From Phorcus lineatus (lineage: Eukaryota > Mollusca > Gastropoda > Trochida > Trochidae), in assembly GCA_921293015.1 (NCBI GenBank), contig OV121094.1:33788054-33852053 (forward strand): a DNA stretch of 64,000 nt. The letters run 5' to 3'. The stretch's first letter is position 1. Each line of letters opens with the position of its first letter. A program made the position numbers and the translations under genes. Of the stretch, positions 1 to 64,000 are shown in pieces. The notes below the pieces were generated by a model, which was not told the origin of the DNA, did not search any database, and saw only the letters and a program-made list of their open reading frames with translations.

Positions 1-1370
1 CTTTACTGAAAATAACCCAATGAAGAAACTTTCCATGTCTCAGGATTTTAAGTCAAATAACGGGATATTAAAAAATAAAAGAAAGCGCTTTGGAATTGAG
101 TTTTTTCAGTAATAAAATTTTCATAGTAGAAGTGTTTTTATAGGAATATAGACAAATCAATGTACAAAATAAAAGGACAAAGGTGATCTCTATATCTAGA
201 GGAAAAAACCTGTAAAAATGAATTTGACATTTTGTATAATCATTTTTAACTACCATCCTGCCATAGATATAAAATTTTCTGCAATTATCTCAGTGCGAAG
301 TGTTATCAAACATTTAAGTTAATACATAAATGCTTGTCTATTTCCCACTTTGTCATATAAGTCATATAGTTCTGTACATTGCTCTGTCAACACTCTCAGT
401 AAAGTTCAGCAACATTGGGGACTGCGGCTAAAAGAGTAGGTTACCCTAAAGACTGCCCCACATTGAGACACGAGTTCAGATACTTGTGGTGTTGCCTTAG
501 ACAAGTCTTTCCTCATAATTTGATCACCAAGCTATATATTGGTTACTTTGACAAGATTGTGTTTGTGGACCTTTAAGTAATGTAATTATCTGTTTTGTTA
601 GATCAAGATTATGATAACCCTAATATACAAATAATTATTAATACTATACAAAAACTATAATCATAATACAAAAGTATGATGTTTTAAATAGTCGATATCA
701 AAGGTAGATTGATTGATGGAGAAAATCTGAATACATCGGAATTCTACATTTTATCACTTTGCTTTTCTCTCTTTAAGTTCAGTTCAATTGATGACTAAAC
801 GAGTCAAAAGACAAAGTGAGTGTATGAATCACAACAGTTTTTTTTAGTGTCAGTTCCAGAGGGTACAGAATTTGTGTCTGTTGGCTAAAAACTTCCCCTC
901 ATTACAGCTCGGAGCGGAAGTTGGTGGTGAAACAAGGCAACAAACTGAATACAACGTCGTATTTTGACCTTTCAGTATAGCTTCAGGGTTCTACTGCTAA
1001 CCTTTGACTGCATTAAATAGAACATGGAACGAGGCCTTTTTCGCAACTTTTGTCATCTTTAGCTTGTAAAGAGTTAAATATCTTGTTGAGGAAATTGCAT
1101 TGATTTGTATGAATTTGTTAATCAGAAAAGTTTGAGACTTATTTGTGAACAACTTAAAATGCATACTCTCACGAGTTCTTGTGACCGTTGTTAAATTCAT
1201 TTTAAAAAGGGCTTGCTGAAATCGATTGTATAATTTTATAAATCAGAATGTTAACACTAAATGGAAAATGTGAGACCGCTGATGAATCAATTAATATGAA
1301 GTGACAAAGGCCTTCTTTTATTTGTTGCCTCTTTCATAAAAACAGCATACACTTTTGAAAAACATGTCTT
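1..1370. other. AT-rich stretch, nothing recognised
   Basis: No exon with plausible splice borders, no RNA gene and no clear repeat was recognised here. The short reading frames present are AT-rich and show no familiar protein motif. The right end abuts the first unit of a 1.5-kb tandem duplication. Confidence 0.5.
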
Positions 1371-2868
1371 GTAAAGAGTTAGATTTCTTTACTAAATATG
1401 TTAAATATTATAAACATGAATATGAAATATCCTCTTTAGATTTCTCCTTTTATCATCATAAGATATTTTTCAGAATGTCACTGCAAATTGAATATGATTT
1501 ACAAGTAAAATAATTATTTGAATTTAACAAAGTTCATATGAATCTGTAAAAATCAAGTTAATTTCCTTATGCAATATATTTTATATATATATTTATCTAT
1601 TTTTTATCAATCTCTGAATAGGACATGATTTCATCAAAACTAATTTTGACATTTAAAGGATTTATAGTATTACAGAAAGCATCTACTTGTTGAAAACCAA
1701 TCAATAATGATTCAGTTTGGAAATTACACAAAATAAATTTATAAGTAACATTAAAGCAAGGAAATTTCCAAGCAGAAAACTTTAATTTGATACTATATCA
1801 ACCACACAGTAAATGATTGAAACTTTCTCATTACTACAATAACACATAATAAGACTCTTAAAAAGGTTCTTGAATTTCTTATGTCTCCAAATTATGATAA
1901 TAAACAAAACCCAAAATTTCATTTTTTTCAAAAGATAAAAAAATTATAAAATTCTGCCTGCCAGTTTTGTACAAATGACTCTAGTTTACCACTAAATTTG
2001 AAATTAAAGACATCAACCACAAGCCAAGTTATATCTATATTTATCATTCACTATACTGCCTGAAATGCTTATGCAACAATCCAGAAATTACTCGGTTCAA
2101 AGGGTTTATGTTTCAATGGCAGCCATGACATTTTTTCCTCCCAAAACACAAGTTGCCTATGCATGATCATGTAACTGCTTACATGCTAACGAGGGAAACA
2201 ATTACGAGAGTGCATTAAAGAATACATTATCTGACGACCTTTTTAATTATTCATCGACTCAATAAGCTTCTACAAAAACATATGTAGTCATTGGGAGCAA
2301 ACAGTGCATGAACGAAATTTTGAATTCTGTTTAACACAAAAGCTTTCTAAAAAAAAAACAAGTCAATTTTTAATCAAGGCTTCAAGAATACTAACAAAGA
2401 TTATGAATTCAAATAAGACAAAGGCTATTTTAAAGATACAGATTGATATAAATTAAAGCTTTAGAGTATAAACTTTGCTTGATCATTTGGTATGATGTTT
2501 GACAGAGAAACTCACCGGCATTTGAACTCAAAATTGTCAAAGAACTCTATCAAATACATTTAAATAAGTTTTGATTTGAAATTTGAAATTTCCATTAGTA
2601 AGCACTAATTGTAAAACAAAAATTCCAAATTTGCATTACCACAGGCAAAAATTGATAATCAAAAACCTGTTTTACAAAATTCTATCCAATCCTTAAAACA
2701 TGTCACATCTTTTGAAATATCTCTCAATACTAGAAGACAAAAGTAATTTCAAACAGACTTAAAGTAGCTCAATCAGACACCTAGGGGTGATGGATAATAC
2801 TTTCCTGAAGACAAATATTATCAGAAACCAATTGAGCACAGCTTCTGGCAGCCACTACAAATTAAGGC
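1371..2868 (+). repeat. Unit 1 of a 1.5-kb direct tandem duplication
   Basis: The sequence starting GTAAAGAGTTAGATTTC at about 1371 recurs from 2869, an offset of 1,498 bases, and the match runs through the whole unit. I see only scattered single-base differences from unit 2. The unit is AT-rich and non-coding: the longest frames are short and without known motifs. It ends with the segment around TGGATAATACTTTCC and CAGCTTCTGGCAGCCAC. High identity implies a recent event. Confidence 0.93.
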
Positions 2869-4377
2869 GTAAAGAGTTAGATTTCTTTACTAAATATGTT
2901 AAATATTATAAACATGAATATGAAATATCCTCTTTAGATTTCTCCTTTTATCATCATAAGATATTTTTCAGAATGTCACTGCAAATTGAATATGATTTAC
3001 AAGTAAAATAATTATTTGAATTTAACAAAGTTCATATGAATCTGTAAAAATCAAGTTAATTTCCTTATGCAATATATTTTATATATATATTTATCTATTT
3101 TTTATCAATCTCTGAATAGGACATGATTTCATCAAAACTAATTTTGACATTTAAAGGATTTATAGTATTACAGAAAGCATCTACTTGTTGAAAACCAATC
3201 AATAATGATTCAGTTTGGAAATTACACAAAATAAATTTATAAGTAACATTAAAGCAAGGAAATTTCCAAGCAGAAAACTTTAATTTGATACTATATCAAC
3301 CACACAGTAAATGATTGAAACTTTCTCATTATTACAATAACACATAATAAGACTCTTAAAAAGGTTCTTGAATTTCTTATGTCTCCAAATTATGATAATA
3401 AACAAAACCCAAAATTTCATTTTTTTCAAAAGATGAAAAAATTATAAAATTCTGCCTGCCAGTTTTTTTGTAAAATTTTGTACAAATGACTCTAGTTTAC
3501 CACTAAATTTGAAATTAAAGACATCAACCACAAGCCAAGTTATATCTATATTTATCATTCACTATACTGCCTGAAATGCTTATGCAACAATCCAGAAATT
3601 ACTCGGTTCAAAGGGTTTATGTTTCAATGGCAGCCATGACATTTTTTCCTCCCAAAACACAAGTTGCCTATGCATGATCATGTAACTGCTTACATGCTAA
3701 CGAGGGAAACAATTACGAGAGTGCATTAAAGAATACATTATCTGACGACCTTTTTAATTATTCATCGACTCAATAAGCTTCTACAAAAACATATGTAGTC
3801 ATTGGGAGCAAACAGTGCATGAACGAAATTTTGAATTCTGTTTAACACAAAAGCTTTCTAAAAAAAAAACAAGTCAATTTTTAATCAAGGCTTCAAGAAT
3901 ACTAACAAAGATTATGAATTCAAATAAGACAAAGGCTATTTTAAAGATACAGATTGATATAAATTAAAGCTTTAGAGTATAAACTTTGCTTGATCATTTG
4001 GTATGATGTTTGACACAGAAACTCACCGGCATTTGAACTCAAAATTGTCAAAGAACTCTATCAAATATATTTAAATAAGTTTTGATTTGAAATTTGAAAT
4101 TTCCATTAGTAAGCACTAATTGTAAAACAAAAATTCCAAATTTGCATTACCACAGGCAAAAATTGATAATCAAAAACCTGTTTTACAAAATTCTATCCAA
4201 TCCTTAAAACATGTCTCATCTTTTGAAATATCCCTCAATACTAGAAGACAAAAGTAATTTCAAACAGACTCAAAGTAGCTCAATCAGACACCCAGGGGTG
4301 ATGGATAATACTTTCCTGAAGACAAATATTATCAGAAACCAATTGAGCACAGCTTCTGGCAGCCACTACAAATTAAG
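2869..4377 (+). repeat. Unit 2 of the 1.5-kb direct tandem duplication
   Basis: This is the second copy, collinear with unit 1. It differs by a few substitutions and by about 12 extra bases near 3464-3476, where unit 1 reads gccagttttgtac and unit 2 has an added T-rich segment. The match ends at about 4377 (aattaaggc), after which unique sequence begins. There is no sign of transposon ends or target-site duplication, so unequal exchange or replication slippage is a simpler origin than transposition (inference). Confidence 0.93.
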
Positions 4378-7049
4378 GCTCGGATTGTGTCATAAAGCAA
4401 TCAACCTTTGATGCGGCAACCATAGATCAATGATTACATAATGCAGGAACAACACACATTCATCCCGTCACTTCAAATTGATCCTTGCCAGTCAATATCG
4501 AAGCTTGTTTACACTGTTATATTGATTCAGATCAAGTGAAATTACTGCAGATTCAAAAAGCTTGATCAAACATGAAATTATTTCATTTTTGCTAACGCTT
4601 TTTAATTGATTAGCCCTTACAAATAGACATTTTCCAAGAATGAACATTATTTTCATAAGATTTGTGATTAAATTGTGTGCATATTTATCTCTTTTATTAT
4701 TATTTTGCTAAATACTGTACGGAAAATATTTGTATTTGTCAAAAATAAATAATGAATCTCATGTTCATTTCTCTTTGTAAGAAAGTAAAATATTACTGGG
4801 ATTGCACGAGTCTATTTTCCCCTATTCTTGTACTTAAAACTGACCCTTGGCTCCTAACATTGACTTGTTAAGTCGTCGCAAATCTTCTCTGGACATTTTT
4901 TCACGTCAGATTAAGATGTGGTGAGCTCTACCTGATGTCCGTGAGTTCACTAGACATTGTTAGGTTCTTTCTTTTTTCTTTCAGTAAACCAATTTATTCA
5001 TTCAGAAGTAAGATACCTTACATTCATTCGTAACTTCAAATTCATATTATAGTTTTTGCTTTCATTATTTTTAAGACTTTGCAAAATAATTAAAGTCATT
5101 ATCATTATTCAAATGTCTGTTCATTTTCCATTTTTTTGGTAAGGTGTTTAATTGCTCATTTATTTGATTAATTAAAGTCATTATTATTCTTAAAATGACT
5201 GTTCATTTTCCATTTTTTGGAAAGGTGTTTCATTGCTCATTTATTTAATAAAACTCATTAATCTTCATTAATTTTGGGTTAATCTATTACCCTCGATTAT
5301 AACAGTTTATGAAAATCATATTTAGACATGACGTTTATTATCAAATCATTATGTAATAACATTTGAATTTAATATCACCATAAATACGTTATTTAAAACA
5401 TGTTCTTTTAATACACTATAAACAATATTGATTAACAATCATAAACGCCATTAACAATAATGTTACAAACTCACAACAGGAGACACTTAACAATGCAAGA
5501 ACTTTATCAATAAAAGCGCTTTATCAATACAAAATTACTCCGGTCTTAGATTTTGCCTTCCAAACAGAGGAATACAATTGCCACTATTGCCAACAAACAG
5601 CCAGTTACTTGCAACATAACAATACAAGGTTCCACTGTAAATAGCTTCATTATATTAACGTGCTGCGTTAAACCACAACGGTGGAGTAATATGATAAAAT
5701 AAATGTATGTTTTTTCTATGAGGAATTATAAAGAGAGCATTTATGGAAAAATACACTGATTTAATCATACCATACCAATAATTCATCATATTTCTGTGTT
5801 GTAATTTAAAAGATTTTTAGATTTATATTTGAATGTACAAAAGAGGGTTATTTGTTTTAATATTTGTTTAATGTTTGCAATCAACTTTTCACAATAAAAA
5901 CAAGCATAAAATATTCAAACAGTTTAGTGTTTCAGTGTTTAAAACATATTTACTTTGTTTTTATGATGATTAACATTGTCATTATTTGCTGTTAAACACA
6001 GAAAATGACGCTTCAAAGCTGGATAGTTTTCAGGCTTGTTTCACACACAAAATGTAAATGTACATAGAAAAATTGTCTCATGATTTTGAAACATTATCTT
6101 TGAAACTCCAACTGGTACTTGACTGATATAATTAATTGTTTCTCCTTAAGATCTTATCCAACATTTACAGAAATATCCATAAACATTATTATTAAGAATA
6201 AAAAGATATTTTTCAGTTCTATATCATTTCACCGCCACCTGTTGCAAGAAACATAATCCTTGTGCATAGTTATTAGGTGTTTAGAGTCAGAAATTAAAAT
6301 CCCTTTCTCATGGATAATTTTCTCAGGAAACATTTACATCTAGCTCAAGTGGGTCTTTTTTCAGAAAGAGGTGTGGTTGGAAATGAAATGGAGTAAAATG
6401 TTGGGGAACGAAAGGCATCTTAGAACTTCCCCCTCAACATATGATAAAATATTTATACACTGGAAGCTGGGTACGTTTTTAGCTTGTTGAGAGTTTGCGA
6501 GCACTGATAGGTCAAACACTGTGTTGCGACCAGCTGATAATAACATGTAATAGACAGTCAGCTGTGTGATATAGACAACCTGTTGTTCATTTCAGGGAAA
6601 TAAATATCCTCACATCTACTAAACGATCGCGGTGTCCTAACTGTTATACAAAGAAATGTTGTATTTTCATGAACATTCTTGAATGAGTAAAAAGTTACAG
6701 CCAAGTTTTGAAACATGAAAGTTGATTTTGATATAAACTTTTCCCCAAAGCTATAAATATATTTCATTTTCGTTTTGCAACTGCCTGAGTTTGTTGTCTA
6801 TTCATTGACAACAGACAAACATATTTCAACACGATGATCCGATCTGCAGGTGTTTACATGTTTCGGGGTTCAAATTTCGACCACCTGTTCCCCCAAATCC
6901 CCTTTGTTTTGAGGAGATGACTTAGATATCTTGTAAATCTTACAGGTGGTATGCTGTTGTGTACCCGCAGATTGATGTTTCGGATCAGCAGTTTAGCTCA
7001 CCTGAGGAAACTAGTTGACGATCAATACTTGTATAGTAAAACAACTTAC
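4378..7049. other. AT-rich intergenic stretch
   Basis: No gene is recognised. The minus-strand frames at 6361-6767 have no familiar motif. The only structure seen is a short imperfect tandem duplication at 5087-5250, listed separately. Confidence 0.5.
5087..5250 (+). repeat. Imperfect two-unit tandem repeat, about 82 bp
   Basis: The segment beginning TAATTAAAGTCATTAT and containing CTGTTCATTTTCCATTTTTT and GCTCATTTATTT occurs twice, at 5087 and 5169, with a few substitutions and a small indel between units. Confidence 0.8.
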
Positions 7050-7065
7050 CGTTTAGATTATCCAT
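7050..7065 (-). CDS. Candidate first coding exon of an unidentified minus-strand gene
   Basis: On the minus strand an ATG at 7065 reads M-D-N-L-N and is followed at 7049 by a strong splice donor (G|GTAAGT). The 300 bases upstream on that strand (about 7066-7350) are richer in G+C and CpG than their surroundings, as expected for a promoter and 5' UTR. I found no convincing downstream exon on the minus strand below 7050, so the product is unknown and the exon itself could be spurious. Transcript data would decide. Confidence 0.22.
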
Positions 7066-7350
7066 CTTGCCACTCAAATCTAGTAAAATCCGTCACATGA
7101 AAAATCCACATAGTTGGTGATCAAACATATATACATATATTCCTTGAAGTTCTCACACTGGCGAATACTCCATTTCTCTCATAGTACGACAGTACAGTAG
7201 CGAACGTGCGCTACACACACACTGCGAGGAGTTAGCGACTATAGATTGAGGTCGCCCGCCGCATGACTGTGTTCGCTCGCTGCTTATGCGCTGTCTACCT
7301 TTGACACTAAAGTAGGATTCACGCTCGGGGTACGATGTCACCTGAAATCA
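7066..7350 (-). promoter_or_regulatory. CpG-richer block, candidate promoter or 5' UTR
   Basis: Against a very AT-rich background this block contains several CG dinucleotides (for example gcgaacgtgcgc, cgcccgccgcatg, ctcgctgcttatgcgctg). It lies directly upstream, on the minus strand, of an ATG followed by a strong donor. Both strands are open over short lengths but neither translation resembles a known protein. Promoter identity is inference from composition and position. Confidence 0.25.
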
Positions 7351-7649
7351 CCAAGAGTTATCTTTCTTTATTTTTATACTTTTTAAAAATGAATTTATCC
7401 TTGTCTATTTGTTAATTTTAAAATAAAATCATATCTTAGTTCAATGTTTCCGTGTATTCTATATTTCCAAACATTAAAGGTGAAAACTATGCATACTACT
7501 GAAAAAGGACATTTTAAAAAATAGGCCTAAGTATGAAACAATACTTTTATTATTTTTCAGTTTAAACATTTGTCTATGAAGTCACTTATTAATAACAGTT
7601 CATAATCTATTCTTAAATAACAAAAATCCCAACTCATTGCACCTTAAAC

Positions 7650-8128
7650 TTAAAGAGCCACTCCGTGATTTTCATGACATATTATTTCCCTTTGATACGA
7701 ACCTATAAATGTCATATGAGGTGATATAAAATCAAAACATCTTAATTTTTTATGTCCAAAAGACATATATATGACAAATACTGGTTTTCCATGAAAATAT
7801 AAAGAAATCCTTATATATGCACAGAGGTGTAGATATCACGTCCAATATACGTGGATACTAGTTATATAACCTAATAAACACTATCAACTCCTAACTGCCC
7901 ACCTAGCTATTTTAGATAAGTCTCCAAAATTACGTTTGACTATTTGACGCGCGCCACTGTCCGGTTTTCGATCATAATTGCGACGTTCTTCCTTCATATT
8001 GTCACTGTAAAAAAACAATAAGCTTTAAAATGTGTCTTTTTGGTAACAGTCGATACTTTGCGATAAAATGACACCACTTATTAAGTTTGGCATATATGAC
8101 TCCAACAACTCTTGGAGTGGCTCTTTAA
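7650..8128 (-). mobile_element. TTAA-flanked MITE, copy A
   Basis: A non-coding element of about 479 bp with terminal inverted repeats starting TTAAAGAGCCACTCC, and TTAA at each outer edge. The interior carries the hallmark segment ATCATAATTGCGACG next to CCGGTTTTCGATC. It is the reverse complement of copy B at 8316-8780. TTAA at both ends fits a TTAA target-site duplication as used by piggyBac-type transposases, but the ends do not look like standard piggyBac ends, so the family is not assigned. Confidence 0.88.
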
Positions 8129-8315
8129 GTGATTTCTGTTTTCTAAAACCTACAAAATATAATAAATTAGTAACATATATACTACATTGACTATATTCGT
8201 CGCTTTATCCAGTGAATATGTTTGACACCGACTGAAATAATAAAGGGTTTTGCCTTCAACTTCGAATTTGTCGCCGTTTCGACCAACTTGTTATCGATTT
8301 CAGACTATCGACAAT

Positions 8316-8780
8316 TTAAAGAGCCACTCCGTGAGTTGTTGGAGTCATATTTGCCAAACTTAATCAATGGTGTCATTTGATCGCGAAGTATCGACTGTTA
8401 CCAAAAAGAAATTTTAAAGCTTATTGTTTTTTTACAGTGACAATACGAAGGTAGAACGTCGCATTTATGATCGAAAACCGGACAGTGGTGCGCGTCAAAT
8501 AGTCAAACAGAATTTCGAAGACTTATCTAAAACAACCAGGAGGGCAGTTAGGAGTTGATAGGGATTGTTAGATTATATAACTAGTAATGGACGTGATATC
8601 TACACCTCTGTGCATTTATAAGGCTGTTTTTAGATTTTCATGGAAAACCAGTATTTGCCATATATATGTCTTTTGGACATGAAAAGTTAAGATGTTTTGA
8701 TTTCATATCACCACATATGACATTTAGGTTCTTATCAAAGGTAAATAATATGTTATGAAAATCACGGAGAGCCTCTTTAA
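8316..8780 (+). mobile_element. TTAA-flanked MITE, copy B (inverted relative to copy A)
   Basis: A second near full-length copy with TTAA at 8316-8319 and 8777-8780 and the same terminal inverted repeats, AGAGCCACTCCGTGA at the left and a slightly diverged version at the right. It is in opposite orientation to copy A with a 187-bp spacer, so the pair forms a large inverted repeat that could fold if transcribed. Confidence 0.88.
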
Positions 8781-8906
8781 CATACTATGATGGAATCTAA
8801 AATTTTAACATACGGTATTGTTAACGCAAGCGTCATAAAATATCAATTTTATATTTGAGACATAAAAAATGCTTATTTTAAACTATCATTAGTGTTGGTG
8901 AGTGCA

Positions 8907-8930
8907 GTTTTTTTTTTTTTTTTTTTTTTT
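8907..8930. repeat. Homopolymer T run (A run on the minus strand)
   Basis: An uninterrupted run of about 24 T, directly followed by a short AT-rich spacer and a long inverted repeat. It could be the poly(A) tail of a minus-strand retrotransposed sequence, or simple slippage. Confidence 0.9.
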
Positions 8931-8957
8931 TGAAAAAAGTTGGGAAGCAAATGTCAG

Positions 8958-9051
8958 ATCATCCTGTCTCAGGGTAACACGTATAGCTGACGCTCCACTA
9001 CATAAGTGGAGTGGAGCGTCAGCTATACGTCTTACCCTGAGACAGGATGAT
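8958..9051. repeat. Long foldback (42-bp arms)
   Basis: The left arm at 8958-8999 (ATCATCCTGTCTCAGGGTAA onward) is matched by a nearly perfect reverse complement at 9010-9051 (ending CCCTGAGACAGGATGAT), with a 10-base loop. Only one or two pairs mismatch. No protein is encoded. The right arm runs straight into a terminal fragment of the TTAA MITE. Confidence 0.93.
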
Positions 9052-9056
9052 AATAT

Positions 9057-9085
9057 GATATGAAAATCACGGAGTGGCTCTTTTG
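9057..9085 (+). mobile_element. Terminal fragment of the TTAA MITE
   Basis: The bases ATGAAAATCACGGAGTGGCT followed by CTTTT match the right end of copy B. Only the terminus is recognisable. Its interior is replaced by the foldback and T run. Confidence 0.7.
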
Positions 9086-10400
9086 TTTCAGCCTGAAAAC
9101 TGACCATGATCCAATCGAGAGGCTTTTTTAAAACTGATCTCTTGTCGAGTTGGTTACTAATGTTTGATCTATCTTTGCAAAAGGTGACTTATGGGAAATA
9201 GTTTCAAAACAAGTTTTTTAATCCTCAATGCAAGATAGAAAAAAGCGTACAAGCACTTCGAACAAAAGATTTAGCCATGTTGAACCAAAACCAATCTGAT
9301 CTCTTACAAAATATCTGATCAAAATATAAGAAATCGCCATTTTAAAACCCCCCAGGTCAATTTGAATTCTCTAGATAATACACTCTATCAATATTATAGG
9401 AAATCAACGAAGTACAACATTATAACAAGAGTCTGCATTCAGTACAAATCCAAATCAACGCTGTCAAGTATATACAGAAATGATCACATCTTACCACAAG
9501 CTTCATTTATATAAGGAATAACATTTTCGAAGCAAAATACTATCTCATTTAAAAAATAAAGGCGTCACGTGATGAAAGACGATTTTTTAAACCCTTAAGA
9601 AGAGCAACAGACACCACTAAATAGAAAATGTGTAAGGATTTTATTTTGTAAACATCTAAGAATGTTTCCTGTCCAAGAACCTCTGCTCAAAGATCGTGAG
9701 ATACAATGAAGCGTTCGTAAAATATTACGGTTTCGCTGGTTTTTTAAGAAAACGTAATGGCATTTTTCGTTTTGAATGAAACTGCAACATATTAGCTTGG
9801 TGAATCTCATATATTGAAAAGTTCAATATATGAAATCAAATCATCACCCACAACTTTACCTCACCAATAAATAGTAATTAATAGCTAATAAAATATTCAG
9901 TTTTACTTGAAAGAATTTGATCTGATTTTTTTTTGATTTTTCAAATTATTGGAATCACCCATAGAGCATAAAGTTAAATTGGTAATCCCCTTCATTCAAT
10001 GGTATCATAACCATGATCACTGCCTTTCTTTGTAAAATCGTGGATTTTGAAATATTATTCTAGAAATAGTTTTTTGTAGGGCCTATTGTGTTCCCAGGGA
10101 TTGATCAATGAGTCGAGAATGTGTTCCTGAAAGTGACACAGAGTATGTGTAATGAATTTTGTACGTGGCTAATAGAGTCAAAATATCATGTGATCTGAGT
10201 TAAGTTCAAATCGCCTAACTAAAGTTGCACATGTAGCTCTTAAATGCCAAAATTATGACATTTCTTGTTTTTGGTTGTATATTAAAAATGACCATACAAA
10301 AACGTAGAAGTCGAAATTCAACGTCCCATTTACAGGCATGTTAAATTGCCCACTAAGCAATACCAACCTATGTTTTTCGTTGTGTCTGCTATATAGGCCT
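9086..10400. other. Intergenic stretch, nothing recognised
   Basis: AT-rich sequence with no exon-like frame, RNA gene or repeat that I recognise. The minus-strand frame at 9595-9810 has no known motif. Confidence 0.5.
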
Positions 10401-10409
10401 AAATAAGTT

Positions 10410-10612
10410 TCAAAAATTACATTGGAGTCATTGGCGCGCACCAGTGACCGGTTTTCGATTATATATGTTAACTTTTCCCTCATTGTTTTCACTCTACTAT
10501 CTAGTAAGCACTAATTAATATGTTAATTTCAGAAACAACCACTACTTGTCGATGAAATAACATTTATTTGGACATGTTTGACTTCAACAAAATACTCCGT
10601 GCCCCTTTAACA
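10410..10612 (-). mobile_element. Degraded copy of the TTAA MITE
   Basis: Pieces such as CCGGTTTTCGAT near 10450 and ACTCCGTGCCCCTTTAA near 10594-10610 match the interior and terminus of the MITE family at 7650-8780, with many substitutions and missing segments. An old relic. Confidence 0.55.
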
Positions 10613-10919
10613 AAAATTTAGTTTATCAAAAGTGAAATGTATTTATTTTAAGACCTATCGATTTCCATAAGGTGCATATAATATTTTTTAGGCGGTAAAA
10701 AGGATTATAGGATTTCTTCAAATACAACACTTGGTTTATAATTTGTTGCGTCTCCCCTTACATTTTGGGTTTTATTAGAGGCCCGGGTTGTGATCGTAAT
10801 CGATTTCTATATGTTGTATACACGGCTTGTGTTTACTGAGCATTCCATCTTATATCCCTCTTGCAGTCGAGATACTGGTTGTATTCAAGGAAATACGGTA
10901 ACGGAAGTAGTTTTAGGGG

Positions 10920-11062
10920 AAAGAATCGTCATCTAACTTCCTGTGCAGACACTTGCGCAGAAGTCGGAAACTGCACATGTGGTAAAAGATGGCGGTACTT
11001 TGAAAACATTGCTGTTTGGATATGATTAATCGGCGATAAATATTAATACCCAAATTAATTAG
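10920..11062 (+). promoter_or_regulatory. Candidate ELYS promoter and non-coding first exon
   Basis: AAGATGGCGGT at 10986-10996 matches the YY1-type element often found just downstream of start sites in housekeeping genes. It is followed by a possible splice donor (TTAG|GTAAAT, exon end 11062). The ELYS start exon at 12693 is preceded by a splice-acceptor-like TTGCAG ending at about 12670, so an upstream non-coding exon is expected. Assigning it here is inference. The ATG inside AAGATGGCGG is not in frame with ELYS through the proposed junction as far as I can tell. Confidence 0.35.
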
Positions 11063-11437
11063 GTAAATTTATTAGTTTATATGGCTTAACTTATGTGTGT
11101 TCTTTACGAATAGATAACAAGAAACCTTAATCATAGGCTAATCATTCGTGAAATGTGAAAATTATAACGTTTTTTGTAATTCTCAATTTTCCTGATTTTC
11201 AAGCATTACTTAAAACTATCATGATACTGCTTTCAAATATTTCAATAAGTCAAGCTGCTAGTAAATGTATTTAACTTGTTATGTGGGCAGTCAGCATGCT
11301 GGAGTAGAGAAGGTCCTCCGTCCAGATCAAGGATCCGAAGCCTATTTTATGTGAAACGGTTTCTTGAATGTTGTGACTTCTTAATCAATAAAAGAAAATT
11401 ATTTAACTAAAATCGTCTGTGGGATGCAAAGATAAAG

Positions 11438-11459
11438 CCCCCCCCCCCCCCCCCCCCCC
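11438..11459. repeat. Homopolymer C run
   Basis: About 21 consecutive C residues in a strongly AT-rich setting. It marks the edge of a diverged repeat related to the intron-17 element of ELYS. Confidence 0.9.
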
Positions 11460-11860
11460 TGTGATTCTGCATGTTACCGTTGTTGCAGAATAAATCCTGG
11501 ACATAAGCTTTAGTGCAGCAAATGTTAGTCCTTGGGGAAAAGGTATCTTAATGCAGAATAGCTGCTGAAATCACTATTTTCTGTTGCAAAATTTAAAATT
11601 TACTCATTTTTTAAGTCTGAAACCAATTGATAAAACATAAAATCGAAATCATGTACTGTCACACATAATTTAAGTGAGTTAACAGGTTATAAAATATATT
11701 TTTCACAACTCAAAATGTTACATTCAGCTCTAAAAGAAGTGAAAGAAAAGTGTTAAAAGAAGGTATTTACTATTTAGACATTTTTGTTGTTGCTTAAAGT
11801 TGAAGATTTGACTTAAATCTTAATATTCTTAATATTATATTGCAAAATCCAGGAGGGAAT
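11460..11860 (-). mobile_element. Diverged relative of the ELYS intron-17 MITE
   Basis: It shares several stretches, in inverted orientation, with the element at 21023-21482: TTGCAGAAT/TCCTGG near 11484, the block around TTTTTCACAACTCAAAATGT near 11700 (reverse complement of a block near 21205-21230), and AAAATCCAGGAGGGA near 11845. The ends are degraded. No coding capacity. Confidence 0.6.
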
Positions 11861-12692
11861 TACCTATAGCACCGCTGTCTCACTATAGAAATTTTTCATT
11901 TGATATTAGTATAATTGATTTTGTCAATGTCAAATTTAGAAATAGCTTCCTGAGATCTTAGATTAATCATCAAGTTAGGATACCGCTGGAGTGGGAATTG
12001 TTACAACATATTCATATTCAAGATCAAAGTTCAAAGTAGCAAGTTTTGAAATCGCTAAGAGATGTTCAGAATTGTGTGACATCACCCCAGTGAAGTCATG
12101 AAATCTAAATGCTACTAGTTGTAAGTGGAACCTAAGTTTCAGGGCTGCTCTGCTTTTGCGGTGTCTCGCAAACACTATTCTAGTTTATGGGCTTAGAGTG
12201 GGATACAGAATGTGTAATATGTCTGTTTGTCTTCCTGTCTGATTTGCCCCAACCAAAAAGTTCTTTGCAGATTTAATTGTGGTAGGATTGGCTTACATTA
12301 CTACTATGTCAGAGGGTAGAACTTAACAGTGGTTATTAAATTTATATGTCCAAATTCACCTATAAAATATTACTTTCGTCTCATTTGAAAGTCCCAATAA
12401 AGTCAATAATAAAGTCAATGACTTAAAGCTTTTACAAAAAAAGTAAACTACTTAATTGTTTTTTTTCTCAATGCCCTGTGATTTCATTCAAATAAATTGC
12501 TCACATAGCCCAATGTTTTTGCAGGAAGAACTCCTGTAAAGCCATTCTTGATATGTTTCAATGAAATAAATGGGTGTTGGCTTAATTCCTAATATGTTTA
12601 GCAAATGATCACTTCCTGCTAAATATGCTTACTATTTTACTTAAAATTTATTCTTATTAACACTTGCAGGGGTTGGTCCTTGATTTGATGAA

Positions 12693-15600
12693 ATGAAAAA
12701 CCTCCTTACACCAAGAAATGTCTCCGCACTGCAGCCCTTTCAACCTGGAACTGTACAAGCTTTGGAGAAGGTGGAACTTGCTGGGGTTAGAGCTTCAACA
12801 ACTAAAGGTTTGCAAAGAAGTGCAGTTCATTTACATACATCTGGTGGATTAAGAGGTGTTTGCAACAAAATTAGTTGAACCACAGCAATTTCCTATCTAT
12901 TCACTGCGCAGTGCATCATAGGGTGTTTTAGTTTAGAGCACCTTGTTTGATTTGTTTTTGTTTTGTTTAAACCATATTTTAAATAAGCATTTTCCATGCT
13001 GAAATTTTGTACTGGGGAACACTTATTGAAGAGGATATTCTTGACAGCAACACAGACCAAGTGTTGAATTCTGAATTGCCTTAAATTGAAATAATAGACT
13101 AATGGGACATGTGACATTAAAACAAGATTTTAACTAGACTACCCCTTCTAGGAACATCACTGTAACAGTAATCAGTAAAGACTCAAAAAGAGAATATGTC
13201 AGGACTGTGATAGAAATTCTTACCCTACTAATGATACCCTAACTGTGCATGTTTTAGATGGGAAGGTGACATGGATATACCATGGGCCCTCCCTGGAGGT
13301 AATACTGACAAGCACAAGAGGCAGGCTGGCTTCCTGGCAGTTTGGGTCCGTCTTGAGAGACGAGGGCTCGGTCATCTCCAGTGTGAAGGAACTGAGTTAC
13401 GAAGGAAGCCTGAAGCTGCTGGTCGGTCACAACACGTCCAGCGGTCAAGGCATGGTCAGTCTCTTGGATGTAGCCACCTCACAGGTTATCAAGACAGTCG
13501 AAATTCCTTATAAGGTGAGGAGCTACATGAGTTCTTAGATTATATGATAAGCTGTCAATATTTGTTTTTTAAATATTTGTTTCGAGGTGTAACTCGACCA
13601 TTAGATTTTTAATTAATAAATGCTAAAGCATTTTAGAGTGGCCTTCTTCCTTGAAGGATAACAAAGAAGATGATGTTAGAAAAATGTAAGCCTGGGTGCA
13701 GTTTAAGTTTTGATCAGTCGAAGCCTTTCCTTTTAACCATGTGATATTTCAAATTGATCATCGCCTTATTGTCTTGTCTAAGTGTTGTTACAAACAGCAC
13801 CCTCAAATATTACAGACTTGGCAAGTATTGGCTTAGATGTTATTTCACTGAAACATCTTATTCTATTTTTTGAATGATGATTGTCTGTTCTAAACTTTCA
13901 GCTTCTTTCAACTCATGTTGAAGAGAATGGATATAGCAAGCATTATTTGATTTTAGAACTTCAGTACAGTTTAGTCCTATCAGTGACGGCTTACCTTTCA
14001 CTAATATCATTTATGCTCTCATGTATGTATTGAAACACATGTATGATGTTTATATTGCAGGTGTCGTGTGTAGAACCTGTGCTCTCTAGTGGCGGTGACT
14101 CTGTACCAGAGTGGGCCATCAGTGAACAGCTCCGCGTCTTCTACGGGATTGTTGCAGTGGGAACACATGGAGGATATGTGTACTTAATAGGTACACATTA
14201 TAACTGTTTCATGATTAATTTTTAATTTTTTTAATTATTTCCATTAATTTACAGTGCATTTCCATATACATTCATATACATTCATAGGCATATAAGCAGG
14301 CGTTACATGGGCAGGTCTTTCAGGTCTAACAAACGTAACAATACAACATCACAGCATCATGAAAAGCAAATGGAGAGAAGACCAGGGCCTCCTTTCACAA
14401 AGCTACCTTAACTAAGGTTAACCTTAACTCCCATACTTTAACATTGCACTAAGGTTACCTTAAGGACTTACGATCACCTTAGGGCTTTGTGAAAGGAGGC
14501 CCGGAAGGTATAGAATCTTGTAGGGTTGCAATTTGAGAAAGCAATTGATTTTGTTACTTGGTAGTATTTTAATATTTCATGTTTTTAACGTTTGAAATTT
14601 GGTTTAATTTGTTTCATGATTAATCATTATCTTGGTTATCTGTAGATGGAAACAGATTATTATGCAAAGTTAATTCTGTATATTGGACAATTCATCGTAA
14701 ATATGTCCTAGTCAGTTTCATGCTATTGCAATTTACATGTTCAATGTCATTGATGACTTGTATATAATTAATTATTGTTATTGAACAGTTTGCATGTCAG
14801 ATTAAACATCTTAATCACCACAGCTGTTTTTTGTTCGATCAACCTTCAGTGAAACTGTTATTATTCCAGAAGGGTCATACTCTTCTTTGTAGTTATGAGT
14901 TGCTTTTCTATCATTATGCATTACTCTTTCTGTAGATATGAACCTGGACGATTTTGATGAGACATCAGACGAAGTATCTCCCAGCAGCCTTCACTTCATC
15001 ACTCCGCGATGTCGCAACGTGAAGGAGGCACGTGAACAGGCACTCTCTCACAGTCAACACTTGTGTCTGGCTCTTGATGGTGAGTGAAGGTCCTATCTAA
15101 ATGTACAGCTGGACTCTCGCATGTCTGTGAAAGACTTGGTGAAATTGAAGTTAGAATTTGTAAAATAGATACTCAAGAACAAAGGAATTAAAGAAGTAGT
15201 AGGTTAAACCTGTTTTGAATATGTCTAAAGGATGGAGAAATTAATGGTATCAAAAGCTCTGATTTTTGTTGCCAAATGCAAAGAACTCATAATATAAATC
15301 AATTTGTCTTGTTTTTCAGAAAACTCCCATTCTAAATCTGAATATGTCTTCCGGCGCCCTGATGATACCCCAGTAAAAATCTTTGAATTAGGTATGAAAA
15401 TCAACTATATTTGTGTTTAAACTTAAAGCTGTGTCTTGATATTTCATTATCTTTGATCAATTATATTTGCTGCAATTAATTGAATGTTGAAAATTTCTTT
15501 TGATGAATAAAGTCTAAATCTATTAAAATTTTTTTTGTTGGTCATTTTATTTTCATTTTGATGTTATTATAGTTAATTCAGTCAAGTTGAGAGAAGAAAA

Positions 15601-18600
15601 AAATTAAGTTGACATTTTTTATTTCAAATATTGCGACAATTTTTTACTTTCAGATCTTGTCAGCATTACATGTTTAAAGTATATTCCACAAGATGGTAAT
15701 TTAGCTGTTGGATTCAGCTTTGGGGGCTTCCAGCTTTGGAAGTTATATGCTCCAGTTTTAGAGTGAGTAGATATTCTTTGTATTTGCATTAAGCGTCACA
15801 TTTGAATTTACCTCCTATATATAGTTAACTTATTTCTATATTTTAAATGTTTCTTAAATGAATCCATTTGGTAGTAAAAGCAAATGATTTGTAATAAAAG
15901 CAATGGGTTAAGTTTTGTTTTATTTGTTCCGGGAAAGGTTAAAGGATTCTCCTGTCTGGTATTTCAGATACACAAGTCGACTTGAAGCTGAACCTGCGGC
16001 TGTATCACATTTCCTGTATCAGGAACCCGAGAACGACCCCAAGAACTTCTGTTACATCTGGGTAGCCAGGGACAACTCCATCATTCATGTAGGGTGAGTT
16101 GATCTTCAGCTTTCATGTTTATTCCAATTATTCACTTATGATTCTCAGAGAGAGCAACTGGCCTAATGGGCAGTCAGATTGTTTTTCAGAGAGCTCATGC
16201 ACAGCCAATTACTTCATGCAAATTCAACAGGAATACTCAATCTAGCTTTGTTTCACCTATCTTTTATTTAGTAATAAAGTAGTGGTGTTTTAGTAAAATT
16301 ACAACACAATTGACAATGACAAAATTAATCATATATGACGACAATAACAGTGGTTTAAGTCAAGGATTTTCACAACCAACTTTGATCCACCAATTCACTG
16401 ACAATATTATAGAAAAACTCAGCGTAATCTCAACCGTCATGTGTTTTTGACATTAAGTTCAGTTTTACGTTGAACTATTTTTACTGTCAAACCACCCAAC
16501 CATCACCCTAATGCTATAAATATGATAGCTAAGCAGTCACCCATTCATACACTCTATATCACATGAGTTTCTGATAACTTTCACTATTATTTGCATTTGA
16601 TTGAGTTTGTACCTGGCCTTCTTGTAACTAGCTAATGCTGTTTGACATGATGCATGTTTGTTCTACAGACAGGAGAGTATTAGCACCATTTGTCTGTACC
16701 AGCTGAGTTACGGCAAGAAGACCTTCTATGCTGGATATGGTGTCTTCTATGAGGTATGGCTCTTACGGTTCTTTCTGATGTTCTGTGTCAAATTGCATAT
16801 GTTACTGCGGTATTGTAAGGAGGCTTGAAACTAGCCAGCGAAGGGTGTCAGTTTGACAATTAAAATGGAAAATAATGTTAAGTAACAAGCCTAATAAAAA
16901 TATTTTTAGCTGTTTGACAGGTTGTATATTATACATTGATATTTTGTTAAAGGTTTTTGCTTGTCTTTGACCCTATTTAAAGCTGTATGATTAAATTAAT
17001 TTTATGAAGGTCAATATTTTCTCTCCTTATCTCTGTCAGCTTATCTGCATATCTTTACACTATGTCCTTTGTGGGCATTCTGTAAATTATGATGAAGAAG
17101 AAAATTTAAGTGAATATTTGGACCAACAGAGTAAAGAAGTTGTTTATCCATAAAGTCGTCATCCTCAGTCTTCAACAAATGAATTTTGATAAACTCAATA
17201 ATGTCTCTCTTTGTATAAAGGAGCTACACTCCGTGTGTTTGCGTATCGAGCACAGTCTGGCGGCGGACCCATACAGCAGCTCGACGCGGTCCACATGGAT
17301 GAGTCAAATCGTCTCCTGCTACACCCTCGCAGACCACCGCTACTCTCCACCCGCTCTCCTGCATGAGAACGAGTCCTTTGAGGAAAGTAAGTAATGGCTT
17401 GATTTGTCAGTATTATTATATATAGTTCAACAATAAAAAAACAATGCCTGAAGGACCTTTGAGGAGAATATTATCCTCTAGATCACGCCGTTTGATAGTT
17501 ATCATTTCAAATTGCACACTTATCATTTCAGTTGCACAGTTTACAAATTCACATGTGTAATATTCCCAAATGCCTGTTCAAAGTTGCAACTAACACTCTA
17601 ATGGCCCCAATATAATTTTCTTTAACGGAAGCCATGTATCAATAAGTGTTTGCTTTACTGATGATCCCTTGTTATCTTCTGAATCAGAAATATTCTGGAT
17701 AACCTCTATCTCCACTCAGGTAGTGTTTGCCAGTAAGTATATATGCATGCTAAGTATATTCAACAAGTCTACGATGCCTTTTCTTATTGCCAGGTGTGCA
17801 CGGCCCGGACCTGAGTTTGTGTGTGTTCGTGTGGGAGGTACAGGATAACTCCCCTGGAGACAAGTCGCTCTTCTACCTCGCAATCTTCGACATGAACCGC
17901 TGGTACCACGCTCAGATGCCAACCACCATCAGGTATTTAGGGACACTGCTTCATTATATGTCACTCATCAGGGCTACATGCACCTTTACCTTATTTGGTT
18001 GAGAAACTTCTATTTGGTTACCAACTTGCGTCGTCCAATAACAAAATTTCAAAACTAGATGTTTGTGTGATTTAGATTTATGAGAGATAATGTGAATTAC
18101 TTGTGTCTTTCCTTCTGCAGGGTACGTGAATCTACAATGGACTTGTGCTCATTCTTTGCTGTCCATCAGCTCAGTGATCTCTGTGACATCGCGAACCCAG
18201 ACAGCTTGGTGGTGAGTAGAAATGGGCAAGAACTAATTGACTTAAAATCCTTTTCTTCAAAATTTTTTATATTGGAATTCCTGTCTGTTACAATAAAAAG
18301 GGCTCCAACATTTTATAAAGTTGTGAGATGTCATGTTAAACAAATCTTTGCAATGATCAATGGTTTCCTATGATAGACATTTTTTTTAACTTACTCATGA
18401 AATGGCTCTCACAAATCTAATGAATGGAGTTTAAGAGACTTGACCTTATTTCATGTTTTAATGTTTGTAGATGGTAGTAGTGCAAGTAATATGTATAATT
18501 TATATATATAGTAAAGCCATTGTGAATTGATAGTTAACAGTCATATGGATAAAGGAGAACTTTGTGGACAAGACTGATTTGCTTGAAAGCCTCCAATTGC

Positions 18601-18755
18601 GCTATTGTGAATATTTTTGACTGTTTGAATTTGTTGTGCATTGCTAAGTTTTATTTGCCAGCATGTGGAAGTGAAGGTGAACACATTGAAGAGATACATC
18701 AACAACTCGCCTCTCACTCCCGAGCAACACTTCTACCCCTCCGCCCTCGCTTTTG
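12693..18755 (+). other. AHCTF1: ELYS exons 1-12: N-terminal beta-propeller (residues ~1-510)
   Basis: Exons as read: 12693-12807, 13258-13514, 14061-14190, 14936-15079, 15320-15391, 15654-15762, 15968-16093, 16669-16753, 17221-17386, 17794-17932, 18121-18211, 18662-18755. In vertebrate ELYS this region folds as a seven-bladed propeller that contributes to pore and nucleosome binding. The insect and vertebrate pattern is seen in order: PSLEV after the first strand, GVRASTTK joined to DGKVTW by the exon 1-2 junction, LAVGFSFGGFQLWK, the QEPENDPKN block, RWYHAQMP, and the PEQHFYPSALAF segment equivalent to PEQFFNPSTYNF in human. The length is close to the vertebrate domain. Confidence 0.92.
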
Positions 18756-21700
18756 GTGAGTTATCTTTCAAAGTAGTCATTAATCGCTGATATGATTACA
18801 ACTATAAAGCCTCATAAGGGATAACTTTTGATAAGTTGTTAAAAAGACAGTTTACCTTGAATGTATTTTTTTAGTAACGCCTGTTTCATTTATGAAATCA
18901 ATTTTATTTGTTTTGAAGATTTAAAGATTTTATGTGAATTTGACTGTTTGCTGCTCCATTTGAAAGTTTTCTTATGTTGCTTCTGTTTTGAATCTACCTA
19001 TAAATACATCCCATTTGGCCATCAATACACCTCCTCCATAAGTTGGTGTTAAATTGAATATGATTTGTTATGATTTAGCATTTTGCAGTATCTGTTGTCA
19101 CATTCTCAGGGTCTTTTTGTATGTTGGTACAGATGCAGTGTGTATATTTGAGACTGGAACTATAGCAGCAAGTTTTCATGGACGTCAGAGACAGGTCAGG
19201 GTCAATGTAGTCCTTCCAAGTAGAAGCAAAAGATTACTGTTTATACCCTCTTAACATAATTATGATTCGTCTAAACCAAGCTATGTTTGTTTGCAACTAT
19301 TTGTGCTGGGAAGTCTGGAACATTTTGAATCAATTGATTTACTGTTATTACTTTCAGTTGCCTAGAGTGAAATGTCTAAGAAAAGCAAGATTATATATTC
19401 TTTTCCCTTCATCGAGGATGCTTAGAAACTAATGCAGTGAAATACTTGTCTTTATAACTGAGTATATCTGGTGCTCGAGCATTGATACAAGTTCCTCCAA
19501 GTTATATTGTACCCTTCGCCGCCCCTCCTGTACAGGTGCTGTATGACATGGAGACGAAGGGAGCGGCGACGCTACTCCAGCCTCAGGACCTCTACAACCT
19601 CTGTCTCATCACTGGCCTCCTGCCTCGTGATCTCACCGCTCACACGACCTCGATGGTGAGTTGAGGTGATATAAATCCTGTGTATATAATCATACTGCTT
19701 TGAGGGAACAATGAAAGTTGCTTGACTGTACCTTTTGTTTCCTTGCTAGAGACCTTACTGCTCTGTGGATTACAATTCTGCGTTGAGGAAACAGTGATAC
19801 AAACTAGTTTTTATTTTAACCTCCTGATGCTTTATGAGAATGTGTATGCGTTGGATAGTACAATTTGTCTATCTTCATGATTTGACTTTTCCAACCTGTT
19901 TCTGGCAAGAGCAAACAGTTCATGTAATGTAGTTGTTTTCAGTAATGATATTTGCCCCAGCTTATTCTGATGGTTCATGTGTGTGTTCTATGTAAACCCT
20001 CTGTATATGTGTATACTGCTTTGGCCTTAAAGGGTTGTAAAACTGACTTCAAAACCTGTTCAGAATGTTGGTGTGTATTGTGCAGGTACAACAGCGACAC
20101 TCGCTCCTAAACATGGCCCTGGAACACTCCATGCTCAAGTTCATCAACAGCTGTGTCTCATCCTGGGCTTCAGGAGGTAAGAGTTACCTCCCTTATGTCA
20201 AATGTCTCTTTGATTAAACCTGGCTCTCTTGTTTGCTTGTGACTTTGCCTCTTCGTGTGATGTTCAGTTCATGTTTGGAAGAGAAAGGTTAACATGTATC
20301 GATTTGCCCATTACATGCCTTTTTCAGAGAGGATGTCAAGTGTCTCTTGATACTAAGTTATGTTTTCTTCTTTTGTCCCCAGAGTTTGTACAGCAAGGAT
20401 GTACACTGAAGTTCCTCCTAGACTGGGCCTGGGACAAGGTGGCCTCCACCAAACAGACCATCGATACTGTCTGTAAGTAAAATCTCAGGCGTCTTTGTTT
20501 GATGGCTGGATTTCTGTGGTTTGTTTGTTACGTCTGCTGCTTGCATGTCTAGATACAATATATGATTTCAAGGTATTTTTTGCTGCAATTATATGCGGCC
20601 ATTAATATGTGTATTACCAAAATAACAGAAATTGTCATTGAAAGCCAAAATCCTGATCCGAAATCTACCAAGAATTTCACTTTTCCAACCCTTTGTACTG
20701 ATGTGACAACATTCACTATCAGTCTTTTGTTAATACCTTATAATAATTTAAAATGTCCTTATAAAGCCTAGAGAAATTGTTATAAAGGCTGATGTTCCCT
20801 CTTGCAGGTACTCCATTGTATGATTGGTCAGGGAACCAGGTAGATCATAGGATGTTGCAGGTGCTTCACAGGTCAAAGGTCACCTTGAACCACCTGAGGT
20901 CAATTGTGCTGACTCTCCTAACCCAATCAGCTCCCACCACTGAGCAAGGTAAGGGCAATAAGACTTTGCTAGTAGAGTAGATCATTTTAAAGTAGAAGCA
21001 GTAAGTGCTTGGCCTATTTGACACTCCCTCCTGGATTCCGCGGAGGAATATTATGAATTCTGCGGCAGATTTAGCTCAATTCTGCATCCAATTTTACCAA
21101 ATTCTGCATAAGTTTCTGCAACTTCAAATACTTCATTTTTATACAAATTCCTTACATTTATTTTAGAACTGGTTGATTTCAAAGGATAAACTTGTGAATG
21201 TAACATCTTGAGTTGTGAAAAATATACTTTGTAACCAGTATTTTAGTTTGTTTTTGTGAAACCATACATACTTTTGTCCTAAAGCAAACTTTTCCATGTA
21301 TTTGTTTATTTACAAAATTTTCAACTTACAAAATGAGTCAATTCTGCGGCGGAAAATGATTAATTCTGCAGGCATTCTGCATTAAAGTAACTTTTCCGCG
21401 GATCATACCATTTTCTGCATTGGAAGCCTATTTCCGCGATTTTTTCTGCAACCGCGGAATTGCAGAATCCAGGAGGGACTGATTTGAGAATGTGAGCAGA
21501 TATGTCACTTTAGCTTTAAATTCATTAAAATTTTACATTGTCTAGCTTTTAAATACAAAAACTTACCCACACAGGCGTAGAAGAACTGGAGACGAGGCTG
21601 AATGTGATCCACTTCCTGTCTCAACATCTGCAGCTGGTTCTGTGGTTTATTGACACTGGACTTCTACCCGAGAGTGATGGTATGAAGACTTTGTGATCTT

Positions 21701-24700
21701 TACCATCTGATGTAATAATGTAGGATAATGAGACTTTTTTTATGGTCCATACAGAATAAATAAGTTCTTTACCCATTAAAAAAGGATCATTATTATTCAT
21801 GAAGAATTCCATTTAAGTTTTATTACTATTTATTATTAGATTGAATGCTAGTTTAAAAAATTCTATTTTCAAATTCTGTGAATTTTTTTTTATATTGACA
21901 CATGTTGCTCCTTCACTTTATTAATCTTTTAAAGAAATATTTCAAAGATGATTTGATTATTCCAAGTTAATGTGCAGGCAATGATAGGGTTCATGTATTT
22001 CACGTAGTTGTGTTTTGTTTACCAAAATAGAGGTTGGAGACGAGGTAGAGGGTTTGTACAGATACCCAGCCGGCAACCTGATCCAGGCCTTCAACTCCAG
22101 AAGATCAGAGCTCCACAAGCTGCACAAGTTCGTATCCAATATTCCTAAGGTGTTTTCTCATGTGCTGGAAATAAATAATCGCTTTTCTGGAAATGATAAA
22201 TCTAGACAGTGATTTCTTTTAATTCCACTCATAATTTTCCAATGTTTTGAGGTCATAATGTTTTGTCAATTCACTTCCTGCATTCATCATGTTTTGAAAT
22301 GTTACACTAAAGTCTCAAACTGCTTGTTATCAGAATGAAAATGTAACGGAAAATAAAAATCCATAACCGTAGCATTATTACCATGCATAAGCAGTCTAAA
22401 AGTGCTCAAATTCTAATTTTACTGTGAAGGAATAGTTCTTAAGTGCAGCCTATAATTCTTTACCATGTTACCATTTGCCAAAAATATGTTGGTCTGAAAT
22501 CAGAATAGCAAGAACTAACTTGTCTTTGTAGCTCATTAGATCCTTAGTTCAACAATGTTTTTTTCCTCAATACCCCACACGCATAACTTTTGTAATTAGA
22601 CTTATTTGAAATGCATTCTAGATAACTGTGTTCTTTCCTATCATCAGTCTTCGGTGATTTCATGTCACATAATATTTGTGAGCCCTAGCTATCTTATTGG
22701 GAGACCGTCGTGTTGCAGTGAGATCCAGCCGACCGACCTGTTGCTGATAGACGGGTTGGTGTCGTGTTGTGGGGACGCTATCTCCACTCTGTGGGAGCAG
22801 GACGGGGGAAGCGGTCTCTACCCTCCCCCTAGTCTACACGTGAGTAATGATAGCAAGATTTAACAGGAGACTGAAATCTATAGTTAGAAAGAAGTCAAAA
22901 ATCATAAAGATGTTCAGACAAACTTTAATATATGAAATTTATTGAGTCTGAATGTGTTACTATACAAGTAATGGTACTTCGATGTACTCGTTACTTTCTC
23001 AATTCACCTCATGCAAGTATTTCTTTTGTAAATTCCAAAACTAATACTAGGATGCCAATGAATAGGCTGTCTTTGGGTTTCACTTGGAGTTTTGCTAAAC
23101 TATAAAACCTGAGTGGTGTCAGGCAAACCTATTAGAAGAAACTCACTAAGATTAAGAGTATTGTTTTCCGTGTGTGTCTGCAGGCGCTGCTTAATGTGTA
23201 CCTGCTGGAGGAAGTGAGTATCGGTGTGAAGCACTCCATCGTCTTCTACCTGCTCCTCGATCTTGCCTCCCTCGTACAGGAGGATAAACATGAACAGGTA
23301 TGATGAATTAATGTCAGCAATCATTTTTCCTGAGTATTCTTCGTCTACTTTGCTTGACTGATGAATTTCTTTTACAAAAATAAACTTTTGTTTGTTCTTC
23401 AGTTTGCAGACAAGATCGCCAAATTTGCGAAATCTTTCTCCCTACCGTTGTCCGTTGTTAAACAAATCCAAGCATTCTGGTTGTTGGATCATAAGGACTT
23501 CGAGGTAAGATTTACTTCCAAGTCCTCCAGATCAATCATCTTATTCTATTCTATTCTATTGTGCAGATGGTAGTATTTGTTACGTTACTTGCCTTTCTTT
23601 CTTTTGCTTACCAGAAAATTTTCTATTTAGTACACATATGATATGACGGGTTGACAGGAAACAAGGGTTTAGCAGTTCATTGTCTGTCTTGCTTGATGTT
23701 TAAAAAGGCTTGCATTTTGAGCAACTTGTGTTTCTTTGTCAGTTTTCATGGATACATGGATAGGAAATTCTGATAAACAAGCTAACACCACCTTTATTTA
23801 TATATCCGTCATCACAAGTTTCCATCTTATGAGATTAAAACATTGCCTTTGTTACCATTTCTTCATGTCTGTTTTTCCTCCCAGGAAGCGTTCCTGCACC
23901 TACTGCACCCGATGACAACCCTCCAGTTGGGTGCGTGGCAGCAGAGCCGCATCATCAAGTCACTGCTGTACCAGGGGGAGAGCAAGATGGCGCTGCGCTA
24001 CATCAACCTGCGCACCGTCTCCATCCCCTCACAGGAGGACATCAAACTCAAACTCACTGTGCTACTCGCCAACGGGTATGTTTCTCTCCATGCATTGGTT
24101 TATTGTAGGAAATATATATATACAGAGGAACACAATCTCAGATGGCAATCAGACTGAAGGGAATTTTCAATAACAGTAGATTAGGGATTAGATAAGTCTT
24201 TACTGTGCTTGTCTTTGGACGGCAGAGATTAGTTGGTTCAGTTAAGATGAAGAGACATATGGTAGGGCGTTTTCTGTTCTACATGCAGAATGGTGGGCAT
24301 CATGTTTCTAGTTCCTCCAGTGGGTTCTTGGCTGCCTTTTTAATCAGACTTTAAGTCCTGTACAACTTTCAGGCCCGTCGTTTCAGTGCTACCATGTGAG
24401 TTAAGGTTACCTTAGTCTTTGTGTAAGAGGAACCAAAGTGTGCTAATGATATATCAACATTTGGTAAAAAGAGCATAATATCTTTAAAAATCCTGAAAGC
24501 TTCTCAAATGTCATTAAAAAATGCTAGTTTTACTGCTGATTCTGATGACAGGTTGATCACGGAAGCGTTTGAGTACCAGCGGTTGTGTAGGGACAGAAGC
24601 AACATGGCCGACCTCCTGCAGCATCTCTTCCTCGGCTGTCAGCAGAGTGAGTTGTTGGCAGTTTTGATAACCATCCAAAGTTTCATGTTTCTTGTAATGT

Positions 24701-27700
24701 CACACAGTTTTCTTCTTGGTAACTCATCTGGGTATTGAAAATAATTAAACAGAAAACCCCAAAAATCCGGGTATATGCTTGCAAAATGTTTTGTATTATT
24801 TGCTATGCTTAGCCTAAAAGCTAAGGACTACCCTTATATTAAGAATTTTTTATGGACAATTACTTTTCTTTATAATGGTCCTAAATTAGGTTCTCCTTAA
24901 CATTTGTGTTGACTATACGTCTAGTAATAATCCTTCCAGCACGCACAGTGGACCAGCTTCTGCAACTACCGCTGACAGAGGTAGAGGAGCGCCATCTGGT
25001 GGACTATCTGCAGGAGAGCTCTGAGCCACACAGTGCGGAGCTACTGGTGATGCACTTCCTGCAGAGAGCCCGGTACATCGATGCCATCCGCCTCAACGAG
25101 AAGATCAAACACAGGGTTATGGTATGTTGTACGAGACTACTTTAGTAAAGTACTACATGTTAACATCGTGAAACAGTTGTTAATGATATCATCCACCAAG
25201 TTGATCTGGATTGAAATGTAAAACAAATTCAAATTGAGATTATTAAAAAACGGGTTTTTTGCCAAAAAAGTATAGTTTTGCATTGAAATATTTAAAACAT
25301 CTCGCCCCAATGCTTTTGGCCCATTTCTATGAATAAAACAGTTCACAAACAGTTCAAAAACACATGATTCATGTTGGCTTGTTTTCAATCCATAATTTAC
25401 CCAGAAAACACCTGTATTTCCTTTGATTGCCTTATATATTTTGTTTGCTTTATACACTTCAACATGCAAAGAGATTAAGCTTAGAAATATTTGCATTAAG
25501 TTGATATTTCCTTGTATACAAACACATTTCTACTTATGTTAATAAATTACTTTGATAAAGTTTTATTGTTTGTTCAGACTGAGACAAGCGCCAAGGCTAG
25601 AGAAAGAGCAGCTGCCAGGAACTCAATCGTTGACGGATTTTTCCGAACTCTCCCAGCACCGCAGAGGAAGTTGGTAGGAGAACATCCCAGCATGCCCCGC
25701 AAATCTGCAGGACGTAAATTTGATGGTGTGTACTAACTTGGCACTCTTTTGTATAGCATCCTCATGTACACATGTTTATCAGTAATCTGTGGAGATTCAA
25801 ATCACGTTGCTATATCATTACTATCACAAGTTTAATACTGTAAAATCATAATATTTCGCGGGGGTTTAATTTTCGCGCTTTTCGCGCAAAGCCATAATGC
25901 GCGAATAATAAAACATCGCGAAATATTATGGTTATGAACGTGAAGAAAACCAATAACAGACAAATAATTTGGTTGACACATTTTATTACTCACAGGAATG
26001 TTTGGTTTGTTCATTAATGACGAGTCACTAATTAGAGCTCTCACAAGCGTGTACGCCGATATGCACGTTGTTTGTTGTGCAAACACAATCATCACAATAA
26101 TCCGGCCTGGCGAAATCCACTCTTGATCGCCAATATGCTTGTCCTGATGTTTTGATTTCGGTACGCTTGAGCTTCGATTCGGTGCGTATTGCGTTACAGG
26201 ACCCTCGGTTCAAATATATTTTCGGTTCGGTATGATATTTCTTTGAACGAGATCTCGAGGAGTCACATCATTCAAACACTATTGTTTGGGTTTAAAGATC
26301 AAACTAAATCGTTCCGAATGTTTACTTCCGGGAAAACTTGGCGACAGGTATCGTTACCACTTCAAAACTTGAAGACGTTTAATGACAATAAATAAATAAA
26401 ATATTGATCTTTGACTTTTTGAATAAATATTATTGTTTTTATTGTTAATAACTACTAGTTTCAGTGTAATCTTTGCTGCACGGTGCATGTAGTTTTGCTC
26501 ACCAAATTTTTGCTATTGCTTAGTCGATAAGCGCGAAAATTAAACCCCGCGAATCAGTCATTTTTTATGTTTGCGCGAAAATAACACCCCGCGAAAATAA
26601 ATGATTTTACAGTATATTATTAAAGTAGTGAAAGATTATAACATGACTAATATTGTTCAATTATGATTTGCAGTGAAGCGACCAAAGCCTCTGTCGACAG
26701 TCGTTACTCAGTCTGACAGGTCAAAGGTCATCTCTCATTCAGGCCTCATTCTTGCAATGATGGAAAAGGTCAACGAGGTTAAACGGGAGGATCAAGATGT
26801 TCCTATGGAGTGTGTAACAATTTTTTCTTTTATTCTTTTTGTCATTCCAATCCAATTTCAAAGACAAATTAAGAAAGATGAAAAGTTCATTAAATCTATA
26901 CAGTATCTAGAGAATATGAAAAGATATTGAAGAAACTAGAACGTTAGGTATTTAAGCATAAACATGCAAAACAGTAAGTAGCAGTAATGGCCATTATAGA
27001 TGACGTTTTTATTTGATCCTTGATAATTAAATGAGATGTTTGTATGTCCACAGCGAGGAGAAAGACTTGGGACCATTTTTGTGCACACCTGTCACTCCCA
27101 GGAAAAAGATGAAGATGAGGTGATACTATCCGACTTTCAAATTAAGACTTTGTTTTTGAAAAGAGGTTTCTTCATGGTCATATGAATTTCACATGAATTA
27201 TATAACTCTGTAGTTTTTATTAGTCCTTTATGAAATGTAAGAGCAACTTCCTGGAACTACTAGTCATTTACCCAGTGAGTTATAAAAGATTGACCACTTG
27301 CTTGAGATGTATGGTAATGTTATGAGACCTTGGATAACGGGTGAAAATCAATCAACACAGTGTCTCATAATTCAAAATGGATTATCTTTTTATAGCGCTA
27401 AACTTAAATGCAACACGTTCATGCTCAACGCCCTTAATGTTTGCTTTGTGAATGCATGCACATTAATTCTTGATTTATTTTGTTTCTTTCTTTCATTCAT
27501 GGAAACATTAGTCAATAACAAGCTAAACGACTCATTTAGTTTGTGTTTTTCCTTGTCATTGGATGTACTTCATTTCTTAGCCTTAAGATAACCTTTCTAA
27601 CATTGTAATTGATCGCCTGAAGAAAATTCCTAGTACTCTTTGGTTTCAGAGATTCTGATGAAATATTCTTCACCATGTTACTCCCATGTTTTGAAACAAA

Positions 27701-29918
27701 TCTTTCCCTCTCTCTCAGTGAAACCCAGGATGTTGTATACCCATCACGGAAGTCTACCGAGGGTCCACTAGAGAGACTGAGCATGTCAGCGTTTCAGATG
27801 ACGAGAGATCCCGCTGTGCTCAACTCGCCCCTCTCCGTCACCAAGTCTCTACAGCGCTCACATGATCTCAGTAAAAGGTAAAAATTACCAGCTGGCCAAA
27901 ATAGATATAGAAAATTATTCTTTTGTTTTTCATAAGATTATATAACCAAATATTTGTCTTCTTCATTGCCTACATATCTCTTGTATTGTGATGTCTGATT
28001 GTGCCAATATGTTAATGTGAAGTCTTTCCAGTTCTTTCTCTTGTGTAATTATTTATCGTTTCAAATGTAGCAATCCATTGAAAACATCACCATTAACTCA
28101 TCATAGCTTTAGTATAATTCATCAATGATTTGTTGATTGAATTTATATATGTATATATATGATCTGCTGGAAAATTTATACACAAACGACTTTTATGGTC
28201 CCAACATCCCATACTTTAACTCTATACTCTATTTACTTTTATGTAACTTCTAGCAAGAAGAAAGGCCGATACTCGACAGCAGACACAATGTCGCTGCTGA
28301 CCACCCCAAAAGTGCGGAGGAAGTCCCCATCACGCCCCTCCCTGAAAATTCCAACTGTGCTGCGCACCCCCCAGTCTATACTCAAAGTGAGGCGACTCAT
28401 CACCAAGTCTCCCAGTCCAGCATCTCCTACCCTGGGTAAGCCTTCGCTTAGTGTAACATTGTCACATAATTTATCACACAACCTGTTATTGTACAAGTTG
28501 GTGTACTTTTCAGGTCTCTTACTAGATTTAAATCCTCATCCTCGTATCGAGCAGCAATTGCCAGTACTGACACTACCTCCAGCTTATCCACTTGACTGAC
28601 AGGCTTCTTTCTCAGTGGTTGTTGGAACTGTGTTACATGCAGTTAGGTTCAGGTTCAGATTCAGTTTTACTCTATAAGACAATGCATGACGAACACATGT
28701 TCCGCTAATATCATTTGATGCTTTGCGTGTTGCATCAGAATACAGAGCCTCAAATTAAGAGAGAGAAAAGTGATGTATTCTTAAGATTTGTATTGAACCC
28801 CAATTCCCCTCAATCCACGTCCATGACTTCTGGTTGGTCAGGAATAGACTCTTTCTATTCTATATTCTTTTGAATCAGATATTTACAATCACATTTAGTC
28901 GAGTTTTGTATAATCTTATAACCAGACAAATAAAATTAAAACTTTTATTACAAATGTTTTTATGTACATGCCTAACCATTTATTTATTTCCGTATCCTTC
29001 ATCAAGATCATTCAGACAAAACTCCAACCACTCATCGACCGAAGCGTCTGGGCTTTGCAGAGAAGTTATCAAACAAACTGCAGGCTGAGAAGACACCAAC
29101 ATCAAAGACACCATCATCAATAAAGAAAACTTCAGCATTGAAGACAACTTCATCATCAAAGCAGATTTCCTTCTCAGAAACTGCATCCACATCTGCATCT
29201 GGCAGACTTTCAGCGTCGGGGTCCGTACCCACGACACCGAAACATCTTCGTTTTGTGGAGCCAGTTATCATTGAAGATCTTTCTCCAACAAAGAAGAGTC
29301 CACCCTCCCCTGGGTCCCCATCCATCAGAAATAGGAGTCCCACACCAGAGAGGTGTGCCATGTTTATACTATTTGTAGGCAAAGTCCTGTAAAAGCTGTA
29401 TCAGCCCAATCTTCTGCTATTTTCATTATCTCATGAAGGAAAGTCAATGGCTTAGTCAATAATTATTTGAGAAAGCTGATTTAACAACCTAAGCACTCTG
29501 GTATATCAGGCATCTTCACGATTTGTCATTGAAATGTATTTGGCCACCAACATTTTAATTCCTATAACCCCAAATTTTGCCTAATAGTAATATGTGTGTC
29601 GCCACCTTTTGACAGTTTGTCACCCAAGATGGCTGCCCGGATGGACAGTTTGATGAGGCAGCCAATCAGAGCGGAGAGACAGCGCGGAGCTGACGACCTG
29701 CCCGACCCTGAGGCAGCAGATGAGGAGGAGGAGGAAATCACCTTTAACTTTAACCCGAATGAGTCAGGTAGTTATTAGAGTCATTAGGGTCTGTGTTGAG
29801 ATCCTTGCAAATTAGAAAGCTTTTGCATATTCTTTAAATGTATTCGCTTTGAACTACATTTATAAGTCATATCTTTACTTGATATCACTGCATAGTTCCT
29901 CTTAGAGGGAAAGGCATC

Positions 29919-29963
<45 letters not shown>

Positions 29964-32900
29964 TTGTGACCTATTTTTTGAAAACAAAAGAATAATATTC
30001 TAAAATTTTATATACTTACTAATTAAATATAGGATGGTACAATGAAAGTAAAATCTGTCTTGAAACAATAGCGGTCATGTCATATTTTCACTGCAGTCAG
30101 AAAAGTAGGTAGGGAACCTGTTACCTCTTTTTGTAACACAATTATCTCCCTTGGCGCATTAATTAGGACAGATGATTAACGACTTGTTTTATTATGAAAA
30201 AATTAAGGAGGTGAGCTGTCTGTCACAGGCATTGCAGCTTCTCTGACCGTATGAATTTTGCATTAAAACTGATTGTTCTAAAACCATAGTTTATATTTCT
30301 CAAGTATATCCCAAAATATATTTTTGATTTGTAAACATTCTCAACAGATATATTTTTCAAAAACAATTGCCAAATTTCTTATGATTTATTTGATCATATC
30401 TATTTCCTGATCGCATTAACTATTCAACAGTGAAGGGGGTTGTAAGGCTGTACCAACCATCATTTAACAGCAAATTTTTGCTGACATGGCTAGCCTTTAG
30501 ATGTCAGTCTACAGCATTTATAAAATGTTTTATTAAGATAAAGAGTATGTAATGAATAGGCTATTTAATTTTTTTGGTAAAATATCATTTAATCTCATCT
30601 TTTGTAGTGAGAAAGTGACATTTTTACCTGGGCAGCCTCACTCGTAAAAAGTGTCACTTTCTCACCTACTCAACGTGATAGATATGATATTGGACAAAAA
30701 CAATGAAATAGTCTCTTTATATTACTGTTTCAGCCCTCAAATATGTTTCATGAACATATTGTCCTGAATAAATATGGTTTTAGACATTTCTACTTATTAA
30801 CAAGTCAACATCCTCATGGGTATATTATGTCTGTCTTTCTTTCAGATGAGATGGAAGTAGTTCATGACGCTCCAACTCCACCAAACCTCTCCCCAAGCAT
30901 TAAAACATGGGATTCAGACCAGCAGCCTATCTCCCAGCCGGCCGACACCAAGTCTGTTGAGCAAGAAGAGATGGAAGAAGACGTTGTGGACCTTACAGAG
31001 GATGAAGTGACTGGGGGAGTCAGAGAGAGGGCCGACAGCACTCAGGGACTGGTGTCTGGTGCAGCTGAACACTCTCAAGCTCCCGGACAGGGTGAAGCAG
31101 ATGTTACATCCACACAGCCTGAAGATGTATTCTGCCCTGACTCATCTGGGGAGATTGAAATAAGGGCTTCCCTAGTAAGGGCAAGGTCCTCACCATCAAG
31201 GTCGGTGAGAGAATCCCCCAGTAGGGAGATGAGATCCAGCAGAGACTCATCGTCAAGGTCTTCGAGACACTCGCCAAGTAGGTCAGTTAGGGAGTCTCCA
31301 TCTAGAGAAACAAGGTCATCACCTGCAAGAGAGACAAGGTCATCACCTGCTAGAGAGACAAGGTCATCACCCGCTCGAGAGACAAGGTCATCACCCGCTA
31401 GAGAGACTAGGTCATCACCTGCTCGAGAGACAAGGTCATCACCTGCTCGAGAGACTAGGTCATCACCTGCTAGAGAGACTAGGTCATCACCTGCTAGAGA
31501 GACTAGGATATCGCCTGCAAGATCATTAAGGGAATCTCCAGCAAGATCGTTAAGGGAGTCGCCAGCAGGGTCACCAAGAGGGTCACCAAGAGGGTCACCT
31601 GAACCTTCTTCCTCCGTAGCTGTTGATGAGGAGAAACTATCCACATCTAGGAAACATTCTCCATCAAAACATCGGGAGCAGTCCTGGCTGAAAATGGAGT
31701 CTCCAGTAAAAGTATTTGATGAATTGTTCGGCGAATCCCCTGGAAAATCAACCCGGAGTGTCACCAAGAGGATTGTTGATGATGTGACAACTTCACCTTC
31801 TAGATCCAGAAGAAATGAGGCAGAAGAGACGTCCCCAGGGAGACCAAAATCTGCATCTCCTAATGGATCTGTGGGTAAGCAAAAGGCAAAAGCATCACCA
31901 TCTAGAAGGAAACCAAAGAAGGATGCTTCGCCTGAACCGGCAGTTGCTGAACCACAAGAGGTTTCACCTGAGCGTCCCAAGTCAGCCTCACCAAGACAAA
32001 ATACTAAGGCATCACCTGCAAGAAGAAACTCGAGAAAGGTTAAAGATATTTCTCCTGAAACTGCCATGTCAACATCACCAAATAGAGAGACAGTTAAGCC
32101 ATCACCTTCAAGAAGGAAATCCAAGAAGGCTGATGATGTTTCTGTTGAAAGAGAAATGTCAACTTCACCAAGTCGGGAACAGGTTAAGCCATCGACCTCA
32201 CGGAGAAAGTCCCGCAAAGCTGAAGAGACTTCTCCAGACAGAGCCATGTCAACATCTCCATCAAGAACAGAGCCTGCAGCCAAGGCCTCCCCGGGAAGAA
32301 GATCAAAGAAACAAGACACCCTTTCGCCAGCCAGAGCTGAATCAGCCTCCCCAACCAGAGCTGGAAAATCTGCTGTAAAGAAATCTCCTGGCAGGAGACC
32401 CAAGAAACAGGAAGTTGAAACATCGCCCCAAAGAACAAGCTCTGCATCACCTGCTAGACAAACCACACCACAACAGTCTCCTGTCAGACAGCAGTCCAAG
32501 TCTCCTGGACGCCGTTCATCCCGAGCTGCTGCTCAGAAGTCTCCAGCAAGAGGAAGAAAGAAGGTGACCAAGGAAGAATCTTCACCTGAACAAGTGACCT
32601 CCACATCTCCTGGGCGTAAGTCATCTCAGTCTCCTGCCAAGACAGAGTCACAAGACCTCAACGAAAAGTCCCCCGATGCCAAACCTTCACCTGGGCGACG
32701 ATCAACTCGGAAGACAACAGATCCTTCAAAATCTCCTGGAAGAGGAGGCTCACGGTCAAAGAAAACTTCTGAGATGTCGCCTGAGAGGGAAGAGGCAGCT
32801 TCTCCAGTGAAGACCACAAGGTCAAAAGCATCTCCAGCTAGAAGTGCCAAGTCTCCGGGACGGGGTGCCAAGAAGACCCAGATGACCAAGTTGAAGAGTG

Positions 32901-35785
32901 CGGAAGAGAAGGATGTCACACAGCCTCTCTTCATCAACACTGACGGTGAGTCTTGAGCAGATACCAGATCATGTTAAAAAATGTCACCGTGTTAATGGGG
33001 ATGGGAATGTAGCTAGCAAACAGTCCTTCTCATCAATAAAATTGAAATTACATGTAAATTTTACCAAAAATCTGCTATTGTTATAGAGAATGGCTCTACT
33101 ATTCCCCTGACTAGCTGAACATCAATATTTTAAAGTTTAAACATTGCATGATAATTTTGCGGCCAATAAAAGTATACATTGATGAGGTTCTCAAGGAAAT
33201 TTATATTCTTAAACTACATTCTTCTTGGATAAGAAAATAATAAATCATTCATTCAGATCAGAACAATAGTTTGATTCATTGAGACTCTTTGTTAAAGTAA
33301 ATGTCACACCCATATTGTCAGGTTTCTCATCTCTTAACTTCAAACCAATCTTTACAGATGTCGAGTCTGAAGTTGGTCCTGTGTCCCCAATCCGCCGCTC
33401 CCCACGCCTGATGATTAAGACTCTGGACAAGCAACAGACTGACAGCGAGGACGAGGGGGAGATAGTCCAGATAGAATCTGTGTCTAGTTCCAGCAGGCGC
33501 AGGAGGAGACCGGTCAGTTTTCAATTGATTAAGACTTTCATTCTGATGTTGAGACATAAATAGAAATATTTGCTGTCACACTATCTGCATTGTACAAAGT
33601 CTTGTACTTTTTCTGCATGTATATAACACCCTCAGATTCCATAATGTTGTTACAAGAGTGGTAATTGTCAAACTTCATTCCCTGGTTATTCATTGTTAAG
33701 TGCTGTTGTTGCAGATTCCGAGTACAGAGTTTAAGACCCCACCGCGACCCAGCAGAGTTAGCGTTCCCCTCACACCCCCGGAGTCTGGCAAGGACTCACC
33801 AGGAGCTTCAGCTACAGAAGAGGTACTTTCAAGTTGTGGCCAGGATTTCATTATCATGTCAAACATCTATATTAACTTTAAAACCATTTGGGACTTTGAT
33901 TTACATGTACAAGAGCAAATATCAATAAACAAACACTTAGACAAGAGATAAGATAGTTAAACTGTTCAGCTCTGTTCATGTGCATTGCTACTGAGCACCA
34001 CAAACACATCAGGTGGTTAGATACAATAGTATTAAAAGCTTTGTCATTACAATGTAATCTGCCTTTAGGAAACTAACATTTTTTAATGTGGTATTAACTT
34101 CAACTCAATGAACTTATGGATTTGTTAAGAAAACCATTGAAAGCAGCTAAGTTATATAGAAGTGTTTAGAGACCAGAAATAGAAACCAAAAGACACATTT
34201 AAATCATTTTTCACTTTGTGTAGTTGAAGTCGAAGAAGAAGTCTCCAGGCCGGAAACCTGCAGCAGGACGACACTCGACTCGTACACGAGGCAAGGATAC
34301 AAGTCTTATAGAACATTCAGGTGAGGCATTAACAGAGATCTGGGCCTATATCTTTAAAGCTCTTTTAGTGCTAAGATAGTCGTAAGCCAATGTTAATGTA
34401 TGGTACTTACGACTATCTTAGTGCTAAGAGAGCTTCGAAAATCTAGGCCCTGGTGTGCATATAGGCCTGTATGATCTTATTTGAATAGTTCCATTTTTAT
34501 GAATTATGAATTTTAATATTCATTTTGTTACAATGCTTTGTTTGTTGTAGCTTCAAGTTCAGGTGATGCATCTTTAACAAGCTTCCACTTCTCTGAACCA
34601 ATGGCCATAGAGCCAGAGATACAAGGTGAGTTGAACAGCTGTCATCTGAAGAAGAATTGTTTGGTAGTTTTTCAACTCTTGTCAGTCTCATAGTGGTATT
34701 GTAGACCTTCAGTCATAGAAACGGAAATCTCGATAAAGGTTTGCAATGGGCTTAGTTGTTCGTAGTTTGAAAATGAACTTGCAGAACATGTAGTAGTGAT
34801 GGTTATAGTCGACATATTTCACCGCTTTTATCACACAGCATGATGTACATTTCACTATTTTGCAATCTATTATCAACCATTTATAACTGATATTTCAGCA
34901 CAAAACCAAACCAGAATGTTCTTGCTATCGTTCACTTTAGACAAATGAAAAAAGAGAGTCAGGGAAACAGTCTGAACAGCAGGATTCCATCTTGCATCTG
35001 AATCATTGAATTGTATACATTATTCCAGCACGACTAGCAGACCCAGGAACCCCCATCAAGTCCTTCATTTTCTCTCCCCCTATTACGAGGAAGAGAACAG
35101 CCCCAGCCCCTGTGAGTGATGACCCTCCAACACCAGTTACCTCCCTTCTCCCATCCACCTCTACACAGGAGAGTGAGCCTACGCCTCCACCGGCACAGAA
35201 ACCTAAAGCTCGCAAAGCTGTCAAGAAGGAAACGTAAGTCTTTATATGATGCCTGAATGTGACAAAATAAAATTTGCATATCTCACGATTATGTTGCATT
35301 TATCCTCAACTTGTAGCTAAATATTACCAATGTGCCACTAAACAACTCACTAAGGCAAAAGGTTTTTTTTGTGTGAGAATATGCCTGTGGTCATTATTTT
35401 CAAAGCTCTTATAAAACATTAAAAATATCTTCTGTTCTTCAGTAAGCATTCTTTTGCCTGACCTATAACACACAAAAAAACATCATGTAAAGAGTTATTT
35501 AAGGTACAAACACCAAGGAAAAAAGAAAAGTATTATATATCCTAAAATATCATTTATTAACTAAGCGATTCATTTAATTTCAGGACTAAAAAGAAGAAAA
35601 CTGTAGAGCCGCCTATAGCATCACCAAGTGATAGCCCAATAAACTTTGTGAGCCCAGCCCCTGAGAGACGACGCACTCGAGCCATGGACCGCGGAGCAGC
35701 TGGGACAAGTAGTGGAGATACAGCCGCAGCTGTAGTGCCTCCAAAGAAGGGCAAGACCCGCAAGAAGGTCGCCAGATTATATTAA
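12693..35785 (+). CDS. AHCTF1: Nucleoporin ELYS (AT-hook-containing transcription factor 1), complete, 39 coding exons
   Basis: ELYS binds chromatin at the end of mitosis and recruits the Nup107-160 (Y) complex to start nuclear pore assembly. It also sits at kinetochores and interphase pores. Joining GT/AG exons gives one open frame of about 2,389 residues (human is about 2,270). Orthology rests on conserved blocks: QEPENDPKNFCYIWVA, DMNRWYHAQMP, LLIDGLV with PPPSLHA, FWLLDHKDFE, ALRYIN and ARNSIVDG. The ATG at 12693 is preceded by an in-frame TGA within the same exon, which supports this start. Every exon phase I worked out is compatible with the next. One donor (exon 19, 22127) is non-optimal. 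The stop is TAA at 35783-35785. The exons are listed in the three domain entries below. A downstream convergent zinc-finger gene begins its 3' end beyond 37.7 kb. Confidence 0.96.
14385..14502. mobile_element. Foldback MITE in ELYS intron 3
   Basis: The outer arms GGGCCTCCTTTCACAAAGC (14385-14403) and its perfect reverse complement (14484-14502) enclose a TTAAGGTAAC-rich interior, itself partly palindromic. It is non-coding. Similar foldbacks are common in mollusc genomes (my recollection). Confidence 0.9.
19133..25725 (+). other. AHCTF1: ELYS exons 13-26: alpha-helical ELYS domain (residues ~510-1060)
   Basis: Exons as read: 19133-19194, 19536-19655, 20086-20176, 20383-20472, 20808-20948, 21575-21679, 22031-22127, 22719-22839, 23184-23297, 23403-23504, 23885-24075, 24552-24646, 24940-25121, 25578-25725. 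This is the helical solenoid with the Pfam ELYS-like domain. Recognisable pieces are LKFLLDWAWDKV, LVLWFIDTGLLPE, DLLLIDGLVS with WEQDGG, HSIVFYLLLDL, QIQAFWLLDHKDFE, QGESKMALRYI, and RERAAARNSIVDGFF. The human counterparts are in the same order. Exon 19 must stop at 22127 (donor GTTCGT) for the frame and the family alignment to continue. Reading on to 22150 breaks phase. Confidence 0.92.
21023..21482. mobile_element. MITE in ELYS intron 17
   Basis: The ends form an inverted repeat: CACTCCCTCCTGGATTC at the left and GAATCCAGGAGGGACTG at the right. The interior repeats TTCTGCGG/CCGCGGA motifs and has no reading frame. A diverged inverted relative lies at 11460-11860, upstream of the ELYS start. 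Confidence 0.85.
25836..26614. mobile_element. 779-bp TIR element with CG-rich ends in ELYS intron 26
   Basis: The left end TACTGTAAAATCAT and the right end ATGATTTTACAGTA are exact inverse matches. Each is followed inward by TTCGCGGGG and further TTTCGCG motifs. The dinucleotide TA abuts the right end and may be part of a short target duplication. No transposase is encoded, so it is a non-autonomous element. CpG content is far above the local background. Confidence 0.9.
29917..29963. repeat. (ATC)n microsatellite in ELYS intron 32
   Basis: About 15 uninterrupted CAT/ATC triplets between exons 32 and 33. It reads as a D run on the minus strand. Non-coding. Confidence 0.95.
30607..30665. repeat. 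Hairpin in ELYS intron 32
   Basis: GTGAGAAAGTGACA followed by TTTTTAC is mirrored by GTAAAAAGTGTCACTTTCTCAC after a 16-base loop. The arms are about 21 bp with a single bulge. Confidence 0.88.
30846..32945 (+). other. AHCTF1: ELYS exon 33: single 2.1-kb exon of SPxR repeats
   Basis: One exon encodes about 700 residues, roughly 30 percent of the protein. It opens with an acidic segment (EEMEEDVVDLTEDEV), passes through an RS/SP-rich zone, then repeats a loose module of 20-30 residues of the form (S/T)SPxR...AKxSPxRRxKK to its end. The antisense strand is open for 474 codons across 31075-32499, but that is a by-product of the repetitive codon pattern. The exon starts after TTTCTTTCAG and ends at G|GTGAGT. 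Without splicing the frame would stop 11 bases later. Confidence 0.93.
31313..31504 (+). repeat. AHCTF1: Eight tandem 24-bp units encoding RSSPARET in ELYS
   Basis: Units start at 31313, 31337, 31361, 31385, 31409, 31433, 31457 and 31481, each 24 bases, and all translate to RSSPARET. Differences between units are only synonymous (CCT/CCC, AGA/CGA, ACA/ACT), so the peptide is conserved while the DNA has drifted slightly. The array is flanked by related SPSRET and ISPARSLRE modules. Confidence 0.95.
34342..34450. mobile_element. Foldback MITE in ELYS intron 36
   Basis: The outer GGGCCTA/TAGGCCC ends enclose matching inner arms (TAGTGCTAAGATAGTCGTAA and its inverse). It resembles the 14385-14502 element in its GGGCC ends but has a different interior. 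Confidence 0.85.
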
Positions 35786-37755
35786 ACCTTCGTCTTCCAG
35801 AACTAGTAACAGGGTTAGGCAGATTGAAAAAGCACTGATTGCTCAAAAGAATATGAAACCCTTAGAAAGCTTATAGACTGCCAGACTGAATAACAATGAG
35901 AGGGGTGAACAAGACAATGAAACTGGCTTATAATTGAACACATGTATCTGAGGAAGTGAAAGTTTGAATGGAAGTCTACAAGGATCAACAAATGTACACC
36001 AGGAAATGTAATTGATAAAAATCTCAAGATCCATGTACTAGGAATGGATGAATCTTTTCAGAATTTATTTGATCTTCTTCAGAAGGAATGTAGAAAACAG
36101 TATTGAAGATGTACTGACGTCTGTTAAGTAAGTAGCTTTTCACAAGGATCAGTCAAAGCAAAGAAATGGCAGACAAAACATTCACTTGGCGATGAAACAT
36201 TTGTATGCTTTGAATTTCAGAATGAAAAGAAAACAATTGGAAGATTTCTAGACCTTATTGAATACACTTTGAGCTCAGGGGGTTAAGTCATATGACCAGT
36301 TTCAAAGAAAGTATTGGTGGACAGATTCCATTTAGTTATGGATAGATGGTTTCAGTCGATTTAAGGTCAGGACAGTTACATCCAGGAGAGAGTATCAACA
36401 AGATTAGCTAGACATGTTAAAAAATTGGAATATTTCATATTTGTTTTATTTTCAGGAGAAAGATCTGTATTTTGACTGATAATGTGAGATTTTGTGAAAA
36501 CTTCGACTCCATGGCAGTAGAAAATAATGACAACCATGATTTGGAGACAAAACTTTCTTAGTTTACTGAATTGAAGTCTAACAAAGTAAAGCTGCATGTT
36601 CTATCAAGATCTTAAGGAAGATTTAAAGGAAATGATTTGTTAGAGAAGTCCTTTCAAAAGAGCAGAAACATAATAATTATGGTCAGTTATATTTTAAAGT
36701 AATGTCAAGAGTGATCATTTTGAAAGTATTTTTTCGATATTTGAAGTTTAAGTGTTGAGAAAAGACGTTTCTACATATGCTTGTGAATGAACTTTGATAA
36801 GTGATATAGTGAAATAGGAAGGAGATAGAACAAAACAAAATTTATAATTAGAGAATGTTTCAAAACATGATTTATTCACCAAGAGCTAGAATGTTTTTTG
36901 GTAAGGGTGAAAAATAATCAGATGTAAGCAGCTTTTGTATGGTAATAATGCATTTTTAATTATTTTTTTTCATGACCAGTGTATTTTTTTAAGTTAAGGT
37001 GAATGACATGTATTTGCAAGATATTTAAAAAGACTATTTTCTTTTTCATTGCAATTTACTTTTGATGTAGCAAAAGTTTACTATCTTGTTTCAAATATAA
37101 ATGTGAGCCAATATTTAGAGTGCTATTGTTTTTATTTAAGAAAGGTTTTTCAATCCAAATATAAGAAGCGAGTATGTAGGTTGAGTAAAGTCATCTCAAT
37201 ATTAAGAAGATATAGTGTTTGATGTTTAGAAGCGATAATTGTTTCTGATGCACATTCTTAAACCAGCCAATGCATTTTGTTGTCAAGGTGTTATGTTATG
37301 TAATTTTGAATTATTGAATTAACCGAAGACTATGTGAGTATTCAATAAGTTTACATTGTCAAGGCTATTTCAGTTGAATTCAGATATTGATTATAATCAA
37401 TGTTATGTAAGAAGGAATTTAATTGGCAAAGCTAATTATTTTAAATAATTGAATTTGGGAATGAAAGTATGCTTCAGATGAGTGTCTTTGTAAGAAGACT
37501 TAGAATTATCATTACTGTGTAAATGCTTGTATTTGAGATGAAATGTCAAAATGGTTTTCTGTAATGTTTGAAATGTACGGTAAATGCTGGTGTATGTTAT
37601 TGTCAGATAGTGAACGTGTCATGTTGAACTTGTGTACAGTAAACTGAGTACAGTAAATGTTTGTCAAAGATACTTTGAGATGTTGAATAATTAATGTGAA
37701 TCGAATGTACAAATGAAGTGTAAAGAACGGAATAAAACAAGATTCAATATTTTCA
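35786..37755 (+). other. AHCTF1: Probable ELYS 3' UTR
   Basis: There is no further exon after the TAA at 35783. The next good polyadenylation signal on the plus strand is AATAAA at 37731-37736. A 3' UTR of about 1.95 kb is therefore the simplest reading, and the sequence between is A-rich with no reading frame of interest. The end point is inferred, because an upstream weak signal could be used instead. Confidence 0.6.
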
Positions 37756-40595
37756 AATCAGAGTATCTGGTTAAAATGTTTATTGATTATCAAACTTTCT
37801 CAACATTTTTTATATTGAGCAGTCCTGGCTTTGATGAAATTATATTGGGTTAGACCTGTAAACCTAAAATCATGTCACTCCCAACTGTCCCTTAGTGACC
37901 AGAGGATTCTTTCATATTGGGAAAAATTGTGTTACAGCAAATGAAAGACCAATTCATATACTTGTTGAATGTGATGAATAAAATCGGGATAATCTGCTGA
38001 GGGAATCAAGATGGTCAATCGGTTTGAAAATATAACTATTCAAATTTGACAAAAATAATTTTATTCTGTCATGTAGAAAGGAAGCACAAGTCATTATTGC
38101 ATGTAAAATACACTGTAAAACATCTTTCATATATACATAGAAACTGTAATAAAGAAACACTGAACTTGCTCAATTTAGAATATGATGTCTCGGACGGATA
38201 TAACCAATCACAATAATAGACGTTGCATCTAAGAATACAAAATAAACATCAGTCAGATAACTCTTGAGAATACTTTTTTCCTCAATTATTTTTTTCATCC
38301 CAATTTTTTGTTTACAAAACAAAGAATGATTGACTTCTCGATGCACTGTCTTTAACTCATTTCAACAATATTTTATTAACAAAATATCTGACCAACATCC
38401 ATAAACTAAAACTCAATGTCATAGACTATTAATACCTGCTTGTTAAAAAAAATTATAAAAACACACACAACAAAATATCGAGATTAACATCGTATTGCAC
38501 TTAATGCCCACCTTATATAGTTTGTAAAAGACAACATTGAAAGAACTAGAGAACTTATATACAAAGTATCACAATCACTGATGATGCCCTATAGTTCGGG
38601 AAGCAATTAGCCCGAAAACCGAAGAAAGACTTCCGGGTATGAAGCAAACTACTTATACCCAACTGAACTGGACTAATAGACTAAACTTTAGCTATGAAAT
38701 ATTTTAATAGTTTACTGCTACTTCATCCATTGTGTCCTTTTTTCAGGCTCTTCATTTTATATACGTATGCAGTCAAATCTAGACTTGTTGAATGAGGACC
38801 TAGACTGTATTAAGACTCTTATTATAATACACAGTCATGGAGCTGGCCATAAGACTTATATATATGGCACATTGAAAAATGTATTAATCATATTGAATCC
38901 GGATGTCAATTTTAAAAAATTTCTCAGTATTTCAAAACATTACAAACAGCCCTTCTTATTTTTGTCTATTACTTAAATGTTGCCAATGTATGAACAAAAT
39001 TTCAAAAGATTTTCATTAACAGGAAAGATTAAAAAAATGTGAGAATGGATAAAAAAACATGTCACAAAACAGCCCTGTCAAACAGCACAAGGGTTGGACG
39101 GTTAGAAAAAACATGAAAACGAAAAAAAAGACATTCAATAAACATAAGAACCTCGGTTTTTTTAAATTATGTGAAGACACATAGAATCACCACATTACAA
39201 TTTCTTGATCATTTCATTCTTATAGTTATATAAGTAAACAAAAAACGACCTTAAAACAATTTTTTGAACTGGCGCAATGCACTCTTCTTGAAGGCTGATC
39301 GCTGGCGTAACGTAGGGAAATAAAATGTGGCATACGCACTTAAACTATGTAAAGATTTTTAACAAATAAATTGAAATGTAAATTGCACTTAATTTTAAAA
39401 AGTAAATCATTAACACTTTGCAAATGGATAAAATATCGCACTACTGAAAATCGCACATCAACATGAGATCAGCTTGTTTAAAACGTGTCCAAAATCATAC
39501 CGTTGATTGTATAGCAATTGTAACACATTTGACATCAATAGTGAACTTTGAAATAAATTGTGAAGAGATAAGTTAAAGACATGCGTATACATGCATTCTG
39601 TTTGAAAAGAAATCAAATGATTTGGATCATACATTGAGACATTAAAACCTCTTCGTATTTCATTACATTTCTATGTCAGCGTGGATATAAGAGGACATTA
39701 TTCGATTTAGTTTCCCATAAAATAAGGTCATAAAAAACTTAGATCGCCACGATTCCCTTGGTATTCCTGTTCTGACGACCGAAGTAGATAAGGAATAAAT
39801 TAAATATCGGCACAAAGTAAGAATGACTCTCACTTCTTGGGAAAGGTGACCATTGTGAATGGTACAACTGAGACCAACTGAGGATTGTAAAGTAGCCCTG
39901 AAAAACACATGTACAAATAGACTGTCTGAAGATCAATTTTTTAAAAATATATCAACAGGTATTTTTAAAACAAATATCATGTCATACTGTAATAACTGTC
40001 GATCTAAATTTATTGAGGTTGTCTGGAGATGTGACTGAAATAATAATGATTGTTAAGATTTAAAGTGAGTTGCCATTTTTCGGTCACTTGAAGAGAGAAT
40101 TATGTCGACTGTCGGTCCGTCCTTTCGGTGTTTCTATGCAAAATGCTGTACTTTTTTACAATGAAAGCAAGTTATTTTTTATCAAAAAGTTGTAGAAACG
40201 TAAGCAATAAAAAATATCACATTCAGTAAAACGCGTGAAATGAATTTCGTTTCAACAAAGCCTACTCTCTCTTTAAGTAATTAAAACGTTACCAATAAAA
40301 ATGTTCACTCGTCTTAGATGCAATGTTGCATTGATTCATATAAATTTTCAACATGGGCTCTGGAATTGCGTAATATTTGTCGAAACAACTGATGCGAATA
40401 AGCAAACTTTGTGACGGTCTAGGCTATCTATAGCGAAGCGCCACATCGTATGCAATCAAGACATATGCTACCCATTTGACTCTTTCTCCTTCGCTCAAAC
40501 ATTTATAGATAAGAATGAGTCAAACAAAAATTCATGAAGATAAGAAAACCACATAAAACGTTACAAATACTACGAACAAAAACTCGTAGTAGCAC
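37756..40595. other. Convergent intergenic region / zinc-finger gene 3' UTR
   Basis: It separates two convergent genes. TTTATT (AATAAA on the minus strand) occurs at 40009-40014 and 37779-37784, either of which could end the zinc-finger transcript. In the second case the two transcripts would end about 40 bp apart. No exon or RNA gene is seen. Confidence 0.45.
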
Positions 40596-42459
40596 TTAAT
40601 CATCTCCCCCTCCAAGCATTCCAAACTTCCGGTACCGATAGGGGGCTTCCGGGTGTTTGCGCATGTGCCAGTTCATTGCATTTCTTTGTCGACACCTGTA
40701 ATCACAAAAATCACACTTCAAAGGCTTCTCGTCTTTGTGTATCAACAGGTGCACCTTGAGGTGTCTCTCTGCTGCGAACTCTTTATAACATCCGGGCCAC
40801 GAACACCGATATGCCCGGATGTTGAAGTGCTTCACCCTAATATGTTCTTGTAAATGAAATTTCTTCATGAATTTCTTCTTACAGTCATCATAAACACAGG
40901 GATACTCCTTCTTGTTGTGGCATTCCTTGACGTGAGTCTCCAGCTCCGCCTCGTCAGCACTGAGCACAGGACAGTCGTCAAGCACACACCTCAGAGAGTT
41001 CTTGTGCTTCTCCTTATGGCTGAGGTAGGTCTTCTCGGACAGAAACAGTTTGTCACACTCATCACAGGAGAAACTTTTCAACTCAGTCTCTGCCTCTCCA
41101 TGAACCTCACGTCTGTGTTCCCTGAAATCCGAGAAACACTTGAACTCTTCATCACAATCTTCACATCTGTTCTCACTTGATTGGAGGTCTAAAGAAGACT
41201 CCAATGACTCACTTGATTCGTTGAAATTCTCACTGCAGCGTTCGCACTGGAAGCTCTGAGGCGCTTCAGGGTCGTCGCCATCTTTGCCCTGAAGGAAGCT
41301 GTAGTACTCTTGACCACATGTCAGACAGAAGAACTTGACCGGGACGTGTTGTTGTTTGTGAGTCTGTTTGTCCTCAGCTGGTACAATCTCGTTACACACT
41401 TTGCAGTGGTAGAGTTCGTGGAACATGTTCTTAGAGAGAGGCGAGTCGTCCACCGTGGATGTTGGGGAGAGGTTGTTTGTATCTGCTGACGATTCTACTG
41501 GGGCTGCAGATGAGGGAGAGTCAGTATTTCCTGTACTGGGAAGGTTGTTTACATTTGAAACCATCTGTACAGGAGTAGCCTGGACGGGTAGTTGGGTATC
41601 TGCTAATACTGGAGGTTTAGGCTGTGCTTTGTGTCTCGATGCCCTCGGGCGGATCCTGAAGGATGTACATATGAAGTTTTCACCGGATTTAATGATATTA
41701 CTGGACTGGCGTTTCCTAGGTTTGATGTTGATAAGCGACTTGGACGACAGAAGCATCTCCTGAAACATGGAACCATTTGCCTCTTTGGCTGAGCCGTTTG
41801 GTTCTGTTCTTTGGAGTTCAGGAACCGACGCCTGGTAGGATAGTACTTGCTGATCAGAATTATTCAAAAGTTGAAGTTTTTTTAATTTCTCATCATCCGG
41901 CAAAGCATCAGCACCAATACTGTGGGTACTGAGGATGGACAACATAGATCCATCTGCCGATATTGAAGCAGACTGACTCGACAAAGACGTTGCCACTGTG
42001 GTTTGCGCATTGTCTCTTTTCGGCTTCTTCTCAGCCAGAAGATGGGAGAGAACTGGAAGCTTGGGTGGCCTTCCTCTTTTCCTCACTGGTTTTCCCAGAG
42101 CAGAGATTGTTGCATTAGGGTAGACCATCATCACAGACTGTGTGGTTGCAGGTTGAGAGGTCGCTGCGGTCGTCGCTGCTGAAGCCTCAGGTATCTCTTG
42201 AGACGTGACAGGGAGGATCGTCATGGAAGGTTGTGGAGGAGTTGGTGGAGGCGGAGGCTGTGGCTGAGCCTTAGTTCGGGATCGTCTGCTCCAGGGTAGC
42301 TTCAAGATGCTGGTGTAAACTCCTGGGAACATGGTGTTCTCCGCCACTATCTTCATCTCTGTTGATTTCGCTGGCTTTGGAACTTTGTTGCCTTTGTTTA
42401 GACTCCCTGGCTTTCTTCCCCTTCTCGCTGGTACGTGCGGTTGGACAGGAGCTGGTTGT

Positions 42460-42491
<32 letters not shown>

Positions 42492-43496
42492 AAGTTGTGG
42501 CTGACTCAGTGCGGGAGAAGAAGTCTGGGGTTGAGCTGAAACTGAAGTAACCTGCATCGGTACTGAAGTCATTGGACCTGCGACAGCTTGTAAGATTGGG
42601 ATTGCAACAATGTTTCCTTGCTGATTTCCATTGGCATCCACACTGAAGTTACCAGTCAGGAACTTTTGTCCGCCTTCAACAGCGGTAACAGTTGGCAACT
42701 GCATAGACATTTGCATCGGCATCATGATACATTCGTTCTTGTTCCCACTCACAGTGAAAGATCCGGAGGAAGGAACAGCAGACGACATGACGACTTTACA
42801 CTGATTTGGCATTGTTGAGGCCATAACGAGGCCCCCTTGACTCAAATGTGACCCAGCTGCGTCTGTTGTCATCATGGCAGACGATAACATCGCAGACGGC
42901 ACGAGGACTCCAGGTGAAGCCCGTGGACTATCAGCACAAGCAAGGGACCTCTGTAGAAGAGTTTTCTGGTGATACGTTGCCTCTGTCCTCTCACTCTGCA
43001 AGCATTGAGAATCGGTCCCACGCTCTTCTGATTTGACTACCAGAGATAGATCCAAAGGCTGATCTCCAGATTCCACTTCCGGTGCCACTGGGCTGTCACG
43101 TGACACGTATCCAGTGTCAATAGCTGGAGATCGTCTGACAATACCAACATCAAATAGTCTCGTCCCAAAAGTCTCACTCATGACCTGTTTGTCATCGACC
43201 AATGGCGGTGTTGAGGAATTTATCTCGGACTCCTCGCTGACTGGGCGATGCCAGGTCGTATGGGGTGATACCCTGGAAGTAATGAAGAAAGAAATTTTAG
43301 AAAAGTCTGAAATGACGGATAATGTATTGCTTTGTTTATTATTTGATAACAAGAAATGCATTTCTTTTATGTTACCTAAATTTAGCATAATAAAATCATA
43401 ACTTTCATACTATACATGTATAGACAACGTCAGTCCACCCTTTTGCGAATTAGTTTGATTTTTGTTTAACCAGATGACGTGTTGTTCGGCGTCCAT
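40596..43496 (-). CDS. AT-hook and C2H2 zinc-finger protein, probable transcription regulator
   Basis: The main exon runs from 43272 down to the stop at 40596. A short upstream exon at 43496-43471 (M-D-A-E-Q-H-V-I, donor TG|GTTAAA) joins it in phase to give about 900 residues. An alternative 5' exon is described at 47564. Seen in order: a Ser/Thr-rich N-terminal half, a Q run (~268-280), AT-hook-like RRGRKPGS (~290) and RKRGRPPKLP (~405), then about seven clear C2H2 fingers plus CxxC half-fingers at ~630-885. The last finger, CDFCDYRCRQRNAMNWHMRKH, resembles the terminal finger of the ZNF653/ZNF692/ZNF276 group, so that relationship is likely but not certain. Sequence-specific DNA binding in the nucleus is inferred. 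The exon acceptor is ACTTCCAG at 43273-43280. Convergent with ELYS. Confidence 0.85.
42457..42492 (-). repeat. CAA/CAG repeat encoding a polyglutamine run
   Basis: On the plus strand six GTT and four GCT/GCA-like triplets in a row read as about ten consecutive Q on the minus strand, within the zinc-finger protein. Such runs are common in transcription regulators and variable in length. Confidence 0.9.
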
Positions 43497-43640
43497 AGTT
43501 CAATTTACTGCTTCGGTGAAGTTCAGCAAGAATTACAGTTTACGATTGGATAGGTACCTCGCTTACTCGGTGGAAATAATCTGCGAGAATTTAATTGTGA
43601 CTTTCTGCCCAGTCACTGTGTGTGAATCGACTTGAACATT

Positions 43641-43668
43641 TTTTATTTTATTTATTTATTTATTTATT
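43641..43668. repeat. (TTTA)n microsatellite
   Basis: About six TTTA units upstream of the zinc-finger candidate first exon. Confidence 0.9.
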
Positions 43669-43861
43669 TTGTTTTACGTCTATGTATATACTGTAACATC
43701 ATTGCATTAAGAAGATTATTGTTTTCCCCTTCATTCCGAAAATAATCATTTTGTTTGAAAATTCAAATTTATATTGGACTGAATTCAAGGACTTGATACT
43801 TGTGTTGACATCGTGGATACTTTAATAATTTGTTCCTCTGACCACCTCGCGGTATGTAATG

Positions 43862-43982
43862 GTTATATGACGAGTATTGTTGGTGTAATCCACGAAATGG
43901 TTGGTTATACGACGAGCCGCGTAGCGGCGAGTCGTATAACCAACCATTTCGTGGATTACACCAACAATACGAGTCGTATAAC
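43862..43982. repeat. 121-bp near-perfect palindrome between two gene starts
   Basis: Positions 43862-43920 pair with 43924-43982 around a three-base centre (gta). The core arms 43874-43913 and 43931-43970 are perfect over 40 bp. Only three or four pairs mismatch overall. GTTATACGAC-type words recur in both arms. Both strands are short open frames, which is simply the consequence of the palindrome. It lies between the zinc-finger candidate start (minus, 43496) and the recombinase-derived gene start (plus, 44332). It is either a foldback element or a regulatory or instability-prone cruciform. Confidence 0.95.
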
Positions 43983-44234
43983 TTACTTAAACCATGACTA
44001 CGATAAAATGTCACCTTTTCAGTTCCAAAGCATGTAGAATTTGTTAAACAATTTAGTTAGTGTTCAGCACTATTTTGATATGATGCATCACAAACTAGTG
44101 AAGCGGCTTTAAAAATACCGTATTTCCTATATTTGTTGTAATACAATATCTATTGTCTATCCGAAACTAAAACACGACTTTATAATAGAGGGTTTACGGT
44201 ATCATGTTTACGTCTGCGATCGAGTCCTGCTTTT

Positions 44235-44258
44235 CACGTGCAGAGCGGAAACCACGTG
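44235..44258 (+). promoter_or_regulatory. Paired CACGTG E-boxes upstream of the recombinase-derived gene
   Basis: CACGTG occurs at 44235-44240 and 44253-44258, 18 bp apart, about 80-97 bases before the ATG at 44332, in a locally CpG-richer stretch. CACGTG is the site for bHLH-zip factors such as USF and MYC/MAX. Promoter function is inferred from position. Confidence 0.4.
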
Positions 44259-44331
44259 TGTTAAAGAGCTCGGTAGGACTCAGTCATTTGCGACGCGGCG
44301 TTGTGTTGACAGCTTGTGCTCTACAGACAGA

Positions 44332-46852
44332 ATGGAGGGGAATTTCAGCGATGATGATTTAATACCGTCTAGTCAATCACAAACACAAGAAAACGACAAC
44401 ATTTCTTCAGAAGATGAAGACCTTCTTGTCGCGTCTTGCCAACAGGCCGAGGAAAGTGTTGAAGGGATGAGGCCATTGAGGGTTGAAAGGGAGTCCTTTG
44501 GTATGTAACTGTCTTTCATTTTGATTTAGTGTACTTTGAGGACGAGTGTTTATCGGTAGAGTCAGTGAGTTGTTGTACAAATATATTTTGCTAATTTGAG
44601 AATTGTAGGCTATCGATGTGCAATGACTGTTCATGAACAGTATTGTGTTACAATTACCAATTTGTTCTGTATAGTGTATCTACTCCGCGATTGTGATCGA
44701 AAACCGGACAATTACGTCATCAATTAGTCGAACGTGTTCTTCAATGTACAAATTGGATTTGTTAGTACCGGTATACTATTTCATAGGTTCACATTAGTCG
44801 TTAGCACCTATAGAGCTCCTGTTATCGCAGCTGCGAACATTTTAAAAGCAATTTCGTTGAAATAATCCAAATACCTTCACTCGTACCTCACTGCGGTTGT
44901 TCATGACGGTGACCTTCATGTGGCCTTAACGGTGGGTGACCTTTCACCTTGCAACACGCTACAATATAAAATCGGCCTGATAGTTTCCCAGTCATGTCGC
45001 TGATTGGGTTGATTGGACGTTCACCTGATATGACCCATATATGACGTGGTACTCAGATAAACAAAGAAAAAGCGAGCAAACCTCACATACCCCCACTGGA
45101 TGTTTGTAAATCATGACCGGTAGCAATGTTGACACAGATTTTGAAAAAAATTAAAACAGATTATCTTGTCACAAATCACACCATGAACCTTTTATGAATA
45201 TATTCCATGAAAATCAAAAGTCTCTAACAAAATTTGGAGATATGCAATGTTGACTTCGTAGGTGGGGGTATAACAAATGCAGCAAGGTACGAGTCAAAAC
45301 GTTTAATTTGATTTGAATGAGATTGCAAAAACTTCTTATAATCTACTTTCATCAATGACAGTTTGGTAGAATAACTTACAGATGATTCTTTTTATTTGCA
45401 GAACGTTTTCCAGAACCGAAAACGGACAAGGAAATCGAGGATCTTTCGAAGAAAACTATGCCGGAGAATACGGAGAAAACAATCAAATGGGCATGTCGTG
45501 TTTTTGAAGACTGGCGTGAAAGTCGCAACTCCAGAATCAGAAATGGTGGTTGTGTTGGCCAGAAATTAAGTATAATTGACATTAAACTCGAAGACCTCCA
45601 CGACGATGAGCTCAGCTTTTGTTTATGTAGGTTCCTTTGCGAGACCAGGAAAAGTGATGGAAGCGAGTACCCCCCTAAAACACTGAGGCAACTGATACTG
45701 TTAATTCAAATGCATTTGAACAATCAAGGGCGGCAAGTTAACTTCTTGTCCGATGTCATCTTTAACGAATTGAGAAATACACTCGACAACATGATGAAAG
45801 CCGGTGCAAGGTCTGGTCATGGTCTGCAGAAACGTCAAGCTGACGTCATCAGCGTTGAAGAGGAAGAGAAGCTGTGGGAACTCGGATTGCTGGGGGACAG
45901 ATCTCCTCAAAGTCTTTTGGACACTATGGTGTTCCTGATGGGGTTGAACTTTGCGTTACGCAGCGGCGAAGAACACAGGAATTTAAGTACTGATCAGCTG
46001 CGTCTTGAGAGGAATGCTTCTGTAGAGTTACTGAGGTACACGGAGAAAACCAGCAAGAATAATCAAGGAGGCCTTAAGACTTTTCGGGTGACACCCAAAA
46101 GTGTCTGTTCCTATGCTGCACCTAGGAAAGAGCGATGCATCGTGTATCTTTACAAGAAATACATGGATCTGCGCCCAAAGGAACCGACGTCGTTCTACCT
46201 CCGCCCACTGACGAAGCCGAGAGCAGACATGTGGTACTCGGTTGCCCCAATTGGTCAAAACACCTTATCGACAACTGTCAGGAGACTCTGTCAGGCTGCT
46301 GGCATGAAAGGTAACTTATTTTGAAACTGGTAAAACTAAATTGTATTGAAAAAAATTAATAAAGTTTCTTTGAGATCAATACCGTATAATGTATATTAAG
46401 TTTCCTACTCTGTGAACCAAAACGGTTATCTTTTGACACTTGTATGTATTTTCAATTCAATATTTTATTAGAAAAATCCCATTGGTAGTATATGAATAAT
46501 ACAAATATTACAACAAAATTAAATAGATTTTAGTGGCCACAAAAGTATACTGTTAATTTTGTTTTATGTGACGTGAACTTTCTTTGCAGGGCATTATACA
46601 AATCACTCCTTGCGGGCAACATGTGCAACTCGACTTTTTCAAAGTGGAGTTGACGAGCAACTGATCTGCAAGACGACGGGCCACCGAAGTAATGCAGTGC
46701 GGGAGTACAAGCGTGTGAATGATGACCAGGAGGAAATGATTAGCAGCATCATCCAACGTGGTGCCAAGCGAGCTGCAACTTCTACCCCAGCAGCAACATC
46801 TACCGGTCCGATAGAATTCACAGTTACCGTTAAGATCCCCAAAAGTTCTTAA
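44332..46852 (+). CDS. Crypton-derived tyrosine recombinase protein (KIAA1958-like)
   Basis: Three exons, 44332-44500, 45402-46310 and 46590-46852, give 446 residues with GT/AG borders and matching phases. An acidic N terminus (residues 1-60) precedes a helical SAM-like/core-binding region (~75-210) and a tyrosine recombinase domain (~215-410). Visible catalytic positions are R243 in LRSGEEH, a Lys-rich hairpin near 270-280, H365-x-x-R368 in HSLRATC, H391 in TGHRS and Y399 in REYKR, so the set looks complete. Crypton transposons encode this enzyme class, and animal genomes contain domesticated copies (KIAA1958, QRICH1, ZMYM families), mostly with lost catalytic residues. Intact splicing, a possible promoter with two E-boxes and a good poly(A) signal favour a host gene, while the retained active site leaves a live or recently live Crypton possible. 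The start is the first ATG. Confidence 0.88.
44681..44735 (+). mobile_element. Small fragment of the TTAA MITE in intron 1
   Basis: TGTGATCGAAAACCGGACA followed by a diverged GTCAAATAGTCGAACG-like segment matches the interior of the MITE family at 8316-8780. The termini are absent. Confidence 0.5.
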
Positions 46853-46891
46853 GTCCTGCACAATCGTCCAGACTGTAACAATTATTACGTG

Positions 46892-46897
46892 AATAAA
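46892..46897 (+). terminator. Polyadenylation signal of the recombinase-derived gene
   Basis: AATAAA lies 40 bases after the TAA at 46850-46852, with a T-rich stretch (cttgttttctttg) downstream, as expected of a functional poly(A) site. Confidence 0.65.
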
Positions 46898-47563
46898 TGT
46901 CTTATACCAAAACTTGTTTTCTTTGAAAGTAGTTCCGGATACCCAAGACCATCGAATAACTAACAATTTGGTTGGTTATACCATGGGCGCCAACAAGGGA
47001 GTCATGGTTTAAAGTTGGGTTATAGGGATGAATCATTGTTTTTACGTATCCAGCTTAGTCACCTTGAGTTAATATTAATCTTAAATGTAATGTTTAACTT
47101 GTTCCTTAAATCAAATATCACATTTACAAAACGCACTCTTTCGATTACTATACAGATATTCACAATAGTCTCGACTAAGTTATATGCTGGAATAACCACT
47201 CTCATTGAAATAAGTTCTAAAATTCGCTCGTTTTCTTAATAATTAATATAACAAGCTAGATCGCTCTCTCAGGCACTCAGCTTAAAGCAGATGTCCCGCT
47301 AACATATTGCCCGGAAATGACTCTAAATTACACCACACAGCGTTAAATCATCCGACACAGTGCGTTCGCGATGTTGAGAGTTTCAAAGTGGACCCGATCG
47401 GAGTCACGTGACGAGCTACGTCAGAGGTCTCTTTAACCAAGAAAAAATACTTTGTTCGGCTTTGTAAGATTTACTTTTGGCTATCAAAAATTGATCTAAA
47501 ATATCACCTCTAAATTGCTATTACGGTATAATAACGGTCTGTATAATCGATAGCCCCGCCCAC
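46898..47563. other. Intergenic/intronic stretch
   Basis: No exon is seen. AGTCATGGTTTAA at 47000-47012 is the exact reverse complement of 13 bases at about 43983-43998 beside the palindrome. The motif GTCACGTGAC is at about 47403. Otherwise nothing is recognised. Confidence 0.45.
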
Positions 47564-47742
47564 CTGTGGTAGTCATTGAGCAGATTCCTCATTAGGGTGG
47601 ATGTGTCCAGGTTTGTAGCGTGCTTCAGCTGCTCGAAGTCCTGGAAGATGTCAGGGGGGATCTCTATAGCCTGGTCTCCCCCGGCGTCTCCAGACTCCCC
47701 CTCCCGTCCTCCCTCCTCTTCCTCCTCAACATCATCCACGTC
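47564..47742 (-). CDS. Acidic exon of a minus-strand gene, possible 5' exon of the zinc-finger gene
   Basis: Minus strand: acceptor GTATTTCAG, exon 47742-47564, donor CAG|GTGGGC. It encodes D-V-D-D followed by five E and a Gly/Glu stretch, then IPPDIFQDFEQLKHATNLD and TSTLMRNLLNDYHR, a pattern that could form a small helical or ribbon-helix-helix-like unit. It ends in phase 2 (AG|), which is what the zinc-finger exon at 43272 needs (xx|G, giving R). Joining them would make this the N terminus of the zinc-finger protein, with the recombinase-derived gene nested in the intron on the other strand. It could also be an initial exon, because an in-frame ATG sits at 47760 (M-I-T-V-F-Q). The parent gene is otherwise unidentified. 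Confidence 0.5.
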
Positions 47743-47860
47743 CTGAAATACAGTTATCATTGTAGGGGGTTTCTCATGAATTTGCATACATCCATAAATG
47801 TTATATAACACGATCCTTTTTTACTTATTACATTCAATATTGAAGATGTTCCGTAGAATA

Positions 47861-47896
47861 CCCAAAGACGTATATGCGTCTATATACGTCTTTGGG
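47861..47896. repeat. Perfect 14-bp-arm hairpin
   Basis: CCCAAAGACGTATA at 47861-47874 and its exact reverse complement at 47883-47896, with an eight-base loop. No adjoining poly-T or gene end gives it an obvious role. Confidence 0.9.
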
Positions 47897-47899
47897 ATA

Positions 47900-50800
47900 C
47901 CATATATTAAGAACGAAGCATTATTGTCAACTTGAGCACCATTTCTGATCGAACCCAGGCTCGATACACAGAAGTACGTAACAACGCTATGAGGCGTTTG
48001 CATTTTCATCTTTATTGTTGCAATACGGATTTTCGTACATTTAATGACGTTAGCGTCTTGTGGTTATCTTAAGTCTTAAATTTTTTTTTCATTGCATATT
48101 TGCAAGATTATCTAAATTACCAAAACTGCAGTTGACAGAAAACAACTGTTCATAGAGCATCAGACCTCGTTTTAATAAAGTAACTTTAAACGCACTAGTG
48201 CACACCAATATTTCTTTAACACAACGAATGCATATCTCTCGATATTATTCAAGATCCTCACTCAAGTAATCTACCTCGTAAGTTATTTAACGAATATTTA
48301 CGTATTCATGTAGTAAAGTTGATTTCTAAAGACCGGAAGTATTTAATGTTACGTTACAATAAATCCGCATGAACTACGATATCGGAAATATTATGATTTT
48401 GCTTATAACCAAAAAAGCGGAAACCGCAGCCGCTTTTTTCAATCTAATAGCAATGATAATGCTGTGTTATTAAATCGGTTTATTTACAACATTGCTTTCA
48501 TAAAACATAATTCATTATTTGTTCTCAGTTCAGAGTTTAGGTAAATTCAACAGCTGCACATAATAATAGTTCAGCCGCTTTCAACTGTCTATAATTTATC
48601 CGTTTTGTGCACAGCTAACCTTAGATTTGTTATATGTCCAAGCCGACAGCGGCTGTCAAAATTTTTTCATTGTTGATTGCAGGTCAATTGTAAAGAATTT
48701 TAAGTATTTCATTGCATCGATAGAAAGCTTAAGTGAATGCATAAGTCCTCTTAAACCTTAAAATAGCCAATTTAAACTGTAAAAGCGTGCACTGGTGCCT
48801 TTAAGCTGAGAACTTGTTCTTTCCTGTCTTAACTTTTCTTTTTTTAAATTTGAAAACATATAAGAGTAGTTAATCTATCTTCTTCTTTAAGCTGTTAGAA
48901 AAATGATTCAATCAGGTACAGATATATGTTAACTAGATCTCAGTAGCTACAATTTCTTTCACATTTATCCATTCTTATCCGACAAGTTTGGGTGTTGCAA
49001 GATTTTTTTTACTATGTATATAATTCTTATGATTAAGAATTATCTGGCTTTTTGATATACAAATTCAGTTCAGTCAGGGATTGACAAGCTTTGCTATGTT
49101 TTTGATATATTGCCCATAAAGAAAGGTATTGTATTTATAAAGTTATTTAATTAATTAAGTTTATTGTTGTTCTTAAAAACGTCCAGATGACATTCGGGGT
49201 CATATAGGAATTATTAATCATCCACCTGAGCAAATGAGTTCATATATATTTAATGGAATTGCATAAAGCCTAAGTTCCGAATGAGAAATAAAGTAGTACA
49301 TATCATTAGCGACACCTTTGCGGTACAATTTATTTTGATTCATAGACAGAGTAACAGAAGAGAATATTGCTGAAGATCGTTTATCTAACAAATTCGTCAC
49401 AAGAAAGAGACAATTAACCCGTGAAATTGGACTTCAACATAATGTCAAGCGATTGTGTTCACAACTTTTGATTTTTTTTAACCGAACTTCACACAACATT
49501 TCCCCCTCATTGATTGAAAATTGCATTACCGAGTTCCACAAGATATCTAAACTCAACATCTATCCGACTAAAATAAATATTTTGATCATCCTTCAAAAAA
49601 CTTTCTATAGATAACCTTGTAACTTACTTTCCAAACGACTTTTTCTTTGTTAACGTGGATTAAGACAATGCGATGAGCTATTCCCACATCTATTTACATG
49701 TATAACACACGCTACACCCGGTGCGTAGCGATTAACATCTTTGATTAAATACTACCAAAATGTTTTTAATAAGAGCCTTTATAGGGTAAATGATATTAGT
49801 AAAATGACGTTATAAGAATCATTCTTAAATTTCATAAAATATCGTTGATATATGGTTATATATCATCCGCATGTGTCAGAGATTATTAAATGGTTTGCGT
49901 TTAAAGAGATACAACTTCTCTAGCTCTCCGCTGATACCGATTGATAACACCAGCACTTGAGGCACTTTACAGCTGTAACCAGCTGGTGACCAGCATGACG
50001 TCAAAGCACGTGCTTAAATTCACCAGAAGCGATGCACATTTTGCTCTACAAACTATAGACAAAGCCAGGAATTGTGTAGCTAGCGTACATCTAGGAATAT
50101 AAGAGCTTGGAAGGTGTAATATATCAAAATTTGCATTAAAAATAGTATGACACCTGGCTATTGTATTTTCGACCCTTACCTACTTTCAGCCTGGATGATA
50201 ATGTTCAGTGTTTTTTTTAGGTTGTTGAGGTCAAACGGTTCATTACTGAAGTTGGTTTAAGTAGTTAATATGGATCAGAGGATAGACTGTCACAAATAGG
50301 CATTCCCATCCTATGAAGTCCTGATTCTGAATCAGTTTTAAAATAATTCAATTTCCTATCTGAAATTTATAAAACCATCGTAAGTTTATTTTATGAGATA
50401 TATTCTATTTATTCATTAATCTTATATCAATGTATGATAAATAAAATACAATTTCTAATTTTTGTTGAAAGAATAAAAACATTTCCTGTTATACTCACTA
50501 TCGTAATGCATTTGTACATTTTGTACACATCTTTGATATCAATTCCTAATTATAACCGGTATAAACTGTGCCAAAACTTTCCATGCCAACATGACTTTGT
50601 GCATTTTTTATAACAAATTCTTCATCAGCGACAGCGATACCAGAAAACCCCCAAATTCGAAGAAATAGATGTATGCATAAATGTGCGAATAAAAATAGCA
50701 CAGAAGTGGAAATCTGTGGCAGGCAGCATTCCTGTTTTATAAGATGAAACGAAGGGAAGGGTTTGGCCGTTCCGTTTTCCATATATGGCATCGCAAAATC

Positions 50801-53200
50801 TCGCGTTATCTCATTCCAATTCTATTATGGACCGTGCAATCCCAGATGCTCGATCGTCCACCCCGTTATAACACGTGCTATCTGCTTATATCGGGAGTGT
50901 TTTACCTTACTAATGGATTTCCAGTGATTCCAGTGCAACGCAATTACAAAACATGCACTTGAAATGCACGCCTATAGTCTGCAATGTGCATATCACGTGT
51001 TGCGAGACTATAGGTTTCGGAGATGAAGTAACTGCGTTATGATTATGAAATGATTTATAAAATGTACAATTCAATTCTTGTTAGACCCGTGAGTTGATGC
51101 AAGGACCTGTATCTATAATACAGGTCCTTGGTTGATGTAAGCTCTGCATTGGACATACCACCGGGGGTTATTAGGCACATATGTAGGAACATGGCGGACT
51201 GGTAAACAATGACTGGCATTTAGCACGAGGCCATGTGTTTACTTTCCTAGAGATTACAACCTCACAAAAGCGACACAACATCAAATATTGCTTTCTATTT
51301 CTTAGTCATGAATATGTGTTCATTGCCAATAAACCATAATTAATTACTATGTATATTTCATTTCAACTTGAATGATAAGCCTATAGGTAGACCTTTTTAA
51401 AATTGATTTGTTTATGGGGAATATTAAAAAACATATAGTTTAGAATTACCAATAACTAAATCAACTTGAGAAAATCAAATTAATGTTTTATGTATTGTTG
51501 TTGTCACGTGTGGAAGATATAAGTATGTGACTTAAAAAGTTTTAAACATTGCAAAGAAATCGAAACACTGGTGAACAACGTTTACAATTATATATTAATA
51601 TCAAATATGAGAGTTAATAGTTAATAGAATACAAAGCCTCCCCATTATTTGTTTTGAGTGGTAGAACGAAACCTTTATAGTTCTAATATATACGATACAT
51701 TCCAATTGAATTAATATGTCCAAGCACTGTCCAAGAATTAATGCTATATATATGTATATTTCTATATTTACACACATATATATATAGTTCTATAACTCTA
51801 ATTGTCACCAACAACAATGCATATACACTTTATTAGATATTGAAATTAATTGGTTTATATGTATATTTTTCATTATTATCTAATCAATCATCGATAAATA
51901 CACTGCACAAGAATTATTGATAATTCTTTGTAACCAGACAACTCTGGGTGAATAATGACAACAGCGACGTCACCGTCAACAACAGATTGACAACCTACCG
52001 TCAACTGGTCGTACGTGTAGGGTCCATTCCGCCAGTGTTTGTTTGTTGGCCGTGCACTTTTCCTTCTGTGTGACATGTTTGAATCCTTAAAGTACTTTAA
52101 CACACCATGTTTCTTCAAAACACAGTCATCTTGTGACTTTGAATTCAGGAATTTCGTCGGAAATACAGAATTTGAACAATCAACACATTATCCTTCTCTC
52201 ACTGTTCCCCCTTCTCCTGAGAATAGTAAACTTCGTCTCAAGTAATGTGCCCGAAAACTCTTGCCATTTCCTTGGCAACGCCAGCATTATTTTCTCCTTT
52301 CTTCGCGTGCATTTCCAAATTGGTGAGAAATGGGCCAAACCAGAGTACGATGCCCATATATGGTGGTGTTAAAGGGGAAGAGATCCCCTTTCAACGAACG
52401 CTACCTTTTCAGCCATCCAACTTTACCGTCTGGTGGAACGGTAACTTGTTCCTCATTATAAAGCGAAACTTTGGTATAGCCTGCCAGACAAGGGAAGTAG
52501 ATATTCACCTGCTTTCTTATGCCTGGGATAGCCATAGATGTGCCCCGATATAAGGCGGAATTGGTTTTCTTCGCTTGAAGGTATAAGCTAGACTTTCTTA
52601 GCTTGTCATAATAAAATTTCTTTCGTTAACTTAGCAGGTATAGTTTACTATTTAAGGTTCCGATGTCATACTTATATAAGTGGTGAACTATAGTTGCATC
52701 TTCTGAAGGAATTCCTCATGGTTAAAAACTTTGAGGGTAATGAAAATATGTTTCAGTTGACTGTGCTAAAGCCTAGGATAAACTAACTGTGGCACCATCC
52801 CCAAGTGTATATTTGGAGAAACGAGATTAATGAAACGCGTTTTAAGTTACATATCAGCGTATATGTGGATTTCGCACTCATTTTCACCGTGAACTATTTT
52901 TTAAAGTTTCCAAAGGCATCGGTATTCGTATAATTTATTGAAATGAGAGGCACATGCACCTTGTTTGTTTACATATCTTTTATCTGCATGATGATTATGA
53001 AAAGTAAACATTTTGAATGAATTAGCGAGCCCACTCTCCCAAAGCCTGGACATTGCGTGAAAGGTTTTCCATTGTCGGTTACAAATACTAAGTGTTTTAA
53101 AAGTAACTTTTTTCTTCGACGATTCGAGAACGATTTTGATCATCCTTTCATTGGTTATAACTAAAATTACATTTTCTGAGAAACCTTATCAGTTTAGAAT
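47900..53200. other. Long AT-rich intergenic stretch
   Basis: No gene is recognised. Small hairpins occur at 48411-48439 (AAAAAAGCGG arms, nine-base loop) and 51101-51129 (AAGGACCTGTAT arms). Frames at 50744-50962 and 52133-52553 lack any known motif and have no convincing splice signals. Upstream exons of the gene at 47564 might lie here but I could not support one. Confidence 0.5.
51101..51129. repeat. Perfect 12-bp-arm hairpin
   Basis: AAGGACCTGTAT at 51101-51112 and its reverse complement at 51118-51129, five-base loop, bracketed by GTTGATG direct repeats. Confidence 0.9.
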
Positions 53201-53202
53201 GA

Positions 53203-53338
53203 TGAGTATTGAAAAGAATATTATGCTCGCATTATCTGTTAAATTCTTATATTTATTATAGAGTACGTAATTAGTATTGAAAAGAATACTATGATCGCAT
53301 TATCTGTTGAATTCTTATATTTATTACAGAGTATGTAC
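53203..53338 (+). repeat. Two-unit tandem duplication of 68 bp
   Basis: The unit containing TATTGAAAAGAATA, GCATTATCTGTT and ATTCTTATATTTATTA occurs at 53207 and 53275 with a few substitutions. Non-coding. Confidence 0.9.
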
Positions 53339-56300
53339 TTAGGTTTAAAAGTTTTATCCGTACCTCACTCCAACAGCATCCTATCAATTAAAGCAAAAAT
53401 GAAAGTTGACCCAATATGGAATCATGTCGATAAAGAGATTGAATATCTATATATAGTTTATTTATCGCATGGATATTATGGATTCAAAGGCTATACACTC
53501 AAAATACTAATTTGAAAAATCTTGTTCAGTCAAAAAGTGTTATTTAACACTTTTGGAATGGGATCAGCCTCTCTGTAAAACAGCATTATACCACGCATTA
53601 GCAATTGCACCCGGGTTCCCTTCAACGCATGGGCGACCCTACAAAGCAAAATAATTGTTGAAAGTGTCACGACTATTGATTTAAAGTAATCTACAGAAAC
53701 CTAACTATACAATATACTTTAGAAAACCATTTAAAAAGCGAAAGTAAATCTGGAAATGCCACACCATTAGGTCAAATATAAGTGAAGGACACTAGGATGA
53801 TAATTATACACCCTTATTCCTGTTCGAAGAACTGTTATTTTCAAGTAAAGAGAGTTTCAATATCAAATAATTCATTGTATACTAATAAAAAACAGACACG
53901 ATTTTATCTACAAGTTTCTTTCACACTATGTGCATTTTGCAATGATGCAAATACAACTACATAACATTTTGTTTGGCTATGTACATATCATTGTAGCACC
54001 ACATGTTCAAATGGATTAAATAAAAACTTACTCTGACGTTAGATATGTTTTATTGATGATATTATTGCTGTAAAAATGCTGAAAGGGTTCTTCTTTTATT
54101 CCTATAAAGCAGTTGTATGCAATACAGATGTAAATAGAATTTGATACGTCATAAGAAAATGTTATTTATGTTTTATTTTTGACGTACAAATTGTCATATC
54201 TTTATTGTATAAAACTACTTCACAAAAGCTCGTCACAGTCAATTAAATACTCTTATGTCCATAGTTATAAATGGTGCTCAACATGTTATTGAAAGCCCAT
54301 GATGTGACCCCAAAGTCTTCAATGATCATACCCGATTTGTTACCCGCCCGGTTCTGGAGATAAAACTCTAAATTACCAAATGATACTGATGTATGTGAGC
54401 GTAATTCAAAGTTATATAGTTTCAACAGTGTTTTGGATCATGTTCCGAAGGGTTTTTACTATGTCCGTTACTCTTTATATGAATTCTTGGACCAGTTAAG
54501 GACTTCGACGCCATTAAAACATACGTGCAAGTTAAGTAGATGATTAACAGAAACCGGTAACAGTTATGTTTGTTAGCATCTGCATTGTTCAGAATGAGTA
54601 AAATGTATACCCATTCGTTACTAAAACTTCCAACAAGGAGTTTCAATCATTTTGCATTGGCTTGCTCAGAATGATAAAAAAAGGATTCGGCAGATTCTTT
54701 CATGTCATACTTGTATTTTTTCCAGAAAAAAAGAATCTTGTTCTGCCAAATTTGAATGGTCTTCCACTTAGTTATACCTTGAACTTAAACATTGCAAAAA
54801 AAATAATTTCTGGTCATGTATTTAAATACAACCCCTAGTGTCACTAAACCATTACATATATCTACACTAAAAAGAAACCTTTTAACTTTAAACACATCAG
54901 CTGTGTATCATGAGAATCCTACTGCTAAGAAAAAAATGTCAATTGCATCATCGTTATGCCATATGTGCCGTCAAAACCTTATGAAAGATATCTTACTGCG
55001 AATTCTTGCGGCGAAGAGACGGTGACTTGCTCTAGGCTTTTAGTTGCTTTTTATCTTGAGTGCAAGGCGAAACTCTCAAAAACCCTTCCTTTGCATATGC
55101 TTAAATTTCAGAAGGGTTACACATTGTATTACAACAGTTTGGGGATGATTCAAAGCACAAATCTCTTGGTTGTAACTCAAAACCTACACGCCTCATGATG
55201 CCAAAATCGAGATCATTAACTCATCAGTTACTGTTTTGCCATCTTTGCGAGCTGTTCATTTGCCAGTTATTTATGTAACACCGTCATGATCGCTGGAAAC
55301 TAAGAACCTCTGCTTTGATTGCGTGCTTGTTATACCGCCCGAGGGCAAAAGGCAAATAGTTCTACTGGTGGAGAAAGACTGTGTTTTCATTCACCCCCAT
55401 TCTCTCCAAACAGAAATCCGTCATAAATTTCTATACAACCTCTGAGTCGGTATTCCGGCACTCTCCCCTAGCGGGACAATATTGCAACTTAAACTACCTG
55501 GCTATAATTCAGCCAATGAAAACAACGAATCATGAATAACAGATTTGTTGTCACACAGGCCTGTGCAAAGAAACAGTTGCAAAATGAGGCGTTTGTGTTC
55601 TGTAAAGACGACTCAAAGTGCAAGGTGCATATTCGAGTAAAGTTTAGCTTTTGGGAAGCTTACGGAAATAACTTAGGCGATTTGAATGATAACTTTTAAA
55701 AAACGGCGTTACTGATTGCACAACTTACTTTGATTGCATCCAATCAGCGTTATACTTTTCGTGTACAAGAAACCTTCGAATTAAGACAGAAGTTTTATAG
55801 AAATTTATGACGGAGCTACCTCTGTTGGGAGAGAATGATTCACCCCGTGACTTTGAATATTCCTGTTGCTGCTCGTACCCCCTGTCTCTTCACTGAAACT
55901 AAGAAAGAGTCTTGAATGTTGACGTCATCTATGTAGAATTCCTAGATCGTATCCTTGAAATATTAACCTTGGTTCGGAGTGTTTTCATTCTAAACCAAAC
56001 GTAAACTCCATCAAACTCTCAATTTCCAAGTTATACTTCCATTGAAACCAATGAAACCCAATTTAGTCTTTAACTCTCCAAAATGGACAATTACATGCTT
56101 TATGGTTATCGGTTATTGAAATTTAGAGAAACATTAGCATAGGTCATACAGCTGTATAAGTGTGTATATACACATAGAGTAATATAGGAAACACCTGATG
56201 CGACTTTGTGAATATGATAAAATATTGTGATGTTTATTCGTGTACACGTTGCAGATGGTTTGTCCTTTTACAATGTCCTGTTATTGATTACACTTAACAT

Positions 56301-56690
56301 ACGAACACAACAGGAAAAATGAACGAAATATATCCAAATGCACCTCAAAAACACTTTCAATCGAGTTTGACAAATGTGTCAACGTTTTCTAAAAAACATA
56401 TAATATTGCATAGCAATTATATTCACATGTGAATTGTTGTTTTTCCCAACCTAAATGAACTTTGACGTCGTTGAAGTACATAAGTCGGATGAGGACCGAT
56501 TCATTTTAAACATTACTGATCGCCGTCAGTCATGTGAAGAAGACCAAACACACTATATAAGTACGGGAAGCATCCAGGCTTGAATTTCCATAGGAGTCAC
56601 ACGTGGTCTTGGGATGCCTTCATAACGTAGTGCTGGATCTCGTCATGGAATGAAGAGGTTTTCAATGGCTATTGCAACAGCCGGGAGATG
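53339..56690. other. AT-rich intergenic stretch, nothing recognised
   Basis: No exon, RNA gene or repeat family is recognised. Short frames at 54422-55198 have no motif support. Confidence 0.5.
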
Positions 56691-56975
56691 CTTAAAGAGC
56701 CACTCCATGAGTTGTAGGAGTCATATATGCCAAATTTAATAAATGGTGTCATTTGATCGCGAAGTATCGACTGTTACCAAAAAGACACATTTTAAAGCTT
56801 ATTGGTTTTTTACAGTGACAATATGAAGGTAGACCGTCGCAATTATGATCGAAAACCGGACAGTGAAGCGCGTCAAATAGTCAAACGTAATTTTGGAGAC
56901 TTATCTAAAACAGCAAGAGGGCAGTTAGGAGTTGATAGTGTTTGTTAGGTTACATAACTAGTATCCATGTTTATC
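56691..56975 (+). mobile_element. Truncated copy of the TTAA MITE
   Basis: It starts TTAAAGAGCCACTCC, as copies at 7650 and 8316 do, and follows copy B closely through GATCGCGAAGTATCGACTG and GATCGAAAACCGGACAGTG. It stops after ATAACTAGTATCCATG, about 60 percent of the way through, where EGF-gene sequence takes over. The other terminal repeat is missing. Confidence 0.88.
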
Positions 56976-57764
56976 TCGACTTGGACAGCAATGTCGGCTA
57001 CTCATTGGCTAAAGCCGTTGTTGCTGTCACAGACATCATCCACACAGTTGCCGCTGCATGATCTACAGCAGTCAGCCGTGAACCATTTGGGCATTCAGTG
57101 AGACACTGACCTGTTGATTGGCTGCAAGCACCTGGACAGTTTTCTGGACATGCTTTGTTACATGCTGGACCATGAAAGCCTCCAGTGCAGCCTCGAGGAC
57201 ACATACCTGACTCGTCCGATTTGCCAAAGCAATGCGACATATTTCTCTCTTTTTCAGAATTTCCTTTACATAACTCTGCAAGAAAAACAAACCTACTGAG
57301 ATGATGGCACTTAATCCTTGAAGGTCATACATAACCGAGACCGTGGTGCTAAATTGTGACAACACTATTTTACAATATTGACATGTAGATTTTGTGATCT
57401 TTGAAGGAAGAGTTCACAGTTAATCCGTAACACAGTTGTCACACTTCTGCGTATGAAGTTATGTTAAAGGTATATCCTGGAAAATTATTGTTAGAATTTA
57501 AAGTTGCGGCACATTCAATTTAGAGAAAGTTAAATATTAAGCATTGCCTTTTTTCCTAATTAATATCGAGCAACTCCCAGTTCAAAAAGTCAAGTGCAGT
57601 AGAATTCCATGCCACTTAGAATGATGGAAATGTAATATTATCACTCATTTTTTTAGTTCTCCGTTCAGTGTTATTAAACATCATTTCATATTATTTTTTT
57701 AGCCATGTTTCGTTAGTATCGAAGAAGAGCCAGTAATCAAAGCGTTTGGTAGAAATAAGTATAG

Positions 57765-57925
57765 TGAGTGAGTGAGTTGGGATTTTAACGCCGCTTTCAA
57801 GATTATTTCACTTATATCGCGGCTGCCAGTATTATTACAGGGAGAAAACCCGCAACACCATTGTGGCTATGCATTGCGGTGAAACCTGCGAGCATCGGTT
57901 GGAACTAGCGAACCATGGAGAAATA
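57765..57925 (+). mobile_element. Short interspersed repeat of the GTGAGTGAGTGAGT type
   Basis: It begins AGTGAGTGAGTGAGTTGGGA, then carries TTTTAACGCCGCTTTCA, ATATCGCGGCTGCCAG and GCATTGCGGTGAAACC. I recall abundant repeats with this start and an ACGCCGCTTTT core in gastropod genomes. It sits in the intron just beyond exon 2 of the pseudogene. Edges are approximate. Confidence 0.55.
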
Positions 57926-59179
57926 AGTATACGTAGTAAATCAAGTTTACCTAAAGTGTCAGGAGATGTAGATTTAGTTGTATTCGCGAGAGAGAACGTG
58001 ATCGGAGAAGGAGTTTGTGTTGCATTTGACACTTCAGAGGACATTTCTAAGATTGAAGTGGTTGTTACGACAGAGGACGTTGTAAGGTTGGGACCAGATG
58101 TTTCAGTTGAGTACGTGGTCTGGTAAGGAGATGGTGCAGTAGACGCCGTTATTCCAGGGGATATTTCTGGGATTGACGTAGTTGTCACAACAGAGGTCGT
58201 CGTAAGATTTCAAGCCAGTGTTTCGATAGAGGACGTGGTCTGGATAGTAGTCGGTGCCTCAGATATCTCAACAGATGAATTTCTCGGAATTGGGACAGAG
58301 GATATGGCACGGTAGGGAGCAGTTATTTCCGTGTCTCGGCTAACAGTCGGCGAAGTAATTGTCAGTGCTGAATTTGTGAATGACGGTGCTGAAACTGAAA
58401 CAATCAAACTGAAAATTTACTTTGTCTTCATACAATACCTTTGTTAAATCGCTATATTAAGTTAAGTTCATATCCTTTTTATCAATGCAGTGTTAATATC
58501 ATTGGTTCATTATAAATAGGTGAAACTGCAAATATTATTTTAATATCATTTTTATACATCCAAAATTATGATATGTTGTTTTTAATTGCAGTGAATACAT
58601 TTGACATAACGAACAATTAACTTTTGATGTGTATAACAACTTCATAAAAGTCGAGAGAAACTAAAGGTGAAATTGTCAATTTATTTTGCAATTTTTTCCA
58701 AGATTCGGGAAGCAATTCTGTGCAATTTTAAAATTTTCAGGTACAAAACTGTTTCGAAAATTTATCACGTGACTTACTAAGCAATAGACACTTAATTGCA
58801 CAGTGAAAATAATGTATCGTAATGATTTCTGTTACTTGAATCACAGCTTCGGTTCAATTGAAAAAACGCATTCTGTTTTAACTGCAAATGAGGCTTATCC
58901 TTTTTTCGAGAGCTCTATTGAAAATGTGTTTGTAAAACAATGGACTAATAAAGTTAGGTGTCATGTTATAAAAAGGTCTCACACACACAGTCATAGAAGC
59001 ATTCCCTGTCTTATTTGAAGGGATCCCAGTCAAATGCAAGTCAAGTCTTGAAGTCACGTCAGTACGAAGGTCTCAGGCTCATATATAGTGCAGTAGATTA
59101 TGGTTTACACAATTGGTGTGCCATAAATTCTAAGCTGTAAAAGTATCATATATTTTTACGAAAAGGCGTAGACTAATTG

Positions 59180-60170
59180 AGCCCTATATTTTTCTCTCTC
59201 AATTTATATTCCTAGGTATTTATAACTGTTTACTACGGTAATCTTCTGGTCATTTAGAAACCATTGCTCATGCCTAGTTAACCTACCACCCCTCAGAAAC
59301 ACAACAATATTTGTTTTATCAAGATTCACCATTAGAAAAAAAGTTGGTTTTGTAAACCAGGATCTGTATCTGATACAAGTACAACATCGTCTGCAAACAT
59401 AAGAAGTGAAATTTCTATTACATCAGGAAATAATTGTATTACGTATTTACCATGCTTTGCTATGACAGCACACTAATGAATTGAGAGAACAATATAGGAC
59501 TGAGTACCCAACCTTGTTTTAAACCCACTAGACAATCGAAATAAGCGGTATATTCATTATCACATCTTACAGATGCTTTAACAGAATAATGAATACTCAT
59601 AATTGAATTCAGCATTTTCTTTCCCATATCAGTTTTAAATAGACGCTTCCACAACTTTTAACAGTCAATCGAATCAAATGCTTCTTCTTCAAGAGACATT
59701 TTTCTATAAATCCATTTAGAGTGAAAATATGGTCAATCGTGAGTATCCCTGTCTAAGCCGTGCTCGGCTCTCTGGTATCTTATCTTTATATTAGACCACT
59801 TCGTAATACGAGTCTTCAGAACAGATGTATATAACCTACTTAAAATACATAAAAGGGATATTCCTCTATAATTATCTGGGTTGCGTCGGTTGCCCTTTTT
59901 ATGGAGAGATGTTATAATGGCTTTGCTCCAGGCATCTTGGAAATTACTTTTATCAAACAAAATATTAAACAGTTTCACAAGGAAGGGCATTATCAAGCTT
60001 TCAGAGTATCTTAACAGTTCAACATAACTCCGTCGTGTCCAGCTGCTTTACCCCTTTTTAAATGTTCGAGGCATAAACTTATTTCAGATTCAGTAATAGG
60101 GTTTTCTAAAATGCATCATCGACTATAGAATCTTCAATTTTAAATTAAAATCACAGAATAAGTTCTTTAA
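59180..60170 (-). mobile_element. Degraded non-LTR retrotransposon (LINE) reverse transcriptase fragment
   Basis: On the minus strand, pieces in several frames are clearly reverse transcriptase: SNFQDAWSKAIITSLHKKG and RRNPDNYRGISLLCILSRLY (59996-59800), VGLKQGWVLSPILFSQFI (about 59530-59470), and the catalytic box as FADDVVLVSD near 59400-59370. Frames are broken by stops and shifts, and the endonuclease and most 5' sequence are absent. Family (RTE, CR1 or other) is not resolvable from this piece. It lies in intron 1 of the mucin/EGF pseudogene, in the same orientation. Confidence 0.88.
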
Positions 60171-60179
60171 ATGGCTATG

Positions 60180-61220
60180 TAAAGTCTTTTTATCAATCGG
60201 ACAACTTGATCGTTTGCCAGATATCCGTCCCTACCTCTTGTATTAGCCTTTAATGATATGAAAAAAATTGAAGAACATCCAAAGATGAATTAATTCTCAA
60301 TAATTACATTCATCTAATTTAATATTTATGAGGAACATTTTTAAAATAAGGAAGCAAGTTTAGATAGAATTATCCTTTAAGTGCAAACTGATTTGATTTG
60401 CCAATTATTGAACTACTATACTATGCCTTTGCTTGTGTCACTTCCTTTCCCGTGTCAATCACCACAAGCAGAGTCTGTTTAAACCTGTCCTTTATAGCAA
60501 ACTCTCATTTTGGGTATATAAGTGTGAAATGTATCGCGTTTGTTGTATGTTTGTAAAGGCTTGTTTAAGCCAAAACAAATCTAAAAAATCGACTTATTTA
60601 AATTAACAGCCATTTATACGTATTACCAAAAAATATCACGCCAAACATCAACGATGTTCACTTTATCATTTAGAAAAAAACATCGACAAACATTATAAAA
60701 TCAAAAGACCATAAAAATTTCCACTTGCCCACGCAGTATTGCAGTGTCCCATGTTTAGCAAGGGACCTGAACATCTAAAGGGGTTTACAGTGATACTCTC
60801 TACAACGTAACTCTTCTAACAGCCTCATACACAGCTCGGCATATTATCCAATAAAAAAGGCGAAAATGTGTGCTCATTGGGGTTGGATATAACACTGACG
60901 TTCTTTCTTGTTTCTGTGTTTTTCGAATAATCAGTAGAAGTTAGTCAATGTAGAGTTTAACCTTTTCTAATCGAAAAAAATTGTTACAGTATTACCTTTT
61001 TTCTAATTATTTCCGCTCTACAATGGTTATGTCGATGACTATTTTTGAAATAATAGCCTTGGTGATCACTCATCACATCTTAAGATATTGTTCAACCTCA
61101 ATCGCTCACTTTTTATATGAGGTAGATTCTTGTCAATCAGATATCAATACATCACAGAAGGAAAGACAAGTAAATACGTGAGCACAGCTCACATACCCCC
61201 GCTTCAAACTACATTCTGGT
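60180..61220. other. AT-rich stretch
   Basis: No gene or repeat is recognised between the LINE relic and the 170-bp array. Confidence 0.5.
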
Positions 61221-61224
61221 TTTC

Positions 61225-61905
61225 TTGAAAGAAAACAACGTGTCGGTCATGTTTCCATAGAAACCGCAACAAATAAAAATATTTTGTTGGTCTAAACCCC
61301 AAAACGCTCATCAAGGGATCATGGTTGATAAGTGTATAAAGTTTGTTGAAGCTAGCATGTATAGTTCAGGCAATATGCTCAGGAAAAAACACTTTGTCAA
61401 AGAGTCATTTTTTAAGTTATGTTGCAATGAAAACCGCAAAAAATAAAAATCATTTAATGATCTTACCCTCAAAAGGCACATCTTGGGATCATGGTTGTTT
61501 AGTGTATAAAGTTTGGTGAAGATAGCATTTATAGTTTAGGAGATATGCTCAGGAAAAAGCAATTTGTCTTATAGTAATTTTAAAAATATATGTTTCAATG
61601 AAAACCGCCAAGAATAAAGATCATTTATTGGTACTATCCTCCAAAAGCACATCTAGGGATCATGGTTTATAAGTGTATGAAGTTTGGTGAAGATAGCATG
61701 TATAGTTTAGGAGAAATGCTCCGGACAAAGAACTTGGTTATAGAGTCAAAGTTTTAGTCATATTTCCATGGAAACCGCAAAAAATAAAATTCATGTGTTG
61801 GTCTAGCCCTCAAAAGGCACATCTAGGGATCATGGTTGATAAGTGTATAAAAGTTGGTTGAAGCCAGCATGTATAGTTTAGGAGAAATGTTCAAGACAAA
61901 AAATT
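61225..61905 (+). repeat. Tandem array of about four diverged 170-bp units
   Basis: Equivalent points (GTTTCCATAGAAACCGC and variants) lie at 61251, 61421, 61592 and 61762, a steady spacing of 170-171 bp. Each unit also carries AAAGTTTGGTGAAG, AGCATGTATAGTTTAGGAGA and GGGATCATGGTTGATAAGTG variants. Units differ from each other by 15-25 percent by eye, so the array is old. Confidence 0.9.
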
Positions 61906-61985
61906 TTAACGGGCGGACAGACGGATGGACGGACGGACAGAATGGATGCTATATACTCCCGCTTACGCTGTAAGGCATATAAGGG
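61906..61985 (+). repeat. GGAC-rich tail of the 170-bp array
   Basis: GGGCGGACAGACGGATGGAC and following GGACGGACAG repeats close the array and are followed by CTATATACTCCCGCTTACGC. Such GGAC tails end many interspersed repeats in mollusc genomes (recollection), suggesting that array and tail form one mobile unit. Confidence 0.7.
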
Positions 61986-62289
61986 CAATAATTTAAAGAG
62001 GAGTTGCTGAAATCTTTTTTCTATGTGTATAATTAAAAATGTCTTGGATGAGATTATATATATACATGGCAGAACCCCCAAGGGCCACTTGGAATGTACG
62101 GATTGTCAACAAGTTGTCATTTTTGCTATAGAAAGTAGAATTTTAGGACACAGGCAATGAAAAGGTCACATTGTACTATTATTATTTTCACCCAAACAAT
62201 CAATGAAATGGAGTAATCTAAGTAACAATATTGGTATACTTACATGCTAGTAAAAACATCAACAGGAGTCGTATCTCGCAAACGTCCAT

Positions 62290-63130
62290 CTCTAGTCTCT
62301 CCGATTCTGTCAAACAGATTGAAAATCATACTGTGTTTAACAAAGTCAAGCTGTTTAAACATAAAAAAGATTTAAATGTGTAAACATATGGACATATATC
62401 ATTTGAGTTTTAAATCTGAACCAAAATATTAAAGGTTTTGCCTCTGTATACTAAGTACAGGAGGTCAAGTCCTCTGACGTGAAACATGACGTGATTAAAC
62501 TCGTCACTCGACAAAAAATGTCACAGTTTCATTAATAAGTCATTTCTTAAAGTAAAGTTTTTAGAGAAACCAATCCAAGACCACACAAATCAATATGATC
62601 TTACTATTTAAAATTCAGGATGTCCTGCAAACACAGCTCTTTTTACTGTCATACACATAGCGTTCCACCTCCATACTTTTTGCATGGTACAGTGTTGTTA
62701 AAAGAGTTTTAATTAAAGAGAATGAATACTTGAACCAGGAGTTTGTGAATGGCAAAAAACAGTTCATTGGCTGTAACATAAACCTGCCGTGCCACTGTTT
62801 TCGGATACCTTTACAAGCCGGATTCATCTATCTCCTATCAAGACCCACTGACTGTTTTCTACATTCATCAGCTGTGTGATTCATAAGGACTGGTGAATAT
62901 ATTTAGTTAGCTAATTAGTGTGACTCATTTGATCTTGTATTACAGCCCTTAATAGCTTGATATTGTAACCTTAAACACTTTATTATTTGATTGATTAAAT
63001 TGTAATTTAAATACAATTGTTTTGTAATATTTTGCTGGTTTGACTGGGGACATTTTCCTATTCAGGTAACAGGTGAAAACTCAAAATGTAATGTATATAT
63101 TCAAAGGCATTTAGAAGTTGGTGTAGTGAT
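62290..63130. other. Region upstream of the pseudogene signal-peptide exon
   Basis: No exon or repeat is recognised. It may have held the promoter of the minus-strand pseudogene. Confidence 0.4.
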
Positions 63131-63302
63131 AGACAATGTTATGGATTACAACTTCTTTATTTATTTTCACGACGTTTCTAGGCTGATTCTTTCCCCTTCA
63201 TCTTGCACTTCATGAAGGGGCAAGAAGAAGCCCAGAGACGTCATGAAGGGGCAAGAAACGTCGTGAAAATAAATAAAGAAGTTGTCATCCATAGCTTTGT
63301 CT
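63131..63302. mobile_element. 172-bp foldback element
   Basis: The arm ACAACTTCTTTATTTATTTT followed by CACGACGTTTCT (63148-63179) is perfectly complementary to 63254-63285. Pairing continues outward with a few mismatches to 63131 and 63302. The loop repeats ATGAAGGGGCAAGAA twice. Confidence 0.92.
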
Positions 63303-64000
63303 TGTATCAAAATCTAATGTAGGCAAAACTCAAACGGTTAAAAAGTGAAAAGAGGTTTAAGTCACCAATGGAGGATATTTAAACAACTGGATCGATCACT
63401 TCCTTGATGAAGCGAGCCCTTGTCATATTGAAACAATGTAGGCTTAAATTGAAAATTTTAGATTCGTGAGAAGAATGAAAAAAATCAATTCAGTTGGTTA
63501 CAACGGATCAATTCTATTTTAACAATCGATAATATGATATTGTCAAACAAAACCTACCCTTCAGTTAATTACGTACAAACTCGCATAATGCACGCGGGAA
63601 ACGGGTTTAGGTTGCTGCTAGTTTGAGACAGCTGCGAATAAAGCACAGGCAACTTCTTGCTATAAAATTACTCTGTTTCCTTTTTATCTTCCACATGCTT
63701 TTACTATTATATGATGTTTGGCATGCCCTAACAAACATGATTCAGATATGAATCTTTTTTTGTAATCAAAATGATCTTAATTGAAAAAATATGTTAATAC
63801 ATGTGTGATATTGATGTGAATTATTCGCTTGAACTTTTTGCGTGAGTTTATAATTAGGACCTGAGAGGATGAAATATCAAATGCCGTGACTTTATCAATA
63901 CAAGGCTGTATTCATTTCAAGAAAATAGGACATTGATTAATGGACACTTATTGAGTGTTTCTATAGAGACACAGACAGTTATATAGGTAAAAATGTGAAA
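63303..64000. other. AT-rich stretch, nothing recognised
   Basis: No exon, RNA gene or repeat recognised to the window edge. Confidence 0.5.

Follow-up and report, generated by a model that had tools for sequence, protein, structure and literature searches.

A tyrosine-recombinase gene within a repeated element

The window analysed here, a 64-kb stretch of DNA, contains a 3,157-bp Crypton element that carries a three-exon recombinase gene and has a long quasi-palindrome at its upstream end. Its features are the following.

43856–47012, + strand: whole Crypton element, 3,157 bp; the flanks of 13 copies diverge exactly at its ends, and empty sites were found for two
43856–43986, no strand assigned: terminal quasi-palindrome, a predicted hairpin in single-stranded DNA (DNA fold; covariation with related families)
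43856–43861, + strand: 6-nt core GTAATG at the palindromic (L) end, after target TA followed by T, A or C; the same in 13/13 copies with an L end
43872–43873, + strand: GA of a GA/GA mismatch, 16 nt from the crossover; recurs in other families
43987–43998, − strand: inverted copy of the element's other end, TTAAACCATGAC (direct reading); pairs with the R-end in the joined-end fold
44332–44500, + strand: exon 1 of the recombinase gene (sequence reading)
45402–46310, + strand: exon 2, DUF3504 region with R243 (spliced frame, Pfam, motif positions)
46590–46852, + strand: exon 3, with H365-x-x-R368, H391 and Y399 (spliced frame, structure alignment, motif positions)
46892–46897, + strand: AATAAA poly(A) signal (sequence reading)
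47001–47012, + strand: R-end of the element, GTCATGGTTTAA, with target DNA after it (copy flanks and insertion junctions)

Splicing of the three exons, across introns bounded by GT and AG, gives a single frame of 446 codons, as proposed in a preliminary description of this DNA; the exon model is one of 16 open-frame splice-site combinations, and was picked by eye on the strength of its splice sites and of its agreement with relatives. On the spliced protein, the computed motif positions place R243, H365-x-x-R368, H391 and Y399 exactly where that description had numbered them, and the protein carries the R-H-R-Y set of a tyrosine recombinase. The poly(A) signal and the two E-boxes of the candidate promoter (CACGTG at 44235–44240 and 44253–44258) are likewise readable as described. 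Pfam analysis of the spliced protein returned DUF3504 (E=2.7e-29), the QRICH1 domain (E=7.6e-16) and Phage_integrase (E=2.6e-11, profile positions 74–170 of 172). A weak structural alignment to XerA (5hxy, E=0.016) sets H365, R368, H391 and Y399 on the H, R, H and Y of XerA, the alignment to QRICH1 (9hjt, E=3.2e-14) has a lysine opposite R243, and IntI4 gave only a weak PDB match (E=0.019). The Lys-rich stretch of the recombinase spans residues 267–285, and its K275 and K282 have counterparts in the frames of F1 and L001.

The whole gene is contained in a repeated unit. The count of near-identical copies, a check proposed in the preliminary description, gave at least 12 full-length copies, the window's included, with different flanks on 9 contigs (DNA search with the locus; best 40 of 192 candidates scored), the other 11 being 99.65–99.87% identical to the window copy. 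Copy flanks part exactly at GTAATGG... and ...GGTTTAA, and there are partial copies besides: L021 is truncated at its 5' end, L022 lacks 139 nt and L024/L030 is a derivative with an internal deletion. On average, pairs among 13 copies diverge by 0.22%. The reading frame is kept in 11 of the 13 delimited copies (10 at full length, L016 one codon shorter) and broken in L015, by a 2-nt deletion near the C-terminus, and in L022, by its 139-nt deletion. Among frames of at least 120 aa, the coding strand of the element holds only the recombinase exons, with no reverse transcriptase (Pfam being run on the protein only).

The flanks of 13 two-ended copies were joined and searched in the assembly (best 40 of 861 candidates scored). 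Those of L016 and L013 match element-free repeats at base level with no gap at the join, and target bases were thus neither duplicated nor removed on insertion. Two of 15 further insertions, from related families (B_L055 and F4), gave matches of equal length across the join, judged by match length alone (best 40 of 2,559 candidates scored). A search of 28 insertions for terminal repeats accompanied by target duplication found none, and in the same 28 the target and R-end share only TA, so that short (4–6 bp) terminal direct repeats of the fungal type are absent.

The preliminary description had left two readings open, a host gene that selection maintains for strand exchange or a recently active element. 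An open frame, introns, a poly(A) signal and conserved residues would all suit the former, but the repeated unit, with its 12 near-identical full copies and empty sites, encloses the entire gene; a domesticated gene that kept its recombinase chemistry is therefore rejected as wholly improbable, the gene being multi-copy and within a mobile unit. Recent activity is strongly supported by the near-identical full copies in different flanks, their 0.22% divergence and the empty sites, and the gene almost certainly encodes the enzyme that transposes a recently mobile, CryptonA-like element, which is called CryptonA on the basis of DUF3504 and its animal host. An intact active site is ordinary in a mobile Crypton; the unusual part is the palindromic end, which lies outside the interval first described.

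Across the coding region of the 13 copies there are few substitution events for dN/dS, 6 nonsynonymous and 5 synonymous. Comparison of recombinase sequences between families gives pN of 0.25–0.44 and pS of 0.83–0.94, at which synonymous sites are too saturated for a usable ratio; the values nevertheless suggest that the protein is under constraint. A DUF3504 profile search of the 958-Mb assembly scored 150 of 693 candidates, every one above the cut-off, which gives at least 150 matches, and the score and frame of the window's exon 2 (105.6 bits, 312-aa open frame) recur at six other places. With several groups of these matches agreeing in score and frame, this single animal genome carries a rich load of Cryptons.

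The palindromic end and its relatives

Together with 12 more bases, the quasi-palindrome has a predicted single-stranded DNA fold of −61.6 kcal/mol (z −17.3, 0/200 shuffles as good), and in an ungapped palindrome scan of the 64-kb window it scores top at 44 (next 39, 24). The palindrome scoring 39, at 8958–9051, is also strong, with perfect long arms and a fold without a GA/GA loop, and no adjacent DUF3504 frame was seen; the weaker one scoring 24 lies at 34342–34450. Just inside the element's palindrome, 43987–43998 is the reverse complement of 47001–47012. In a junction of the two ends such as a circle would contain, 13 of the final 14 nucleotides of the R-end are paired, the core follows, and the predicted crossover falls inside the hairpin stem, with the 6-nt core opposite 4 nt. 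The predicted folds show a palindromic site with extra-helical bases, as in an integron attC.

Related families in the same genome were reached by different routes. Families B (L054–L057), C (L058–L062) and the A2 copies were found by DNA similarity that included the palindrome, F1 comprises the best DUF3504 matches, and F4, F5 and F7 were picked for tandem matches at constant spacing. All four of F1, F4, F5 and F7, none of them chosen for a palindrome, have the same end structure as the window's family (A) with a different stem sequence. Recombinase identity to the window's is 52–63% in segments of B, 40% in F1 and 31% over 261 aligned positions in F5.

The palindrome lies upstream of the gene in the window family, as might be expected if it served transcription, RNA stability or replication outside the recombination site. 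In F5, however, the gene lies upstream of the palindromic end, whose place relative to the crossover is unchanged, and the palindrome abuts the crossover and includes the inverted copy of the other end, all of which makes such a role distinctly improbable. The F5 arrangement likewise disfavours a promoter or 5'UTR structure. Resolution at the palindrome's centre, as by a protelomerase, was also considered and set aside, the breaks lying at the stem base instead.

Pairing along the stem is kept between families. When 12 ends belonging to A, A2, B and C are aligned, sequences whose relatedness inflates such tests, 95.9% of cells pair compared with 83.0% in shuffles. Double-changed cells number 74, compared with 28 ± 3.6 (0/500 shuffles as high); sliding the partner leaves no more than 12. 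Counted by pair, double change is only modestly raised, at 20 of 58 pairs against 16.3 in shuffles (7/500 as high), and further pair types are at chance (27 vs 28.0). In the folded junctions of A, B, C, F1, F5 and F7 the active core is 2 nt longer than its partner (6 vs 4, or 7 vs 5 in C as folded), and the F4 fold has two unpaired core nucleotides.

A second shared detail is GA facing GA, which occupies 10 of the 12 two-by-two internal loops in six family representatives (A, L009, 2/2; B, L055, 2/2; C, L058, 0/1; F1, 1/2; F4, 2/2; F5, 3/3), compared with 5 of 214 loops in control folds of window tiles away from the palindromic end. The loop at +16 is present in 12/13 A copies, 3/4 of B, 1/5 of C, F4, F5, F7 and A2_L066, is one nucleotide off in L065, and does not occur at +16 in F1. 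Tandem G-A mismatches stack well, so a folded strand could have GA at corresponding positions of its two arms, whereas mirrored protein-binding arms would not. At the 5' ends of L013 and L020 one GA/GA mismatch is now perfectly paired, as quasi-palindrome correction would give.

Core placement, target and strand exchange

In all 28 insertions with both ends read, the family core stands at the palindromic end and is absent from the other end. These insertions (A 13, A2 2, B 3, C 4, F1 4, F4 1, F5 1) come from one genome. The strings used to locate their ends contain the core, so that core-less copies are harder to find, but no two-ended copy was dropped for want of a core. Left out of the count were the truncated L021 (5') and L007, L064 with a damaged palindromic end, L056 and L058, whose other end was not found in the fetched stretch, L081/L082, whose palindromic end was not found where expected, the deletion derivative L024/L030, the F1 tandem pair, the F5 copy on C29, F7 (junction only) and L063. 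The last of these is a fragment with the palindromic end only, in which TCAATG replaces the core GTAATG, either by mutation or as a target-derived core.

Across the site TAN|N6|NTA, the sequence at the R-end is target DNA and that at the palindromic end is the core. T-3 and A-2 are each found in 28/28 insertions, T+8 in 25/28 (p 9e-10) and A+9 in 17/28 (p 0.003); in family A alone the latter two are 12/13 (p 1.5e-5) and 7/13 (p 0.10). The target is two half-sites symmetric about six bases.

The main rival account of these junctions is two-strand exchange of a double-stranded circle, in which the palindrome would supply accessory recombinase-binding sites and heteroduplex cores would always be repaired to one strand. 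The symmetric six-base core spacing is typical of tyrosine recombinases, binding-site-like repeats occur inside the palindrome, and for fungal Cryptons the relevant passages of PMC3212892 propose short repeats as substrates together with a circle. Two-strand exchange over a 6-bp core, however, predicts a mixture, as heteroduplex cores should resolve either way; 28/28 one-sided cores have a probability of 7e-9 under even odds, and the same placement throughout demands complete repair bias. Complementarity also runs along the whole stem, with compensatory changes, and mirrored double-stranded binding sites would not place GA opposite GA at matching positions. We consider two-strand exchange possible but rather unlikely.

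Tandem copies with native end-to-end junctions are found in F1, F4, F5 and F7 (for F7, whose ends are undelimited, the junction only), an arrangement that, as far as sequence can tell, is consistent with a circular intermediate. Head-to-tail tandem Crypton copies at constant spacing, with junctions as from a circle, were seen at L068, L074, L075 and L076.

The simplest account of the strand rule, the six-base target, the stem-embedded crossover, the core asymmetry and the GA/GA loops would be one-strand exchange through a folded site, which we favour as the probable mechanism, with some reserve. The element would move by circularising one of its strands, and the joined ends of that strand would fold in the cell, with the R-end, the 6-nt core and then the palindrome forming a hairpin. 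The stem of this hairpin would act as the double-stranded crossover site, its active arm bearing the two extra core nucleotides, and the recombinase would cut the folded site and chromosomal TAN|N6|NTA on one strand only and swap that strand. Replication would then fix the product, with the result that the palindromic end retains the core, the other end retains the target's six bases, and the target is neither duplicated nor lost. Against one-strand exchange, strand-biased repair of a double-stranded reaction would leave identical junctions, and the GA/GA loops are not invariant, one having been lost in 2/13 A copies and the +16 loop being absent from F1 and present in 1/5 of C.

Known systems and surroundings of the element

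Like CryptonA elements, the window element has a single DUF3504-type tyrosine-recombinase gene, with no extra C-terminal domain found, inserts without terminal repeats and has a non-autonomous derivative; unlike the Cryptons described in the literature covered, it has a one-sided core, a terminal palindrome that encloses the crossover and, next to it, its other end in inverted copy. Animal Cryptons are described as without terminal repeats in the pertinent part of Kojima & Jurka 2011 (PMC3212892), and a 2022 curation guide gives a short direct repeat as the sole distinguishing feature of Cryptons (PMC8969392). Searches of open-access literature, and passages of PMC4157794, PMC5753468 and PMC12910113, gave no description of a terminal palindrome or strand-biased insertion in Cryptons. 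Domesticated DUF3504 genes (KIAA1958, ZMYM2/3/4, QRICH1, KCTD1 and WOC) share the homologous domain (QRICH1 E=3.2e-14), but they are host genes whose catalytic residues are reported as lost in the section concerned (PMC3212892), whereas the window gene is intact and mobile.

Closer parallels to the end structure are bacterial. Integron attC sites, in the account of them given in PMC2727003, have variable sequence, conserved boundaries, an unpaired spacer and extra-helical bases on one arm, and recombine by one-strand exchange. The window element shares the palindromic site, the variable sequence with conserved boundaries and the unpaired bases, and one-strand exchange is what we would propose for it, but integrons are bacterial, IntI has an additional segment of its own, and cassettes carry no recombinase; by analogy, the resemblance would be one of convergence in working and not of membership. 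The Vibrio SE elements, strand-biased circularising integrative elements, carry along a 6-bp spacer and form one-strand circles according to the sections of PMC9345347 that treat them, where the authors also report no inverted-repeat structure in attB, attL or attR. They too are tyrosine-recombinase elements with the same junction logic, but are bacterial, larger and have two recombinase genes. Whether animal Cryptons at large represent a eukaryotic form of single-stranded folded-site tyrosine recombination, with an attC-like hairpin delivering one strand into TAN|N6|NTA, convergent with integron cassettes and common to families down to ~31% protein identity, is to us an evenly balanced question.

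The cutting and joining of Cryptons has so far been understood by analogy with bacterial elements. For an animal Crypton, the end structure and the target are now defined, and there is a strand rule open to testing with oligonucleotides. If the mechanism is true, single-strand folded-site recombination extends beyond bacteria; the end structure would aid in finding animal Crypton ends from sequence, and the system directs attention to an animal recombinase that is compact and has a simple target.

An open frame of 937 aa on the − strand (40596–43409), about 0.45 kb away from the Crypton, has poly-Q ends and contains several C2H2 zinc-finger-like repeats; the insertion may be in the promoter region of this frame. 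Further away, at 30707–32956 on the + strand, a 749-aa open frame contains many repeated units of SPARETRS-like sequence.
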